Origin: Oceanospirillales bacterium
Lineage (GTDB): Bacteria > Pseudomonadota > Gammaproteobacteria > Pseudomonadales > Balneatricaceae
Length of the DNA: 64,000 bases
Direction: 5' to 3'
Assembly: GCA_018223185.1 (NCBI GenBank)
Contig: JAAEYW010000026.1
Location: 1 to 64,000 of the forward strand
In this document: in pieces, positions 1 to 64,000 of the stretch
Layout: every line of letters starts with the position of its first letter
How positions within the stretch are numbered: the stretch's first letter is position 1
Program-made: the position numbers and the translations under genes
Notes under the pieces: model-generated
Databases searched by the model: none
What the model was told of the DNA's origin: nothing
What the model saw: the letters and a program-made list of their open reading frames with translations, nothing else

Positions 1-53
1 ATACCTGCCTGTCACGCAGGGGGTCGCGGGTTCGAGTCCCGTCCATTCCGCCA
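1..53 (+). tRNA. tRNA-Asp (GTC), 3' part only
   Basis: The window opens inside a tRNA. The anticodon arm CCTGC-CTGTCAC-GCAGG carries GTC, which reads Asp codons. It is followed by a short variable loop, a T arm with GGTTCGAGTCC, and the acceptor 3' strand ending in an encoded CCA at 51-53. The D arm and 5' acceptor strand lie outside the window. Confidence 0.93.
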
Positions 54-560
54 CTTTTTCCTTTGAAATAATTTGCCTGTCAGTGACTATTGCTCTGCCT
101 CGTGAATTTCATAGCTGTTGCTCTGGCCCTTTTGCGTTGCAACGATCTGCCTGTCAGCTATCACTGCTGAGATTCATGGCTTGCATATCTTTTTATTCTG
201 TTACTTTCATGTTGAAAGAATCTGACTGATTAGTCATCATTGCTTTGGCTTGCGGTTTTTTGGGACTTACCTTCACCCTTTGGCTGGTATTTTTCTGTCG
301 GTTGTATCAGTTAAGGGGTTGTCTTTATGCTCTGTCGGCATGCTGCCTTTCTCTGATGATTCGTTTTATTTAAAATGGTATCGTGCTGAGTCTGAGGCGT
401 TTCTTTTTTCTCTGTGTGTATTTGCCATTTTGAGTAATCAGTGCAAGCGCTTATTTGTTTAACGTGATATAAATGCCAGTCTTTTTTCCTCTGCCTGATT
501 ATCCAATACAAATAAAGTAGTCCGGTTGAGGGGTATCATAGCGGCTGCAGGCCTAATCAG
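54..560. other. Intergenic stretch after tRNA-Asp
   Basis: About 500 bases with no convincing gene. The only long open frame (250-462) starts at TTG, has no ribosome binding site and an unconvincing composition. The decamer TGCCTGTCAG occurs twice (near 73 and 150), echoing the tRNA anticodon arm, but the similarity does not extend and may be chance. Confidence 0.5.
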
Positions 561-1469
561 ATGCATTTGAATATTAATCAGGCAGAATTGGTTTCAATCT
601 GTCCTGATCCGGTTATCGCAATCAATCGTCGCGGAGTGATCTCTGTGTTTAATCCTTCAGCCGAAAATTTGCTGAGGTATTCGGCTGATCAGGTTGTGGG
701 AGAAATGAACATACGTCAGATCTATCCCAGTGAAGCTGAAGCAAGAAAAATCATGCGGCTGATGATGGATGAGTCGTTTTATGGTGCCGGACGCATAGAG
801 GGCTATGAAACCTATGTGCTCAACAGTGATCGGGAAAGAGTGCCTATTCGTCTGTCGGCGGCTGTGCTGATGAAACAGGGGGAGTATCGTGGAAGTGTTG
901 GTTTTTTTCATGATATGACGCGCCAGAAAGCGCTGGAAACCACTTTGTTAAAACAGTCAATTACTGATGATCTGAGTGGTTTGTATAATCAGCGTCACTT
1001 CTATGTTCAGGTTGCCAGTGAGATGATGCGTGTAAAGCGCTATGGTGGTGAGCTGAGCCTGGTGTGTATTGATCTTGATGGTTTTAAGCAGGTTAATGAT
1101 AAGTTAGGGCACCTGGAAGGTGATCAGATTGTGCGTCTGATTGGTCGCGTGCTTCGGGATGGTTTAAGGGATTCGGATCAGGCGTTTCGGTATGGCGGCG
1201 ACGAATTTATGTTGTTGTTACCTAATACCTCACGCAAAGATGCCTGTCAGTTGGCTGATCGGGTGCGGCAGCTATTTAATCTGGAATGCAGTTATTCGCC
1301 AGGTTCATTCCATAATGATGCAGTTACCGTTTCGATGAGTCTGGGGGTTGCGTCCTGTTCGGGTGCTGAGCCGGTTGATTTTTTTGTTCAGAGAGCGGAT
1401 ATGGCGATGTATAGTGCAAAGCAGGAGGGAGGTAACTGTGTCAGGCAGTTTGCATCCAGCCAGAATTAA
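561..1469 (+). CDS. PAS-GGDEF diguanylate cyclase
   Basis: Predicted enzyme that makes cyclic di-GMP from two GTP. Residues about 8-125 form a PAS sensor domain (PDPVIAINRRGVISVFNPSA, then the typical FHDMTRQKALE exit helix). Residues about 135-298 are a GGDEF domain with the intact signature YGGDEF near 213-218. An RxxD product-inhibition site (RDSD) lies exactly five residues upstream, so feedback control is expected. There is no signal peptide or membrane segment, so the protein should be cytosolic and sense a soluble or redox ligand. It appears monocistronic. The start is the only good ATG, with a weak GCAGG upstream. The family assignment is secure; the ligand is unknown. Confidence 0.93.
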   Translation: MHLNINQAELVSICPDPVIAINRRGVISVFNPSAENLLRYSADQVVGEMNIRQIYPSEAEARKIMRLMMDESFYGAGRIEGYETYVLNSDRERVPIRLSAAVLMKQGEYRGSVGFFHDMTRQKALETTLLKQSITDDLSGLYNQRHFYVQVASEMMRVKRYGGELSLVCIDLDGFKQVNDKLGHLEGDQIVRLIGRVLRDGLRDSDQAFRYGGDEFMLLLPNTSRKDACQLADRVRQLFNLECSYSPGSFHNDAVTVSMSLGVASCSGAEPVDFFVQRADMAMYSAKQEGGNCVRQFASSQN

Positions 1470-1501
1470 ATATAATTGTTCGGTTTCATACGCTTCTGTA
1501 T

Positions 1502-1591
1502 TTACATCTCCTCACCGTCATCATATTCGTTGTCGTCTTCAAACTCTTCGTTGAGTCTTTCCAGCAGAAGCTCTTCTGTGTACTCTTCCAT
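1502..1591 (-). CDS. Small acidic 29-residue protein
   Basis: A short reading frame on the minus strand begins with ATG at 1591, preceded by a very good ribosome binding site (GAAAGGAGAG, spacing about 5-6), and ends with TAA at 1502-1504. The product is 29 residues, starts MEEYTEELLLERLNEEFEDD and is extremely rich in Glu and Asp, with a probable amphipathic helix in its first half. It is convergent with the GGDEF gene and divergent from the PLP enzyme gene. No function is recognised. The case for a real gene rests on the binding site and the non-random acidic, helical composition. Confidence 0.6.
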   Translation of the reverse strand: MEEYTEELLLERLNEEFEDDNEYDDGEEM

Positions 1592-1667
1592 TTTATCTCT
1601 CCTTTCTTTTCGGCAGCTATCTTATGCTGACTTGATGATGGAAATGTGACAGGTTTTTTAATCCTTT

Positions 1668-2606
1668 ATGAAAAATTGTCCGGCAGCGCTGCCACAATCG
1701 CCCCATATTCCAGTTACAGCCGTTGATCTGCCGGCCTTTAAAAAGGCGGGTGTTCACCTTGATCTGCTGCGCCTTGATCTTGTGCATCCTCTTATCAGTG
1801 GTAATAAGTGGTTTAAGTTAAAGTACGCGCTTGAAGCGGTGCGGGCTTCCGGTTGCTATCGTGTGCTTAGCTTTGGTGGTGCCTGGTCAAATCATATTCA
1901 TGCGTTGTCATATGCGGGATATGAACAGGGTCTTGAAACGATAGGGGTGATTCGGGGTGAGCGTCCGGCTCAACTCTCTCAAACGTTAGTTGATGCAGCG
2001 GGTTGGGGGATGACGCTGGAGTTTGTTTCCAGGGCTCAATATCGCAATAAGAGCGATCAACAGTTTATTGCCCGGCTGCATGACAAGTATGGAGATTTTC
2101 ATTGTTTGCCGGAAGGTGGATCGGGTGAGTGGGTGGTGGCTGGTTGTCGTGAGATTCTCTCTCTGTTTAATGCCGCGGATTATCAGCTGATTTGTTGTGC
2201 CTGTGGTACCGGGGGGACTCTGGCGGGATTGATTGCAGATAAGCCTGAAGGTGTCGATCTTTTGGGCGTGCCAGTGCTGAAAGGCGGAGCGTTTCTCTAT
2301 CAGGATATTCGAAGACTTTTAGCTCAGGCCGGCGTGAATGACCCGGGAGGGTGGACGTTAGAGCTTGATAGTCACGAGGGCGGGTATGCCAGGGTTTCTG
2401 TAGAGCTGGCTCTGGCGATGAAATGCTTCACTGAATACAGTGGCATCGGGCTGGAGCCGGTATACAGTGGTAAGGCGTTTCTGGCGTTGCAGCGAAAGCT
2501 GCTGCGGGGTGAACTGCTCCCGGGGACCCGGGTAATGCTGATTCATACAGGCGGTATGCAGGGGTTAAGGGGGATGGAAGATATCCTGAGTAGAAAGTTG
2601 ACATAA
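1668..2606 (+). CDS. PLP-dependent ACC deaminase / D-cysteine desulfhydrase family enzyme
   Basis: Tryptophan-synthase-beta-fold PLP enzyme of 312 residues, about the usual size. The PLP-binding lysine lies in the N-terminal motif SGNKWFKLKY, followed by FGGAWSNHIHAL, a Ser/Asn pair that holds the substrate carboxylate in this family. A glycine-rich phosphate-binding loop, CACGTGGTLAG, is near residue 180. Members act on 1-aminocyclopropane-1-carboxylate or on D-cysteine; sequence alone does not separate them, and most marine gammaproteobacterial members are uncharacterised. It stands alone, with NAD kinase on the same strand about 130 bases downstream. The ribosome binding site is weak. Confidence 0.85.
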   Translation: MKNCPAALPQSPHIPVTAVDLPAFKKAGVHLDLLRLDLVHPLISGNKWFKLKYALEAVRASGCYRVLSFGGAWSNHIHALSYAGYEQGLETIGVIRGERPAQLSQTLVDAAGWGMTLEFVSRAQYRNKSDQQFIARLHDKYGDFHCLPEGGSGEWVVAGCREILSLFNAADYQLICCACGTGGTLAGLIADKPEGVDLLGVPVLKGGAFLYQDIRRLLAQAGVNDPGGWTLELDSHEGGYARVSVELALAMKCFTEYSGIGLEPVYSGKAFLALQRKLLRGELLPGTRVMLIHTGGMQGLRGMEDILSRKLT

Positions 2607-2737
2607 TGTTATAGGCCAGAATCCTGTGTTAAAAGGGTTGATACCGGCAGCTAAACAGCTAAAAATATGAGTATAATGTTTAAAAACAATCGGATAGGTG
2701 TGGTTACGTTGTAATCATCAGTTTCAGTGGAGTGGCA

Positions 2738-3619
2738 ATGGATAACTTTCGTAATATTGGCTTGATAGGGCGTCTGGGTAGTACCAAGGTTATTGATACC
2801 CTGAAACATCTGATTCGCTTTCTTGATGAGCAGGGCCTGACTCCTATTCTTGATGAAAAAATCGCGGCAGTAATGCCCGGGCATGGCCAGCAAACCAGTT
2901 CTCCCCGTTTGATGGGGGAGGTCTGTGATCTGGTTATTGTTGTCGGAGGCGATGGCAGTTTGTTAGGCGCGGCGCGGAATCTGGCGCAATCCAATGTGCC
3001 GGTGTTGGGTGTTAACCGTGGGAATCTGGGCTTCCTGACCGATATCTCGCCTGCTGAAATCGAAGAGAAGGTCGGTGAGGTGTTGAATGGTCAGTATACT
3101 GTTGATCGTCGCTTTCTGATTGATGTTCTGGTTAAGCGAAATGGCGAGCCTATCGGCGAGTCAACCGGGCTGAACGACTGTGTATTGCACCCGGGTAAGT
3201 CTGCCAGAATGATTCAGTTCGAACTCTATATCGAAGGGCAGTTTGTTTACACGCAACGATCTGATGGTCTGATTGTTGCCACCCCGACAGGTTCTACGGC
3301 GTATGCGTTGTCAGGCGGCGGTCCCATTATGCATCCGCGCCTTGATGCATTGGTGTTAGTGCCTATGTTCCCCCATACACTCTCCAGCCGACCTATTGTG
3401 GTGGATGGTAATAGTGAGCTTAAATTGGTTATCAGTGATAATAATGAAACCTATCCGACGGTCAGTTGCGATGGACAGAAACATATCAGCTGTGCTCCTG
3501 GAGATACTATTACTATTCATAAAAAGCCACATAAGCTGAAACTGCTGCATCCGCTGAGCCATAATTTCTATCAGACCTGTCGTGAAAAGCTTGGTTGGGC
3601 GACCAGGTTGGGAGAATAA
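2738..3619 (+). CDS. nadK: NAD kinase
   Basis: Phosphorylates NAD to NADP with ATP, the only route to NADP. The family signature VVGGDGSLLGAARNLA near residue 70 includes the catalytic GGDG motif. It is followed by GVNRGNLGFLTD, the NAD-binding LNDCVLHPGKSARMIQFE and the glycine-rich PTGSTAYALSGGGPI. About 293 residues matches the E. coli enzyme. An in-frame GTG at 2732 would add two residues, but ATG 2738 has GGAG at better spacing and aligns with the family start. It is followed after 11 bases by the metallophosphatase gene, so the two are probably cotranscribed. Confidence 0.96.
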   Translation: MDNFRNIGLIGRLGSTKVIDTLKHLIRFLDEQGLTPILDEKIAAVMPGHGQQTSSPRLMGEVCDLVIVVGGDGSLLGAARNLAQSNVPVLGVNRGNLGFLTDISPAEIEEKVGEVLNGQYTVDRRFLIDVLVKRNGEPIGESTGLNDCVLHPGKSARMIQFELYIEGQFVYTQRSDGLIVATPTGSTAYALSGGGPIMHPRLDALVLVPMFPHTLSSRPIVVDGNSELKLVISDNNETYPTVSCDGQKHISCAPGDTITIHKKPHKLKLLHPLSHNFYQTCREKLGWATRLGE

Positions 3620-3630
3620 CCGGAGTGCCT

Positions 3631-4605
3631 ATGGGAAGTGCTTATCAAGGTTATGACCTGATCGGTGATGTGCATGGCTGTGCATTATCGCTTCAGCTGT
3701 TATTGAAAAAACTGGGATATAGCAAAAAATCGGGTGTTTATCAGCACCCGAAACGTCAGGCCGTTTTTCTGGGGGACATTGTTGACCGTGGGCCGCGTAT
3801 CCGTGAGGCGCTGCATATTGTCCGGGACATGGTTGATGCCGGGCATGCTCAGATCGTAATGGGCAACCATGAGTTTAATTATCTCTCTTATCTTACGCCC
3901 GGGTTGCCGGGGTCCGGTATGGAATATCTGAGAACCCATAACCAGCGACATCTGCGTATTCTGAATGAAACTCTTGAGCAGTTTGTAAACTACCCGCATG
4001 AGGAGCAGGTGTTTTTGCAGTGGATCAAAGAGATGCCCCTGTTTCTCGAGTGTGAGCAGTTCAGGGTGGTGCATGCCTGCTGGTCTCAGCAGCATATAGA
4101 TCAGTTTTTGCAAATGCAGGGGGGGAATCGGATTGATGATGCTTACCTGCACCGTTCTGCCCATCACGGTACGCCTGAGTGGGAGACTATGGATCGTTTG
4201 TTGCGCGGTACACATCTGAGGCTGCCCAATAACGAAGTCATGGTTAGTAAAGACGGTTATAAACGGCATTTTTTCCGGACTAAGTTCTGGTCAGAGAAGC
4301 CAGAGTATTATGTCGATGTCGTGTTTCAGCCTGACCCTTTACCTGAGCATGTGGCGCGTATGCCGCTGAGTGATCAGGATTATCAGGACCTGCTGTACTA
4401 CAGCAGGGATGAGCCTCTGCTCTTTATCGGGCATTACTGGTGTGATGGCGAGCCCAGGCCTGTGGCCCCCAATGTTGCCTGTATTGACTACAGTGCTGTT
4501 AAGTTTGGTAAGTTGGTGGCGTATCGGCTGGATCAGGAAACAGAGATCGATCCGAAGAAATTTATCTGGGTTGATGTATTGAAGGAAATTAGAGATGAAT
4601 CCTGA
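3631..4605 (+). CDS. Metallophosphatase (PrpE/PPP-like)
   Basis: Calcineurin-type metallophosphoesterase of about 324 residues. The metal-binding motifs are all present: GDVHGC at the N-terminus (first metal Asp and His), GDIVDRGP near residue 50 (bridging Asp), GNHEF near 75 (Asn and His), and later histidines including VVHACW and FIGHYW. Family members dephosphorylate diadenosine tetraphosphate, phosphoproteins or nucleotides; the substrate here is not evident. ATG 3631 was chosen because CGGAG precedes it and GDVHGC then begins at the usual distance from the N-terminus; an upstream in-frame TTG exists at 3595. The stop overlaps a 13-codon ORF that leads into glpG. Confidence 0.85.
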   Translation: MGSAYQGYDLIGDVHGCALSLQLLLKKLGYSKKSGVYQHPKRQAVFLGDIVDRGPRIREALHIVRDMVDAGHAQIVMGNHEFNYLSYLTPGLPGSGMEYLRTHNQRHLRILNETLEQFVNYPHEEQVFLQWIKEMPLFLECEQFRVVHACWSQQHIDQFLQMQGGNRIDDAYLHRSAHHGTPEWETMDRLLRGTHLRLPNNEVMVSKDGYKRHFFRTKFWSEKPEYYVDVVFQPDPLPEHVARMPLSDQDYQDLLYYSRDEPLLFIGHYWCDGEPRPVAPNVACIDYSAVKFGKLVAYRLDQETEIDPKKFIWVDVLKEIRDES

Positions 4606-4636
4606 ATATCACTTGCTGCCTGTTGTTATCTTATGA
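4595..4636 (+). CDS. 13-codon coupling ORF before glpG
   Basis: A tiny ORF (ATG 4595, TGA 4634-4636, product MNPEYHLLPVVIL) starts inside the last codons of the phosphatase gene. AAGGAA stands about eight bases before it, and its stop overlaps the glpG start as ATGA. The glpG start has no purine-rich binding site of its own, so ribosomes finishing this ORF could reinitiate there. This is inference from layout; the peptide itself may have no role. Confidence 0.4.
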   Translation: MNPEYHLLPVVIL

Positions 4637-5472
4637 ATGAAGTGTTCCGGGTCTCCATCGATCAGGATCTGTCTGGTTTTACCGCGATACTCTGGCAGCA
4701 TAAAATTCCTCACCGGGTGTTAGAAGAGGGGGATGAACAGCTGTTAATGGTTCCCTATAACGTTAATGCAGACCAGATTGCTCAGCTTTATCAGTTGTGG
4801 CAGCAGGGGGCTGATCTTTCAGGTCTGAAGGTTCAGCAGCGTGAAAAGCCGGGGGGGCTGCAGAGTATTTTTAAAGCCTGGCTGACTCTGGTGCTGATTG
4901 CGGTGAGCGTCATCATTACGTTGATGGTCTCGCTGGGTGATAATATACAGGTGATGAGCTGGTTCACCATTGTTGAGTTTTATGTGCAGGGGGATAAGAT
5001 CTATTACCCTGACCTGCTGACATCGGTTTCCGGTGGGCAGGTATGGCGACTATTCACGCCGGCTTTTATGCATTTTAATCTGCCGCATATACTCTTTAAT
5101 CTGCTTTGGGTCTGGGTCGTGGGCCGGCGGATTGAAAGTTACCTGGGCTGGCCTGTGCTCTTGGGGTTGTTTCTGTTTTCTGCACTGACTTCCAATATCG
5201 CCCAGTTCTGGGTCAGTGGCCCGATGTTTGGCGGAATGTCTGGTTTCGTGTTTGCGCTGCTTGGGTTTGCATGGCTGTGGGACCGGCTCAGGCCTGCGCA
5301 GCTGATCGGTATGCCACCGGCGCTGATGGGATTTATGATGTTCTGGCTGGTACTGGGATTTACCGGGACGCTTGAAGTTCTGGGGCTTGGCTCTGTTGCA
5401 AATACCGCTCATCTGGCGGGGTTGATAGCGGGCCTTGTGGTTGTTCCGGCGGTAAGACTTATCAAACAATGA
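4633..5472 (+). CDS. glpG: Rhomboid intramembrane serine protease GlpG
   Basis: Inner-membrane protease that cleaves within or near transmembrane helices. An N-terminal cytosolic domain (residues about 1-70) precedes some six membrane helices. The catalytic serine is in GGMSGFVFALLG near residue 200 (GxSG) and the catalytic histidine in NTAHLAGLIAGL near 255; the HILFN motif with the conserved His and Asn in helix 2 is also present. Length (279) and the N-terminal domain match GlpG rather than other rhomboids. It does not sit beside glpD/glpR as in E. coli. The start lacks its own binding site and is joined to the upstream phosphatase through the 13-codon ORF. Confidence 0.92.
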   Translation: MNEVFRVSIDQDLSGFTAILWQHKIPHRVLEEGDEQLLMVPYNVNADQIAQLYQLWQQGADLSGLKVQQREKPGGLQSIFKAWLTLVLIAVSVIITLMVSLGDNIQVMSWFTIVEFYVQGDKIYYPDLLTSVSGGQVWRLFTPAFMHFNLPHILFNLLWVWVVGRRIESYLGWPVLLGLFLFSALTSNIAQFWVSGPMFGGMSGFVFALLGFAWLWDRLRPAQLIGMPPALMGFMMFWLVLGFTGTLEVLGLGSVANTAHLAGLIAGLVVVPAVRLIKQ

Positions 5473-5549
5473 ATGCTCGGGCACAGCGTGACATCGAACT
5501 GCTGACAGACCCTGTGATAATATATCGGTCTACTGTGGAGACTAAATAA

Positions 5550-5816
5550 ATGAATTTTACAAAGATGATTGAGGCGATGACACCTGAGGTGTATCAGAGT
5601 CTGAAGCGGGCTGTAGAGCTGGGTAAGTGGCCTAATGGCGAACGGTTGACCGAGGCGCAGCGAGAGACCAGTTTGCGGGCGGTTATCGCTTATGATGAAA
5701 CCAAACTGCCAGAACATGAGCGTACCGGGTTTATCGACCGGACCAAAAAAGATGGCAGCAAGCACGGCTCAGATCCGCTGGAACCGCAGGTTCTTAAAAT
5801 TCTGAACGATCATTGA
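5550..5816 (+). CDS. yeaC: DUF1315 (YeaC-like) protein
   Basis: An 88-residue soluble protein resembling E. coli YeaC: TPEVYQSLKRAVELGKW, then GERLTEAQRETSLRAVIAY and LPEHERTGFI, all hallmarks of DUF1315. No catalytic motif is visible and the function is unknown. A purine-rich stretch (GTGGAGACTAAATA) precedes the ATG. Its stop codon overlaps the start of the DUF2797 gene (TGATG), so the two are translationally coupled and probably act together. Confidence 0.85.
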   Translation: MNFTKMIEAMTPEVYQSLKRAVELGKWPNGERLTEAQRETSLRAVIAYDETKLPEHERTGFIDRTKKDGSKHGSDPLEPQVLKILNDH

Positions 5817-6643
5817 TGGATGTTATCGCGCAAGGGGCGCTGGTTAAAATGCCAGCAGAGATCGGCCCTCAGATACGTTATCAGCTTAAGTTGGATGATC
5901 AGCTCGTTGATTTGAACCGCTATCTCGGCCAGCCGTTAAAGCTGAGGTACCTGGGGTGCATTAATTGTATTCACTGTGGCCGGAAAACGAGTAAAAGTTT
6001 TGCCCAGGGCTACTGTTACCCATGTTTTAAAAAGCTCCCTCAGTGTGACGTCTGTATTATGAGTCCGGAAAAGTGTCATTATGATCAGGGGACCTGTCGG
6101 GATCCGGCGTGGGGTGAGCAGTTCTGTTTTCAGAGCCACTATGTCTATCTGGCGAACTCTTCGGGCGTTAAGGTGGGGATTACCCGCGGCACCCAGATTC
6201 CAACGCGCTGGATTGATCAGGGGGCGATTCAGGCGCTGCCGGTTCTGCGTGTTGATACCCGTTTTCAGTCGGGTCTGGCTGAGCAGGTTTTTGCCGGTCA
6301 TGTAACTGATAAAACTAACTGGCGGGCTATGCTTAAAGGTCAGGTAGATAGTCTGGATCTGTATGCTGAGCGTGACCGGCTGATGGCGTTGTGTCAGGAC
6401 GGCCTGACTGAGCTGGAAGATCGCTTTGGGTTGCAGGCGATTCAGCGTCTTCCCGATGCCGAAGTGCTGGAACTTAACTATCCGGTGCTCAACTTTCCGG
6501 CTAAAGTGACCAGTCTTAGTTTTGATAAAACGCCTGTCGTGGAGGGGGTTTTACAGGGGATTAAAGGGCAGTACCTGATCCTGGATACCGGGGTGATCAA
6601 CCTCAGAAAGTTTACTGCATATCAGGTTGAGTTCAGCGCCTGA
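5816..6643 (+). CDS. DUF2797 cysteine-rich protein
   Basis: About 275 residues, matching the DUF2797 family. Residues about 45-105 hold a dense set of cysteines: CINCIHCGRK, YCYPCF, CDVCIMSPEKC, a further CR, and FC. These look like two or more zinc-binding knuckles. Next comes the family core (HYVYLANSSGVKVGITRG, PTRWIDQGA), whose VGITR-type motif resembles a GIY-YIG nuclease core. That likeness is only suggestive. ATG 5816 overlaps the DUF1315 stop; a TTG one codon earlier is less likely. Function unknown. Confidence 0.8.
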   Translation: MDVIAQGALVKMPAEIGPQIRYQLKLDDQLVDLNRYLGQPLKLRYLGCINCIHCGRKTSKSFAQGYCYPCFKKLPQCDVCIMSPEKCHYDQGTCRDPAWGEQFCFQSHYVYLANSSGVKVGITRGTQIPTRWIDQGAIQALPVLRVDTRFQSGLAEQVFAGHVTDKTNWRAMLKGQVDSLDLYAERDRLMALCQDGLTELEDRFGLQAIQRLPDAEVLELNYPVLNFPAKVTSLSFDKTPVVEGVLQGIKGQYLILDTGVINLRKFTAYQVEFSA

Positions 6644-6747
6644 GTTTAGGGAAACCTTTGAATCGCTGCCATGGTCTGAATATTATCAGGGTGTATTCGA
6701 AGGTTCGTTTCGTGTTAATTGTTTGAATGTTATTGCAGGGTGTGTGA

Positions 6748-9393
6748 ATGAATCAGTCAGCTACAGAGCAACCGAGTGTTATCTATCTGAAAGATTATGA
6801 GGTTCCCGCTTTTCTGGTGGAACAGACCGAGTTGCGCTTCGAACTGGAAGAAGAACAAACGCTGGTTCGTTCTCAGGTCCGCTACTCCCGTAACCCTGAT
6901 TCTGCTAACCGTCTGCACCCTCTGGTACTGGATGGACATGAGACGCTTGAGTTACAGCGGCTGAGTATTGATGGGGAAGTGCTCAGCGAGAAGGATTACC
7001 GTCGTGCGGGCGAAAAACTGAGTATCCCGAATCTGCCAGACCACTTTACCCTTGAGTGTATTACACGTATTGAACCGCAGAATAATACCGCGCTGGAAGG
7101 TCTTTATAAATCTGATGGTATGTTTTGCACTCAGTGTGAGGCCGAAGGCTTCAGGCGCATTACTTTTTATCAGGATCGTCCCGATGTGATGGCGCTGTTT
7201 GAAACCACAATTGTTGCGGAAAAGCAGCGTTATCCGGTGTTGCTGTCTAATGGCAATATGGTTGATGCGGGTGAAGAGGATGATGGCCGGCACTGGGTCA
7301 AATGGCAGGATCCGTTTCCAAAACCGGCTTATCTGTTCGCCCTTGTCGGCGGTGATCTTGAGTTTATAGAGGATCGTTACACCACCTGTTCAGGGCGTCA
7401 TGTGGTGTTGAAGATCTTTGCCGAAGCAAAGGATCTGGATAAGCTTGAATATGCCATGACCTCTTTGAAAAACTCGATGAAATGGGATGAAGAGGTCTAC
7501 GGTCGGGAGTATGACCTGGATATCTTCATGATAGTTGCTGTCGACTTCTTTAATATGGGGGCGATGGAAAACAAGGGTCTTAATATTTTCAATACCTCCT
7601 GTGTGCTTGCACATGCTGAAACGACAGTTGATGCTGGTTTTCAGCGCGTTGAAGGGGTTGTCGCCCATGAGTATTTCCATAACTGGTCCGGTAACCGGGT
7701 AACCTGTCGGGACTGGTTCCAGTTAAGCCTTAAAGAGGGTTTCACCGTTTTCCGTGATTCGCAGTTCTCAGCGGATATGAACTCTCAAACGGTAAAGCGG
7801 ATTGAGGATGTTACCCTGCTACGCACGGCCCAGTTTGCTGAGGACGCAGGCCCGATGGCCCATCCGGTTCGGCCTGCCTCATTTATCGAGATATCTAACT
7901 TTTATACGCTAACAGTGTATGAGAAAGGTTGTGAAGTCGTGCGTATGCTTCATACCCTGTTGGGGGCGGAGACCTTTCGTAAAGGTTCCGATCTTTATTT
8001 TGAGCGTCATGACGGTCAGGCGGTGACCACCGATGACTTCGTTCAGGCAATGGCTGATGTTTCAGGCCGTGATATGAGTCGCTTTAAACTCTGGTACAGC
8101 CAGTCGGGAACGCCTCAGGTTTCTGTGACCGGTGAATATGATGCGCAAAATCAGCGCTATACGCTGCATATGCATCAGAGTTGCCCGGCCACACCTGATA
8201 TGGCGACCAAACAGCCGTTTTTGATTCCGGTTGCGGTGGGTTTGCTTGACTCTCAGGGGCAGGATATACCGCTGAATGATGGTGCAAACACCGAGATTCT
8301 GGAGTTTATTGCCACTGAGCAGAGCTTTGTCTTTGATAATATTCCGGTAGAGCCAATTCCTTCATTGCTGCGGGGCTTCTCTGCGCCAGTAAAGCTGAAA
8401 TTCCCCTACAGTCGTGAGCAGCTGGTGTTTCTGATGCAACATGACAGCGATGGATTTAATCGCTGGGATGCTGCACAACAGCTGGCTGTAGGTATTATGA
8501 ACGAGTTAATTGTTGATTATCAGCAAGGGCGGGATCTGATACTGGATCCGGCACTGATTGATGCTTATAAGCAGGTGCTGACTGACACCCGTCTGGATAA
8601 GGCGATGGTTGCTAAAGTGCTGACTCTGCCTTCAGAAGCCTATCTGAGCGAGTTGGCGGAGGTGATTGATGTTGATGCGATCTACCGGGTTCGTCGTTTT
8701 GTCAGGGAGTCCATCGCAAATCAGCTCGAGCCGCTGTTCCTGAGTGCTTATCAGGACAACGATACTGCTGAACCCTACAGCCCTGATGCGGCCTCTGTGG
8801 CTCGCCGAAGCCTGAAGAGCCTTGCACTGGCTTACCTGATGGCTACCGAAAAGCAGGAATATCTCGAGTTGGCCCTGCGGCAGTTCCATCAGGCAGACAA
8901 TATGACTGACAGTCAGGCGGCGCTGACGCTGATCGTTCATTCTGGATTTAAGCAGCAGGCGGGTGAGGTACTGGACGATTTCTATCAGCGCTGGCAGAAC
9001 GAATCACTGGTGGTAAATCAGTGGCTGGCGGTTCAGGCAAGTGATCCTGAAGAGGGTGCGCTGGCGCGGGTGCAGGCTTTGCAGCAGCATCCGGCTTATG
9101 ATGCTGCTAACCCGAATAAGATACGCTCTCTGGTATCGGTTTTTTGCGCTCAGAATATGCTGAATTTCCATAATTCTGATGGCAGTGGCTACCGTTTCCT
9201 GGCGGATCAGATTATTGTATTAAATAAGCAGAACCCCCAGATTGCATCGCGGTTGCTGACACCGTTAACCCGTTGGAAACGCTATCCGTCTGAACGAAGT
9301 GCGTTGATGAGGGCTGAGCTGGAACGGATCAACAGCAGTGGCGAGCTTTCCCGGGATGTTTTTGAAGTATTGACTAAAAGTCTGGCTGGCTGA
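6748..9393 (+). CDS. pepN: Aminopeptidase N (M1 zinc metallopeptidase)
   Basis: Cytosolic broad-specificity aminopeptidase that finishes protein turnover by removing N-terminal residues. At 881 residues it matches bacterial PepN. Motifs: the exopeptidase signature GAMENKGLNIFN near 272, the zinc site HEYFH near 308 followed by the third ligand Glu in LSLKEGFTVFRD, and the conserved tyrosine in FYTLTVYEKG near 390. The C-terminal helical domain is complete. It has a binding site (GCAGGGTG) before ATG 6748 and a gap of just over 100 bases upstream, so it probably has its own promoter. The gene at 9418 follows 24 bases later and may be read through. Confidence 0.97.
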   Translation: MNQSATEQPSVIYLKDYEVPAFLVEQTELRFELEEEQTLVRSQVRYSRNPDSANRLHPLVLDGHETLELQRLSIDGEVLSEKDYRRAGEKLSIPNLPDHFTLECITRIEPQNNTALEGLYKSDGMFCTQCEAEGFRRITFYQDRPDVMALFETTIVAEKQRYPVLLSNGNMVDAGEEDDGRHWVKWQDPFPKPAYLFALVGGDLEFIEDRYTTCSGRHVVLKIFAEAKDLDKLEYAMTSLKNSMKWDEEVYGREYDLDIFMIVAVDFFNMGAMENKGLNIFNTSCVLAHAETTVDAGFQRVEGVVAHEYFHNWSGNRVTCRDWFQLSLKEGFTVFRDSQFSADMNSQTVKRIEDVTLLRTAQFAEDAGPMAHPVRPASFIEISNFYTLTVYEKGCEVVRMLHTLLGAETFRKGSDLYFERHDGQAVTTDDFVQAMADVSGRDMSRFKLWYSQSGTPQVSVTGEYDAQNQRYTLHMHQSCPATPDMATKQPFLIPVAVGLLDSQGQDIPLNDGANTEILEFIATEQSFVFDNIPVEPIPSLLRGFSAPVKLKFPYSREQLVFLMQHDSDGFNRWDAAQQLAVGIMNELIVDYQQGRDLILDPALIDAYKQVLTDTRLDKAMVAKVLTLPSEAYLSELAEVIDVDAIYRVRRFVRESIANQLEPLFLSAYQDNDTAEPYSPDAASVARRSLKSLALAYLMATEKQEYLELALRQFHQADNMTDSQAALTLIVHSGFKQQAGEVLDDFYQRWQNESLVVNQWLAVQASDPEEGALARVQALQQHPAYDAANPNKIRSLVSVFCAQNMLNFHNSDGSGYRFLADQIIVLNKQNPQIASRLLTPLTRWKRYPSERSALMRAELERINSSGELSRDVFEVLTKSLAG

Positions 9394-9417
9394 GGCCTGT
9401 AGAGGAAGGGTAAGAAT

Positions 9418-9804
9418 ATGGAACGCACAATCCCGGAACAGGATAAATTTGAATTGCAGCAGAATTATCGTCGTTATCTGAAGTATCAGGATCAGTATGA
9501 TGATGCCTTTACTAATTTGAAACAGTCCCGGGCCAGCCGGGTCTGGCTGGCAGGGCTGGTGGCATTGCTATTCAGTCCGGGCTCTGACTTTTTTCTTGGC
9601 GCCGCGGCGGCCCTTTTCGGACTTTATTTTTACCGTATAGGCTCTGCCTGGTATACCAGTTTTCAGATTGATGAAGGTCGGGAAGAGGTGTTGCGCTGGT
9701 TTTCCTCCAAAGGCCTGACTTTTGAAGGTCGTATTCTTTATTTTCGTGATGACCGGGTGCTGGCCAATCCTATCGATCCCTTCGCGGATGAGATTTACGG
9801 CTAA
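9418..9804 (+). CDS. Small two-helix membrane protein, unknown function
   Basis: A 128-residue protein not recognised as a named family. It has a charged N-terminal helix (about 1-40), a hydrophobic region about 42-80 that fits two short membrane segments with a Pro-Gly turn (LFSPGSDFF), and a charged C-terminal domain of about 50 residues ending PIDPFADEIYG. Both soluble ends probably face the same side. GAGGAAGGG precedes the ATG. It lies 24 bases after pepN and 11 bases before the AlbA_2 gene, so it is likely in the same transcript and may anchor or partner that protein; this is inference. Confidence 0.7.
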   Translation: MERTIPEQDKFELQQNYRRYLKYQDQYDDAFTNLKQSRASRVWLAGLVALLFSPGSDFFLGAAAALFGLYFYRIGSAWYTSFQIDEGREEVLRWFSSKGLTFEGRILYFRDDRVLANPIDPFADEIYG

Positions 9805-9815
9805 AGGGAAGACTG

Positions 9816-10631
9816 ATGCCGGTTAAGCGCGAATACAAGCAGATCAGTCAACGGGCAAAGAGCTTGCTGTCAAAGCCTGAGGGTGTGGATGTTGATTTCA
9901 AACGCGAAATTAATGGCATAAAAAGTCGCGATCTGGTGTCTTTCGCTAATTCTCCTCAGGGGGGCGCTATTCTGGTTGGGGTTGATGAGTATACCAACAA
10001 GAATGGCTTGCAGCGCGGGCGGGTGGTCGGTTGTGATGTGGACGACAGTGCCCGGCTTAGTCTGATTAATAAAGCGACTGATTGTTACCCCATTGTTGAT
10101 ATTGAGCTGGTGGTTGAAAATATCAGCAATAACTCTTTTTTTCGTATCGAAATACCCTCCGGCAATAAGCGGCCTTACTGCACGCAGCGGGGTGAATATG
10201 CAATCCGGGCCGATGCCCGCTCCCGTGCGCTCTATCCCGAAGAGCTATTGGCGATGTTTATGGATCGCGAAGGTGAGCTGTTTCTGAACCGGTTTCGTGA
10301 AGCTGTCGCGCAACTGGAGCAGCGGCTGGGGCAGATGGATCATGCGTTTGGATCAGGAATGGAGCATTTGCTGATCCATCTCGAAGAGCTTGATAGTCAG
10401 GTGCGCAGGACACTTACGCGGGTTGATCAGATGACCGACAGCGCGAAAAAGCGTTCCCGTAATATGCTCCAGGCTTTGCGGGATTCCCAGGACAGTATTG
10501 CAGGACTCGAATCACTGCTGCTGGCACAGAACGGTAACCCCGCTGGGCGTCTCGAGATTATGCGGGATATTCGCACCCGGCTGGATCAGTTGACAGAAAA
10601 CCTTAATCCAGGAGATGAGCAAAACGAATGA
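9816..10631 (+). CDS. Schlafen/AlbA_2-domain ATP-binding protein with coiled coil
   Basis: The first 150 residues match the AlbA_2 (Schlafen-core) domain: VDVDFKREINGIKSRDLVSF, then the glycine-rich NSPQGGAILVGVDEYTNKNG and, further on, FFRIEIPSGNKRPYCTQRGE and YAIRADARSRAL. The rest, about 160-271, is strongly helical with heptad-like leucines and fits a coiled coil. AlbA_2 domains occur in transcription regulators, helicase-linked proteins and RNA-acting Schlafen proteins; no helicase or HTH is fused here. Its stop overlaps the next gene (ATGA), so it is coupled to the HAD phosphatase, and it follows the small membrane protein. Role unknown. Confidence 0.75.
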   Translation: MPVKREYKQISQRAKSLLSKPEGVDVDFKREINGIKSRDLVSFANSPQGGAILVGVDEYTNKNGLQRGRVVGCDVDDSARLSLINKATDCYPIVDIELVVENISNNSFFRIEIPSGNKRPYCTQRGEYAIRADARSRALYPEELLAMFMDREGELFLNRFREAVAQLEQRLGQMDHAFGSGMEHLLIHLEELDSQVRRTLTRVDQMTDSAKKRSRNMLQALRDSQDSIAGLESLLLAQNGNPAGRLEIMRDIRTRLDQLTENLNPGDEQNE

Positions 10632-11230
10632 TTGAGAGCATTCGTAAAGCGGGCTATTGGGTTTTTGATCTGGATGGTACATTAACTCATCCAGTACATG
10701 ACTTTGAGCAGATTCGTTCTGAACTCGGGCTTCCGGCAGGTTGTGATATTCTGGCGACTATCGCTGATAAGCCTGAATCTGAGCAGAAGGAGCTGAATCA
10801 TCGGCTTGACCAGTGGGAGTATTTCTATGCTGATCAGGTGAAGCCTGCTATCGGTGTAAATGAGTGTCTTGAATTTCTGGGATCACAGGGGTGTTTGTTG
10901 GGAATTCTGACCCGGAATAAGCGTGAGGTGGCACTGCACTGTCTTGAGGTGATAGGAGTCAGCCACCTGTTTAATGCTGCTGCAGTATTGGGGCGGGATG
11001 ATGCGCGGGCAAAGCCGGACCCTCAGGGAGTAAATCTGTTGCTGAATCAGTGGCAGGCCCGTGCTGATGAAGCAGTGATGGTCGGCGATTTCCGTTATGA
11101 CCTGGAAGTGGGGCGTGCGGCGGGGGTAGCCACAATCCATGTTGATTCGAAGCGGGATCGGGAGTGGCCTGAGTTGACCGACCTGAGGGTCGGTACACTG
11201 GCTGAATTACACAAATTGCTAAGAATATGA
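10628..11230 (+). CDS. HAD-superfamily hydrolase (phosphoglycolate phosphatase-like)
   Basis: A 200-residue HAD subfamily I phosphatase. Motif I is DLDGTLTHP with both aspartates near residue 16; motif II is LTRNKR near 96; the motif III lysine is in AKPDPQG near 128; and motif IV is VGDFRYDLEVGRAAG near 155. The four-helix cap lies between motifs I and II. Substrate is not predictable; phosphoglycolate or a sugar/nucleotide monophosphate is possible. The start codon overlaps the AlbA_2 gene stop, which ties it to the preceding operon. Confidence 0.85.
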   Translation: MIESIRKAGYWVFDLDGTLTHPVHDFEQIRSELGLPAGCDILATIADKPESEQKELNHRLDQWEYFYADQVKPAIGVNECLEFLGSQGCLLGILTRNKREVALHCLEVIGVSHLFNAAAVLGRDDARAKPDPQGVNLLLNQWQARADEAVMVGDFRYDLEVGRAAGVATIHVDSKRDREWPELTDLRVGTLAELHKLLRI

Positions 11231-11306
11231 AGGGATTCTGTTTGATTCCCGTCAAGACCGTTTTAAAAAGCTGGGGTATAGTGTCTTTATCTCACAGGAG
11301 GTCGTT

Positions 11307-11855
11307 ATGACATTATTGAATGAATTGCACCAGGATCATGTCAACCTTAATAAGTTGCTGGCTGTGTTGGGAAACAAGCTGGAAAAGCTGAAGCAAGGTG
11401 AAATGCCAAATTTTGTCTTGCTTGCAGATGCCGTCGATTACATCACCAGTTATGCCGATGACTATCACCATCCACTGGAAGATCAGATGTATGAGTTTTT
11501 CAAAGATTCAGGTTGCCCTGAATTGGACCAGGCGATATCCCGGTGTGTTGAAGAGCACAGACAGCTAAAACAAAGCAGTCATGAAATTATTGAAGCGGTC
11601 GACTGTATTCTGAGTGATGCAGTGGTTCCGATGGATCAGTTTGCCGACAAGCTTGAGCATTTTCTTGATGCGCAGATTGAACATCTTAATCTGGAAGAGG
11701 GGACATTGTTTCCGTTATTAGATGAAGTTGCCACTGACGAGCAGTGGAAGGCACTTGAGCCTCTTCTGCCGAAGATGGGTGATCCGCTGTTTGGTGAGAA
11801 GCAGAAGCAGCGTTATATAGATCTGTATTCTGAGCTGTTGCGGGATATGCAGTAA
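11307..11855 (+). CDS. Hemerythrin-domain protein
   Basis: A 182-residue all-helical protein with the diiron ligand pattern of the hemerythrin/HHE family: QDH near residue 10, DYHHPLEDQMYEF near 53-65, EEHRQLK near 86, and HLNLEEGTLFPLL near 130. Members bind O2 or NO or repair iron-sulfur centres. This resembles the short stand-alone form common in Pseudomonas-like bacteria rather than YtfE, since the N-terminal ScdA-type domain is absent. An almost ideal binding site (CACAGGAGGTCG) precedes the ATG, and TATAGT near 11277 could be a -10 element. Confidence 0.87.
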   Translation: MTLLNELHQDHVNLNKLLAVLGNKLEKLKQGEMPNFVLLADAVDYITSYADDYHHPLEDQMYEFFKDSGCPELDQAISRCVEEHRQLKQSSHEIIEAVDCILSDAVVPMDQFADKLEHFLDAQIEHLNLEEGTLFPLLDEVATDEQWKALEPLLPKMGDPLFGEKQKQRYIDLYSELLRDMQ

Positions 11856-11868
11856 CGCTATACAGAGT

Positions 11869-13056
11869 CTAAACAGATCTGAGGTCACTGTTTACATGAT
11901 TGAACAGTTCAGGCTTCATCTCAGGCAGAGAGCGATATTCAATGCGGTTTCTGCCTTTTTCTTTTGCCTGGTAAACCGCATCATCGGCTGCCTTTAACAG
12001 AGCATGTGCCTGGGCGTCCAGGTTATCAAAGGCAAAACTTCCGTAACGACAACTGGTCACTCCTATTGATGCGCTTACCCTGAAAGGCTCGTTATCGTTG
12101 TTATGGATTACCATATGGAGAATTTTAATGCGCAGTTGGTTACCTATTTCAATCGCCTTTTCTTCATCGCAATTGGGTAGCAGGATGGCAAACTCCTCCC
12201 CACCATAACGGGCTACAAAGTCGGTTTTTCGAAGGCTCTGTTTTAACAACAGTCCTACTGATCGAAGCACTTTATCGCCGACCTGATGGCCGAAGTTGTC
12301 GTTCACCAGCTTAAAGTAGTCGAGATCGATAAACAGACAACTCAGGGGGGTTTTATTCCGGCTTGCTCTGGAAAGCTCTCTGATTATCTCCTGATCGAAT
12401 GCGCGCCGGTTATTAACTTTTGTGAGCATATCGATAATGCTAAGTCGCTTCAGGTTCTGCTGATTTATACAGTTTTCAAAGCATACCGAGATTACCGAAG
12501 CCAGATGGCCTATATAATCATAATCGAAGTGTTCGCTGTAGCGAGCAGAGTCGTTACTGCCCAGATGCAGGCTACCAATCAGACAGTTATGGCGGATAAG
12601 TGGTAGCAGTGCACTGCTGGACACATAGGGATTGCTGGGAAAGGCGATGCTCTTGAGCTGAGGACTCAGCTCTCCGATTCTTAATTTGGAGGAGGGGAAT
12701 AAGCTGTTAAGCAGTCGCTGGTTGGTTACAAAGCGAAGGCTGTGTCCCGGTTCTGGCGGAGCATAATCTTCCAGCAGACAGCGGGCTGCGTTCTCCGGAT
12801 CAAACAGGATAAGATTGACGGCAGCCAGTTGGAAATGCTGTTTAAAGTCAATCAGGATAAGATCGAGCAATTCTGCCAGATTACTGCAGCTGAGCAGTCT
12901 GAGTTCGATCTCAAAGAATGAGTGTAAAACAGCTTCATTCCGCTCTACCTTATCGGCTAGCAGGCGAAGTGATCTGCGCAGATCTTTGTTCTCTTTGTCG
13001 GTTGAATCCATGAAACGCCTGCTTTGCACCCTGAGTAAGAAAGAGTTATCGGCCAT
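11869..13056 (-). CDS. GAF-like (DUF484-type) GGDEF diguanylate cyclase
   Basis: 395 residues. An N-terminal helix leads into a GAF-like sensor domain (about 45-205) resembling the DUF484 fold found in gammaproteobacteria. The GGDEF domain at about 215-370 has an active RYGGEEFAILLP motif and an RxxD inhibitory site (RKTD) five residues upstream. It should make cyclic di-GMP in response to a ligand bound by the GAF-like part. ATG 13056 lacks a visible binding site; an internal ATG at 13011 has GCAGG at good spacing and may be the true start. It is convergent with the hemerythrin gene, with 13 bases between stops. Confidence 0.9.
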   Translation of the reverse strand: MADNSFLLRVQSRRFMDSTDKENKDLRRSLRLLADKVERNEAVLHSFFEIELRLLSCSNLAELLDLILIDFKQHFQLAAVNLILFDPENAARCLLEDYAPPEPGHSLRFVTNQRLLNSLFPSSKLRIGELSPQLKSIAFPSNPYVSSSALLPLIRHNCLIGSLHLGSNDSARYSEHFDYDYIGHLASVISVCFENCINQQNLKRLSIIDMLTKVNNRRAFDQEIIRELSRASRNKTPLSCLFIDLDYFKLVNDNFGHQVGDKVLRSVGLLLKQSLRKTDFVARYGGEEFAILLPNCDEEKAIEIGNQLRIKILHMVIHNNDNEPFRVSASIGVTSCRYGSFAFDNLDAQAHALLKAADDAVYQAKEKGRNRIEYRSLPEMKPELFNHVNSDLRSV

Positions 13057-13164
13057 CAGTGATAACTATAAAGGAAAAGGCTGGTTGCAATAATAAAAAA
13101 GGTGGGTAATTTTTCGTTTGACAGAGGCAAAGGGCAGGAAGGTCACGATTGATAGGGGTCAGAG

Positions 13165-13201
13165 CTAAAAAAGCCTGCTACCCATATTGAGCAGCAGGCT
13201 C
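13165..13201 (-). terminator. Rho-independent terminator of the 93-residue protein gene
   Basis: On the minus strand AGCCTGCT and AGCAGGCT form a stem around a 13-base loop and are followed by TTTTTT. It sits just past the stop of the gene at 13221. The 20-base block at 13161-13180 recurs exactly in the nadA terminator at 28601-28620. Confidence 0.8.
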
Positions 13202-13220
13202 TTTGAAAGCTCTGAATAAC

Positions 13221-13502
13221 TCAGCCTGTTTTGGCGATTTTGCCAGTTTGTTCGGGATGGGTATTGATAAAGTGGTTTAATACCCTTCGCAGAACCTTTT
13301 CGTGTGCTGAATCTCCCTTGCGTTGTGCTTTTGCGATATCATCCATGATGATTTTTTTCACTTTGCTCTGACCATCATGGCAGCATAGATAATGGCCCAT
13401 CGCCATGGCTATTATCGGGTCTGTGTGCTCATGTTCTGCTATCGCCTCAACTTCATCCTGAGTGAGGTCGCTAAGGTCAAGGCACTCATTGTAAGTAAGC
13501 AT
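13221..13502 (-). CDS. Conserved small protein, unknown function
   Basis: 93 residues, soluble, mostly helical, starting MLTYNECLDLSDLTQDEVEA. A His/Cys-containing stretch (EHEHTD, then MGHYLCCHDGQ) could bind a metal or haem, but no known motif is formed. The start ATG at 13502 has AAAAGGGGAT upstream on the minus strand. A clear terminator follows, so it is monocistronic. It resembles short conserved hypothetical proteins of marine gammaproteobacteria; no function can be assigned. Confidence 0.75.
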   Translation of the reverse strand: MLTYNECLDLSDLTQDEVEAIAEHEHTDPIIAMAMGHYLCCHDGQSKVKKIIMDDIAKAQRKGDSAHEKVLRRVLNHFINTHPEQTGKIAKTG

Positions 13503-13825
13503 GGTCGTATCCCCTTTTTATTATAATGCGCGTAAATCAAGCTAAACCAATAATCTGAAGGCCCATATGAGAATATGTACAGCGGCCCGGTACTCATATA
13601 TTAGGCAACAGAGCCAGTTTTCTCTAATCAAAATCGGGTATTTCTTATATAGCTTTATTCTTACTGATGAATTATTGATATATCTCAGGGTTATATGTCA
13701 GAGTCGTTCATTGTGTATCATAATTTGTGGCTGTCCTGATGGGTCGATAAGTCAAGGATAGATGAGACGAATATCTGAGAACAGGGCTATTTTATTAACT
13801 CAACATTCTATTTTGTAAGGCTTAA
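13503..13825. other. Divergent intergenic region, 323 bases
   Basis: AT-rich region between the minus-strand 93-residue protein gene and the plus-strand flavin reductase-like gene; it must hold both promoters. A 64-codon frame at 13567-13761 has a fair binding site (GAAGG) but an unlikely composition and no family likeness, so it is not called. No repeat or hairpin stands out. Confidence 0.4.
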
Positions 13826-14440
13826 ATGGATATTCCATTCGATACAATTTCTTCTTCTGCGGCTTATTTTACCCTGACTCAGACTGTGATGCCCCGTCCG
13901 GTGGCCTGGGTTTTATCTGAACATAAGAATGGAGAGCACAATCTTGCTCCGTTCTCATTTTTTTCAGTGGTGTGCAGTGACCCGCCAGTTATCATGATCT
14001 CTGTGGGGCATAAGCCTGACGGGTCATTAAAAGATACCTATCGGAACATCGTTGAACGGAACAATTTTGTGGTGCATCTGGCGCATAGCGGCCAGGCTCA
14101 GAAGATGACGCAAACGTCTAAAACACTGCCGGAAGGTGTCTCTGAAGTGAAAGAGGCAGGCATAGTCCTGACCCCCTTTAATAATTCCCCATTACCCCGG
14201 ATTGCAGGTTGTCGGGTAGCGATAGATTGTGAGCTTTATGAAACCAGAGAGATTGGAAATGCACCGCAGTTTCTCATTTTTGGCAAGGTTCGCAATATGT
14301 TTATCGATGACGCTATAGTGAGTGTTAACGATAAAGGACGATTAAACGTTGATGCCAGAATGTTAGATCCTCTTGGTCGTCTGGGAGGTGCCGATTATCT
14401 CTCTTTTGGTGATATTATTTCCGTGCCACGGGAGTCTTAA
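13826..14440 (+). CDS. Flavin reductase-like FMN-binding protein
   Basis: A 204-residue protein of the flavin reductase-like split-barrel family. It has the typical N-terminal TLTQTVMPRPVAWVLSE and then NLAPFSFFSVVCSDPPVIM, which forms the FMN-phosphate site, followed by KDTYRNIVERNNFVVHL. Members reduce flavins with NAD(P)H or use FMN in other redox steps; the partner enzyme is not apparent from the neighbours. The binding site is TAAGG before ATG 13826. It is convergent with the acyltransferase gene at 14593. Confidence 0.85.
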   Translation: MDIPFDTISSSAAYFTLTQTVMPRPVAWVLSEHKNGEHNLAPFSFFSVVCSDPPVIMISVGHKPDGSLKDTYRNIVERNNFVVHLAHSGQAQKMTQTSKTLPEGVSEVKEAGIVLTPFNNSPLPRIAGCRVAIDCELYETREIGNAPQFLIFGKVRNMFIDDAIVSVNDKGRLNVDARMLDPLGRLGGADYLSFGDIISVPRES

Positions 14441-14592
14441 CCTGGGTCGTTGCCGGGTGTGTGACGGGTTGTCAGGTATAGCAGGGGTTAAAGAAAAGAT
14501 TAAAACATGAAGCTGATGGTGAATATTGAGGCAGGAGGAAGCGCACTCTGTTCCTGTCTTTGATTCTGTCATATAAGTTGGCTGTTGAAGGC

Positions 14593-15753
14593 CTATTCAG
14601 CGTGTTTGAATGGCAGACGCTGACGGAGATATTCCATCTCCTGTCGTAACATCTGTTCTTCTTCCCCGGTAAATCGTTCTATCGCCTGATGAAATCCCGG
14701 GTGCGCCAGCCAGTGGGCCGACCAGGTCTCTATGGGTTCGAATCCCCGCTGTATTTTGTGTTCTCCCTGAGCCCCCGGATCGAAGCGCTGTAGCTGATGG
14801 CGAATACAGTATTCAATACCCTGATAGTAACAGGTCTCAAAATGCAGACTGTCATATTCAGCCAAAGCGCCCCAGTAACGGCCATAGAGGTTCTTACTAT
14901 CCTGGAGGAAGAGTGCGCCGGCAACCGCTTCGGTTTCGCTGTGATTCATATCATAGGCAAAGCAGATGATAATCTGTTCCGCCAGAGTGTTTCTGAGCAG
15001 TTGGAAAAACGTTTCTTTGAGATATCCGCTACGTCCCCGTTTCAGATAGGTGATCTGGTAGAACTGGTAAAACTGTCTGAGCATCTCATCTGTGAGCTGT
15101 GTTCCACTGATAAACCGGTGTTGAATATTGTGTTCAGTAATTTTGCTGCGCTCCTTGCGCAGGTTTTTACGTTTACGAGAGCTGAAGGTTTCAATAAACG
15201 CTTCAAAACTCTGATAGTCGCGATTAAACCAGTGGTATTGAGTTCCCAGTCGGTAGTGGAGCTCTGGATGTTTGCTTTTATCAAGCAGGGGGCCTTCTAG
15301 AAACAGGCCGTGCCAGCCTGAAGCATTGTATTGTGATGCCAGTTGTTGAATGGCGGCCAGAACCTGCCGGGTAAGTAATTCCTGTTGATCGTTGCTAAGG
15401 CTGCTGTGAAACATCAGACGAGGGCCATAACAGGGGGTGAAGGGGATCGCGGTCAGTAGTTTCGGGTAGTATTCTATGTCGTTGCGTTGATAAGCGTCAG
15501 CCCAGCTCCAGTCAAAGACGTACTCTCCATAGGAGTGACTTTTGAGATACAGCGGCATCACTGCAATTGTCTGGTCCCCTTCAGTGACGGCAAGGTGGCA
15601 GGGCTGCCAGCCAGTCTCAGGGGCAACACTGCCTGAATGCTCGAGCGCAAAAAGGAATGCATAGCTGAGAAAAGGGTAGTCATCGCTCCTAAGGCTGTTC
15701 CAGCGTTCAGCTCCGATCTGTTCTATTGCGCTATAAAAATTGAATTGCGGCAT
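14593..15753 (-). CDS. FemAB-like GNAT N-acyltransferase (DUF482)
   Basis: 386 residues matching the FemAB_like/DUF482 family. Landmarks are the N-terminal FLSYAFLFALEHSGSV, the central YVFDWSWADAYQR, FTPCYGPRLM, and a C-terminal GNAT fold with GRYWGALAEYDSLHFETCYY and QGIEYCIRHQLQRFDPGAQG. Relatives transfer aminoacyl or acyl groups, but the substrate of this widespread proteobacterial group is unknown. Soluble and probably cytosolic. It is divergent from the HIT protein gene with about 140 bases between starts. Confidence 0.85.
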   Translation of the reverse strand: MPQFNFYSAIEQIGAERWNSLRSDDYPFLSYAFLFALEHSGSVAPETGWQPCHLAVTEGDQTIAVMPLYLKSHSYGEYVFDWSWADAYQRNDIEYYPKLLTAIPFTPCYGPRLMFHSSLSNDQQELLTRQVLAAIQQLASQYNASGWHGLFLEGPLLDKSKHPELHYRLGTQYHWFNRDYQSFEAFIETFSSRKRKNLRKERSKITEHNIQHRFISGTQLTDEMLRQFYQFYQITYLKRGRSGYLKETFFQLLRNTLAEQIIICFAYDMNHSETEAVAGALFLQDSKNLYGRYWGALAEYDSLHFETCYYQGIEYCIRHQLQRFDPGAQGEHKIQRGFEPIETWSAHWLAHPGFHQAIERFTGEEEQMLRQEMEYLRQRLPFKHAE

Positions 15754-15893
15754 ATTGTCCTATACTGTTCAGAGCGGTATTTGTTATCTAACTATCCGAT
15801 AATAAAGCATTATCTTTTGCAGATGGGCGGTCGTTTCCTGCCTTTCAGTTTGTATAATAAGTATGCATCTGTATTTACGCTAGGAGAATAAAA

Positions 15894-16349
15894 ATGGATG
15901 AGCTGGAGTTAGAATTTAAACTGGATTCCCGTCTGGATAATGATTGTATTACTCTGGGGGATTTTCCTTTGTCCCGATTGTTGTTGATGAATGATGCCAA
16001 CTACCCCTGGTTTATTCTGGTGCCACGGCGCGCCGAGGCCAGCGAGATTTACCATCTGTCACCCGCTGATCAGGCTCAGTTGCTGCACGAGTCCTCATTT
16101 TTGTCAGAAAATCTTCACGATGTTTTTGATGGCGATAAGATGAATATTGCCGCCCTGGGGAATATAGTCAAACAGTTGCATCTCCATCATGTGGTGCGAT
16201 TTGAAGGCGATCCTGCCTGGCCTGGCCCTGTCTGGGGCGCTGTTGCTGCTAAACCCTATACTGAGACTCAGATTCAGGAAATTCACCGGAAGTTGCAGAT
16301 GATGATGCCACAGGAGGTGAATTTTGTTGCCAGGGATCTGATCAGCTGA
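15894..16349 (+). CDS. HIT-family nucleotide-binding protein
   Basis: A 151-residue histidine-triad protein. The active-site motif is QLHLHHVVRFEGD near residue 104: the first histidine of the HxHxH triad is replaced by glutamine, while the middle (catalytic) and third positions remain His. This variant is typical of a gammaproteobacterial subgroup ending DPAWPGPVWG, seen here too. HIT proteins hydrolyse dinucleoside polyphosphates or nucleoside phosphoramidates; the true substrate is not known. TAGGAG precedes the ATG. Confidence 0.87.
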   Translation: MDELELEFKLDSRLDNDCITLGDFPLSRLLLMNDANYPWFILVPRRAEASEIYHLSPADQAQLLHESSFLSENLHDVFDGDKMNIAALGNIVKQLHLHHVVRFEGDPAWPGPVWGAVAAKPYTETQIQEIHRKLQMMMPQEVNFVARDLIS

Positions 16350-16377
16350 TTTCTCTTCTAAAATCCCTTAATTGGCC

Positions 16378-16406
16378 CTGTCAGGAGCCAATAATTCAGG
16401 TATAAT
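16378..16406 (+). promoter_or_regulatory. Sigma-70-type promoter for fmdB-aspS
   Basis: CTGTCA (16378-16383) and TATAAT (16401-16406) are separated by exactly 17 bases: a perfect -10 and a 4/6 match at -35. It reads toward the zinc-ribbon gene at 16519 and would give a leader of about 105 bases. Confidence 0.7.
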
Positions 16407-16428
16407 TCGCCGTTTTCTGGGCAAGGCG

Positions 16429-16443
16429 GCTGACGTTGTCAGC
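16429..16443. promoter_or_regulatory. Perfect dyad in the fmdB-aspS leader
   Basis: GCTGAC-GTT-GTCAGC, a perfect 6-base inverted repeat about 20 bases after the predicted transcription start. It could be an operator or a small RNA hairpin in the leader. No known binding protein is implied. Confidence 0.4.
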
Positions 16444-16518
16444 ATTTGTAAAAAACAGGGCTGAAACGAATCTGGTTGCTTTGCGGTGTACTCTATTTTC
16501 TGGGGAAAGCTGCTGATT

Positions 16519-16746
16519 ATGCCGATCTTCGATTTTGAATGCCGTCATTGTGGTCATGAATTTGAAAAACTGGTGCTGAAATCTGATGCACCCGCACCTG
16601 TTTGTGCTGGTTGTGAGTCTGCTGACGTGGTTAAAAAAGTATCCGCAGCAGGGTTCAGATTGTCCGGCACCGGCTGGTATGAGACTGATTTTAAAACCGG
16701 TAAGAAAAAGAATCTGGCGGGTGGCCAGAGTGAATCCGGTAACTGA
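16519..16746 (+). CDS. FmdB-family zinc-ribbon protein
   Basis: A 75-residue protein with a four-cysteine zinc ribbon: MPIFDFECRHCGHEFEKLV, then CAGCES, typical of the FmdB/CxxC_CxxC_SSSS family, with the usual GFRLSGTGWYETDFK middle and a polar tail. The role of the family is unknown; it is commonly found just before aspS in gammaproteobacteria, as here. ATG 16519 was chosen because family members start MPIF/MPIY; an in-frame upstream start at 16486 would only add unrelated residues. Confidence 0.9.
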   Translation: MPIFDFECRHCGHEFEKLVLKSDAPAPVCAGCESADVVKKVSAAGFRLSGTGWYETDFKTGKKKNLAGGQSESGN

Positions 16747-16804
16747 TTTTTAATTGTCTGAATAAACACTGATTCAGCTTGCTAAGTAACAGGAACATTT
16801 AACT

Positions 16805-18568
16805 ATGCGCAGTCATTATTGCGGTGATCTCAGAAAAGAGCATATCGGCGAAGAAATTACTCTGACGGGGTGGGTTCACCGTCGTCGCGATCACGGTGGG
16901 GTTATCTTTCTGGATCTTCGTGACCGTGAGGGTCTTACTCAGGTCGTGTTTGACCCTGATCGTGAAGAGAGCTTCGCACTGGCAGACAGCTGCCGTAGTG
17001 AGTATGTTGTTGAGGTCAAAGGCGTTGTTCGCGGTCGTCCGGACGGCACTGTAAACCCGGATATGCCTACCGGTGAGATCGAAGTTCTGGGTAAAGAACT
17101 GGTTATCCTGAATAAGTCTGAAACCCCTCCTTTCCAGCTGGATGAACATCAGCAGGTGGGTGAAGAGGTGCGTCTGCGTCATCGTTATATCGATCTGCGT
17201 CGTCCTGAAATGCAGGATAAGCTGCGCTTCCGTTCTAAAGTAACTAATGCGATCCGCAGTTATATGGACGAGCATGGTTTTCTGGATATTGAAACGCCTA
17301 TTCTAAACCGTGCGACTCCTGAGGGAGCCCGTGACTATCTGGTACCAAGCCGGGTTCATGAGGGGCACTTCTTTGCACTGCCTCAGTCACCTCAGCTGTT
17401 CAAGCAGCTGCTGATGGTTGCCGGTTTCGACCGTTACTATCAGGTAGCTAAGTGTTTCCGTGATGAAGATTTGCGGGCCGACCGTCAGCCAGAGTTTACT
17501 CAGATCGATATTGAAACCTCATTTATGAATGAGGAAGAGATTATGGGTATCACTGAGAAGATGATCCGCAAGCTGTTTCTTGAGCTGAAAGGAATTGATC
17601 TGGGTGACTTCCCCCGGATGCCTTACTCTGAAGCGATACAGCGGTTCGGTTCAGATAAGCCGGACCTGCGTTACCCGATGGAACTGGTTGATGTTGCTGA
17701 TCTGATGGCTGAGATTGAGTTCAAGGTGTTTGCCGGTCCGGCTAAAGATCCTAAAGGTCGTGTAGCTGCGCTGAAGGTACCGGGTGGTGCTCAGCTGACC
17801 CGTAAGATTATTGATGAATATACAAAATTTGTCGGTATCTATGGCGCCAAAGGTCTGGCCTGGATTAAGGTTAACGAGCTTGAAAAAGGTGTTGAAGGGC
17901 TGCAGTCTCCAATCGTTAAGTTCCTCGGTGATGAGGTTGCTATGGCGATTATGGAGCGTCTGGGTGCACAGAACGGCGATATTGTGTTCTTCGGTGCTGA
18001 CAAAGAGAAAGTCGTTTCTGAAGCGCTGGGTGCTCTGCGTATCAAAGCGGGCGAAGATCTTGAGATGGCCCAATGTGAGTGGGCGCCATTGTGGGTTGTT
18101 GACTTCCCGATGTTTGAAGAGACCGATAATGGCGGCCTGACCGCGTTGCACCATCCGTTTACCGCACCGAGCTGTACTGCTGAAGAGCTGAAGGCAAATC
18201 CGCTTGCTGCTCTGTCACGTGCTTACGATATGGTTCTTAATGGTTGTGAGCTGGGCGGCGGTTCGATCCGTATTCATAACCGGGATATGCAGTCGACAGT
18301 ACTGGAAATTCTGGGTATCTCTGATGAAGAAGCAGATGATAAGTTCGGTTTCTTGCTGAATGCCCTTAAATACGGTGCGCCACCTCATGGTGGTCTGGCG
18401 TTTGGTCTTGATCGTCTGATCATGCTGATGACGGGCACCGATTCGATTCGTGAAGTGATCGCTTTCCCTAAAACGCAGAGCTCTGCCTGTATGATGACCC
18501 AGGCTCCGGGTGAGGTTAGTGCGGCTCAGCTGCGAGAATTGAATATTAAACTGCGTAAGACTCCTTAA
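16805..18568 (+). CDS. aspS: Aspartyl-tRNA synthetase
   Basis: Class II synthetase that charges tRNA-Asp. At 587 residues it is the long bacterial type with an N-terminal OB-fold anticodon domain ([20 protein letters not shown]), the class II motif 1 region, motif 2 [19 protein letters not shown] near 218, the GAD insertion domain about 300-420, and motif 3 [15 protein letters not shown] near 530. AACAGGAAC precedes the ATG. It follows the FmdB-like gene in one transcript and is closed by a strong terminator. tRNA-Asp lies at the left end of the window, but 16.7 kb away. Confidence 0.98.
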
Positions 18569-18589
18569 GTTATTTTGCAGTTAATTATC

Positions 18590-18616
18590 AAGCCGTGCTC
18601 TGCACGGCTTTTTTTA
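18590..18616 (+). terminator. Rho-independent terminator of aspS
   Basis: AGCCGTGC and GCACGGCT form an 8-base stem with a 3-base loop (TCT), followed by a run of seven T. It lies 22 bases after the aspS stop. Confidence 0.9.
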
Positions 18617-18679
18617 TGGCAGAATCTGGGGTATTGTGCTCTGTATAAATAAACAGTACTTTGAGTTAATGATACAGCT

Positions 18680-19195
18680 ATGTTGATTTTGGGAATTGAT
18701 CCGGGCTCCCGGATCACCGGTTACGGTGTTATCAACTCGGTTGGCGCAAAGAACGAATATGTTGCCAGTGGTTGTATCAGAATTAAAGGAGACTTGCTTG
18801 CTGAGCGACTGAAGCAGGTTTATGCCGGAGTTACCGAGATTATTGAGCACTACTGTCCCCAGGAGATGGCGATAGAGCAGGTATTTATGGCCCGCAATCC
18901 AGATTCTGCCCTTAAGCTGGGGCAGGCCCGTGGAGTGGCTATCGTTGCTGGTGCCAATCAGGGGCTGGAGGTGGCAGAATATGCCGCCAGAAAAGTTAAG
19001 CAGGCGGTGGTAGGCAATGGCTCTGCGGATAAATCCCAGGTGCAGCATATGGTGAAATCAATTCTTAAACTTCCGGGTCTGCCGCAGGCGGATGCGGCGG
19101 ATGCCCTGGCGATCGCTTTGTGCCACGCTCATACCCGCAGTAGTCTGATCATGATGGCCGGTGCAAAAAGCAGTCGGGGTGGCAGATTGCGGTAA
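18680..19195 (+). CDS. ruvC: Holliday junction resolvase RuvC
   Basis: Endonuclease that resolves Holliday junctions moved by RuvAB. 171 residues, family length. The catalytic acids are visible: Asp in [15 protein letters not shown] (residue 7), Glu in [20 protein letters not shown] near 67, and the Asp pair in [15 protein letters not shown] near 140. The ribosome binding site is weak. It is followed by ruvA after about 120 bases and ruvB, the usual gammaproteobacterial order, but without yebC upstream. Confidence 0.97.
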
Positions 19196-19316
19196 TTACG
19201 TCGCACTGCTCTCCTGGTTTCAATAATTGTCGGTTTATAACTGTTTAGTCTGAGAGACAACAACATAAATGTAAGCCCTGTGATTTATCAGGGTTTAATC
19301 TGGAGTGAAAAGGGCC

Positions 19317-19943
19317 GTGATAGGACGACTGAGAGGCGAGTTACTGGAAAAGCATCCGCCGCAGCTGGTAATTGATGTAAGTGGAGTGGGGTATGAAGTC
19401 GATGCTTCGATGAACACCTTTTACCAGCTACCTGAGGTCGGACGACAGGTAACACTGTTTACCCACATGGTGGTGCGGGAGGATGCTCAGCTTCTGTATG
19501 GTTTTTATGACCGTACCGAGCGCTCTCTGTTTCGTACCCTCATAAAGATCAATGGGGTGGGGCCTAAACTGGCTCTGACTATATTGTCTGGTATCAGTGT
19601 TAATGAGTTTGTCCAGTCTGTGCAGCATCAGGATACTGCAGCGCTGGTGCGTTTGCCTGGTGTGGGTAAAAAAACCGCGGAAAGACTTATCATTGAGATG
19701 AAGGATAAACTACAGGATTTCCACTTCAGTGATGTCGATGAATTTACGCTGACTGATGGGCTGGGGCCGGTCGCCAGCGGTCCGGCAACCGATAACCGGG
19801 CTGAAGCGGAAAGTGCTCTGGTTGCGCTGGGGTATAAGCCGGTGCAGGCAACCAAGTCGATTGCTCAGGCAGAAAAAAGCAATCCGGGAGCGTCCAGCGA
19901 AGAGCTTATTCGTGCGGCACTGAAAAGTATGGTGCAGGGGTGA
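19317..19943 (+). CDS. ruvA: Holliday junction branch-migration protein RuvA
   Basis: DNA-binding subunit that forms tetramers on Holliday junctions and loads RuvB. The N-terminal OB fold starts [14 protein letters not shown] and contains [12 protein letters not shown]. Two helix-hairpin-helix motifs follow ([18 protein letters not shown] and [19 protein letters not shown]), and the C-terminal domain III ends with [12 protein letters not shown] 19317 was preferred to the GTG at 19305 because RuvA proteins begin MIGRLRG. About 208 residues, the usual length. A long gap to ruvC suggests some independent expression. Confidence 0.96.
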
Positions 19944-19973
19944 TAACTGAATGAAAGTGATAGGGTACAGACT

Positions 19974-20990
19974 ATGATCGAAGCGGATCGCTTTATCTCT
20001 CCTGTTGTCAGTGCGCCTCAGGAAGAGGTTCAGGATCGGGCTATCCGGCCTAAATCGCTGCAGGACTATGTGGGTCAGCCGGTAGTGAAGGAGCAGATGG
20101 AAATTTTCATCGGTGCTGCCAGAAAGCGGCAGGAAGCGCTCGATCATACGCTTATCTTCGGTCCTCCGGGGTTGGGTAAAACCACCCTTGCCAATATTAT
20201 TGCCCATGAGATGGGCTGCGATATAAAGACAACATCGGGACCTGTGCTTGAGAAGGCCGGAGATCTGGCGGCAATGCTGACCAATCTGGAGCCGGGAGAT
20301 GTGCTGTTTATCGATGAGATACATCGTCTGAGTGCATCGGTGGAAGAGGTGCTCTATCCGGCAATGGAGGACTACCAGCTGGATATTATGATTGGTGAGG
20401 GGCCAGCGGCCCGTTCTATTAAACTTGAGTTGCCACCCTTTACGCTGGTAGGGGCAACCACCCGGGCGGGTTTGCTGACCTCGCCGTTGCGTGATCGCTT
20501 TGGTATTGTTCAGAGGCTGGAGTTCTATAACATTGATGATCTCACTTCAATTGTGGAACGCTCGGCACGACTGTCAGGAAGTGGAGTGGATCGTGAGGGT
20601 GCGGTTGAAATCGCCCGCCGCTCACGGGGAACCCCACGGATTGCTAACCGACTGCTGCGCCGGGCCCGCGATTATGCCGAAGTGAAAGGCGATGGACGAA
20701 TATCGCTGGAGATGGCAGATCTTGCATTGAATATGCTCAATGTTGATGAACATGGTTTTGACCATATGGATCGCAGGCTCTTACTGGCGATGATTGAAAA
20801 GTTTGGCGGAGGTCCTGTTGGGGTCGATAGTCTGGCGGCCGCTATCAGTGAGGAGCGGGATACAATCGAAGATGTACTTGAGCCCTATCTAATTCAGCAG
20901 GGATTTATGATGCGTACTCCGCGGGGGCGGGTAGTGACAGATAACGCATATCGACATTTTGGTATTGATTTGCCTGATCAGGATCAATAG
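19974..20990 (+). CDS. ruvB: Holliday junction helicase motor RuvB
   Basis: Hexameric AAA+ ATPase that drives branch migration with RuvA. It has Walker [15 protein letters not shown] near residue 63, Walker [12 protein letters not shown] near 112, sensor 1 [18 protein letters not shown], the arginine-finger region [13 protein letters not shown], and the C-terminal winged helix with [14 protein letters not shown]. 338 residues matches the family. It lies 30 bases after ruvA. Unlike many relatives there is no ybgC thioesterase gene between ruvB and tolQ; a DksA-like gene is there instead. Confidence 0.98.
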
Positions 20991-21097
20991 AAAACTGATC
21001 AGCTAGTCATTACTGACTTATATCAAAGCAGAGTTTTAATTATAGGTTTAACTTTTAGTCTGTAGACATAAAACAATAATGTTTAGGGCGCTAACGT

Positions 21098-21508
21098 ATG
21101 AACACTATGAAACTTTGTTGCCTGAATCAGTCGCACCTCAAAAACCTCAAACATGAGTTGCAGGTTCTTCACGAGCAGTTACTGGCGGATCTGCAAGCGG
21201 AGCAGAGCGATCAGAAAGAGGAACTTCGCCTGGTAAGCTGTACTGAGGTGCTTGATCGTTCTGAGGCTGCGGCTGCTACAGATCTTAATCTGACCCGGTT
21301 GTCACATATAAAGCAACTGGAGGAGGAGATCCTTGAATGCAGGAATGCTCTGCAGCGGATTGAGTGCGGGCGCTATGGATGCTGCGAAAACTGCGGCGAA
21401 GTGATCGAGCTGAACCGTCTGATGGCTAACCCGGCGGCAGTTTTATGTGTTGGTTGTCAGTCCAGAGATGAGTTGCACCGCACCCGGGACAGCGCATCTT
21501 CATTCTGA
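21098..21508 (+). CDS. DksA/TraR-type zinc-finger protein
   Basis: A 136-residue protein. The N-terminal half is an antiparallel coiled coil (about 10-90), and the C-terminal part carries CENCGEVIELNRLMANP followed by LCVGCQ, the four-cysteine zinc finger of the DksA/TraR family. DksA-like proteins enter the RNA polymerase secondary channel. The coiled-coil tip lacks an evident DxxDxA motif, although DRSEAAAATDLN is in that area, so activity like true DksA is uncertain. It has its own terminator and a gap of about 100 bases upstream, and so is independent of both ruvB and tolQ. It occupies the place where ybgC is usually found. Confidence 0.85.
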   Translation: MNTMKLCCLNQSHLKNLKHELQVLHEQLLADLQAEQSDQKEELRLVSCTEVLDRSEAAAATDLNLTRLSHIKQLEEEILECRNALQRIECGRYGCCENCGEVIELNRLMANPAAVLCVGCQSRDELHRTRDSASSF

Positions 21509-21525
21509 GTTAGTTTCTGTTTTTT

Positions 21526-21555
21526 GCGGCCGCCTTTTATGGGCGGCTTTTTTAT
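21526..21555 (+). terminator. Rho-independent terminator of the DksA-like gene
   Basis: GCCGCC-TTTTAT-GGGCGGC followed by TTTTTTTA, beginning about 20 bases past the stop. It insulates tolQ from the genes upstream. Confidence 0.85.
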
Positions 21556-21758
21556 TTTGTACTGATTACTTGTGTTGAACTTTCAGGTGCTTCTGTCATC
21601 CAACTGTCGGCAGCTGTTCAGGTACCGTTTATCATGTTGTATATAAACTACCGAATCCGCGAGAATATGAATTTTTGTCGGAAAAAGGGCAGATTTTGAG
21701 CGCTGATCTCGCTACTATCAGGGCCGGTTTTTAGATTTTTACAGAAGGGGTTATAAAC

Positions 21759-22439
21759 GTGCCGGATAAAATGTCGATCTGGAGTCTGGTGGCTAATGCC
21801 AGCTTTGTTGTCCAGTTGGTAATGCTCATGTTGCTGCTGGCATCAGTGCTTTCCTGGGTTATGATTTTTCAACGTCATTTTGTCCTGCGACAGGCGCAGC
21901 GTAAATTACGGGCTTTTGAGGATCGCTTCTGGTCTGGCGTGGATCTGAGTCAGCTGTTCCGCGAAGTGAACTCTGATCCGGATAGCGGCAACGGAGCTGA
22001 AAATATTTTCCGTGCAGGGCTTAAAGAGTTCAGTCGGCTCAGTCAGCAGTCGGGCGCAGATCGTGATGCCATTATGGATGGCGCGCAGCGCAGTATGCGT
22101 GTGGCACTGGCCCGGGAGGAGGAAAAACTCGAGATGCACCTGCCTTTTCTTGCAACGGTGGGCTCAACCAGTCCCTATGTCGGCCTGTTTGGCACCGTAT
22201 GGGGCATAATGAACTCATTTCGTGGGTTAGCCAATGTGCATCAGGCAACGCTGGCTTCGGTTGCGCCGGGTATTTCTGAAGCGTTGATTGCCACAGCTAT
22301 AGGTTTGTTTGCCGCGATCCCGGCTGTCATAGCGTATAACCGTTTCTCGGCAAAAACAGAGTCGCTGATGAATAGCTATGAAACCTTTGCAGATGAATTT
22401 TCCAGTGTATTACATCGTCGTGTGCACACCTCAAGCTGA
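21759..22439 (+). CDS. tolQ: Tol-Pal inner-membrane proton-channel subunit TolQ
   Basis: MotA/ExbB-type subunit that, with TolR, uses the proton motive force to energise TolA. 226 residues. The first membrane helix is about 12-35 (FVVQLVMLMLLLASVLSWVM), followed by a large cytosolic loop. Helices 2 and 3 lie around PFLATVGSTSPYVGLFGTVWG and SEALIATAIGLFAAIPAVIAY, which carry the family signature. GTG 21759 has AGAAGGGG upstream; ATG 21771 is the alternative. First gene of the tol operon, preceded by about 200 bases of noncoding DNA. ybgC is absent. Confidence 0.96.
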   Translation: MPDKMSIWSLVANASFVVQLVMLMLLLASVLSWVMIFQRHFVLRQAQRKLRAFEDRFWSGVDLSQLFREVNSDPDSGNGAENIFRAGLKEFSRLSQQSGADRDAIMDGAQRSMRVALAREEEKLEMHLPFLATVGSTSPYVGLFGTVWGIMNSFRGLANVHQATLASVAPGISEALIATAIGLFAAIPAVIAYNRFSAKTESLMNSYETFADEFSSVLHRRVHTSS

Positions 22440-22458
22440 TCTGTAACAGGCTGGTATT

Positions 22459-22875
22459 ATGATTCGCAGAGTGAAAAAAAAACGCAAGCTGAATGCTGAG
22501 ATCAACGTAGTACCTTATATCGATGTGATGATGGTGCTGCTGGTCATTTTTATGATTACTGCACCTATGCTGACGCAGGGTGTTGATGTCCAGCTGCCTA
22601 AGGCAGGGTCTGATCCGGTTGATGCCCAGGATAGTGAGCCGCTAATTGTTACCGTCGATAAAGAGGGCAACTACTATATCGATGTAGGTGGTGATCCACT
22701 TAAACCGATTACCGGCGATGTTGTTCAGGAGCGGGTTACAAAAGTTCTGAGTAACAATCCGAAGAAGTTGCTATTGGTGCGGGGTGATAAGGGCGTTGAC
22801 TACGATCATGTTATTCAGCTGATGACGTTGTTGCAGCAGGCCGGTGCGGAAAGTGTCGGGCTGGTAACTGAGTAG
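22459..22875 (+). CDS. tolR: Tol-Pal inner-membrane subunit TolR
   Basis: ExbD-like partner of TolQ. 138 residues: a basic cytosolic start (RRVKKKRKLNAEINVVPYID), one membrane helix about 20-40 whose early Asp (PYIDVMMVLLVIFMIT) is the proton-carrying residue, and a periplasmic domain with PLIVTVDKEGNYYIDVG and LLLVRGDKGVDY. It lies 20 bases after tolQ and is followed immediately by tolA. Confidence 0.97.
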   Translation: MIRRVKKKRKLNAEINVVPYIDVMMVLLVIFMITAPMLTQGVDVQLPKAGSDPVDAQDSEPLIVTVDKEGNYYIDVGGDPLKPITGDVVQERVTKVLSNNPKKLLLVRGDKGVDYDHVIQLMTLLQQAGAESVGLVTE

Positions 22876-22882
22876 TTTGATT

Positions 22883-23836
22883 GTGAATTTGAGAAGTTAC
22901 CTGTTCCCTGCGTTACTGGCGCTGATTCTCCATTCAGTCATCCTCAGTGCGCTTTTTTATAGCTGGTTCGGTTATGCCGAAGATGAGAAGCAGCTTGTGC
23001 CCAGGCATGTAAAGGCGCAGATAGTTGATATTAAATCTCAGTTAAAGGCTCAGCAGCAGGATAAGCAGGCTGAGACACGGCGCAAAGAGGAAGCTCGCAG
23101 GCAGGCTGAGCGTAAAGAAGAAGTCCGTAAAAAAGAAGCTCGCAAAAAAGAGGCGCTAAAGCAGGCTGAGGCTAAGAAAAAAGAGGATGCCAGAAAGCAG
23201 GCTGAGGCAAAGCGTAAAGCCGAGAATAAGAAAAAAGCAGAAGCCCTTAAGAAGCAGGAAGCGCTTAAGCAGGAGACGCTGAAAAAGGAGGCCGACCGGA
23301 AAAAGGCCGAAGCACTGAAAAAGGATGCCTTAAAAAAAGAAGCGCTCAAGCAGGAAGCGTTGAAGAAAAAGCAGCAGGATGAGGCCCGTCGTAAAGCTGA
23401 AGCACAGCAAGAAGCTGAACGTAAAAGTGAACAGCAGCGCGTTGAGCGTGAGCAGCAGGAGCAGAAGCGTCGGGAGTCTGAGCTGGCTGCCGCGATGGCC
23501 GCCGAAGAACGTGAGATGCAGGCGCTGGCCAACCAGCAGGCGACCGCAGGCTATCTGGAATATATTGCTTCCGAAATTGAGAATAACTGGAGTCGTCCTC
23601 CCAGCGCACGCAACGGTATGAAGGTTGTCCTGTCGCTTCATTTGTTGCCTACCGGTGAGGTAGATAATGTTTACGTGGTTGAAAGCAGTGGCGATAGCCA
23701 TTTTGATGATAGTGCTATCCGTGCCGTTAAGCGGGTTGGACGGTTCACAGAGTTACAAAAAATGGATCCGGTACTGTTTGACAGGAATTTTAGAAAATTA
23801 TCACTTGAATATAAACCGTCAGATCTTCGCAGGTAA
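22883..23836 (+). CDS. tolA: Tol-Pal energy transducer TolA
   Basis: Inner-membrane protein that reaches across the periplasm to Pal/TolB. It has one N-terminal membrane helix (LFPALLALILHSVILSALFY), then a long Lys/Glu/Ala helical rod (about 45-215) built of imperfect repeats such as KKEALKQEALKK, then the C-terminal TolA/TonB-like domain (about 220-317) with NNWSRPPSARNGMKVVLSLH and VESSGDSHFDDSAIRAVKR. The start is unsure: GTG 22883 is preferred, TTG 22877 is possible, and neither has a strong binding site. The tolR stop is seven bases upstream, so coupling is likely. Confidence 0.94.
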   Translation: MNLRSYLFPALLALILHSVILSALFYSWFGYAEDEKQLVPRHVKAQIVDIKSQLKAQQQDKQAETRRKEEARRQAERKEEVRKKEARKKEALKQAEAKKKEDARKQAEAKRKAENKKKAEALKKQEALKQETLKKEADRKKAEALKKDALKKEALKQEALKKKQQDEARRKAEAQQEAERKSEQQRVEREQQEQKRRESELAAAMAAEEREMQALANQQATAGYLEYIASEIENNWSRPPSARNGMKVVLSLHLLPTGEVDNVYVVESSGDSHFDDSAIRAVKRVGRFTELQKMDPVLFDRNFRKLSLEYKPSDLRR

Positions 23837-23842
23837 TCAGTA

Positions 23843-25126
23843 ATGCAGCGTATCGTTTTGTTTGTTTGTTTGTTTCTATTCAGTCTGATTGCCCGGGCTG
23901 AGCTGACTGTTGAAATTACTCAGGGGGTCGACGAGCCAACACCGGTTGCTGTGGTTCCGTTTTCCTGGAGCGGAGCTCAGGCTCTGCCTGAAGATGTTGC
24001 AAAAGTGGTGAGTGATGACCTTTATCGCAGTGGCCTGTTTAAACTCATGCCGCGGGAAAATATGCTCAGCTTTCCGTCTGACCGCAGCTCTCTGTTTTTT
24101 CGTGACTGGCGTATCAGTGGCAGTGATTTCATTGTTATCGGTCGTATCAAAGACACTGAAGGTCAGTTAACCGTTGCTTTTGAACTCTACGATATTCTGA
24201 AAGAGGAGCGGATACTCGGTGAGGAGATCAAAGCCAGCCGAAATAACCTGCGAGCGGTTGGTCACTATATCAGTGATAAGGTATTTGAGGCCCTTACGGG
24301 TGTGCGGGGGGCTTTCTCAACCCGTATAGTTTACGTAACCGCGAAGCAACTTTCGTCATCTAAGCATCGTTATCGTCTGATGCTGGCAGATTCTGATGGC
24401 CATAATCCGCGGACTATTCTGGAGTCAAAAGAGCCGATAGTCTCTCCGGCCTGGTCCCGTGATGGCAGTAAACTCGCGTATGTTTCTTTTGAATCAGGCC
24501 GTCCAGCGATTTATATCCAGTACCTTGCTACCGGTAAGCGGGAAAAAGTACAATCATTCCGAGGCTTGAATGGTGCTCCGGCCTGGTCTCCGGATGGCAG
24601 GCAGCTGGCTCTTGTGCTTTCTAAGGACGGTAATCCCGAAATCTATGTGCTGGACCTGCAGCAGCGCCGCCTGAACCGTATTACACATCATTTCGGTATT
24701 GATACCGAGCCATCCTGGTCGCCTGATGGTCAGTCGCTGATCTTTACCTCCGATCGTGGTGGTCAGCCACAGATTTATTCCATCTATCTGCCGACCCGGG
24801 ATGTCACCCGATTGACATTTGAGGGACGGTATAATGCCCGCGGTCGCCTGACTCAGGATGGGCGTTTTCTGGCGATGGTGCATCAGACTAATGGTTCATT
24901 CCATATTGCAGTGCAGGATCTTCGTACCGGTCGGGTTGATCTGCTCACGGAAACCTTTATGGATGAGTCTCCTACGATTGCACCGAACGGCAGCATAATC
25001 CTTTACGCAACCCAGGAAGGAATACGGGGAGTGTTGTCAGCTGTATCGCTTGATGGTCGTGTTAAGTTCCGTTTGCCATCATCGGATGGCGATGTTCGCG
25101 AACCTGCCTGGTCGCCATTTCAGTAA
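23843..25126 (+). CDS. tolB: Tol-Pal periplasmic protein TolB
   Basis: Periplasmic beta-propeller protein that shuttles between TolA and Pal. A Sec signal peptide (about 1-19, IVLFVCLFLFSLIARA) precedes the N-terminal domain (VAVVPFSWSG, VVSDDLYRSGLFKLM) and a six-bladed propeller made of repeats of the type PAWSRDGSKLAYVS, PAWSPDGRQLALV and PSWSPDGQSLIFTSDRGG. At 427 residues it is full length. It starts seven bases after tolA. Confidence 0.97.
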   Translation: MQRIVLFVCLFLFSLIARAELTVEITQGVDEPTPVAVVPFSWSGAQALPEDVAKVVSDDLYRSGLFKLMPRENMLSFPSDRSSLFFRDWRISGSDFIVIGRIKDTEGQLTVAFELYDILKEERILGEEIKASRNNLRAVGHYISDKVFEALTGVRGAFSTRIVYVTAKQLSSSKHRYRLMLADSDGHNPRTILESKEPIVSPAWSRDGSKLAYVSFESGRPAIYIQYLATGKREKVQSFRGLNGAPAWSPDGRQLALVLSKDGNPEIYVLDLQQRRLNRITHHFGIDTEPSWSPDGQSLIFTSDRGGQPQIYSIYLPTRDVTRLTFEGRYNARGRLTQDGRFLAMVHQTNGSFHIAVQDLRTGRVDLLTETFMDESPTIAPNGSIILYATQEGIRGVLSAVSLDGRVKFRLPSSDGDVREPAWSPFQ

Positions 25127-25322
25127 GTATTTTCTGACTTGATTCCGATGAGTGACTGCTCTGAGTGACAAGTTGACTGCGCATGGGTACAAAGTTAAAT
25201 CAATTAGTTAGAAAAGTCGTCGTATTGCCGTGCGGCTATTGCAATCAGGTCTGGCAAGCTTTACTTTAGGCAGGATTGAGGTTTAATTCGCATATTATTG
25301 GCTAAATAATTAGGAGTGTTCG

Positions 25323-25829
25323 ATGCGTGCTATGAATATTGGCAAAGCGGCTGCTTTGGCTCTGACCGTAGTTTGGGCTGCAGGCTGTAGTACAACAAAT
25401 ACAACAGATACTGATACCATGGGCGGTGACACTGCTCCGGCTACAACTACCCAGGCAGTTTCTGATTCATCTATGTCCGGCACTTCAATGGCCGATGTTA
25501 AGAATCTGGCAACTGTTTTCTACTTTGATTTCGACCAGACTCAGGTTAAACCAGAGGCTGTTGCTGCTTTGCGTGGCCATGCGAAATACCTGGTTGCTAA
25601 CCCATCTGCTTCTGTTGTTCTTGAAGGTCATGCTGATGAGCGTGGTACCCGTGAATACAACATGGCTCTGGGTGAGCGTCGTGCGCAGGCAATTGCCCGT
25701 GTTCTGACGGTTAACGGTGTTTCCAGCAGCCAGATTGAACTGGTTAGCTTTGGTGAAGAGAAGCCAGTGGTAATGGGTCATAACGAAAGTTCATGGGCTC
25801 AGAACCGTCGCGTAGAACTGAAATACTAA
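25323..25829 (+). CDS. pal: Peptidoglycan-associated lipoprotein Pal
   Basis: Outer-membrane lipoprotein that binds peptidoglycan and TolB. The signal peptide ends in the lipobox WAAGC, with the lipidated Cys near residue 22, followed by a Thr/Asp/Ser-rich linker. The OmpA-like domain (about 60-168) has FYFDFDQTQVKPEA, LEGHADERGTREYNMALGERR with the diaminopimelate-binding Asp and Arg, and VSFGEEKPV. TTAGGAG stands a few bases before the ATG. The gap of about 200 bases after tolB suggests an additional promoter, as is common for pal. Confidence 0.97.
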   Translation: MRAMNIGKAAALALTVVWAAGCSTTNTTDTDTMGGDTAPATTTQAVSDSSMSGTSMADVKNLATVFYFDFDQTQVKPEAVAALRGHAKYLVANPSASVVLEGHADERGTREYNMALGERRAQAIARVLTVNGVSSSQIELVSFGEEKPVVMGHNESSWAQNRRVELKY

Positions 25830-25853
25830 TCACCAGTCAGGTTGTTAGTTTCA

Positions 25854-26633
25854 ATGCGCAAAGCATATAGTCTTACCGCAGCACTGGTGCTATTCAGCAC
25901 CGGTGTTCTGGCGGCAGATCCTGTTCCGGTGATTGAGCTGCAGATCGAAGATGGATCAGCAAACCGTTCATCCGTTAATACTCCCTCTGGTCAGTTTGGT
26001 AGCAGCAGTGATTCGCTGATGTTGTTACAGCAGCTGCAGGATGAGGTGCGCGCTCTGCGTGGTATGGTCGAACAGCAGCAATATCAGATTCGTCAGATGG
26101 AGCAGCAGCAGCGTGATCGCTACCGCGATCTGGACCGGCGGATTGCCGCTGTGCAGGCTCCGGGCTCCGCTCAGCAGTCTTCTGTAGGTGGTTCTGTTGA
26201 GTCTCCACTTGCTCCATCCACATCACCGCGGGTACCAGCGCCTTTACCGGCAGCAGACAGTACGCCAACTGATGCGCAGGCATATCAGCAGGCATTTGGT
26301 CTGGTACGGCAAAAGGATTTTCCGGCTGCCCTGGATGCTTTTGACAAATTTATTGAGCTTTACCCTGATAGTGCGAGATTACCTAACGCATATTACTGGG
26401 TGGGTGAGGTGAACCTGGCGGAGCAAAAGCTGGAACCGGCAAAAGCAGCATTTGAGAAAGTACTGAATAGCTTTCCCGAACACAGAAAAGCTGCAGATGC
26501 ATCCTATAAGCTTGGCGTGATCTATCATCAGATGGGCGATCAGGCTAAAGCAAATGATATGTTTAATAACACTATCTCAAGTTATCCTGACAGCTCAGCG
26601 GCCAGTCTGGCGCGCGATTACCTGAAAAGATAA
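25854..26633 (+). CDS. cpoB: Cell-division coordinator CpoB (YbgF)
   Basis: Periplasmic protein linking Tol-Pal constriction with peptidoglycan synthesis. It has a signal peptide (MRKAYSLTAALVLFSTGVLA), a coiled-coil trimerisation segment (about 45-100, rich in Gln: LRGMVEQQQYQIRQMEQQQ), a Pro/Ser linker, and three tetratricopeptide repeats (AYQQAFGLVRQKDFPAALDA, AYYWVGEVNLAEQKLEPAKAA, ASYKLGVIYHQMGDQAKA). ATG 25854 gives a clean signal peptide; an in-frame TTG at 25842 is less likely. 24 bases after pal. Confidence 0.94.
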   Translation: MRKAYSLTAALVLFSTGVLAADPVPVIELQIEDGSANRSSVNTPSGQFGSSSDSLMLLQQLQDEVRALRGMVEQQQYQIRQMEQQQRDRYRDLDRRIAAVQAPGSAQQSSVGGSVESPLAPSTSPRVPAPLPAADSTPTDAQAYQQAFGLVRQKDFPAALDAFDKFIELYPDSARLPNAYYWVGEVNLAEQKLEPAKAAFEKVLNSFPEHRKAADASYKLGVIYHQMGDQAKANDMFNNTISSYPDSSAASLARDYLKR

Positions 26634-26659
26634 CGACTGAAAATCCTTAAGGTTTTACG

Positions 26660-27349
26660 ATGAGTACTCCCTCCAACAATGCTGTTGTATTGTTATCCGG
26701 TGGTCTTGATTCCGCTACAGCGCTGGCGATGGCCGTTGAACGTGGTTTTAACTGCTATGTATTGAGTTTCGATTATGGTCAGCGATCACAGACCGAGCTG
26801 ATAGCCGCGAAAAAAATTGCCGCAGATCTTAATGTTAAGGAGCACCGGGTGGTGCGGCTGCATCTTGAAGATTTTGGTGGCTCTGCTCTGACCGATAACA
26901 GCATCGATGTTCCCGACCACGAAGAGGAGGGGATTCCTGTCACCTATGTGCCAGCGCGGAATACCGTTTTTATGTCTCTGGCGCTGGCCTGGGCAGAAGT
27001 GCTGCATGCCCAGCATATTTTTATCGGCGTCAACGCGGTCGATTATTCCGGATATCCCGATTGCCGGCCTGAGTATATTGCCGCTTTCGAGCAGATGGCA
27101 AATCTGGCGACTAAAACCGGGGTAGAGGGTGAGCGCCTGACTATTGATACGCCGCTGATCAATCTGACTAAAGCAGAAATCATCAGAGAGGGTACCCGTC
27201 TGGGCGTCAATTATGGTCTTACAGTTTCCTGCTATCAGGCTGATGATGATGGACGGGCCTGTGGAGTCTGTGACAGTTGTCGATTAAGGGCTAAAGGCTT
27301 CGAGGATGCAGGGGTTGCTGATCCGACCCGGTACATCACCGGCGGCTAA
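26660..27349 (+). CDS. queC: 7-cyano-7-deazaguanine synthase QueC
   Basis: ATP-dependent enzyme that converts 7-carboxy-7-deazaguanine and ammonia to preQ0 for queuosine in tRNA. It has the PP-loop [17 protein letters not shown] near residue 9, [18 protein letters not shown] near 95, and a C-terminal zinc site [20 protein letters not shown] with four cysteines. 229 residues, full length. It follows cpoB after 26 bases. queE, which sits between cpoB and queC in Pseudomonas, is not present here. Confidence 0.96.
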
Positions 27350-27400
27350 TACTGTTTGTGTCGACAGACGGCTCATCAGCCGATAAGAAATATCTTTGAA

Positions 27401-27424
27401 AAGGAGCCTGAAGGCTCCTTTTTA
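27401..27424 (+). terminator. Rho-independent terminator after queC
   Basis: AAGGAGCC-TGAA-GGCTCCTT followed by TTT: an 8-base stem with a tetraloop, 52 bases after the queC stop. It closes the tol-pal-cpoB-queC transcript. Confidence 0.9.
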
Positions 27425-27477
27425 GTGGCTTTTGCTGATGCGTTGCAGAGAATTAACATTTTCTGATGTTGCAGTGA

Positions 27478-27505
27478 TGGTATAATATCTATGGGTTTCA
27501 AACCC
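27478..27505 (+). promoter_or_regulatory. Extended -10 promoter and overlapping dyad upstream of nadA
   Basis: TGGTATAAT (27478-27486) is a perfect extended -10 element; no good -35 is needed or seen. Seven bases on, GGGTTT-C-AAACCC (27493-27505) is a perfect inverted repeat centred near +6 of the predicted transcript, the classic position for a repressor operator. A NAD-biosynthesis regulator would fit but cannot be named. Confidence 0.65.
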
Positions 27506-27541
27506 GTTACTGTTTAATTACCTAATTAAGAATATTTGTTA

Positions 27542-28591
27542 ATGTTGAATAAACAAGAGCTTTCAGATCGTATTCTGGTCCAGGAACATTTTGCGAAGGA
27601 ACACCTCCCCGGCGAGCTGGATCTGCAGAAGCAGGAAGAGTACAAGACCCGTATCAAGCAGCTTCTGAAAGAGAAGGATGCCTGTCTGGTGGCGCATTAC
27701 TATACCGATGCAGTGCTGCAGCAACTTGCAGATGAGACCGGTGGTTGTGTGTCTGATTCTCTTGAGATGGCCCGCTTTGGTGCGAACCATCCGGCAAAAA
27801 CACTGATTGTTGCCGGCGTTAAGTTTATGGGGGAAACCGCAAAGATACTCAGCCCTGAAAAGCGGGTGTTAATGCCGACCCTTGAAGCAACCTGTTCACT
27901 GGATATTGGTTGCCCGGCGGATGAGTTTACCGCCTTTTGTGATGCGCATCCGGACCATGAAGTGGTTGTCTACGCTAACACCTCTGCGGCCGTCAAGGCC
28001 CGTGCCGACTGGGTAGTTACCTCTGGTATTGCTCTGAAAGTTGTTGAACATCTTGCAGATCAGGGTAAGAAAATTATCTGGGCTCCGGATAAGCACCTGG
28101 GCGAGTATGTGCAGAAGCAGACCGGTATAGAGATGCTCATGTGGGATGCGGCCTGCATTGTTCATGAAGAGTTTAAGGCGCAGCGTCTGCTGGATCTGAA
28201 AAAGGTTTATCCCGATGCCGCAGTGCTGGTGCATCCTGAATCTCCTGACTCTGTGGTTGAGCTGGCGGATGTGGTTGGATCAACTACCCAGATCATTAAT
28301 GCTGCCCGGGATCTGCCGAATAAACAGTTTATCGTCGCTACTGACCGGGCTATTTTTTATAAGATGCATCAGGCAGCCCCGGATAAAGAGTTTATCGAAG
28401 CGCCTACCGGTGGTTCTGGTGCGACCTGTCGTAGCTGCGCACACTGTCCCTGGATGGCGATGAACGGCCTGGACAATCTTCTGCAGGCGCTCGAACATGG
28501 AACCGATGAGGTTTTTGTGGATGAGTCGCTTATCGATGATGCCCGGCGACCACTGCAGCGCATGCTGGATTTCGCAGCGCAAAACGGCTGA
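27542..28591 (+). CDS. nadA: Quinolinate synthase NadA
   Basis: Iron-sulfur enzyme that condenses iminoaspartate with dihydroxyacetone phosphate to quinolinate in NAD synthesis. About 349 residues, E. coli type. Motifs: [15 protein letters not shown] near 47, [12 protein letters not shown], the cluster cysteines in [15 protein letters not shown] near 118, the middle Cys in [11 protein letters not shown], and the C-terminal [16 protein letters not shown] 27542 is preferred over the in-frame TTG at 27536. It has its own promoter and terminator. nadB and nadC are not in the window. Confidence 0.97.
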
Positions 28592-28603
28592 AGTTTTCAG
28601 AGA

Positions 28604-28640
28604 GCTAAAAAAGCCTGCTATGTTTAGCAGGCTTTTTTTG
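28604..28640 (+). terminator. Bidirectional-looking terminator after nadA
   Basis: AGCCTGCTA-TGTT-TAGCAGGCT, a perfect 9-base stem with A6 before and T7 after. It can serve nadA and, on the other strand, the MaoC gene ending at 28688. The 20 bases at 28601-28620 are identical to 13161-13180. Confidence 0.92.
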
Positions 28641-28687
28641 TATTAGGGCTTTAAAGTCAGTGTTTTTATATCCGGGCGGAACCGGAG

Positions 28688-29119
28688 TCAGCCGTTGCGC
28701 TTATCAACCATGAAAATACCGTAGCCGGTCGCGACAAGCTTTTCGCCAACATGAACATCAGTACGCATTTTAACGCGACGGCGCTTCTCATCAATCTCTT
28801 CAATAGTGCCGGTTGCTTTGGCAGTATCACCAATATAAACCGGCGCTTTGAACTTGATGGACTGGTCGATATAAATAGCTCCGGGCCCTGGCAGGCGTGT
28901 ACCTGCTACCGTTGAGATCAGCGCAGCTGAAAACATGCCGTGAACAATACGGTTTTTAAACTGAGTGGTTGCAGCGTATTCACTATTGATGTGAATCGGA
29001 TTGTTATCTCCGGAAATGCCAGCAAACATATATACATCGGCCTCGGAGATCGTTTTGGCATAAGAGGCGCTCATGCCCACTTCAAGATCTTCCAGGTAAT
29101 AACCGTGCAGTTCATCCAT
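28688..29119 (-). CDS. MaoC-family (R)-specific enoyl-CoA hydratase-like protein
   Basis: A 143-residue hot-dog-fold protein. The MaoC/hydratase-2 catalytic motif is visible: DVYMFAGISGDNNPIHINSEYA, with Asp and His, followed by RIVHGMFSAALIS. Members hydrate trans-2-enoyl-CoA, supplying (R)-3-hydroxyacyl-CoA to polyhydroxyalkanoate or fatty-acid metabolism. The start was set at ATG 29119, which has GAGAGGA at seven bases; the longer frame from 29182 has none and adds a non-family extension. Monocistronic. The exact substrate is unknown. Confidence 0.88.
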   Translation of the reverse strand: MDELHGYYLEDLEVGMSASYAKTISEADVYMFAGISGDNNPIHINSEYAATTQFKNRIVHGMFSAALISTVAGTRLPGPGAIYIDQSIKFKAPVYIGDTAKATGTIEEIDEKRRRVKMRTDVHVGEKLVATGYGIFMVDKRNG

Positions 29120-29507
29120 TCGTAATTCCTCTCTGTATCGCAATGGGATATGTCGCCATTGCTGCTTATCGGGCAGTCGCATCAGCCTCAGGCTGATGTG
29201 TAGTCATTGTGTGCTTAAATAGGTGTAAACCCTAGCCTAGTCTGGTTACTGTTTCAATGAAGTATTCGGACAGTAATGCAGTAAAACAGGTTTTTATTAC
29301 AGTGCGAAGGTATTATTTAGCTCTGCCGTTATGCAATGCCCTGAAATGGTTGAATCGGAAGGCTTTATTGGCGATAGAATGTGTTTCGAAAGGCGTTTTT
29401 GGCACGTTACCGGCGCGCTTGCTAATCACTGGGCACTTTTAGTATTGCAGTTTAAGCCCGGCTATGGACAATGAGTCACTTTTGACAGCGGACAGGTTAA
29501 CCTGACT
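29120..29507. other. Divergent intergenic region, 388 bases
   Basis: Separates the minus-strand MaoC gene from the plus-strand gene at 29508. A 61-codon frame (29257-29442) has no binding site and resembles nothing. No strong promoter or repeat is seen. Confidence 0.4.
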
Positions 29508-29882
29508 ATGGTAACAAAAGTATTACTGACACTGCTGGTGATTGTGGTGGCCTATCTATATCTAAAGCGCCGGGTGGCTACCACTAAGTCACGTCCCCGC
29601 GTTACAGAGTCAAAGGGCCCGTCAGCCGATATGCCGGTCAGAGCCATCGCTATACTGTTTTTGCTGGTTTCGTTTACATTCACCGTAGGCTTCTTTGTCT
29701 ACCGCTGGATTGATGGCAATCAACTGCTCAGAGTAACTCTGATCTCTCCACAGAGTAGCGAGCCAGTCTATTATCAGGTGCATAAATCAGAGTTGCAGGA
29801 ACGAACCTTCACCACCACTGATGGCCAGATTATTCGTATTGGGGCTCAGGACCGGTTGCGGATTGAGGCGATACCCGACTGA
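29508..29882 (+). CDS. Two-helix membrane protein, unknown function
   Basis: 124 residues. An N-terminal membrane helix (VLLTLLVIVVAYLYL), a basic Ser/Pro-rich loop of about 25 residues, a second helix (AIAILFLLVSFTFTVGFFVY), and a C-terminal domain of about 55 residues rich in beta-strand formers (YYQVHKSELQERTFTTTDGQ). The loop is very basic, so by the positive-inside rule it is cytosolic and both ends lie outside. No family is recognised. The binding site is modest (ACAGGTTAACC). The next gene starts about 170 bases on. Confidence 0.7.
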   Translation: MVTKVLLTLLVIVVAYLYLKRRVATTKSRPRVTESKGPSADMPVRAIAILFLLVSFTFTVGFFVYRWIDGNQLLRVTLISPQSSEPVYYQVHKSELQERTFTTTDGQIIRIGAQDRLRIEAIPD

Positions 29883-30049
29883 GACGGCTTTCTCTGATGC
29901 TTTTAAGATGCAAGCCGCTATAATGGCTGCGACAACAGGTCACACCTGAATATAGCGTGCTTTTGTTTTCCCATTTGTTCTGAGTCAGGCACTCATCATC
30001 GTTGAGTTTTACACTAACGTCAGCTGCGATCAGTGCTACAGGTATTTTT

Positions 30050-30655
30050 ATGTTCCAGCGTACCAGTCTTCATAGTCATAAAGCATTACCGTCGAGCATC
30101 AATAGTGAGGGTGCTCACCGGCTGCTGGCCAGCTCTGGTTATCAGCTGCCGCTGTGCTGGTTAATGCTGTTTCAGGAGAGCGATCTTCAGCTGCAAAAAG
30201 TGTACAGCTATGAAGGCGAGCAGACCTGTGAATACACCACTCTGATCTGTACCAAAGCAGATGCCCTGCAGCGTTATCGCAGCGTTGTTGAACGATTTAA
30301 GAGTCTGCTGGGAAATCACTGTGGCAGTTACTTTGATTACTGGCAGCAGTATCTCGAATATAACGCGGATGAGTATCTGCACCTGGATGCGACTGCCCTC
30401 TGGATGACCGGAGATGAGCAGGCTTATATCGATAATCTGCGCCTCAGTCTCAGCGGGATCAGCTGGGTCGGGTCTGATAATTGCCGCTGGAAGCGAAGTC
30501 GACTCGAGTCTCTGCCTTTTCTGGGACGGGCCTTTGATCCTCTTGAGGCGGCACTAAAACATGAGGGTGTGCGTCATCTGCTGATTCAAAGCGGAGTGCT
30601 GGATGCCGACGGCGGTATCTATATTGATAAAGTGGTACTGCAGGGCGAAATCTGA
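30050..30655 (+). CDS. Conserved-looking soluble protein, unknown function
   Basis: 201 residues, no signal peptide or membrane segment. It is rich in Trp, Tyr and Leu with alternating helical and strand-like parts (QLPLCWLMLFQESDLQLQKV, CGSYFDYWQQYLEYNADEYL, SGISWVGSDNCRWKRSRLES). Not recognised. ATG 30050 was chosen because AGG stands seven bases before it; the TTG at 30002 has nothing. It may be a partner of the membrane protein at 29508, but the 170-base gap makes a shared transcript uncertain. Confidence 0.65.
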   Translation: MFQRTSLHSHKALPSSINSEGAHRLLASSGYQLPLCWLMLFQESDLQLQKVYSYEGEQTCEYTTLICTKADALQRYRSVVERFKSLLGNHCGSYFDYWQQYLEYNADEYLHLDATALWMTGDEQAYIDNLRLSLSGISWVGSDNCRWKRSRLESLPFLGRAFDPLEAALKHEGVRHLLIQSGVLDADGGIYIDKVVLQGEI

Positions 30656-30822
30656 TTCCCTCAGCTGCGCACCATCTGTCTAAATCCGCTATACACCGTT
30701 AAGCATTATAAAGAACGGCACATAAACTTTTTTGTACGAACTGTGTTTAAACGCAGCTATTGAACGACATTTTTTATGAGCTTTTACACGAATCAGGCCG
30801 GAACAGGGCGATCAGGCTAATT

Positions 30823-32001
30823 ATGAATATCACCGTTATTTTGTTATCTCTCTGTCAGGCGTTGCTGACAACCGGTAATGTGCTGCTTATTTCAGTCAAT
30901 GCGCTGATCGGCCAGCAGCTGGCGCCATCGCCGGGGTTGATTACACTTCCGGTGGCGATGCAGTTTGTCGGTCTGATGTGTGCGACGATTCCGGCCTCGC
31001 TGGTGATGTCCCGAATCGGCCGGAAAAACGGCTTTTATCTGGGTAACAGCGTTGGTATTGCTGGCGCCCTGTGTTGTATTTTTGCTCTGCAACAGGGCTC
31101 TTTTATACTGTTTTGTTGCGGCACCTTTTTGTTGGGAATTGGTATAGGTTTCGGTACGCTGTATCGTTTTGCGGCGATTGAAGCCTGCCCTGATGAGCAG
31201 AAAAGCAAAGCTATCTCGCTGGTAATGGCGGGCGGTGTGCTGGCTGCTGTCATGGGGCCCAACCTGGCTGTCAGTAGCCGTAGCTGGGTCGATGACGGCG
31301 TTTTTACCGGGGCTTTTATCGGCTTGTTATTCCTCTATACCATCGCATTGATACTGCTCTCTTTTGTTCGTATGCCAGGACACAGCGGTTCGCAACAGCT
31401 GCAGCAGAGTAGTCGGCCGGTCCTTGAGATAATGCAGCAGCCGGTATTTATTGTTGCCGCAACCATCGGCATGGTCAGCTATGCAGTGATGAATCTGATT
31501 ATGACGGTTACGCCAGTGGCCATGACGCGCTGCGGCTTCGACTTTAATACATCTGCCTGGGTTATCGAGTGGCATGTGCTGGGCATGTTTTTACCTTCAT
31601 TTATCACCCCCCGGTTAATCAGCCGGTTGGGGCTGTTGCCGGTGATGTTGCTTGGCGCTGTACTGATGCTACTCTGTATCGCGTTGAACCTGCATGGTGT
31701 TAGTCAGTGGCATTTCTGGGCGGCGTTAGCGTTGCTGGGGGTCGGCTGGAACTTTATGTTTATCGGTGCCACTCAGTTGGTAACCTCGGCATACCTGCCT
31801 GCAGAAAAAGCAAAAAGTCAGGCGGCAAACGAGTTTTTGATTTTTGGCATGGTCACTGTTTCTGCGTTCAGCTCGGGCTGGCTGGAGGCAACCCTTGGCT
31901 GGCAGATGCTTAATACGCTGATGATTCCGGTACTGGTTTGGGTGATGCTGGTCGTTTATGTCTACCGTAAGCCGGTTAGCCGCCATCTGGCGACAGTATA
32001 A
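30823..32001 (+). CDS. Major facilitator superfamily transporter
   Basis: Inner-membrane secondary transporter with about 12 hydrophobic helices in two halves. The loop 2-3 motif reads SRIGRKNGFYLGN, a variant of the MFS GxxxDRxGRR signature, and in the second half SRLGLLPVMLLGAVLM is the counterpart. The long central loop SGSQQLQQSSRPVLEIMQQP separates the halves. No substrate can be assigned; the overall look (YbjJ-type, short loops) fits an efflux or sugar/drug porter. ATG 30823 has ATCAGG upstream, while the frame extends back to a TTG at 30760 without a binding site. Monocistronic. Confidence 0.85.
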   Translation: MNITVILLSLCQALLTTGNVLLISVNALIGQQLAPSPGLITLPVAMQFVGLMCATIPASLVMSRIGRKNGFYLGNSVGIAGALCCIFALQQGSFILFCCGTFLLGIGIGFGTLYRFAAIEACPDEQKSKAISLVMAGGVLAAVMGPNLAVSSRSWVDDGVFTGAFIGLLFLYTIALILLSFVRMPGHSGSQQLQQSSRPVLEIMQQPVFIVAATIGMVSYAVMNLIMTVTPVAMTRCGFDFNTSAWVIEWHVLGMFLPSFITPRLISRLGLLPVMLLGAVLMLLCIALNLHGVSQWHFWAALALLGVGWNFMFIGATQLVTSAYLPAEKAKSQAANEFLIFGMVTVSAFSSGWLEATLGWQMLNTLMIPVLVWVMLVVYVYRKPVSRHLATV

Positions 32002-32023
32002 GCTCAGGGGCCCGAAGTCTATT

Positions 32024-32060
32024 GTAAAAAAAGGGCCACAGACGCTTGCCTGTGGCCCAA
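32024..32060 (-). terminator. Orphan minus-strand Rho-independent terminator
   Basis: Read on the minus strand, GGGCCACAG-GCAAGCGT-CTGTGGCCC is a perfect 9-base stem followed by seven T. On the plus strand there is no T run after the hairpin. No minus-strand gene lies upstream of it, which points to an untranslated transcript. Confidence 0.85.
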
Positions 32061-32230
32061 TGTGTTGATGAATATATGTTGATGAAATTGCATTACCTTA
32101 CAGGGGAATCCCCACTGATGAAACGCTCAACTTTCCAATAGTCTACAACAACAACTATCCTTAACTTGCTTCACAGATCGATTGAATAATCTGTTTATTT
32201 GCTTTCTAAATGTGTGCTTCAGTAGCAGGG
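32026..32230 (-). ncRNA. Candidate small RNA, about 205 nt
   Basis: On the minus strand TTGACG (32265-32260) and AATACT (32242-32237) are 17 bases apart, a plausible sigma-70 promoter, and a perfect terminator lies about 205 bases downstream. The predicted RNA has no ORF of note. It can form several hairpins: ACAGAT...ATCTGT, ATAGT...ACTAT and GGGG-ATT-CCCC. An unpaired segment contains TTCATCAACA twice, which could serve as a repeated target-pairing site. GGA occurs about three times, twice beside or within hairpins, as in CsrA/RsmA-binding RNAs. No known sRNA family is recognised. Confidence 0.45.
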
Positions 32231-32314
32231 AATTTCAGTATTGGCCGGGATCTTAAATCCGTCAAGAAAATTTCTGGTTATTCTTTTCGGATCTGTTCCA
32301 GGGGCTTGTGTCAG

Positions 32315-32334
32315 ATTGCAAAGTGTAGTGCAAT
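32315..32334. promoter_or_regulatory. Dyad ATTGCA-N8-TGCAAT
   Basis: A perfect 6-base inverted repeat with an 8-base spacer. It lies about 30 bases upstream of the plus-strand gene at 32365 and about 50 bases upstream of the predicted -35 of the minus-strand small RNA. The geometry suits a dimeric regulator that could control either transcript. Confidence 0.4.
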
Positions 32335-32364
32335 GCTCCCCATAACTGGTGTTGGAAAAAGTCG

Positions 32365-32631
32365 ATGAAAAGTTACCTCTTTACAACTGAGACTGATCGC
32401 GGTGGTGTCATGCTATGTGAAATTGATGACTTTGATACCGCGGTTGACTATCTTTGTAACCGTTTTGATGGTGTGGTGAAAATCGAATCTGCTGAACAGG
32501 TGTGGCAGCTGTCCGAAGCGGACAAGCCGGCCTCTGTGCCCTCAATCTCTGAATCTCATCCGGACGACCCAGCTGCCGGGGCTGCAGTAGGGCATGTCGA
32601 GCGTGAATCATCTGCTGACCTGTTTGCTTAA
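32365..32631 (+). CDS. Small hypothetical protein
   Basis: 88 residues. A structured-looking first half (KSYLFTTETDRGGVMLCEID, DTAVDYLCNRFDGVVKIES) is followed by an Ala/Ser/Pro-rich acidic tail that looks disordered. No membrane helix, no recognised family. A good binding site (GGAAAAAG) stands before ATG 32365. It lies 80 bases before recC on the same strand. A real gene is likely from the binding site and codon use; no function is proposed. Confidence 0.65.
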   Translation: MKSYLFTTETDRGGVMLCEIDDFDTAVDYLCNRFDGVVKIESAEQVWQLSEADKPASVPSISESHPDDPAAGAAVGHVERESSADLFA

Positions 32632-32713
32632 GTCATAAAGCCGGTTCATCCCCGGACCGGCATCAGGTATTCTTATAGTCCGTAAAATCAAAGGATTACA
32701 CAGGGCGGCCTGA

Positions 32714-35700
32714 ATGTTTCAGATCTATCATTCCAATAAGCTCGATCTGCAAAAAGATCTGTTGGTAAGGCTGATCAGCCGGCACCCACTGAGCGACCCC
32801 TTTCAACCTGAAACGATTCTGGTGCAAAGCCCCGGTATGGCGCAGTGGCTCAAACTGGAACTGGCCGAAACGCTGGAGATTGCGGCAAATATTGACTTTC
32901 CTTTACCTGCCAGTTTCCTCTGGAGCAGTTTTACCGCAGTGCTTGATGATGTTCCGGATCGTTCCGCTTTTAATAAAGAGGCATTGACCTGGGGGTTGAT
33001 GGAGTTGCTGCCTCTGCAGCTTAGCCGGACTGAGTTTGCCCCCCTGCAGCGCTATCTTGAAGAGGATGAAGGCCAGTACAAGCTGTATCAGCTATGCGGT
33101 AAGGTTGCGGATATTTTTGACCAGTATCTGGTATACCGTCCGGAGTGGATCGCCAGTTGGGAAAGTGGCGATGATCTGCCGGATATCACCTCTTCTCAGC
33201 CCTGGCAGCCGATTCTCTGGCGTACACTGCAACAGCATATTCTCGGGCTGGGTTTATCTCACTGGCACCGGGGGAATATGTTTAACGGTTTTGTTACGGC
33301 CCTGAATGCCGGTCAGTTTGATCTTACTTTGCTTCCAGCACGGCTGTTTGTCTTTGGTATCTCTGCGCTGCCGCAAAACTTTGTTGAAGCTTTACAAGCA
33401 CTGGGTCGGCGGATTGATGTTCACCTGATGGTGTGTAATCCCTGCAAATACTATTGGGGTGATATTGTCGATCCAAAATATCTCGCCAGGATTAATCAGC
33501 GCTGGTTATCCAAGCCCGGTATGAGTGTTGAAACGCTGACAGATAGTTATCATAGTCACGGTAATCCGCTACTCGCATCAATGGGAAAGCTTGGCCGGGA
33601 TTACCTGCATCAGATACAGGACCTTGCAGCCCCGGAGATTGAGCTGTTTGAGGATTGTGATCGTGCATCACTGTTGCAGTCGGTTCAGCAGGATATTCTC
33701 GAACTAGATGATCCTTCATCTGAAAGGGTGCTTGACCCTGAACAGAAGAGGGTGCTGCCGGCAGAAGACCGTTCATTGCAGCTGCATAGTGCTCACAGCC
33801 CGTTGCGGGAGGTTGAGATACTCTATGACCAATTGCTGTCGATGCTGGATGAACATGCGGATCTGTCTCCCCGGGACATTATTATAATGATGCCCGATGT
33901 GGCAGCCTATGCGCCGTATATTGAAGCGGTCTTTGGCAATGCGCCTTTTGATCGTTATATTCCGTTTTCAATTTCAGACCGGACGTTACAGCAGGAGAGC
34001 CCGCTACTACAAAGTTTTCTGCGCCTGCTGGGGCTGCCAGAAAGCCGGGTGACCGTGTCGGAGGTTCTGGAAATCCTTGAAGTGCCTGCGGTGTTGCGTC
34101 AGTTCAGTCTGGACAGTGACCGGTTTGAGCGTATCTGCCGCTGGATTGAAGCCTGTCAGATCCGCTGGGGAATCGATGCCGATCAGCGCGTTCGTCAGGG
34201 CTTGCCCCCGTTTGAGCAGAACAGCTGGCGCTTTGGTTTACGCCGGATGCTGGCCGGGTTTGCCATGGGACAGAGTGATTCTTTGTGGCATGGTATAGAT
34301 CCCTACGCTGAAATTGAGGGGCTCGAAGCCGAGGACCTGGGTCAGCTGGCAGAGTTTGTTGAACTGCTGGAGTTCTGTTGTGAAAGGTTGCAGCAGGAAA
34401 AACCGGTGTCCGGGTGGTTTGAGGTGATCAACGATATTCTGCAGCGGGCATATCAGCCTGACGAACAGGACGAGATTCTGCTCAGTCAGATTCGTCAGGT
34501 GCTGGAAAAGTTGCAGCAACAACTCAGCGATAGTCATTATCAGCAACCGCTCAGCTGGGCCATTATGCGTGATTATCTTATCGCTGAGTTGGGCAACAGT
34601 CGTGCTGGCCAGCGTTTTATGGTCGGCGCAGTTAACTTCTGTACCCTGATGCCGATGCGTTCGATTCCTTTTCGGGTGGTCTGTTTACTGGGGATGAATG
34701 ACGGTGTTTACCCCCGTGCCATACCGCCGATGGGGTTTGACCTGATGGCTGAGCATCCCCGTCGCGGGGATCGATCCCGGCGGGATGATGACCGCTATCT
34801 GTTTCTCGAAGCCGTTCTCTCAGCCAGGCAGACGCTGTATGTCAGTTATGTTGGTCGCAGTGTCCAGGACAACAGCCCTAAAGTACCTTCGGTGCTGGTA
34901 AGCGAACTGATGGAATATTGTCAGCAGAATTACCGCCTGGATAACGACTCTGATAATGGAACGCTGATACAGCAACTGCTGACTGAACACCCGCTACAGC
35001 CTTTTAGCGAGCGCTACTTCAGCCCTGATTCTTCTCTTTTCAGTTATGCTGAGGAGTGGTTGCCACTGCTGCGCCAGCAGGGCAATACAGAGCAGAGCTT
35101 TATGACCCGGCCGTTAGAAACTGAGCCTCTGGAGGATCTGGAGCTGACAGATCTGCTTGCGTTCGCCCGCAACCCGGTAAAACACTTTTTCCAGCGACGA
35201 CTGAAAGTTTTTTTTAACCGCTCTGCGATTGAGCTGCTGGATGAAGAACCGTTCCAGCCAGACGGCCTGACCCTCTATCAGTTGAAACAGCAGCTGCTGG
35301 ATGCCGCTATTAATGAGCAACAGGATCAGTGCTTTGAGCGGATTGTGGCTTCAGGGCGATTGCCGGTGGGTATTGCCGCTGAGTTACAAACCCGAAAGCT
35401 GCGCCGTGATTGTCAGGAAATGGCCGATAAGATCCGTCCCCATCTTGATCGCCCGGAACGTATCGAGTGTCAGCTGGTTATCGCGGGAACACCGCTGAAT
35501 GGCTGGCTTACCGGGGTTCACTCGGGCGCGCTGGTGCGTTATCGGGCAGCCAATGCGAAGGGGCGGGATATGGTTCAGTTATGGCTGGAGCACCTGGTGC
35601 TGTCTGCCAGTGGTTACCGGTTGCAATCATATTTTTTCGGACTCAATGGCCGCCACTGGTTTGATCCGCTTGAGAAGGAGCGGGCACTGGACTATTTGCA

Positions 35701-36001
35701 GGAGTGGCTGAACGCCTATCGGCAGGGGCTCTGTGAACCGTTGCCGCTTCCTGCGGATACCGCCTGGGTACTGGAGTCGAAAACGCTGGAAAAAGACCAG
35801 GAGAGGGCTGTGATGGAAGCACAGAAGTGCTTTAACATCGACTCTTATACTCAGTTGGGGGAGTCCCGCGATCTCTATATTAACCGGGTTTATCCCGATT
35901 ACAGTTCGCTTGGACCACGTTTTGTGGCTTTGTCAGAGTTGCTTTACCAGCCTTTAGCCCTGGCGTTACAGCAGGGTGACGGGGAGGTGGATGATGAGTA
36001 A
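32714..36001 (+). CDS. recC: RecBCD subunit gamma, RecC
   Basis: Subunit of exodeoxyribonuclease V that splits the DNA strands and scans for Chi. 1095 residues. The N-terminal start FQIYHSNKLDLQKDLLVRLI and SPGMAQWLKLELAE match RecC. Helicase-like but degenerate domains follow, with DIIIMMPDVAAYAPYIEAVF and CLLGMNDGVYPRAIPPMGFDLM, and a C-terminal degenerate nuclease-like domain. It overlaps the start of recB by a few codons, so the operon order is recC-recB-recD with no ptrA between, unlike E. coli. Confidence 0.96.
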   Translation: MFQIYHSNKLDLQKDLLVRLISRHPLSDPFQPETILVQSPGMAQWLKLELAETLEIAANIDFPLPASFLWSSFTAVLDDVPDRSAFNKEALTWGLMELLPLQLSRTEFAPLQRYLEEDEGQYKLYQLCGKVADIFDQYLVYRPEWIASWESGDDLPDITSSQPWQPILWRTLQQHILGLGLSHWHRGNMFNGFVTALNAGQFDLTLLPARLFVFGISALPQNFVEALQALGRRIDVHLMVCNPCKYYWGDIVDPKYLARINQRWLSKPGMSVETLTDSYHSHGNPLLASMGKLGRDYLHQIQDLAAPEIELFEDCDRASLLQSVQQDILELDDPSSERVLDPEQKRVLPAEDRSLQLHSAHSPLREVEILYDQLLSMLDEHADLSPRDIIIMMPDVAAYAPYIEAVFGNAPFDRYIPFSISDRTLQQESPLLQSFLRLLGLPESRVTVSEVLEILEVPAVLRQFSLDSDRFERICRWIEACQIRWGIDADQRVRQGLPPFEQNSWRFGLRRMLAGFAMGQSDSLWHGIDPYAEIEGLEAEDLGQLAEFVELLEFCCERLQQEKPVSGWFEVINDILQRAYQPDEQDEILLSQIRQVLEKLQQQLSDSHYQQPLSWAIMRDYLIAELGNSRAGQRFMVGAVNFCTLMPMRSIPFRVVCLLGMNDGVYPRAIPPMGFDLMAEHPRRGDRSRRDDDRYLFLEAVLSARQTLYVSYVGRSVQDNSPKVPSVLVSELMEYCQQNYRLDNDSDNGTLIQQLLTEHPLQPFSERYFSPDSSLFSYAEEWLPLLRQQGNTEQSFMTRPLETEPLEDLELTDLLAFARNPVKHFFQRRLKVFFNRSAIELLDEEPFQPDGLTLYQLKQQLLDAAINEQQDQCFERIVASGRLPVGIAAELQTRKLRRDCQEMADKIRPHLDRPERIECQLVIAGTPLNGWLTGVHSGALVRYRAANAKGRDMVQLWLEHLVLSASGYRLQSYFFGLNGRHWFDPLEKERALDYLQEWLNAYRQGLCEPLPLPADTAWVLESKTLEKDQERAVMEAQKCFNIDSYTQLGESRDLYINRVYPDYSSLGPRFVALSELLYQPLALALQQGDGEVDDE

Positions 36002-39000
36002 GGTGAATATTCTCGACCCCCTCAGTTTTCCACTGTCAGGACGCCGTCTGATCGAAGCCAGTGCCGGTACCGGTAAAACCTATACCATTACCGCCTTGTA
36101 TCTGCGTCTGTTGCTGGGCACGGATGAGCCGGAGTCAGCTCTGCGGGTCGATCAGATCCTGGTCGTGACATTTACCGAAGCGGCAACCGAAGAGCTGCGG
36201 GACAGAATCCGCAGCCGTATTCAGGATGCCTGTCTGGTGTTTCGCGGGGCTGTCACCAGTGATCCTTTTTTACAGCAATTGACTGCACAGCAAAGTGACC
36301 TGCAGCGGTCAGCCCGGTTACTTGAATATGCCAGCCGACAGATGGACGAAGCGGCTATCTTCACCATCCATGGTTTCTGCCAGCGAATGTTGCGTCAGCA
36401 TGCATTTGAGAGCGGCAGTCTGTTTGAAACGGAACTGATCACCGACACCGGCCCGATGTTGCGACAGGCGTTGCTGGATTGCTGGCGTGACCTAGTTTAT
36501 CCCGCGGATAATGCGCTGAGTGAAGCGATTCAGCAGGTCTGGCCAGGGCCCGATAAACTGCAGACAGAACTCAAGCCCCTGCTGGGCAGGCCTGAACTGC
36601 AACTGATTCCCCGGCTTGATACTGCGAATCTGCAGCAGCAGTGGCAGGTAAGTCAGGCATGGTTAAGCGATTTCCGGCAGCAGTGGCTGGATCATCTTGA
36701 GCGATCTGAGATCGATCTTGCGGAGCTGATTCAGGCCTCAGGGGTGAATAAAAACAGCTATCGCAAGACCTCTGTACCTAACTGGCTGGACGCGATCTAC
36801 CGCTATGCCCGGGGGGAGAGCCGCACCTTGCCGGAAACCGAGATCGGTAAGTTCTGCCAGTCACAGTTGGCGGATAAAACCCCGGCGGGGAAAAAAGTTC
36901 CGGAACACCCGTTGTTTGATCTGTGTGAGGCGTTTTTTGATCACCGTCTGCCGCTGCGTGAACTGCTGCTAACCTATATCCGCGAGCAAATAGAGCAGCG
37001 CTTTCATAAATTGAAGCAGGATTACCGCCTGCTCTCATTTGATGACCTGCTGAGTCAGCTGGATGCAGCACTGCAGCAGGATCATAGTGGACTGCTGGCA
37101 ACTGCAATCAATAAACAGTTTCCGGTGGCGATGATTGATGAGTTTCAGGATACCGATCTGTTGCAGTACCGGATTTTCAGCACGCTATATCCAGAGCGTT
37201 CCGATAGTGCCCTGTTTATGATCGGTGATCCCAAGCAGGCGATCTATGGATTTCGTGGTGCGGATATTTTCACTTATATCAAAGCCCGGCGGGAAGTGAC
37301 AGATCACTATACTCTGGAGATCAACTGGCGATCATCCAAAGCGATGATAGCCTCTGTCAACCAGCTGTTCAGTCACAGTGAAGCGCCCTTTATTTACAAC
37401 GATGACATCCCGTTTCTGCCCGTCAAGGAAGCAGGTAAGGCGGATAAAACCCCCTTTACACTTTATGGCCGGGAGCCAGCTGCGCTGCAGTTCTGGTATT
37501 CCGGTGAAGAGTTTGTCAGCAGACAGGATTATCTGCAACAGATGGCACAGGGGTGCGCCTGTGATATCGATGGCAAATTGCGGGCGGCAGCAGAGGGCAC
37601 CGCTCTGATCGGCACACAACCTTTGCAAGCCAGCGATATCGCCATTCTGGTGCGAAACCGGGGCGAGGCTGCTGAGGTGATGGAGGCGCTGTCAGACCGG
37701 GGCATCCACAGTGTCTATCTGAGTGGCCGGGACAGTGTTTTCAGCAGCCGTGAAGCGTTCGATCTGCTCCTGCTGTTACAGGCAGTGGCTGAACCTCAGG
37801 ATGAACGCAGTTTGCGGGCCGCACTGGCAACGTCGCTGCTGAACTATCCGGCCAGCTGGCTGAATCAGTTGAGCAGTGACGAGCAGCTGTGGGAGCAGTT
37901 GGTCGCCGAGTTCAGCGATTATCGCGACAAGTGGTTGCAGCTGGGAGTGTTGCCGATGCTGCGGCGGCTGATGCGTCAGCGTCAGCTTGCTGAAACCCTG
38001 CAGCAACAACCTCAGGGGGAGCGCAGACTCACCGACCTGTTGCATCTGGGCGAGATCCTGCAACGTGCCAGTATGGAGCAGGAGGGAATCTCTGCGTTAT
38101 TGCGATGGTATAACGATCAGTTGCTCAACCCCAACGGTGAAAGTGATGAGCAGCGCTTGCGGCTTGAAAGTGATTCGGGGCTGGTCACGGTGATTACCGT
38201 GCACAAAAGTAAGGGGCTTGAATACCCGCTGGTCTATCTGCCATTTGCCTGCACCTTTAAGAAAGCCCGCGATCCGCTGTTTCATGACCAGAATGATCGC
38301 CTCTGTTTCCATCTGGAGCGTAAAGACCCGGACAGTCTGGCGCAGGCTGAGAAGGAGCGACTCGCGGAAGATCTGCGGTTGCTCTATGTCGCGCTGACCC
38401 GTTCGGTGTACGGCAGCTATATCGGTCTGGCCAGCATTGCGGATGGACAGTCCCGTAAAAGTGGGCTGCACCGCACTGCTCTGGGTTATCTGCTGCTGAA
38501 GGGGGCTGATAGCGATACAGACCTTGATCAACGACTGCAACAGCTTTGTGCTGACAAGCAGATAACGTTTACCCGCCCACCCAATGGCGATCAGCAACGG
38601 GGTCTTTTCGATCTGCCTGAAGCGCCTCTGCCGCTCTGCGAAGCCCGCAGTTTTAAACGGCGCCTCAAGCGGGACTGGCGGATCTCCAGTTATTCTGCGC
38701 TGGTCAGCCACCACAGCACGGCCCCGCCGCTCCCGGGGCTGGATCTGGAGGTTGTCGATGAGAAAAATGTACCTGAGGCTGAGCCTGTTGAAGCGGTCGA
38801 TGATATTTTCAGTTTTCCAAAGGGGGCGCAGGCGGGAACCTTCCTCCATGAACTGTTTGAGGTTGTCGATTTTACCGACCATGGCAACGGTTTAGAGGCG
38901 CTATTAGAACAGAAGTGTCAGATCGCAGGCTATGAAGCTCGCTGGATACCGGTTTTACATCAGCTGCTGGATGACGTGCTCTATACCCCGCTGGGAGCAC

Positions 39001-39536
39001 AAGACCCTGACTCGGGTCATCGCGCGCCTTGCCTCGCGGATATCGGTAACCGGCAACGGCTGGTGGAGATGGAGTTTATGCTGCCTGCAAAAGGGCTTGA
39101 TGCCGGCCGGCTGAATCAGATTATCAGCCAGTATGACCCGTTGTCTCAGCAGGCGGGGACGCTCGAGTTTGATACTCTGAGGGGCATGCTTAAAGGTTTT
39201 ATCGATCTGGTGTTTGAATACCAAGGGCGCTATTACATTCTTGATTACAAATCCAACCATCTGGGAAACCGGCCAGAACTATACAGCGGCGCGGCGTTAG
39301 ATAGCGCTATGATCGATCACCGTTATGACCTGCAATACCAGCTGTATACTCTGGCGTTGCATCGTTTACTACAGAGCCGGATACCCGACTACCAGTATGA
39401 AAAGCATTTTGGCGGAGTATTTTATCTGTTTTTGCGGGGTATGAGAGCAGGGTCGCCCGATAGTGGCGTATTCCATTGTCGTCCACCGCTGGGGCTGATA
39501 GATGAGCTGGACCGCTTGTTCAGGGAGGGCCGGTAA
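35994..39536 (+). CDS. recB: RecBCD subunit beta, helicase-nuclease RecB
   Basis: 3'-5' helicase and nuclease of RecBCD, about 1180 residues. It has Walker A ASAGTGKTYTI near 27, the UvrD-type motif II IDEFQDTD near 383, GDPKQAIYGFRGAD near 413, TVHKSKGLEYPLVYLP near 733, and motif VI LLYVALTRS. The C-terminal nuclease has GTFLHELFE, LKGFIDLVFEYQGRYYILDY and KSNHLG, giving the catalytic D-D-K. ATG 35994 lies six bases after GGAGG; ATG 35991 is the alternative. It overlaps both recC and recD. Confidence 0.97.
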   Translation: MSKVNILDPLSFPLSGRRLIEASAGTGKTYTITALYLRLLLGTDEPESALRVDQILVVTFTEAATEELRDRIRSRIQDACLVFRGAVTSDPFLQQLTAQQSDLQRSARLLEYASRQMDEAAIFTIHGFCQRMLRQHAFESGSLFETELITDTGPMLRQALLDCWRDLVYPADNALSEAIQQVWPGPDKLQTELKPLLGRPELQLIPRLDTANLQQQWQVSQAWLSDFRQQWLDHLERSEIDLAELIQASGVNKNSYRKTSVPNWLDAIYRYARGESRTLPETEIGKFCQSQLADKTPAGKKVPEHPLFDLCEAFFDHRLPLRELLLTYIREQIEQRFHKLKQDYRLLSFDDLLSQLDAALQQDHSGLLATAINKQFPVAMIDEFQDTDLLQYRIFSTLYPERSDSALFMIGDPKQAIYGFRGADIFTYIKARREVTDHYTLEINWRSSKAMIASVNQLFSHSEAPFIYNDDIPFLPVKEAGKADKTPFTLYGREPAALQFWYSGEEFVSRQDYLQQMAQGCACDIDGKLRAAAEGTALIGTQPLQASDIAILVRNRGEAAEVMEALSDRGIHSVYLSGRDSVFSSREAFDLLLLLQAVAEPQDERSLRAALATSLLNYPASWLNQLSSDEQLWEQLVAEFSDYRDKWLQLGVLPMLRRLMRQRQLAETLQQQPQGERRLTDLLHLGEILQRASMEQEGISALLRWYNDQLLNPNGESDEQRLRLESDSGLVTVITVHKSKGLEYPLVYLPFACTFKKARDPLFHDQNDRLCFHLERKDPDSLAQAEKERLAEDLRLLYVALTRSVYGSYIGLASIADGQSRKSGLHRTALGYLLLKGADSDTDLDQRLQQLCADKQITFTRPPNGDQQRGLFDLPEAPLPLCEARSFKRRLKRDWRISSYSALVSHHSTAPPLPGLDLEVVDEKNVPEAEPVEAVDDIFSFPKGAQAGTFLHELFEVVDFTDHGNGLEALLEQKCQIAGYEARWIPVLHQLLDDVLYTPLGAQDPDSGHRAPCLADIGNRQRLVEMEFMLPAKGLDAGRLNQIISQYDPLSQQAGTLEFDTLRGMLKGFIDLVFEYQGRYYILDYKSNHLGNRPELYSGAALDSAMIDHRYDLQYQLYTLALHRLLQSRIPDYQYEKHFGGVFYLFLRGMRAGSPDSGVFHCRPPLGLIDELDRLFREGR

Positions 39537-41422
39537 TGGAACTGCTGCAACAGTTACGTCAACTGCAGTTAATAAGACCGCTGGATCTGCAGTTTGGCCG
39601 CTTTATTCACAATGAAGAACTGCTGGATAATCCTGACAGCGATAGCTGTGAACAGCTGTCACTGCTTGCAGCTCTGGTAAGCCTGCAGTTGGGGCGCGGC
39701 GAGGTCTGTTTGCCCCTGAATGATTACGGCGCGCTCACTGAAAACTGGCCCGGAGCACTGCAGGGGCGGGCTGAGAAACTGCTCGTAGAGATGTCGGAAA
39801 GCCGTTTGCTGACCTTTTCGGTGATCTCCGAGGGGCGTGATGAAACGCCACTGGTGTACAGCAATGGTCGTCTCTATCTTTATCGGTACTGGTATTATGA
39901 GACTCAGGTGGCGGGACGAATCCGCACTCTGACAGCGCCGGTTGAATCCGATAATGTTGCTATCCGAACCGGCTTAAAGCGACTGTTTAACGCACCCGGT
40001 GTAGGGGAGACCGACTGGCAGCAAGTGGCGGTTGCGGTGGCACTCAGTCGTCGCTTCAGCGTGATCAGTGGCGGTCCCGGAACCGGTAAAACCACGACCG
40101 TGGCGCGTTTGCTGTGCCTATATGCTGAACTCTTCAGTGCCCGGAAGGGATGTGCACCGCTGATTCGCCTGGCGGCCCCTACCGGAAAAGCAGCTGCCCG
40201 GCTGAGCGAATCCCTGGGAAGTGCGCAGCAGGGGTTAGCCATTACGGATGCAGTGCGGGCTATGATTCCCGATCAGGCGGTGACACTGCATCGTCTGCTG
40301 GGACCGCGGCCCGACAGTAAAAACTTTCGTCATAACCGGGAGAACCCGCTTCATCTTGACCTGCTGGTGGTTGATGAGGCCTCTATGATCGATCTGCCGA
40401 TGATCTTTCGCCTGCTGGATGCCCTGCCAGCGCATGCGCAGCTGGTTATGATCGGTGACCGGGATCAACTGGCTTCAGTAGAGGCAGGCAGTGTGCTGGG
40501 TGATATCTGTGCCTGGCAGCAGCAGGAAACTTCCGGTGAGCTCTGTTACAGTCCGGCGCAGCTGGATTATCTGCAACAGGTGTGTGGGCTGCCAGAGCCA
40601 CCGTCTGCACCGGGGAGTAATCCGGTTGCAGATGCGCTGGCGTTGTTGCGCAAAAGTTACCGCTTTGACGAGCACAGCGGTATTGGCCGGCTTGCCCGGG
40701 CGGTTAACCGGGGTGACGGAGAGCAGGCGGCGCGTTTATTTACTGAAAACTGGCGTGATATCGATTTTTATCCTCTGTCTGAAAACGGCTATCAGCAGAT
40801 GGTGGCTGAGGTTGCCAAAGGTTATTCAACTTACCTGAAATTAATGTATGAAGGGGAAGCGCCGGGACGACTACTGCAAGCGTTTAATCAGATCCAGCTT
40901 CTGGCGGTGGTACGTCAGGGGGTATACGGTGTTGAGGGATTGAACCTGGCAATAGAAGAGCAGTTGCAGCGGCAGAAACTGATCAGCGTGACCGGCGCCT
41001 GGTACAGTGGACGACCGGTGATGATTACCCGCAATGACTATCAGTTAGGTCTTTATAACGGTGATATCGGCATAACCGTTGCGGATTCCGACGGTAAGCT
41101 CAGGGTCTGGTTTGAACTGCCCGATGGCACTATGAAGGGTGTGCTTCCCGGACGTTTACCTGAGCACGAAACGGTTTATGCTATGACGGTGCATAAGAGT
41201 CAGGGATCTGAGTTTGAGAAGGTGGTGATGATACTGCCGGCTGAGGAAAGCCCGTTGCTGACGCGGGAGCTGATCTATACGGGTATCACGAGAGCGAAAG
41301 CTATGTTTGTGTTGCATGCGACAACGGACGCGCTGATTAAAGGAAGTCTCCGACGGACCGAGCGGGCCAGCGGTTTAAGCTGGCGCCTGTGGCAGTCTGC
41401 CGGAACTTCTTACGAGGGCTAG
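39536..41422 (+). CDS. recD: RecBCD subunit alpha, helicase RecD
   Basis: 5'-3' SF1B helicase of RecBCD, 628 residues. It has Walker A ISGGPGTGKTTTVARLLCL near 180, motif Ib PTGKAAARLSESL, Walker B LLVVDEASMIDLPMIFRLLD near 278, GDRDQLASVEAGSVLGDIC, and the C-terminal TVHKSQGSEFEKVVMILP and YTGITRAK. Its ATG overlaps the recB stop (TAATG). It ends only 10 bases from the convergent glutaredoxin gene, with no terminator of its own. Confidence 0.96.
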   Translation: MELLQQLRQLQLIRPLDLQFGRFIHNEELLDNPDSDSCEQLSLLAALVSLQLGRGEVCLPLNDYGALTENWPGALQGRAEKLLVEMSESRLLTFSVISEGRDETPLVYSNGRLYLYRYWYYETQVAGRIRTLTAPVESDNVAIRTGLKRLFNAPGVGETDWQQVAVAVALSRRFSVISGGPGTGKTTTVARLLCLYAELFSARKGCAPLIRLAAPTGKAAARLSESLGSAQQGLAITDAVRAMIPDQAVTLHRLLGPRPDSKNFRHNRENPLHLDLLVVDEASMIDLPMIFRLLDALPAHAQLVMIGDRDQLASVEAGSVLGDICAWQQQETSGELCYSPAQLDYLQQVCGLPEPPSAPGSNPVADALALLRKSYRFDEHSGIGRLARAVNRGDGEQAARLFTENWRDIDFYPLSENGYQQMVAEVAKGYSTYLKLMYEGEAPGRLLQAFNQIQLLAVVRQGVYGVEGLNLAIEEQLQRQKLISVTGAWYSGRPVMITRNDYQLGLYNGDIGITVADSDGKLRVWFELPDGTMKGVLPGRLPEHETVYAMTVHKSQGSEFEKVVMILPAEESPLLTRELIYTGITRAKAMFVLHATTDALIKGSLRRTERASGLSWRLWQSAGTSYEG

Positions 41423-41432
41423 AGAAGCCGTA

Positions 41433-41687
41433 TCAGACCTTTGCTTCTGCTTCCTGCTCGTCAACGAATGCAGCAAACTCAGTGAAGCCGCCGATATGCT
41501 CCTGGCCGTGAAAGATCTGTGGTACGGTATCAACTGGTTTGCCGACCGTTTTTTCCAGATCCTGTTTGGTGATACCCTCTTCGTGGATATCAATGTAACG
41601 GTGATCCAGATTTTTCATTTCACATAACTGTTTTGCACGGGTACAAAAGCCGCAGCCTTTTCGACCAAATATAGTAATTCGTTGCAT
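41433..41687 (-). CDS. grxA: Glutaredoxin 1-type protein (CGFC active site)
   Basis: 84-residue GSH-dependent disulfide reductase. MQRITIFGRKGCGFCTRAKQ carries the active site; TVPQIFHGQEHIGGFTEFA is the glutathione-binding TVP and GG region, and EEGITKQDLEKTVGKPV is characteristic of GrxA. The redox motif is CGFC in place of the usual CPYC. Loss of the cis-proline-adjacent Pro and change of Tyr to Phe should shift the redox potential. AGGAGAG precedes the ATG on the minus strand. Confidence 0.9.
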   Translation of the reverse strand: MQRITIFGRKGCGFCTRAKQLCEMKNLDHRYIDIHEEGITKQDLEKTVGKPVDTVPQIFHGQEHIGGFTEFAAFVDEQEAEAKV

Positions 41688-41839
41688 ATCCTGCTCTCCT
41701 TAAATCTGTTTGAATGTATTGAAACAGTTTACCAGGCACAACACCAATTGCCTTTTTTAATGTTTTAGATAGACAAAGGTTATCGTTGGGAGATTCTTGG
41801 TTTAAAATGATAGACACAAAGAGATAAACGGGTAGTACT

Positions 41840-42319
41840 GTGCCAGAAAATATTCCGATCCACCGGCTTAAAGATATGCCGGTATTTGGTGGATTGCGTG
41901 AAGATATCGTTAAGTTAATTCTTGAAGGTAGTCACTACGTTGAGCGTGAAGCAGGCGAGCCGTTCTTTGTGGAAGGAGAGCGGGGCGATTCATCCTTTAT
42001 AATAGAGTCAGGTAGTGCTGCCCTGTTTAAGGTAGGCGAGTCAGGCCAGCAACATCAGATCCGCTCGTTTTTACCGGGAGAATGTTTCGGTGCTATGGCG
42101 CTGTTGGGTGTTTATCCCCGCAGCGGTATAGTCAAAGCTCTGGAGCCCTGCAGGACCGTGGAGATTAAGGCCGATCAGCTGTTTTCTGTGTATCAGGCTG
42201 ACCCTGAACAATATGTTCTGATTTTTATGAATATGGCGCGGGATCTCAGCCGGCGTCTCAGGGATACCGATGATCAGTTAGTCGCCTGCCTCGAAGAGCA
42301 TGTGCACACTGAGTTATAG
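41840..42319 (+). CDS. Cyclic nucleotide-binding domain protein
   Basis: 159 residues. A single cNMP-binding beta-barrel: FFVEGERGDSSFIIESGSAA, then FLPGECFGAMALLG and the phosphate-cassette-like YPRSGIVKALEPC, followed by a C-terminal helix (about 120-150). In Crp-like proteins the FGEMAL...RSA cassette binds the nucleotide; here the key Glu is Ala (FGAMAL), so cAMP binding is doubtful. No DNA-binding HTH follows, so it is not a Crp-type transcription factor. It starts with GTG and has its own terminator. Role unknown. Confidence 0.8.
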   Translation: MPENIPIHRLKDMPVFGGLREDIVKLILEGSHYVEREAGEPFFVEGERGDSSFIIESGSAALFKVGESGQQHQIRSFLPGECFGAMALLGVYPRSGIVKALEPCRTVEIKADQLFSVYQADPEQYVLIFMNMARDLSRRLRDTDDQLVACLEEHVHTEL

Positions 42320-42345
42320 TCGCAAGCATTGAGATGATTAAACAT

Positions 42346-42371
42346 AAGGGTGGCCTGATGCCACCCTTTTT
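42346..42371 (+). terminator. Rho-independent terminator of the cNMP-domain gene
   Basis: GGGTGGC-CTGAT-GCCACCC followed by five T, about 30 bases past the stop. Confidence 0.88.
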
Positions 42372-42426
42372 GCTGTCTGGCTTTTGCCAGTCAGGGCCGT
42401 TTTACAAATGGTCTGTATCGTATTGA

Positions 42427-43017
42427 TTACCAGGAGTCATGGCGTTTTCTGCGTTTTGGCAGATAAGGGATCATCAGTCCCAGCAGTAAACCACCAAACG
42501 CAACTAATCCGCCATAGGTGAACCAGCGCATCAGGTTGCTTTCGTCCATGCCGTTAATGGTGCGGTTGAGGCTGACGATCTCCTCCTCAAGAGAGGCAAC
42601 TTTACCCGCATTTCCTGCATTTTCACCGGAAAGCGTCTGATTCTGCTGTTTAAGAGCCGCGATCTCTTCAGACTGAGCCGCCAGACTTGCCTCATTTTGC
42701 TGCAGTTTTTCTTCCAGCTTAGGGAAACGCTCAGCGAGGCTGGTGCCTGTCGAGACCAGGTCGGAGCTGATCCAGCCTGTTTTTCCGCCAGGCGTTCTGA
42801 TCTGCAGATAATCAGTGCTTTCGTTACGCTTGAGAACTGTTACCGGTGTGCCGCTGCGTATTCCGCCGGTAATCCGGTACTGATTACCGGGGCCGCTACG
42901 GTAAAAGGTAGTCACATCATCACTGATGTAATTTGCCCCTTGCGCTGATGCTGTTAGCGACAGGGCAAGCAGACAGCCAACCCATTTTTTTCTTGGGAGT
43001 CGATTTAACAAATTCAT
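42427..43017 (-). CDS. ygiM: SH3-domain envelope protein (YgiM/TIGR04211 family)
   Basis: 196 residues. Signal peptide (about 1-27, LLALSLTASAQG), a bacterial SH3 domain about 30-95 (TTFYRSGPGNQYRITGGIRS, TPGGKTGWISSDLV), a coiled coil about 100-160 (EEKLQQNEASLAAQSEEIAA), and a C-terminal membrane helix about 167-187 followed by a basic tail (PKRRKRHDSW). This layout is that of the YgiM-like family: periplasmic SH3 and coiled coil anchored in the inner membrane. Function is unknown. The gene at 43270 is divergent. Confidence 0.87.
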   Translation of the reverse strand: MNLLNRLPRKKWVGCLLALSLTASAQGANYISDDVTTFYRSGPGNQYRITGGIRSGTPVTVLKRNESTDYLQIRTPGGKTGWISSDLVSTGTSLAERFPKLEEKLQQNEASLAAQSEEIAALKQQNQTLSGENAGNAGKVASLEEEIVSLNRTINGMDESNLMRWFTYGGLVAFGGLLLGLMIPYLPKRRKRHDSW

Positions 43018-43269
43018 GTTTTTCCTGTTTGTATAGACGTTCAGCTTTCCCCCCCCTAAAACCGAAACCTGGTTTTCAGGTAAAGCTGGACAGGGTAGAC
43101 CTGCAAGCGAAAGTTAAGTTCAGCGAATTGTAGCCATAAATTAACATTATACAATCAAACTGCGGCACTTTAAGCCCTGTTTTTTATAAGGAAATTATTT
43201 TCACAGGTAGTGATATACTATCGCGCGAATTAACCGGTTGCTATCGGGCCGAATTGAGGAGTTATTAAA

Positions 43270-43656
43270 GTGGCATTTATTCGTTGGTTTCTGGGCAGGA
43301 TTATTCTGCTGCTGAATTTCATTTTTAGTCCCCGTGCGTTTAAAAGAGACCCTGAGCAACAACGTGAGCTGGACCTTCGCACCACTCATTTGTCACTGTA
43401 TCAGTACGAAGCCTGTCCGTTTTGCGTCAAGGTACGCCGCGCGTTGCGCCGCAATGGACTGAACATTGAGATACGTGATGCTAAAAAAGTAGAACAGTAT
43501 CGCAATGAACTGCTGCAGGGCGGCGGCAAGCTGAAAGTGCCATGCCTGCGCATCGATGAAGGGCAGGGTAATGTAAGCTGGATGTATGAGTCTTCGGATA
43601 TTATCCACTACCTTGAACAGACCTATATCGAGTCTAATCAACAAAAAGCAGCCTGA
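43270..43656 (+). CDS. Membrane-tethered glutaredoxin-like protein
   Basis: 128 residues. An N-terminal hydrophobic helix (about 3-20, WFLGRIILLLNFIFSP) is followed by a glutaredoxin/GST-N thioredoxin fold with active site YEACPFCVKVRRALRR near 50, KVPCLRIDEGQGNVSWMYES with the cis-Pro, and a C-terminal helix. The CPFC motif suggests dithiol redox activity. The start is GTG 43270 with GAGGAG upstream. It ends inside the left end of an IS remnant that supplies a terminator. Confidence 0.85.
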   Translation: MAFIRWFLGRIILLLNFIFSPRAFKRDPEQQRELDLRTTHLSLYQYEACPFCVKVRRALRRNGLNIEIRDAKKVEQYRNELLQGGGKLKVPCLRIDEGQGNVSWMYESSDIIHYLEQTYIESNQQKAA

Positions 43657-43657
43657 G

Positions 43658-43808
43658 TGAAGTGACCCCCAATAGTTGGACAACCAACACTGGGGGTTTT
43701 TTATGGCAAAATATAGCAGAGCGTTTAAAATTGCTGTCGCTAAACAATATCTTAGCGGTATATCTTCTCTATCATTGGGGACAAAGCTAAACGTTCCCGC
43801 TTCACTGA
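43658..43808 (+). mobile_element. IS3-family (IS150-like) left-end remnant
   Basis: The sequence TGAAGTGACCCCCAATAGTT at 43659 resembles the terminal inverted repeat of IS150-type elements, and is followed at the usual distance by the start of an OrfA-type transposase reading frame. The similarity stops near 43805 and nothing of OrfB or the right end is present. CTGAGTGAAG (43653-43662) and CTTCACTGAG (43799-43808) are near-perfect inverted copies bracketing the remnant, suggesting an internal deletion or a miniature derivative. Confidence 0.65.
43666..43702 (+). terminator. Terminator hairpin supplied by the IS end
   Basis: CCCCCA and TGGGGG enclose an inner GTTGG-ACAA-CCAAC stem and are followed by six T. 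It lies immediately after the glutaredoxin-like gene and should end its transcript; it also protects the transposase frame from readthrough. Confidence 0.7.
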
Positions 43809-43843
43809 GTTGCTTTTTTTATCCCCGGGAGCTGGTGTCCTGA
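43703..43843 (+). pseudogene. Truncated transposase OrfA fragment
   Basis: 46 codons starting MAKYSRAFKIAVAKQYLSG and continuing SLSLGTKLNVPAS, the N-terminal HTH_Tnp_1 helix region of IS3-family OrfA. After about residue 36 the match ends and the frame runs into unrelated codons to a TGA. Non-functional. Confidence 0.7.
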
Positions 43844-43892
43844 TAGATATTAAGATAACGTATCTGTATATTTAACCAGTGTTTCTTCCTAT

Positions 43893-45896
43893 ATGATCCT
43901 ATACATTGCTGAGAAGCCCAGCCTGGCCCGGGCTATTGCAGATGTCCTGCCTAAACCCCATAAAAAAAGTGATGGCTATATTGAGCTGGGTAATGGCGAT
44001 TGTGTCAGCTGGTGTCTCGGCCATCTGCTTGAGCAGGCCGACCCCGCTGACTACAATCCTGATTTTAAGCCCTGGCGCTTTGAGCATCTGCCGATTATCC
44101 CGGCTGAGTGGAAATTAAAGCCCAGAAGTCAGACCCGTTCTCAACTGACCGTCTTGCGTAAACTGATCCGGCAGTCAAAGCAACTGGTTCATGCTGGAGA
44201 CCCGGACCGGGAAGGGCAGTTGCTGGTGGATGAGGTGATTAACTATCTGGGCGCCAGTGAGACCAAGAAAAGAACGGCCCAGCGGCTGTTAATCAGCGAT
44301 CTCAACCCCAGTGCGGTGAGTGCTGCACTCAGGAGTCTTAAACTTAATTCTGAATTTATACCGTTATCTGTTTCGGCGCTGGCGCGCTCACGCGCGGACT
44401 GGATCTACGGCATTAATCTGACCCGGGCGTACAGTATTCAGGGGCGAAAAGCGGGATATAACGGAGTCCTATCGGTTGGACGAGTGCAGACTCCGCTGCT
44501 GGGCCTGGTTGTCCGTCGTGATAAAGAGATTGATAACTTTGTCTCTAAACCGTTTTATGAAGTTCAGGCGGTGGTTGAGACAGAGGCAGGAGAAAGCTTT
44601 AAAGCGCGCTGGAAGCCGAGTGAGAATTGTCAGCCCTATCAGGATGATGAAGGGCGGGTACTGAACCGAAAGCTTGCCGAAAATGTGATCGCCCGGATTA
44701 AGGGACAACCGGCAGACCTGGTGAGCCTCACTCAGAAGCGTAAACGGGAAAATGCACCACTGCCTTTTAACCTCTCTGCTTTGCAAATTGAAGCGGCCAA
44801 ACGATTTGGTATGAGTGCTAAAGCGGTGCTTGATACCTGTCAGTCCCTGTATGAGCGACATAAACTGCTGACCTATCCACGTTCTGATTGCCGTTATCTG
44901 CCCGAAGGGCATTACGCGCAGGCTGCTGACGTGGTGAATGCAATTACCGGTAATCAGCACAAGCTGGCTATGTTTCTGCCACAGATCGATACCAGCCGCC
45001 GGTCATCGGCCTGGAACGATAAGAAGGTCAGCGCGCATCACGCCATTATACCGACCACCCGACAGGCAAATTCAGCGTCTCTGAGTCAGCAGGAGGCGCA
45101 GCTATATGAACTGGTCAGCCGCTACTATCTGGCCCAGTTTATGGCGCCTTACGAATACGATGATACCCGGGTTGACCTGACTATCGCTGGCGGGCAGTTT
45201 GTTGCAACCGCCCATCAGACGATTAATTCCGGCTGGAAACAGCTGCTTTCCTCTTCGGACCCAAAACAGAGTTCTCTGCCAGTGTTGGCCGAAGGCCAGC
45301 CACTGCGCTGTATTGAAGGCCTGTTGGAGGAGAAAAATACTCAGCCACCCAAGTATTTCACAGATGCGACCCTGCTGGCGGCAATGACCGGCATCAGCCG
45401 GTATGTTGCCGACCCTGAAGTCCGTAAGGTTTTGAAAGAGACCGACGGGCTGGGCACAGATGCGACCCGTGCAGGCATTATTGAACTCCTGTTTACCCGC
45501 GGCTTTTTTGTCAGAGAGGGAAAAACGATTCGCTCTACCACGGTGGGTCGAGCCCTGATTGAGTGTCTGCCGGAAGGTGCCACCACTCCTGATATGACAG
45601 CTCTCTGGGAATCTGAACTGAGCAGAATAAGTCAGCAGGAAAGCAGCTACAGCAGTTTTATGCAGCCACTGACAGAACGTCTCTATGAGTTGATCGCTCA
45701 GTCAGCCCAAGTGGTTATCCCGGATACCCTGAAAGCGTTAAGTCCAGCGCCGAAAAAGCGGAGAACCAGTCGAACTCGCAGTAGCACTTCTTCTAAAAAG
45801 ACCGTTGCTAAAAAAGGCGCGGCAAAAAATCCAGCCGCTAAGAAAGCTGTCACTGGCAAGAAGCGGTCACCAGTCAGGCGTAAAAATTCGGTATAA
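43893..45896 (+). CDS. topB: DNA topoisomerase III
   Basis: Type IA topoisomerase that decatenates DNA and works with RecQ-like helicases. 667 residues. The TOPRIM domain has ILYIAEKPSLARAIADVLPK and HAGDPDREGQLLVDEVI (acidic metal site). GYNGVLSVGRVQTPLLGLVV follows, with the catalytic tyrosine in LLTYPRSDCRYLPEGHYA near 328 and ETDGLGTDATRAGIIELLF. The last 50 residues are a Lys/Arg/Ala/Ser-rich tail (KKRRTSRTRSS...) that probably binds DNA. It is flanked by an IS remnant and by a decayed copy of a topB tail. Confidence 0.96.
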   Translation: MILYIAEKPSLARAIADVLPKPHKKSDGYIELGNGDCVSWCLGHLLEQADPADYNPDFKPWRFEHLPIIPAEWKLKPRSQTRSQLTVLRKLIRQSKQLVHAGDPDREGQLLVDEVINYLGASETKKRTAQRLLISDLNPSAVSAALRSLKLNSEFIPLSVSALARSRADWIYGINLTRAYSIQGRKAGYNGVLSVGRVQTPLLGLVVRRDKEIDNFVSKPFYEVQAVVETEAGESFKARWKPSENCQPYQDDEGRVLNRKLAENVIARIKGQPADLVSLTQKRKRENAPLPFNLSALQIEAAKRFGMSAKAVLDTCQSLYERHKLLTYPRSDCRYLPEGHYAQAADVVNAITGNQHKLAMFLPQIDTSRRSSAWNDKKVSAHHAIIPTTRQANSASLSQQEAQLYELVSRYYLAQFMAPYEYDDTRVDLTIAGGQFVATAHQTINSGWKQLLSSSDPKQSSLPVLAEGQPLRCIEGLLEEKNTQPPKYFTDATLLAAMTGISRYVADPEVRKVLKETDGLGTDATRAGIIELLFTRGFFVREGKTIRSTTVGRALIECLPEGATTPDMTALWESELSRISQQESSYSSFMQPLTERLYELIAQSAQVVIPDTLKALSPAPKKRRTSRTRSSTSSKKTVAKKGAAKNPAAKKAVTGKKRSPVRRKNSV

Positions 45897-45973
45897 CCAG
45901 GCTTTGGTAGTTTGAAGGGGGCAGGGAAGAGGCCTGTGCAACGTGAAAGAAAGAAACGTAAAACTTTTACTCC

Positions 45974-46093
45974 GTTATCCCGAACGCCCCCAAAGCGTTA
46001 AGCTCTGCACCAAAGCAACGACCCTACCGTGTCAGAAAGAGCACCCAGCGACGCAGTCCGGCTAAGCGTAAGAAACTGACCCCGACTACATAG
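45974..46093 (+). pseudogene. Decayed topB-like 3' tail
   Basis: Downstream of topB one frame reads VIPNAPKALSSAPKQRPYRV, then RKSTQRRSPAKRKK up to a TAG. It matches the end of the intact gene (VIPDTLKALSPAPKKR, then RSST...) in residues and in the shared DNA block AAAGCGTTAAG. No upstream part of a topoisomerase remains and a stop lies just before. It is best read as the 3' stump of another, diverged topB. Confidence 0.65.
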
Positions 46094-46203
46094 ATCATTT
46101 TTCAGCGATGTTTCATATACCGCTACTACGCTTTTGCTATAACTTTCTGCTATCTGTGAAAAAGGATTTATTCAGACGCTTCATTTTCAACAGGAGCTTT
46201 GAT

Positions 46204-46749
46204 ATGAAATTCAGAAATAAAATAATAACGTTCACTGCTGCAGCGGTGTTATTGGGTTGTACTGCCATTGCCGCAGCCCCCTTTGGTGATGATGATTCGG
46301 TGGACTATGCCAAAGACCTATGGGCCTTGATGGTAGAACATAATCTTGCTGGCAAGGATGCGGTTATGACCCGTCCTTATACCGGAATGCCTCCCCATGG
46401 CATGATCCTCGAGTTGCTGGAACAGAAAGTGACTTTGCGGGGAGTGACTGGTGATCTGGTGGTGAAACGCAACTACGGTGGCGATGGCCTGATGATCGGG
46501 GATGTCATTAATAACCCCGATCAGTACTTGCAGGCGGTCACGGTTATGTTTCGTCGGGAAGCGGGTTACGACAGTGACAACAAAGATTGGTTTTATGCTA
46601 AATATGCACCTGACGGATCGTTAATGAATAACCCCAAAGGAATAGCTCTGGCCGGGCGTGTGGCCAAAGGTATGCCGACAGGCTGTATTGCGTGCCATCA
46701 AGGCGCAGAAGGCGGTGACTTTATCTTTAATCATGATCGTTATAAATAA
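46204..46749 (+). CDS. Cytochrome P460-family c-type haem protein
   Basis: 181 residues. A signal peptide (IITFTAAAVLLGCTAIAAA) directs it to the periplasm; the Cys at LLGC is not in a clear lipobox. The body resembles cytochrome P460 proteins (DYAKDLWALMVEHNLA, YDSDNKDWFYAKYAPDG) and ends with one haem-c motif CIACH near residue 164. P460 proteins oxidise hydroxylamine or related compounds, and related cyt c'-beta proteins bind NO; the lysine crosslink cannot be judged from sequence alone. ATG 46204 has CAGGAG upstream; the longer frame from 46108 is unlikely. Confidence 0.8.
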   Translation: MKFRNKIITFTAAAVLLGCTAIAAAPFGDDDSVDYAKDLWALMVEHNLAGKDAVMTRPYTGMPPHGMILELLEQKVTLRGVTGDLVVKRNYGGDGLMIGDVINNPDQYLQAVTVMFRREAGYDSDNKDWFYAKYAPDGSLMNNPKGIALAGRVAKGMPTGCIACHQGAEGGDFIFNHDRYK

Positions 46750-46783
46750 TCTGAAGGCAACTTTGGTAATAAAAAACGGTAAT

Positions 46784-46815
46784 AAAAAAACGGTGCTCAA
46801 TGGCACCGTTTTTTT
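46784..46815. terminator. Bidirectional terminator
   Basis: CGGTGC-TCAATG-GCACCG with A7 on the left and T7 on the right. It lies between the convergent P460 gene and MazG-like gene and can serve both. Confidence 0.9.
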
Positions 46816-46832
46816 CAAACCTGGCTTTTCAT

Positions 46833-47303
46833 TCAGTCAAGTTTTGGCTCATGCCAGTTAATGCATTTAAGAAACTTATGGGCCGGGTAGAACTTGCCAT
46901 CTTTACCGGTCTGATCTTCAGACGATTTGATAAAGGCTTTAGGTAACTCACCGCCGCTGTATACATCCAGACCGATCTCTGTGCGGTAATAGGCCAGGGT
47001 GGCTTCAATCTCAGCTTCTGTTTTACACAGTTTTGACAGATTACTATCCTGAACAGCCGACATATCTTTATCGGCATCAATCCCCAGCACATGGGCCATA
47101 CCGTAGGTCACCACCAGAATATCAGCAACAGCATCCCGTACTTCAGACATATCTTTATTCTGAATACCCTCAACCAGTTCCGCCAGTTCCTCCTGAATCA
47201 GATGCAGCTGTTTACCTGCTTTTTCCCAGTCAGGGTTATCTAAGCTGCCCAGCTTATTGCCAAATACGGTGTTCAAAAAGGAAACGTCGGTGAAATTACT
47301 CAT
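46833..47303 (-). CDS. MazG-like all-alpha NTP pyrophosphohydrolase
   Basis: 156 residues. The first 100 residues carry the MazG/PRA-PH metal-binding pattern: LIQEELAELVEGI (ExxE), then SEVRDAVADILVVTYGMAH (ExxxD-type). The C-terminal 50 residues (AFIKSSEDQTGKDGKFYPAH, KFLKCINWHEP) are a conserved extension seen in phage-like dNTP pyrophosphohydrolases. Members remove pyrophosphate from non-standard or excess nucleoside triphosphates. It is divergent from the hutC frame. Confidence 0.82.
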   Translation of the reverse strand: MSNFTDVSFLNTVFGNKLGSLDNPDWEKAGKQLHLIQEELAELVEGIQNKDMSEVRDAVADILVVTYGMAHVLGIDADKDMSAVQDSNLSKLCKTEAEIEATLAYYRTEIGLDVYSGGELPKAFIKSSEDQTGKDGKFYPAHKFLKCINWHEPKLD

Positions 47304-47527
47304 GGTTGTATGTATACCGTTAACAGTTAAAAACGGCTTATATGATGAACGTTTCGACGTTTAAGCGCAATTTGAAATCTCCTGATTACCGACCTGGATA
47401 TGGGAGGCTATCAGAAACGGCTTATCTGGCGTATGGTGCTGGCCTTTATATCTGGGGATCAAGTAAATCTGACAACTCAGGTTTGAACCGATACAATCAA
47501 TTTTTTTGCACCGTGATGAGGGAGCTT

Positions 47528-48238
47528 GTGAGCAACAGACCACGCTACCAGCAGATCAAAGGCTATATTCTGGACGGCATCAAGCAGGGGACCTATACCT
47601 CTGGCAGTAAAATTCCTGCAGAAGTTGAGCTGGCGAAGCAGTTTGACGTCAGCCGCATGACAGTAAATAAAGCGATCAGGGATCTGGTACAGGAAAACCT
47701 GTTGGTGCGCTATCCGGGCATGGGCACCTTTGTCACCGATGCCAAAGCCGAATCACCGCTGGTGGATATCCGCAATATCGCCGAAGAAGTAGTACAGCGG
47801 GGCCACCGCTACAGCTGCTCGGTCATCAAACTGCAGGAAGCCGTGGCGGATGAGGTGATCGCAATGCAGATGGGCGTTCCGGTGGGCACGTCTCTGTATC
47901 GTTCGGTGATTGTGCATCGTGAAAACGATCTGCCGATTCAGCTGGAAAACCGTTTTGTTATCGCCCGCTTGTTGCCGGATTATCTGAATCAGGATTTCAC
48001 CGCCGGTACGCCTCACGAATATTTGTCAAAAATGTATCCGGTATCCAATGTGGAACATATTGTTGAAGCGATTCTGCCGGATCAGAGTGTGCAGCAACTG
48101 CTGGATATCGACGCCAATACCCCCTGTCTGCTAGTCAACCGCCGCACCTGGTCCGATGACCGGCTGGTCAGCTTCGCCTGCCTGACCTATCCCGGCACCC
48201 GGTATAAGTTACGTTCGTTTGCTTCACCGGGCGTGTAA
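47528..48238 (+). CDS. hutC: Histidine utilisation repressor HutC
   Basis: GntR-family repressor of the hut genes that responds to urocanate. An N-terminal winged HTH (PRYQQIKGYILDGIKQGTYT, AKQFDVSRMTVNKAIRDLV) is followed by a UTRA effector domain (EEVVQRGHRYSCSVIKLQEA, YRSVIVHRENDLPIQLENRF, CLTYPGTRYKLRS). GTG 47528 or ATG 47516 fits the usual family start; the frame is open back to 47342, but that adds 60 residues without family likeness. GAGGGAG lies just before. It points toward hutI but is separated by 808 bases. Confidence 0.92.
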   Translation: MSNRPRYQQIKGYILDGIKQGTYTSGSKIPAEVELAKQFDVSRMTVNKAIRDLVQENLLVRYPGMGTFVTDAKAESPLVDIRNIAEEVVQRGHRYSCSVIKLQEAVADEVIAMQMGVPVGTSLYRSVIVHRENDLPIQLENRFVIARLLPDYLNQDFTAGTPHEYLSKMYPVSNVEHIVEAILPDQSVQQLLDIDANTPCLLVNRRTWSDDRLVSFACLTYPGTRYKLRSFASPGV

Positions 48239-48761
48239 AGCGTCTGACTGTTGCTAATCATTTCAGTGTAGCGGGTTTGTGAATCCTCCTGGCAGGCGCT
48301 TTTTTGAAGCGCTACGCTAATTTGAAGTTTGCTTTGGGGTTTGCTTTGAGACTTCAGGGGCGCGCAAACGCTATTGAGGGTTTGCCAGGTGAGCCGCATC
48401 TCTGAATCGCCTTTGTGTATCGCTCCAATCAAAGCCTTTCCGCAGGCAATACCATCATCTGACTTTTCTTCGGCATGACGTGTGCCGAAGGCATCACTGG
48501 GTTTTTCTCTGAGCTATTAAGGCTGAATCTGACCCCCATTCCTGGCAGCGGGTGTGAATCGTTTCGTTATCTACTACAAACGCTTCGAAATACCGTTTGC
48601 CGATTCCGCATTAGTCCAGTCCCCATGAAGGTAACAGACACCACGCTATAAAACTTTTCGCATCTGCTAATCATGCATAACTAAGAAAAGTAGACAGGTA
48701 GTGGCCACCACTACCACCTGCGGACGGATTGTAGAGCCTGAATGACTCAATATTCACTATA

Positions 48762-48771
48762 TGTCTATACA
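48762..48771. promoter_or_regulatory. Candidate HutC operator, distal
   Basis: TGTCTATACA within the near-palindrome ATATGTCTATACATAT fits the GTnTAnAC core bound by HutC-subfamily GntR repressors. It is 276 bases from hutI. Confidence 0.6.
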
Positions 48772-49016
48772 TATGGTCTGAGATAGTTCAACTATCATAT
48801 GTAATAGAACCATCTGTTGCGCCTGATGATCGGTCTGACCGGGCCCGGGTCTGCGAATTTATTTTGCGCTCGGTTTAGCTATGGTTATTAGTCGATAGGC
48901 CATATTTTTCAGATAGTTATGTGACGCATTTTAATTAACTCAACGTCTTTTCAATTTAAACGTCCGGCGTATTAGTAAAAATAATTTGGTTTCCGTAAAC
49001 TGTAATGGTATATATA

Positions 49017-49026
49017 TGTATATACA
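49017..49026. promoter_or_regulatory. Candidate HutC operator at the hutI promoter
   Basis: TGTATATACA, a perfect palindrome with the GTnTAnAC core, ends 20 bases before the hutI GTG. Binding here would block transcription or early elongation of hutIGUH. Confidence 0.7.
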
Positions 49027-49046
49027 AAGTTTTCTGAGGTGTTTCT

Positions 49047-50282
49047 GTGTTCAATCGTTGTGAGAAAATCTGGATTAATGCTAACTGTGCAACCCTGGAT
49101 CCGAATGTAGAGGCGCCCTATGGGTGTCTGTATGATCAGGCGATCGGGGTGCTGGACGGAAAGATCGCAGCGATTGCATCGATGTCTGAGCTGGATCTGA
49201 ACCTTAGCAGCCAGACAGCCGAGCTGATTGATGCCCGGGGCGGCTGGATAACGCCGGGTCTGATCGATGCCCACACCCATCTGGTCTACGCCGGTAACCG
49301 CGCCAGGGAGTTTGAACAGCGCCTGCTGGGTGCCAGTTATGAAGAGATTGCCCGACAGGGCGGTGGTATTTTATCGACGGTTGCCGCTACCCGTAACGCG
49401 ACGGTTGCTCAGTTGGTGGAGCTGTCTCAGCCTCGTTTGAATGCACTGATGGCGGAAGGGGTGACGACTGTAGAGATTAAATCCGGCTATGGTCTCAGTG
49501 TTGCGGCTGAACTGAATATGCTGCGGGCCGCTAAACAGCTGGCTGAGCATAATCCGGTTCGGGTATCTGCTACGTTATTGGGTGCCCATGCATTGCCGCC
49601 TGAGTTTCATGATGATGCTGATGGTTACATCGACCTGGTGTGTCATGAACTGATCCCCGCCGCAGCCTCTGAATCACTCGCTGATGCGGTGGATGTGTTT
49701 TGTGAAAACATCGCTTTTTCACCGGCCCAGTGCGAACGGGTGTTCCGGGCTGCCCGTGCACACGGACTGGGCATTCACGCCCATGCTGAGCAGTTAAGCA
49801 ATCTGCACGGGGCAGAACTGGCCGCCAGTTATGGCGCCTGGTCGGCTGATCACCTGGAATGGTTAGATGAGACGGGTGTCAGGGCCATGGCCGGGCAGGG
49901 TACCGTCGCAACTTTATTACCCGGCGCGTTCTATTTTCTGCGGGAAACCCGGCTGCCGCCGATCGAGCTGTTGCGTAAATATCAGGTGCCGATGGCGATC
50001 GCCACCGATCTCAATCCTGGTTCTTCGCCACTGGCCTCCCTGCAACTGATGATGAATATGGCCTGCACCCTGTTTCGTATGACGCCGGAAGAGGCGCTGG
50101 CGGGTGTTACCCGTCATGCCGCCCGGGCGCTGGGTTCAGCGCAGTCTATCGGTATGCTTCGCGAGGGTTTGGAGGCCGATATGGTGCTCTGGGATATTTC
50201 TCATCCGGCTGAACTGGCAAGTCAGTTTGGCTTGAATCCGATCCGACAGCGAATTGTCGCTGGGGAGATTACCCATGTCTGA
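49047..50282 (+). CDS. hutI: Imidazolonepropionase
   Basis: Amidohydrolase that opens 4-imidazolone-5-propionate to N-formimino-L-glutamate, the third step of histidine degradation. 411 residues. The metal-binding HxH is in [20 protein letters not shown] near 72. Later landmarks are [40 protein letters not shown] and [15 protein letters not shown], with the catalytic Asp in ATDLN. It starts with GTG, with TGAGGTG six bases upstream. First gene of the hutIGUH operon; its stop overlaps hutG. Confidence 0.97.
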
Positions 50283-51255
50283 ATACTCAACGGCGTTTAA
50301 CGCTATCTGGAAAGGCCGTATCGATGCTGATGAAGTATCGGAACTCGCCTGTCGTTTGCATCAGAAAATTCAACCGCTGACGGCCGGGGTTGCAGCCGAT
50401 GACTCAGACAGTGTGGCGATTATCGGCTTTTGCAGCGATGAAGGTGTGCGCCGGAATCAGGGCCGGGTCGGAGCCCGCCGGGCTCCGGATCTGCTGCGTC
50501 AGGCGCTGGCCAATCTGCCCTGGGCAATCACACGACCCGTCTGGGATGCTGGCAATGTCGTGTGTGAAGGCGAGCAGTTAGAAGCGGCCCATCAGGCGCT
50601 GGCTGATCAGGTGAACGTGTGTCTGACGGCGAGCCACTTTCCGGTGGTGCTGGGCGGTGGCCATGAGGTCGCGTATGGCAGCTGGCAGGGGTTAAGCCGC
50701 TATCTGCAGTCACAGAGTGAGGTTTCCGGCAACATGCCCAGAATCGGCATTATTAACTTTGATGCCCATTTTGATCTGCGTCCGGATAGTAACGGCTGTA
50801 GCTCAGGTACGCCGTTCTATCAGATAGCTCAACAGTGTCAGGCGAATAACTGGCCGTTCAGGTACTGCTGCCTCGGTGTCAGTGAGATGTCGAATACCGC
50901 CGCATTGTTTCAGCGGGCCGATCAGTTGAATGTTACTTACCGTAAAGACAGTGAGCTGGATATTACCCGGCTGACTGACACACAGGCGCTGTTACAACAG
51001 TTTATGGCTGATTGCGATCAGCTCTATCTGACTATTGATCTGGATGTACTGCCAGCCGCGGTAGCTCCCGGTGTCAGTGCGCCAGCCGCCCGTGGGGTAG
51101 GGCTGGAAATACTGGAGCCCCTGATTACCTCGATAGTCGCATCCGGCAAATTGAAGCTGGCAGACCTTGCCGAGTACAACCCTGAATTTGATATCGATAA
51201 CCGAACCGCACGCGTTGCTGCGCGTCTGTTCCACTGTATTGTTAAACGAGGATAA
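50275..51255 (+). CDS. hutG: Formimidoylglutamase
   Basis: Arginase/agmatinase-family manganese enzyme that hydrolyses N-formimino-glutamate to glutamate and formamide, the last step of the pathway. About 326 residues. Metal ligands are visible in [23 protein letters not shown] and [20 protein letters not shown]. Use of HutG of this type, rather than the HutF route through formylglutamate, is typical of Enterobacteria and some marine groups. ATG 50275 overlaps the hutI stop; an in-frame ATG at 50254 is inside hutI. Confidence 0.95.
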
Positions 51256-51260
51256 GAAAA

Positions 51261-52934
51261 ATGAACGATACCCGCCACGACGCGAGTCGCATTATTAAAG
51301 CGCCAACCGGCACCGAACTGAGCTGTAAGAGCTGGCTGACCGAAGCGCCGATGCGAATGCTGATGAATAACCTGCACCCGGACGTTGCTGAGAAGCCGGA
51401 GGATCTGGTGGTTTACGGTGGCATCGGCCGTGCAGCACGCAACTGGGCGTGCTATGACAAGATTATTGAGGTACTGCAGCGATTGGAAGAGGATGAAACG
51501 CTGCTGGTTCAGTCCGGTAAACCGGTGGGGGTGTTTAAAACCCATGCTGATGCCCCGCGTGTTCTGATTGCCAACTCCAATCTGGTGCCTCACTGGGCGA
51601 CCTGGGAGCACTTCAACGAATTAGATAAGCAGGGCCTGATGATGTACGGCCAGATGACGGCCGGATCATGGGTATATATCGGTTCACAGGGGATTGTGCA
51701 GGGGACTTACGAGACCTTTGCTGCGATGGCGAAAAAACATTTTGATGGTGATGCCTCCGGTAAATGGGTGTTGACTGGTGGTCTGGGAGGTATGGGCGGT
51801 GCTCAGCCACTGGCGGCAACCATGGCCGGGTTCTCCTGTATAGCCGTTGAGTGCGATGAGACCCACATCGATTTTCGTCTGCGGACCCGCTATGTAGATA
51901 AGAAAGCTTATACTCTGGATGAAGCGCTGGGCATGATCGAGAGCGCTAAAGCCAACGGCGAAGTGGTTTCTGTGGGCTTGCTGGGTAACTGCGCGGATAT
52001 CTTCCCGGAGATTGTTGAACGGGGTATCACACCTGATGTGGTGACTGACCAGACCAGTGCTCATGATCCGCTGAACGGTTATCTGCCGAAGGGCTGGACT
52101 CTTGAGTATGCCGCACAAATGCGCCTTAAAGATGAAGCGGCGGTGATCGATGCGGCAAAAGAATCCATGGCTATTCAGGTACGTGCGATGCTGACACTGC
52201 AAAGTCAGGGCGCAGCCACCACAGACTATGGTAACAACATCCGTCAGATGGCTTTTGAAAAAGGGGTTGAGAACGCCTTCGACTTCCCCGGGTTTGTTCC
52301 TGCTTATATCCGGCCGCTGTTCTGTGAGGGGATAGGACCCTTCCGCTGGGTGGCTCTGTCCGGTGATCCGGAAGATATCTATAAAACCGATCAGAAAGTG
52401 AAAGAGCTGATTCCGGATGATAAGCATCTGCATAACTGGCTGGATATGGCGCGTGAGCGAATCGCTTTTCAGGGCTTACCCGCGCGGATCTGCTGGGTGG
52501 GGCTGAAAGATCGTCAGCGTCTGGCGCTGGCCTTTAACGAGATGGTCAGAAAGGGAGAGTTGAAAGCGCCGGTGGTGATCGGCCGTGACCATCTCGATTC
52601 AGGTTCGGTTGCCAGTCCAAACCGGGAAACTGAAGCGATGCTGGATGGCTCCGATGCGGTTTCAGACTGGCCGCTGCTGAATGCCCTGTTGAATACCGCC
52701 GGTGGTGCCACCTGGGTGTCTCTGCACCATGGTGGTGGTGTGGGCATGGGTTTCAGTCAGCATGCGGGTGTGGTGATTGTTGCCGATGGTAGCGATGCTG
52801 CAGAGAAGCGTCTGGCGCGGGTACTTCGCAATGATCCGGCTACCGGTGTGATGCGTCATGCCGATGCAGGTTATGATATAGCCATCGATTGTGCCCGGGA
52901 GCAGGGGCTGGATCTGCCGATGCTGAATAAATAA
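51261..52934 (+). CDS. hutU: Urocanate hydratase
   Basis: NAD-dependent lyase that converts urocanate to imidazolonepropionate. 557 residues, the family length. It has [11 protein letters not shown] at the start, the NAD-binding [20 protein letters not shown] near 173, and the active-site Cys in [20 protein letters not shown] near 412, followed by [19 protein letters not shown] and [18 protein letters not shown]. It lies six bases after hutG with AGGATAAG as binding site. Confidence 0.98.
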
Positions 52935-53031
52935 TAAATCAACTATAACGAATAGTGTATTGCTCATCGGGCCTGACAACTATCAGGCCCGGTACGATGC
53001 AGGCGATAATCATTTTTTAGGAACTATCCTG

Positions 53032-54564
53032 ATGTATCAACTTACTGTTAAACCGGGTCAGCTGACACTGGCTCAGTTACGCCGGGTGACTCATGAACCG
53101 GTAGAGCTATCCCTGGATGCGAGCTGTCACGAGGCGATCCATGCCAGTAGTGCCGCGGTCGAAAGGGTGATTGAAGAGGGGCGGGTTGTTTACGGTATTA
53201 ACACCGGTTTTGGTCTGCTGGCGAACACCCGTATCGCCGTTGAAGATCTGGCGCTGCTGCAGCGCAGTATTGTGTTGTCTCATGCTGCCGGTGTGGGTGC
53301 TCTGATGTCAGAGTCGACAGTACGACTGATGATGACCCTGAAAATCAATTCGCTGGCCCGCGGTTTCTCCGGGATTCGCCTGGAAGTTATTGAAGCACTG
53401 ATAAAGCTGGTAAACGCAGAGGTTTACCCCTGTGTACCACAGAAAGGCTCGGTTGGGGCCTCCGGTGATCTGGCACCGCTGGCGCATATGAGTACCGTGC
53501 TTTTGGGTGAAGGTGAAGTGACTTATAAGGGTGAGCGCATGTCGGGGGCTGATGGCCTGCGAATCGCCGGGCTCGATCCGGTGGCTCTGGCACCGAAAGA
53601 GGGACTGGCGCTGCTGAATGGCACGCAGGCTTCTACCGCATTTGCTCTGGAAGGCCTCTTTGCTGCCGAAGATCTGTTTGCGGCGGCGATTATCTCCGGA
53701 TCGCTGTCTGTGGAAGCGGCACTGGGTAGTCGTCGGCCGTTTGATCCCCGGGTGCATGAGGTGCGTGGTCAGCAGGGGCAGATTGATGCGGCTATCGCAT
53801 ACCGCCATCTGCTGGATGAACGCTCTGAAATCGGTGACTCCCATGAAGGGTGTGAAAAGGTTCAGGACCCGTATTCATTGCGCTGTCAGCCTCAGGTCAT
53901 GGGTGCCTGTCTGCAACAGATCCGTCAGGCGGCTGAGGTGTTGCTGATAGAAGCCAATGCGGTGTCTGATAATCCGTTGGTGTTTATCGAAACTGATGAG
54001 TTTATTTCCGCCGGTAACTTTCATGCTGAACCGGTTGCGATGGCTGCAGATAATCTGGCCCTGGCCATTGCCGAGATCGGGTCGCTGTCTGAACGGAGGA
54101 TGGCACTGCTGATCGATTCAAATCTGAGTAAACTTCCGCCGTTTCTGGTTAATAATGGCGGCGTTAACTCCGGTTTTATGATCGCTCAGGTCACCGGCGC
54201 GGCCCTGGCTTCTGAGAACAAATCACTGGCACATCCCGCCAGCGTTGACAGTCTGCCAACCTCGGCCAATCAGGAAGACCATGTATCAATGGCCACCTTC
54301 GCCGCTCGCCGGTTAAAGGATATGGCGGATAATACGGCGGGTATTCTGGCGGTTGAACTGCTGGCCGCTTGTCAGGGTGTCGATTTCCGTGCACCGCTAA
54401 AGTCTTCAGAGCGGGTTGAAGCGGCTAAAGCTCAGCTGCGTGAGGTGGTATCTTTCTACGATAAAGACCGATACTTCTCGCCGGATATCGAGAATGCCAA
54501 ACAGCTGATTCAGAGCGCTGCCTATAATAGCTACATGCCGCCGCAGCTGCTGCCGAGCGTCTAA
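53032..54564 (+). CDS. hutH: Histidine ammonia-lyase
   Basis: First enzyme of the pathway; removes ammonia from histidine to give urocanate. About 510 residues. The Ala-Ser-Gly that cyclises to the MIO electrophile is in [20 protein letters not shown] near 145. Also seen are [41 protein letters not shown], and [17 protein letters not shown] 53032 has TAGGA upstream and fits the family start; the frame is open back to 52960. Last gene of the operon, 97 bases after hutU. No hut transporter gene is linked. Confidence 0.97.
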
Positions 54565-54992
54565 ACAGCACGATATTTACAGGGCTGTCATGACGCTATC
54601 AGATGATTTCCGTGAGCGTCGTGGCACAACTGTTTCAGGTGATCCTGATCAGAACAAGTCAAAAGGCAGCCCTTTTTTCCACTCTGTTTGTCTTCTTATT
54701 TGAGCGCTAGAACCACTACACTTTTTCCGCTGTAGTGGGTTGTGCTTTCTATCTGTCTATCTATCTATTTCTCTATTTCTCTATTTCTCTATTTCTTTAT
54801 TTCACGATTCTGCTTTAGCTCCCGGACCGAAAGTCATGCTCATTTATAGTTTTTATATGAGGTGAACGTGAAGGTCAGCGTTTCATCATGTAAATTCTTC
54901 AGGTTAAAGGCACAGAAACAGCGGGTAAATTGACAGGCGAAAGTTTATTATATATAAACTGATTCATAAATAATAAAAAATGAGATGTCGTG
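54565..54992. other. Intergenic region hutH to AraC gene, 428 bases
   Basis: No gene seen. It contains an 8-base tandem repeat (listed) preceded by a short TCTA/TCTG run. AGGGCTGTC (54580) and GGCAGCCC with a T run (54665) could pair only over a long distance, so no clear terminator for hutH is called. The last 50 bases before the AraC gene are very AT-rich, as for a promoter. Confidence 0.5.
54766..54805. repeat. 8-base tandem repeat, five units
   Basis: TATTTCTC three times, then TATTTCTT and TATTTCAC, directly preceded by CTAT-type tetranucleotide repeats. It lies about 190 bases before the AraC-family gene. Such runs can slip during replication. Confidence 0.85.
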
Positions 54993-55949
54993 ATGTTTAA
55001 CGAAGTGCTGCAGGGGAGTGCCATATATCAGGCACAGGATCCCCAGGTTATATCCGATTACGTTAATCAACATATAGGATCCCACCGAATCTCCGTTAAA
55101 GGGGATTGCGATCAGAAAGCGTCAATCTGGCACCGTAATTTTTCTAATGTTGCGCTTTCACGGATAACCTATGGCGGTAATGTCAGAGTACAGTCAGCCG
55201 ATCTGGAAGACATCTACCACCTGCAGATAGTCACCCGCGGTGTATGCGACTGGAGTCTGGCCGATAAAGATTTAAGAATCAGTGCCGGAGAGGTTTTGCT
55301 GCTTAACCCTAATGATAAGGTTGACCTCAATTACTCTGCTGATTGCGAGAAAGTGATTGTTAAAATTCCTAAAAGCGTCATGATCTCTGCGTTGGCCGAA
55401 AAAGTCGCTTACCTTCCAAAGGAAGGGGTGAAATTTGATCATGCGGTACGTAAAACGGCGGATCACCGTTCTCTGATTCATCTTCTTGAACTGATTTTTA
55501 TGGAAGCTGAAGCGTCTCAGTCAGACTTTTCGCATCTGGCACCTTACAGCAGCCTTCTGGCGGTGAAACTACTGGACTGTTTTTCCAATAACATTCAGAT
55601 CCCCGATGAGGTTCAGGCACCTCACTGTTTTTCTGTAATCGACAGTTACATTGCAGACCACATTAAAGATGACCTCTCCATTGACGATTTGGCTACGCTC
55701 AGCAGAGTCAGTCAGCGCACCCTCTATAATATCTTTGCCCGGCATAAGTCAGTGACGCCTATGCACTATATAAAGCAGCAGAAGCTCATGCATGTTCATA
55801 AAATGTTGCAGGACGGTGAGGGCGGTTGCCGCAATGTGACTGAGGTTGCTCTGGATTTTGGCTTCATGCATCTGGGACGCTTTTCCAGCGAGTATCGTAA
55901 AATGTTCGGCGAGCTGCCCTCTGAAACGTTGAAAAAGAGAAGCCATTAG
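54993..55949 (+). CDS. AraC-family transcription regulator
   Basis: About 318 residues. The N-terminal part resembles the AraC_binding_2 cupin-like domain of catabolic regulators (YHLQIVTRGVCDWSLADKDL, GEVLLLNPNDKVDLNYSA). The C-terminal 100 residues hold the double HTH: HIKDDLSIDDLATLSRVSQR and TLYNIFARHKSVTPMHYIKQ, then VTEVALDFGFMHLGRFSSEY and RKMFGELPSETLKKR, the family signature. This type (BenR/XylS, AndR-like) usually activates aromatic-acid catabolism, so the liv/meta-cleavage genes nearby are possible targets. ATG 54993 or GTG 54990. Confidence 0.88.
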   Translation: MFNEVLQGSAIYQAQDPQVISDYVNQHIGSHRISVKGDCDQKASIWHRNFSNVALSRITYGGNVRVQSADLEDIYHLQIVTRGVCDWSLADKDLRISAGEVLLLNPNDKVDLNYSADCEKVIVKIPKSVMISALAEKVAYLPKEGVKFDHAVRKTADHRSLIHLLELIFMEAEASQSDFSHLAPYSSLLAVKLLDCFSNNIQIPDEVQAPHCFSVIDSYIADHIKDDLSIDDLATLSRVSQRTLYNIFARHKSVTPMHYIKQQKLMHVHKMLQDGEGGCRNVTEVALDFGFMHLGRFSSEYRKMFGELPSETLKKRSH

Positions 55950-55970
55950 GCTTTTTTCAGATCATTTTTC

Positions 55971-56000
55971 TGGGTACTAACTGGGTACTCTCCAGGTACT
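55971..56000. repeat. Helically phased GGTACT direct repeats
   Basis: TGGGTACT, TGGGTACT and AGGTACT at 55971, 55982 and 55994, spaced 11 and 12 bases. It lies between the AraC stop and its terminator. Confidence 0.5.
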
Positions 56001-56016
56001 ACAGGCTATTAATAAT

Positions 56017-56041
56017 CAGGCACCTCAGGGTGCCTTTTTTG
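56017..56041 (+). terminator. Rho-independent terminator of the AraC gene
   Basis: GGCACC-TCAG-GGTGCC followed by six T. Confidence 0.88.
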
Positions 56042-56076
56042 ATACTTCTGAACACTATAGATCTGAAGACTGAGAC

Positions 56077-56880
56077 CTAAATATAGCCTCTCAGCTGTTG
56101 TGTTGCTGCCTGACAGGCACTGAGAACAGCCTGCTCATAGACGCTGCCTTTATCGACCGGCGTATCACTGGTTTGACCGAGCAGATTGATGATAGAGCTG
56201 ATATTGTTATCAGCATCAAAGATGGGGGCGCTGACGACGTTAATATCGGGTAAATAGTCCTGTGTGAACCGGCAAATTTTTTCCTCTCTGATGTCTGCAA
56301 GCAGTTTTATAAAATCACTTTTGTTCAGGGGTTTACCCATATGTCTGGGCAGAGCCGGGGGGTTGTCGAAGAATTCATCGATGATTTCCTGGCGTCTTTT
56401 GTCCGGCAGAAACGCCAGAAATATGCGGCCAGAGGCTGAAGTAAAAGGCGACAATTGTGATCCGAGACGAATATTGACGTTGAGGGAACGGCTGGAATCA
56501 AGCCATTTAATGACCAGCGGGTAGTTACCGTTCCAGATCGCTACGGTGATGGTCCTGTCGTATTCCCGATGCAGCTTTTCTGCACAGTGGAAAGCGCTCT
56601 GGATCGGATCAATCAGACGTAAAGCGGAGATGCCTATTTTAAGACTGCTGGTGGCAAGTGTGTATTTTGAGTCACTCTGCTGACTGATGTAGCCCAGTTT
56701 TACCAGGCTGACCAGATATTTATGTAACCGGCTGGGAGACATCTCAGCAAGCTCAGCGAGCGCTTTTAAGGTAACAGGCTTACCATATTCTGCAATGTGC
56801 TCCAGAATTTTAAGGCCAAGTTCTAATGAGCTGATACCCTGTTTGTGATCTTTTGGAATGGTAATCGTTGTGTCGATCAT
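56077..56880 (-). CDS. IclR-family transcription regulator
   Basis: 267 residues. An N-terminal winged HTH (LGLKILEHIAEYGKPVTLKA, LAELAEMSPSRLHKYLVSLV, LGYISQQ) and a C-terminal IclR effector domain (LPLVIKWLDSS-like strand, SPFTSASGRIFLAFLP, CRFTQDYLPDINVVSAPIFD). It is on the minus strand 60 bases after the last ABC transporter gene, so it may be cotranscribed with it and regulate it or the divergent meta-cleavage genes. The effector is not predictable; aromatic acids or their cleavage products are typical. The last part is close to convergence with the AraC gene. Confidence 0.9.
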   Translation of the reverse strand: MIDTTITIPKDHKQGISSLELGLKILEHIAEYGKPVTLKALAELAEMSPSRLHKYLVSLVKLGYISQQSDSKYTLATSSLKIGISALRLIDPIQSAFHCAEKLHREYDRTITVAIWNGNYPLVIKWLDSSRSLNVNIRLGSQLSPFTSASGRIFLAFLPDKRRQEIIDEFFDNPPALPRHMGKPLNKSDFIKLLADIREEKICRFTQDYLPDINVVSAPIFDADNNISSIINLLGQTSDTPVDKGSVYEQAVLSACQAATQQLRGYI

Positions 56881-56941
56881 ACAGTGCTTCTTTCCTTATA
56901 GCAGGAGGCCTTTACTATCTGTCAGGCCCCCCGCTATCGTA

Positions 56942-57652
56942 TTAGACTGCCAGGCTTTGTTCAATAAACTCTTTATTATCATCCAGCGATTGGGAGTCGC
57001 CCTGAAACATCACTTTTCCTTTAACAATCAGGATATGTTTCTCACAGAGTTTATTCAGTACTTTAATATTTTTATCAACGATAATGGTCGATACGCCGGA
57101 GTCTTTGATCTGTCTGATTACCTGCCAGATCTCTTTACGAATTAACGGTGCAAGTCCCTCAGTTGCTTCGTCGAGGATCAGCAGGTCCGGGTTGGTCAGC
57201 AAAGCGCGGCCTATTGCCAGCATCTGCTGTTCACCACCGGACAGCTGTGTGCCTTTATTGGTCAGTCGCTCTGTCAGGCGGGGAAAAACGTCAAGCACCT
57301 GATCATAGGTCCAGTTAGCTTCACCCCGTGAATTTTTTCTGGCAGCCATCTGCAGATGCTCTTTCACTGTCAGATTGTGGAACATGCCCCGTCCCTCCGG
57401 AACATAGGCGATATCCTGGCGCATCCGTTTCCAGGTGGGCAGGCGGGTGATATCGTCTCCTTTGTAAATGACCGAGCCGCTCCGTGGTGGCGCGATACCG
57501 AGAATTGACTTAAGGGTAGTAGATTTTCCCATGCCATTACGGCCCATAATACTGACCGTTTCCCCCACCTTAATATCAAAGGAAACGCCATGAAGAATAT
57601 GGCTTTCGCCGTACAGGGTTTGCAGGCCGTGAACCTCAAGAATATTCTGCAT
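56942..57652 (-). CDS. livF: ABC importer ATPase, LivF type
   Basis: 236 residues. ATP-binding subunit of a branched-chain amino acid/amide-type (HAAT) importer. It has Walker A MGRNGMGKSTTLKSILG near 38, the signature LSGGEQQMLAIGRAL near 136, Walker B LLILDEATEGLAP near 158, and the LivF-like APPRSGSVIYKGDDITRLPT. The H-loop, normally His, reads VDKNIKVL (Asn or Lys). It lies two bases after livG. The substrate is decided by the binding protein. Confidence 0.93.
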   Translation of the reverse strand: MQNILEVHGLQTLYGESHILHGVSFDIKVGETVSIMGRNGMGKSTTLKSILGIAPPRSGSVIYKGDDITRLPTWKRMRQDIAYVPEGRGMFHNLTVKEHLQMAARKNSRGEANWTYDQVLDVFPRLTERLTNKGTQLSGGEQQMLAIGRALLTNPDLLILDEATEGLAPLIRKEIWQVIRQIKDSGVSTIIVDKNIKVLNKLCEKHILIVKGKVMFQGDSQSLDDNKEFIEQSLAV

Positions 57653-57654
57653 TG

Positions 57655-58413
57655 TTAAAATACCTCGTCATCATTTCCGAGATAAGCATCCTGAACAAGC
57701 GGGTTGTTGCGGATATTTTCAACGGTATCGGTTATTAAGTGCTGGCCATCGACCATTACAGTCATCAGATCTGACAGTTCGAAAACAGCATCCATATCGT
57801 GTTCTACGAGTACAATGCAGTATTTCTTTTTAAGCTCTTTTAACAGGCTGATAATCGTTTGTGATTCTTCGTGGCCCATCCCTGCCATAGGCTCGTCTAA
57901 TAGCAGAACTTCAGGGGCTGTCGCGAGCACCATTGCGATTTCCAGCTGGCGCTGTTCACCGTAACTGACCTCTGTTGCCCGGGTATCTGCCCGTGCGGCT
58001 AAGCCGACCTGTTCAAGCGCTGACCGGGCTATCTCTGTGATCTGTCGGTTTTTACTGCGTTTTTTGAACAGGTTAAAACTACCCCCCATCCGTTGTTGTG
58101 CTGCGATACAGCAGTTTTCCAGACAGGTTGCGTTATGGAAAATATTGGTCTTCTGAAAGCTGCGACCAATACCCGCACGGCAAAACTCATAACTCTTCAG
58201 GTTGGTGATCGGTTTTCCGTGATACAGAATAACGCCGCTGGTGGCTGGATAGGCACCACACAAGGTATTTAACAGCGTGCTTTTACCTGCCCCATTGGGG
58301 CCGACAATGCTGTGCAGCTGTTTATCTTTGAACTGTATATTCAGCTCATTGAGTGCTTTCAGACCACCCCAGAATTTACACAGATTTTCGGCTTCAAGAA
58401 TTGTCTGACTCAT
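57655..58413 (-). CDS. livG: ABC importer ATPase, LivG type
   Basis: 252 residues. Second ATPase subunit: Walker A VGPNGAGKSTLLNTLCG near 38, ISYGEQRQLEIAMVL-type signature (VSYGEQRQLEIAMVLA) near 153, Walker B LLLDEPMAGMGHEES near 173, H-loop VLVEHDMDAVF. LivG-like features include AGIGRSFQKTNIFHNATCLE. Its start overlaps the livM stop as ATGA, so the two are translationally coupled. Confidence 0.95.
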   Translation of the reverse strand: MSQTILEAENLCKFWGGLKALNELNIQFKDKQLHSIVGPNGAGKSTLLNTLCGAYPATSGVILYHGKPITNLKSYEFCRAGIGRSFQKTNIFHNATCLENCCIAAQQRMGGSFNLFKKRSKNRQITEIARSALEQVGLAARADTRATEVSYGEQRQLEIAMVLATAPEVLLLDEPMAGMGHEESQTIISLLKELKKKYCIVLVEHDMDAVFELSDLMTVMVDGQHLITDTVENIRNNPLVQDAYLGNDDEVF

Positions 58414-59378
58414 GACCGTTTACCTCCGCTCAGAGTGTTGAGGAATCCTGCCATACCGTTTTTGAGGGTGAGTACCAGTGCAATAATCAGTGCACCCATA
58501 AAGAACATCCAGTACTCAGTCAGGTGTTCGATGAAGTAGTGCAGGCCTTCATACACAAAGCTGCCAATAATGGCGCCATAGATAGATCCCTGCCCACCCA
58601 GCAGTGCCATCACCAGCGCGGTAGCTGAAACGTCCCAGGACATCATGCTCGGATTAACAAAGCCAAACTGCAGGGCGAACAGATAACCGGCATAGGCCGC
58701 CAGTGATGAGGACAGGACATAGGCGATCAGGCGGAAATGGAAAATGTTGTAACCCAGTGCTGTGGCCCGGTCCGGGTTCTCTTTCAGCGCATCAATAACC
58801 CGTCCGAATGAGGAGTTCATGATGATTTTAAAGAACACGAAACAGTTAAAAAGTGACAGCAGGCACAGGTAGTAAAAATGGGTTTCATTTTCCAGATCCA
58901 GAAAGTTCAGACCGAAAATGCTGGTTTCCGGTTTGATGTAAACAAACAGACCATCCTGACCGCCATATTCAATTGAGTCGGCAAAGAAGTAGAAGCTCAT
59001 CTGCGCCAGAGCCAGGGTGATCATAATCATATAGATGCCACTGGTACGCAGGACAATCAGGCCCACGATCAGTGCAATAAAGCCACTGATCAGCATCACA
59101 TAGAAGGTATAAACCCAGAAGTTCACCGCCTCATATTCAGGCGCCAGAATGGTAAATATATAACCTCCCAGTCCGTAAAACATCGCATGTCCCAAGGTGA
59201 TCAGGCCGGTACGACCCACCAGATAATCCAGTGACATAACAAAAATCGCCAGGATGATGATGGTTGAGAATTTATTGATAAAAAAGGTGTTACCCTCGAG
59301 AAACAGAGGAATAAACAAACCGATAGCGAAGAAAAGATAGATAAAAATCTTTTCTGATTTATTAGAGAAAATGGACAT
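58410..59378 (-). CDS. livM: ABC importer permease, LivM type
   Basis: 322 residues, about nine hydrophobic helices. The LivM family signature is visible: SLDYLVGRTGLITLGHAMFYGLGGY, then TSGIYMIMITLALAQMSFYF and NPDRATALGYNIFHFRLIAYVLSSSLAAYAG, GSIYGAIIGSFV. Transmembrane half of the importer with LivH. It overlaps livG and lies 10 bases after livH. Confidence 0.94.
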   Translation of the reverse strand: MSIFSNKSEKIFIYLFFAIGLFIPLFLEGNTFFINKFSTIIILAIFVMSLDYLVGRTGLITLGHAMFYGLGGYIFTILAPEYEAVNFWVYTFYVMLISGFIALIVGLIVLRTSGIYMIMITLALAQMSFYFFADSIEYGGQDGLFVYIKPETSIFGLNFLDLENETHFYYLCLLSLFNCFVFFKIIMNSSFGRVIDALKENPDRATALGYNIFHFRLIAYVLSSSLAAYAGYLFALQFGFVNPSMMSWDVSATALVMALLGGQGSIYGAIIGSFVYEGLHYFIEHLTEYWMFFMGALIIALVLTLKNGMAGFLNTLSGGKRS

Positions 59379-59388
59379 AAGTAAATCC

Positions 59389-60252
59389 TCAGTTTTTGAA
59401 CAAGCCCTGAGGCTTGACTAACAGGATCAGTGCCATAAGCAGATAGATCGACATACTCGATATCTGCGGCAGAAGAACGGAGGCATAGGTATCTGCGATG
59501 CCGACAATCAGTGCTGCCACAAATGCACCTTTGATTGAACCCAGGCCGCCAATCACAACCACCACAAAGCAGGAGATCAGCACGTGTTCGCCCATGCCCG
59601 GAACCAGGCTGACGATGGGCGCTGAAACGATACCCGCGAGGGATGCGAGGAATACACCAATGGCAAATACGATGGTGAACAGTTTGCTGATATCAACACC
59701 GAGGTTTTCGACCATTGCCCGATCCGATTCACCCGCACGGATCATCATGCCCAGCCTGGTCTTATTGATGGTGAAGTACATGGTTGCTGCAACTACCAGA
59801 CAGAGCAGCGAGATAAACAGGCGATAAACCGGATATTCAACGATATCCGTCAGCTTTATTGAGCCTGACAGTATTTCAGGTACTTCGACCCCCAGAGGGT
59901 CATTGCCCCAGACAAAACTCTGGGTGGCGTTAAATACGAAGATCAGCCCCACTGTCAGCAGCACCTGATCCAGGTGGTCCCGTTTATAGAGATGTATGAT
60001 AAGGCATCTTTCTATGATGATGCCGATCACCAGTGCAATTGTGCCACTGATAATAAAGGCCAGCAGAAAGCTGTCTGTCAGAGTGGTGAAGTAGTAGGCA
60101 AGGTAGGCGCCAATCATATACATGGAGCCATGTGCCAGATTGAGAATGCCCATCACGCCAAACACCAGTGTGAGTCCTGAAGCTATCAGAAACAGTAATA
60201 GCCCGTACTGTACTCCGTTGAGGAGTTGTACCAGGAAAAGAGAAGTATCCAT
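59389..60252 (-). CDS. livH: ABC importer permease, LivH type
   Basis: 287 residues, about eight helices. It starts QLLNGVQYGLLLFLIASGLT and has LVFGVMGILNLAHGSMYMIGAYLAY, IRAGESDRAMVENLGVDISKLF (the EAA-like loop that docks to the ATPases), GGLGSIKGAFVAALIVG. This matches LivH-type permeases. It is separated from the binding-protein gene by an 82-base gap with a hairpin, as often seen where the binding protein is made in excess. Confidence 0.94.
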   Translation of the reverse strand: MDTSLFLVQLLNGVQYGLLLFLIASGLTLVFGVMGILNLAHGSMYMIGAYLAYYFTTLTDSFLLAFIISGTIALVIGIIIERCLIIHLYKRDHLDQVLLTVGLIFVFNATQSFVWGNDPLGVEVPEILSGSIKLTDIVEYPVYRLFISLLCLVVAATMYFTINKTRLGMMIRAGESDRAMVENLGVDISKLFTIVFAIGVFLASLAGIVSAPIVSLVPGMGEHVLISCFVVVVIGGLGSIKGAFVAALIVGIADTYASVLLPQISSMSIYLLMALILLVKPQGLFKN

Positions 60253-60288
60253 AATACCTGCCTAAAAAAGAGCCTTAAAAAACTCATG

Positions 60289-60310
60289 AAGGGCCTGTGC
60301 AAAGGCCCTT
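60289..60310 (-). terminator. Intercistronic hairpin between binding protein and permease genes
   Basis: AAGGGCC(T) and (A)GGCCCTT form an 8-base stem with a 6-base loop and no T run on the minus strand. It may stabilise the upstream binding-protein message or reduce readthrough into livH. Confidence 0.55.
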
Positions 60311-60333
60311 AATTGAGCTCCTGATAAGAAAAA

Positions 60334-61518
60334 TTACAGCTTGCAGCCGCGTGCAGGGTCTTCCAGACCTGCATATGATGTTTTCACTACAGTGTTCTGG
60401 CCATCTACGACCTTACGCAGGTAGATGGTCTGAATCGGGTTATGTGATTTTGAAAAGTGGAATGCACCGCGGGGGCTGTCAATTTCAAGCTGTCCCATCT
60501 GTTGAATCAGGGCTGCTTTATCTGCAGTGTTGCCATTCGTTGCTGTAACAGCATCAACAATCAGCTGACCGGCATCATACCCCTGTACCGCGAAAAGGTC
60601 GGCAGGCTTACCGTAGAGGGCTTCATAATCCTGGCGGAAGCTTTTATTCTTAGGAATATCCAGCGCATCGGCGTAGTGCAGGGTGGTAATAACGCCTTCG
60701 GCAGCAGGGCCTTGTGCCGTGGTGGTTCCCTCTGTCAGGAAGCCAGACCCCAGCAGAGGGATCTTACCTTTCAGTCCCATCGCATCGTAATCCTTAACAA
60801 ACTTCACCGCACCACCGCCGGCGAAGAAGACAAACACTGCATCGGGATTGATAGACGCGATCTCGGTCAGATAGGACTGAAACTCTGTTTTCGGGAATGG
60901 CACCAGCATCTGTTTAATCACTTCACCACCGGCCTTAGTGAAGGACTCATTAAAGGCCTCCAGCGACTCTTTACCAAAACCGTAGTTCCAGCTCATGGTG
61001 ACAATCTTTTTGTAACCCATGTCATACGCTTCTTTACCCATAGGGAAGGCGGTCTGCCATGAAGAGAAAGAGGTACGGAACACATTGGGCTGACAGAATG
61101 CACCGGTGGCTGCGTTAGCACCTGCATTAGGAATGATCATGATGGAGTCTTTACCTTTGATTGTTTTGATCATCCCCATCGCCACACCTGAGTGTACCGG
61201 GCCGATGACGAAATCAGCTTTCTGGTTATCTACCAGAGATGAGGTGATTTCGGGAGCACGAGCGGGCTTGGCTTCTGTGTCCATCTCAATCAATTCAACA
61301 GGCCGGCCAGCGATGGTATAGCCTTTCTCTTTTAATGCCTGCTTCAGACCGTTGCGGGTTGACTCGCCCAGTCCGGCATAAACACCACTGAACGGCAGCA
61401 TTACGCCCACTTTAATCGGATTACTGTCAGCAGCAATTGAGCCGGTGCTCATAGAGATCATGCATGCAGCGATGGTGGCGGGCAGAACTGACTGGAATAT
61501 CTTCTTTTTATTGTTCAT
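60334..61518 (-). CDS. HAAT-type periplasmic substrate-binding protein
   Basis: 394 residues. A signal peptide (about 1-29, ATIAACMISMSTGSIAA) and a Peripla_BP_6 fold: IKVGVMLPFSGVYAGLGEST, ADFVIGPVHSGVAMGMIKTI, MSWNYGFGKESLEAFNESFT, LTEIASINPDAVFVFFAGGG, FAVQGYDAGQLIVDAV. The closest look is to binding proteins for aromatic acids (benzoate/phenylpropanoid type) rather than LivJ/K for leucine, because the amino-acid-binding Ser/Thr pattern is not obvious and the neighbours are meta-cleavage genes. That is inference. First gene of the transporter operon. Confidence 0.88.
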   Translation of the reverse strand: MNNKKKIFQSVLPATIAACMISMSTGSIAADSNPIKVGVMLPFSGVYAGLGESTRNGLKQALKEKGYTIAGRPVELIEMDTEAKPARAPEITSSLVDNQKADFVIGPVHSGVAMGMIKTIKGKDSIMIIPNAGANAATGAFCQPNVFRTSFSSWQTAFPMGKEAYDMGYKKIVTMSWNYGFGKESLEAFNESFTKAGGEVIKQMLVPFPKTEFQSYLTEIASINPDAVFVFFAGGGAVKFVKDYDAMGLKGKIPLLGSGFLTEGTTTAQGPAAEGVITTLHYADALDIPKNKSFRQDYEALYGKPADLFAVQGYDAGQLIVDAVTATNGNTADKAALIQQMGQLEIDSPRGAFHFSKSHNPIQTIYLRKVVDGQNTVVKTSYAGLEDPARGCKL

Positions 61519-61880
61519 TACTAATTTCTCAAAGTTAGAGGATTAAGTCGAACTCAGCCTATGTCTGCAGCGGGTTTTCCAATAGCCACTGATTGCAAGC
61601 TTTGTCCATCTAGCGCATTGCATTCAGTTCACTGCAGAAAACGGATACAGAGTTTCGCTGAGCGGATTTTTTTCCCTCTTGTGTGCAGAGATAGTGGAGA
61701 CGTTGAAGATGCTCCTGGCTAATTTTCTAAGCACTTATTTTCTGAATACTGTGATTAGAACCGCTCAGGCCAGAAAGAGCGCGATATCAAAGATCGTCAC
61801 CAAAAGGTGAATGCTGTAACCGTATGTCGTAACTGCGTGTCGTATCCAGGCGTCATCGGACTTATTTGGGATAGGGTGAT
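61519..61880. promoter_or_regulatory. Divergent control region between transporter and meta-cleavage operons
   Basis: 362 bases without a gene. A perfect dyad TCACC-AAAA-GGTGA lies at 61797-61810, a near-perfect one TTCGCT-G-AGCGGA at 61654-61666, and TGTCGTA is repeated at 61825 and 61839. These are candidate sites for the IclR and AraC regulators encoded nearby. No promoter is clear enough to call. Confidence 0.5.
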
Positions 61881-62792
61881 ATGAATAAAAAACTAAAAGC
61901 AGTGATTATCGGGCCGGGCAATATCGGCACTGACTTGCTGATGAAGATGCAACGTTCCGAGTGGATTGAACCTGTGTGGATGGTCGGTATTGACCCTGAA
62001 TCAGATGGCCTCAAACGCGCCCGTGAGATGGGCATTAAAACCACTTCTGAGGGTGTCGATGGTCTGCTGCCGCACGTCATCGAAGACGATATCCGTATCG
62101 CCTTTGATGCCACCTCCGCCTATGTGCATGCCGAGAACAGCCGCAAGCTGAACGAACTGGGGGTCATTATGATCGACCTGACCCCGGCCGCGATCGGCCC
62201 GTTCTGCGTGCCGCCGGTGAATCTGCGGGCCCATGCGCAGAACCTGGAGATGAACGTCAATATGGTCACCTGTGGTGGCCAGGCGACGATCCCGATGGTG
62301 GCCGCCGTGTCTCAGGTTCAGCCGGTTGAATATGGCGAGATTATCGCCACGGTCTCCTCTAAATCGGCCGGTCCCGGCACCCGTAAAAACATCGATGAGT
62401 TTACCCGCACCACCGCCGGTGCTGTGGAGAAGGTCGGTGGAGCGAAAAAAGGTAAAGCGATCATCATTATCAACCCCGCTGAGCCACCATTAATGATGCG
62501 TGACACCGTGCACTGTCTCACCGAAGGCGAGCCGGATCAGGCGGCGATTACCGCGTCGGTGCATGCAATGGTCAAAGAGGTGCAGAAATATGTGCCCGGC
62601 TATCACCTGGTGAATGGTCCGGTGTTTGATGGCAACCGGGTGTCCATGTTTATGGAAGTCGAGGGGCTGGGGGATTATCTGCCGAAGTATGCCGGCAACC
62701 TGGACATCATGACCGCAGCCGGCCTGCGCACCGCCGAGATGTTTGCTGAAGAAGCAGCGAACGGCAACATTACCCTGCCAGCACGCGGCTAA
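61881..62792 (+). CDS. dmpF: Acetylating acetaldehyde dehydrogenase (DmpF/MhpF/BphJ)
   Basis: 303 residues. Converts acetaldehyde, NAD and CoA to acetyl-CoA, the last step of meta-cleavage degradation of aromatics. It has the N-terminal Rossmann motif [16 protein letters not shown], the catalytic Cys in [17 protein letters not shown] near 132, and NAD/CoA site residues in [17 protein letters not shown], with the C-terminal [17 protein letters not shown]. It forms a channelling complex with the aldolase encoded next. Third-position G+C is high compared with the core genes to the left. Confidence 0.96.
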
Positions 62793-62807
62793 GTGGAGGA
62801 AAAAACG

Positions 62808-63851
62808 ATGAATCTGAAAGGTAAAAAAGTAGTACTCCACGACATGAGCCTGCGGGACGGAATGCATGCCAAACGTCACCAGATCTCACTGGATCAGATG
62901 GTTGCTGTAGCGACCGCGCTGGATGAGGCGGGCATGCCGCTAATCGAAGTGACCCACGGTGACGGCCTGGGTGGCACCTCGGTGAACTACGGTTTCCCGG
63001 CGCACAGTGATGAAGAGTATCTCGGTGCGGTGATTCCAAAACTGAAAAACGCCAAAGTCTCCGCCCTGTTGTTGCCGGGGATCGGAACGGTTGATCACCT
63101 GCGCATGGCGAAAGACTTAGGCGTTAATACCATCCGGGTTGCCAGTCACTGTACCGAAGCCGATGTCACCGAACAGCATATTGGCCTGGCGGCTAAGCTG
63201 GAGATGGATACCGTGGGTTTCCTGATGATGGCGCACATGGCCAGCCCGGAGAAGATTCTCGAGCAGGCGAAACTGATGGTTTCCTACGGCGCCAACTGCA
63301 TCTACTGCACGGATTCAGCCGGTTACATGCTGCCGGATGAAGTAACCGAAAAAATCGGTCTGTTGCGGGCCGAGCTGGATCCTGCTATCGAGGTGGGTTT
63401 CCACGGCCATCACAACATGGGGATGGCCGTGGCCAACTCCCTGGCGGCGATTGATGCGGGCGCCGGACGTATCGACGGTTCGGTGGCAGGCTTAGGCGCC
63501 GGTGCCGGTAACACCCCGCTGGAAGTGCTGGTTGCCACACTGGTGCGGATGGAAGCCGATCACGGTATCGATCTGTACAAGATTATGGATGTCGCGGAAG
63601 ACCTGGTGGTGCCGATGATGGATCAGCCGATCCGGGTGGACCGCGATGCACTGACGCTGGGCTTTGCCGGTGTTTACTCGTCGTTCCTGCTGTTTGCCAA
63701 ACGGGCGGAAGCAAAATATGGCATTCAGGCACGTGACCTGCTGGTCGAACTGGGGCGTCGCGGCACGGTCGGCGGACAGGAAGATATGATTGAAGACCTG
63801 GCACTGACTATGTTTAAAGAAAAGCAGGCGAAAGAGAAGGGGTTAATCTGA
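62808..63851 (+). CDS. dmpG: 4-hydroxy-2-oxovalerate aldolase (DmpG/MhpE/BphI)
   Basis: 347 residues. Splits 4-hydroxy-2-oxopentanoate into pyruvate and acetaldehyde, passing the aldehyde to the dehydrogenase. HMGL-like TIM barrel with [15 protein letters not shown] (catalytic Arg and metal Asp), [31 protein letters not shown], and the metal-binding [15 protein letters not shown]. The C-terminal communication domain is complete. ATG 62808 follows GTGGAGGAAA; the frame from GTG 62793 is that binding site itself. Its stop overlaps the next start (TGATG). Confidence 0.96.
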
Positions 63852-64000
63852 TGGCTGATAATCAAGCAAATGCACTCACGGCGTCACAGATCGAAGAGCT
63901 GGCGATCCATCTGGAAACCGCAGAACTGGAAGCGTACGAAGTCACCAAGATTACCGATGACTTTCCACAGATGACCTACAAGGATGCTTTCGATATCCAG
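63851..64000 (+). CDS. 2-oxo-3-hexenedioate (4-oxalocrotonate) decarboxylase-like, 5' part
   Basis: Only the first 50 codons are in the window: start [20 protein letters not shown], ending TYKDAFDIQ. The pattern LAxxxETAELxxxxVxKxTDDxPxMTxxDAFDIQ fits DmpH/XylI decarboxylases of the hydratase-decarboxylase family better than the DmpE hydratases, though the two are related. It would sit in the branch from 2-oxohex-3-enedioate to 2-oxopent-4-enoate. Translationally coupled to dmpG. Confidence 0.75.
   Translation, partial: MADNQANALTASQIEELAIHLETAELEAYEVTKITDDFPQMTYKDAFDIQ

Follow-up and report, generated by a model that had tools for sequence, protein, structure and literature searches.

A predicted genus-specific, trans-acting small RNA upstream of recC in Amphritea

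What is transcribed towards an intrinsic terminator that has no gene behind it? The window, by which we mean the whole 64,000-nucleotide stretch of DNA analysed here, comes from a bacterium whose genus, we infer, is Amphritea. Its interval 32002–32364 is flanked by an MFS transporter gene (30760–32001) and an 88-amino-acid open reading frame (ORF; 32365–32631), after which comes recC (32714–36001), all on the plus strand. A first-pass annotation of this DNA noted a minus-strand terminator in the interval with no minus-strand gene behind it, which is correct, both flanking genes being on the plus strand, and proposed an unannotated small RNA (sRNA) acting in trans or binding CsrA/RsmA. Judged from sequence and conservation, the minus-strand interval very probably holds a real sRNA gene (Table 1), and we consider it probable that its product is a trans-acting sRNA specific to Amphritea that would pair with its targets through a conserved motif.

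Table 1. Features of the predicted sRNA locus, in window coordinates.
Feature	Position	Strand	Remarks
sRNA gene, about 205 nt	32026..32231	minus	start ±3 nt, predicted from the promoter
sRNA promoter, TTGACG-17-AATACT	32237..32265	minus	spacing of 17 conserved in 13/13 homologues
Putative seed, copy adjoining the terminator, TTCATCAACA	32063..32072	minus	TCATCAA invariant in 13/13 homologues
Putative seed, second copy, TTCATCAACA	32077..32086	minus	TCATCAA(C/T)A doubled in 5/13 homologues
Intrinsic terminator	32026..32058	minus	11-bp stem 32058–32033, T7 32032–32026
ATTGCA-N8-TGCAAT dyad	32315..32334	none	judged to lie outside the sRNA gene

A DNA search with the interval gave matches in 10 of the 17 genomes of the genus. 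Nine of these are the sRNA (G000, G003, G001, G014, G009, G007, G011, G012 and G004, the window's own copy included), with the elements in the same order; the tenth, in G002, spans 35 bp and covers only the start of the 88-amino-acid ORF and its leader. A covariance model of the sRNA 3′ end built from the nine sequences (R2) recovered all of them together with copies in G005, G006, G015 and G016 at E values of 2e-4 to 6e-4, and these four further copies have the same neighbourhood and the same promoter. In total, a homologue in the same neighbourhood, with its terminator kept, was found in 13 of the 17 genomes. For 16 genomes we also read the stretch that precedes recC, and we read the G004 match. 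In G002, G008 and G013 the neighbouring genes are present with a gap of just 144–196 bases between them, and R2 gave nothing at E 0.5 or better, so the sRNA is dispensable in the genus; G010 was matched by none of the queries (interval, recC and R2). The three genomes that keep the neighbours but have no copy offer a natural experiment.

Conservation is concentrated at the two ends of the gene. In the alignment of the first nine homologues, to which these counts are confined, the invariant positions of the window copy number 35 among the 47 at its start (promoter and 5′ end) and 23 among the 46 at its end (seed and terminator), compared with 5 of the 152 in between. TCATCAA is a short stretch conserved beyond its surroundings, being present in all 13 homologues; the doubled form TCATCAA(C/T)A occurs in G000, G003, G001, G014 and G009, and both copies of the repeated motif described for the window are there. 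The body varies freely, and the predicted RNA ranges from 153 to 307 nt across the 13 homologues.

The terminator had been described as perfect, with a 9-base stem and seven T; it is present, and its stem actually comprises 11 pairs (8 G-C) closed by a loop of 4. Under a strict definition applied to both strands (at least 8 perfect pairs counting G-T, at least 6 G-C and at least 6 T), the 64 kb contain 2 terminators, and 100 dinucleotide-shuffled versions of the window contain 0. One is that of the sRNA; the other strict terminator, at about 13172 on the minus strand, has a 12-bp stem and a loop of 3. Among the first nine sequences, two-sided changes occur at 3 of the 11 stem pairs of the sRNA terminator, and 5 of the 11 are interrupted by a mismatch or a gap in one or two of the nine; some terminator is present in all 13 homologues. 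The proposed promoter is also there, and CTTGACG, the 17-base spacing and CCAATACT are invariant in all 13. Matches to the promoter consensus by themselves are not above chance (6 found, compared with 4.6 ± 2.2 in shuffles of 5 kb), so the promoter is credible because it is conserved. The spacer of G005, G006, G015 and G016 shares with the rest an AT and a G between the common flanks. An inverted repeat in the G001 promoter spacer, GGATTC-N-GAATCC, was considered as a repressor site and rejected because the spacer is not kept in these four genomes.

Outside the terminator, the RNA shows little sign of further conserved hairpins. The terminator is the only structure in the consensus fold, and it accounts for the folding excess of the whole window RNA (z −2.6 relative to shuffles), the part upstream of the last seed copy giving z −0.1. 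Across the 13 homologues, the corresponding z scores are −1.5 to −6.0 for the whole RNA and −0.1 to −2.4 for the 5′ body, all of the latter negative and one beyond −2, and some weak structure in the body is possible on these folding predictions. The three or more hairpins reported in the first-pass annotation are indeed predicted in the window RNA, but the extra ones are little or no more stable than those of shuffled sequences and are absent from the consensus fold. The seed itself is predicted to be partly paired in several species (mean unpaired probability 0.12–0.96).

The locus thus has its own promoter and an intrinsic terminator within an intergenic region, recognizable by sequence and by conservation, and the retention of promoter, 3′ motif and terminator in one neighbourhood bears out the proposal of an unannotated trans-acting sRNA. 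Base-pairing sRNAs are built in this way, with an unvarying motif immediately preceding a terminator and its long T-run. The combination of a fixed promoter, 3′ motif and terminator with a free body therefore points to a trans-acting, Hfq-type base-pairing sRNA, and pairing with targets through the conserved motif seems likely from the pattern of conservation. RNA polymerase, probably with the housekeeping sigma factor, would start at about 32230 on the minus strand and stop at the terminator at 32026. The resulting transcript of about 205 nt would consist of a 5′ body that is free to change and an unvarying 3′ end, made up of UUCAUCAACA, then the terminator and a long U tail. An RNA chaperone, most likely Hfq, would hold the U tail, and the motif would pair with UGUUGAUGA(A/G) around the translation starts of its target mRNAs and so block ribosome loading.

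The position of the gene also suggests another role, in which it would act mainly in cis, as an antisense to convergent read-through or as a mere transcription end between convergent genes. The end of the MFS gene is 24 bases away from the T-run, and between its stop codon and the sRNA promoter the plus strand has no listed terminator-like site. The convergent neighbour nevertheless differs in G005, G006, G015 and G016, where no MFS orthologue was found in the 4-kb stretches and the sRNA faces the orthologue of the window's 124-amino-acid ORF, the sRNA ending 27–35 bases from the end of the match to that ORF; yet promoter, seed and terminator persist there. In the window's group, two more genes stand between the 124-amino-acid ORF and the sRNA. 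The other side varies too: a chemotaxis-receptor gene (MCPsignal and HAMP) separates the sRNA from the 88-amino-acid ORF in G005 and G004, only parts of such a gene were matched there in G006, G015 and G016, and none was matched in the window's group. The varying neighbours tie the sRNA to the region and not to any single neighbour, and since the invariant TCATCAA is not needed for a role in cis, we regard this reading as improbable. The 88-amino-acid ORF itself, upstream of recC, is present in 16 of 16 stretches of the genus and has no Pfam or NCBIfam match. A small protein gene, whether dual-function or purely coding, is even less likely: short open frames occur in single species (up to 49 amino acids in G004 and 42 in G012), but the longest in the window RNA has 15, G011 has none of at least 10, the frames of different species groups have no common sequence, and the total RNA length ranges as widely as given above.

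The invariant motif beside the terminator would also fit a site that a protein binds, or one that serves as decoy towards a different sRNA, in place of an mRNA seed, and no target with seed–target coevolution was found. We hold this to be unlikely, pairing being the commoner case; to our knowledge, the motif matches no known protein-binding motif, whether the GGA of CsrA, the ARN repeats of Hfq or the AANAANAA of Crc. As for CsrA/RsmA itself, the three GGA motifs on which the first-pass annotation based its suggestion of binding are present in the window RNA, but their number is what composition predicts (2.7), and they are not conserved. The 13 homologues have 3, 3, 3, 1, 0, 0, 0, 1, 3, 0, 1, 1 and 1 GGA, near or under the 1.3–4.3 expected from composition and none at all in 4 of the 13, with A-N-GGA occurring at most once per RNA. 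The many conserved GGA in hairpin loops that characterize CsrA-titrating RNAs are missing here, and no Rfam match with any CsrB/RsmY-type family was obtained. Because GGA is no commoner than chance and is not conserved, a titrating sRNA of the CsrB/RsmY type is highly implausible.

Upstream of the promoter, the first-pass annotation had also pointed to the dyad listed in Table 1. It is present, but a regulatory role is unsupported, as the complete dyad occurs in 2 of the 16 stretches, those of G000 and G003 only. One half, TGCAATGC, occurs in 12 of 16, including all three of the sRNA-lacking stretches of G002, G008 and G013, and thus belongs to the leader of the divergent 88-amino-acid ORF. 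The dyad was therefore dropped as an operator of the sRNA.

How far does the sRNA extend beyond these genomes? No Rfam 15 family scores above its gathering threshold in the region. At permissive settings, ceN30 reaches 17.1 bits of the 65 needed (E 2.2), and isrD (RF01388), an Hfq-binding RNA, reaches 16.2 of 37 bits (E = 4) at 32082–32028 on the minus strand, a match that falls on the seed and terminator; both scores are at chance level. Elsewhere in the window, an Rfam tRNA match at 1–50 on the plus strand is cut by the window edge, and ARAGORN reports none.

With 111 bases of DNA around the promoter as the query, matches came from 9 of 116 genomes of the family, all Amphritea. On the same 116 genomes, with stricter filters and the scoring of 46 candidates in each, the R2 model reached E 0.5 or better in 26 genomes; 13 of them are the genus members, and the best other match has E 0.012. 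That match (L072, in G083) has TTCATCAACATT before a terminator, around 1500 and 24 bases behind a long reading frame, and no promoter of the sRNA type was seen with it; its sister L084 (in G085, E 0.48) has TTCATCGACATT and a terminator. From its sequence, this element could be a 3′-UTR-derived sRNA with a similar seed in another genus. In 390 sampled genomes of the order, with 12 candidates scored per genome, the R1 model found its own genome and seven matches of 17.1–19.2 bits. The exact promoter pattern, which misses the G005 group by design, occurs among 84,980 species in seven Amphritea records, including A. atlantica DSM 18887, A. balenae and A. pacifica, and in one Bacillus record, with about two chance matches calculated. 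Across the 116 family genomes, the 390 order genomes and the promoter pattern in the 84,980 species, no convincing homologue appeared outside Amphritea.

As a regulator, the sRNA is of a familiar kind, though itself new and absent from Rfam 15, and it adds a well-bounded sRNA family to Amphritea. RyhB, RybB and Spot 42 are Hfq-dependent trans-acting sRNAs of Gammaproteobacteria. Such RNAs likewise have their own promoter, a short conserved motif and a terminator with a long U tail; unlike them, the Amphritea RNA has its motif adjoining the terminator, an unconserved body and no Rfam 15 family. A literature search found no paper containing both 'Amphritea' and 'small RNA'. In another marine gammaproteobacterium, Alcanivorax dieselolei, a published survey gives 538 of 549 sRNAs as having no Rfam relatives, and most of the sRNAs as confined to close relatives (PMC9788540). 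On that account, a genus-limited sRNA is not unusual, with the difference that the Alcanivorax sRNAs were detected by RNA sequencing and the Amphritea sRNA is predicted from its sequence.

Which mRNAs might the seed meet? Duplexes predicted with whole RNAs came out long and meaningless, so the calculation was confined to the seed. We searched the complement of the motif, TGTTGATGAR, in three sRNA-bearing genomes and found 79 sites in G000, 80 in G009 and 64 in G006, compared with 7, 17 and 11 for the reversed pattern. This excess is not evidence of targeting, since we take it to come largely from in-frame Val-Asp-Glu codons. Strict patterns including a Shine–Dalgarno sequence gave 6 and 10 sites in the three genomes, mostly inside reading frames, and the window's two TGTTGATGA sites outside the sRNA (15982 and 20741) are both inside reading frames. 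Site comparison covered all 80 G009 sites (two of them the sRNA itself) and 60 of the 64 in G006; of the remaining four in G006, one is the sRNA itself and three were examined separately, among which L310 falls at or close to the beginning of an open frame. Seven orthologous site pairs emerged between G009 and G006, six inside reading frames and one in the leader of ccoN. Of the G000 sites, 10 of 79 were read; four have an orthologous site in G009 or G006, and none was judged a shared leader site.

The ccoN gene, for the catalytic subunit of cbb3 oxidase, was identified by Pfam COX1 above cut-off; NCBIfam TIGR00780 stays below its cut-off for the whole protein, as the query was limited to 160 residues. 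The site lies at −18 to −9 from the start codon, across the probable Shine–Dalgarno sequence, and the proposed pairing partners are the seed UCAUCAACA and the leader UGUUGAUGA. In all 11 readable sRNA-bearing genomes, the better seed copy is predicted to form 9–13 contiguous pairs with it at −12.1 to −17.5 kcal/mol, energies that refer to the seed alone, with no shuffled control and for a site chosen beforehand for its complementarity. The leader carries TGTTGATGA in all 15 Amphritea genomes read, including the four in which no sRNA was found (G002, G008, G013 and G010). Other genera contributed 91 genomes matching ccoN, of which 15 were read; 9 of these 15 carry it too, and among the six negatives, the start in G039 was probably misplaced. 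Because the leader is equally conserved where no sRNA was found, its conservation is not due to the sRNA, and ccoN remains a candidate.

It is the best candidate, with a fairly low probability of being a true target; the match could be coincidence, or the seed could have come to suit a target that was there before it. More speculatively, Amphritea might have gained an sRNA of its own that masks the ribosome-binding site of ccoN and so lowers cbb3 oxidase, perhaps along with further genes for c-type cytochromes and the envelope; its seed would have been shaped by a leader already fixed in several genera of this family, which would make it a case of an sRNA adapting to an old, immovable target. 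Were ccoN the target, a young sRNA would be tied to which terminal oxidase marine bacteria use. Among the literature consulted, the nearest functional parallel is NrrF of Neisseria meningitidis, an sRNA that represses the respiratory-chain mRNAs sdhCDAB and petABC (PMC5586341). By analogy of function, with no Rfam match on the Amphritea side, both would be intergenic-type sRNAs acting on 5′ leaders of respiratory genes; Fur control belongs to NrrF, and ccoN is only a candidate target. As a separate observation, the ccoN leader TAGCTTGTTGATGAGAGCCTGA or close variants of it (L263–L292) are nearly fixed in the Amphritea genomes read and in genomes of two further genera of the family, genomes without the sRNA among them.

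Other start regions match the seed less consistently. In G009, those of a SoxA/TsdA-type cytochrome (whose TIGR04484 SoxA score, on a fragment, is below cut-off) and of a FlgO-type lipoprotein do so, and neither has an orthologous site among the G006 sites. The porin start region, a second candidate, offers perfect pairing in G005, G006, G012 and G015, 4 of the 14 genes that could be read, and does not do so in the 7 other sRNA-bearing and 3 sRNA-lacking genomes in which the gene start was read. Around ACTACTAGTACGTTAAATATTGAAGGGGAAA (L293–L307), the porin leader is almost invariant in the genus, and most of the porins are only 38–49% identical to the G006 query.
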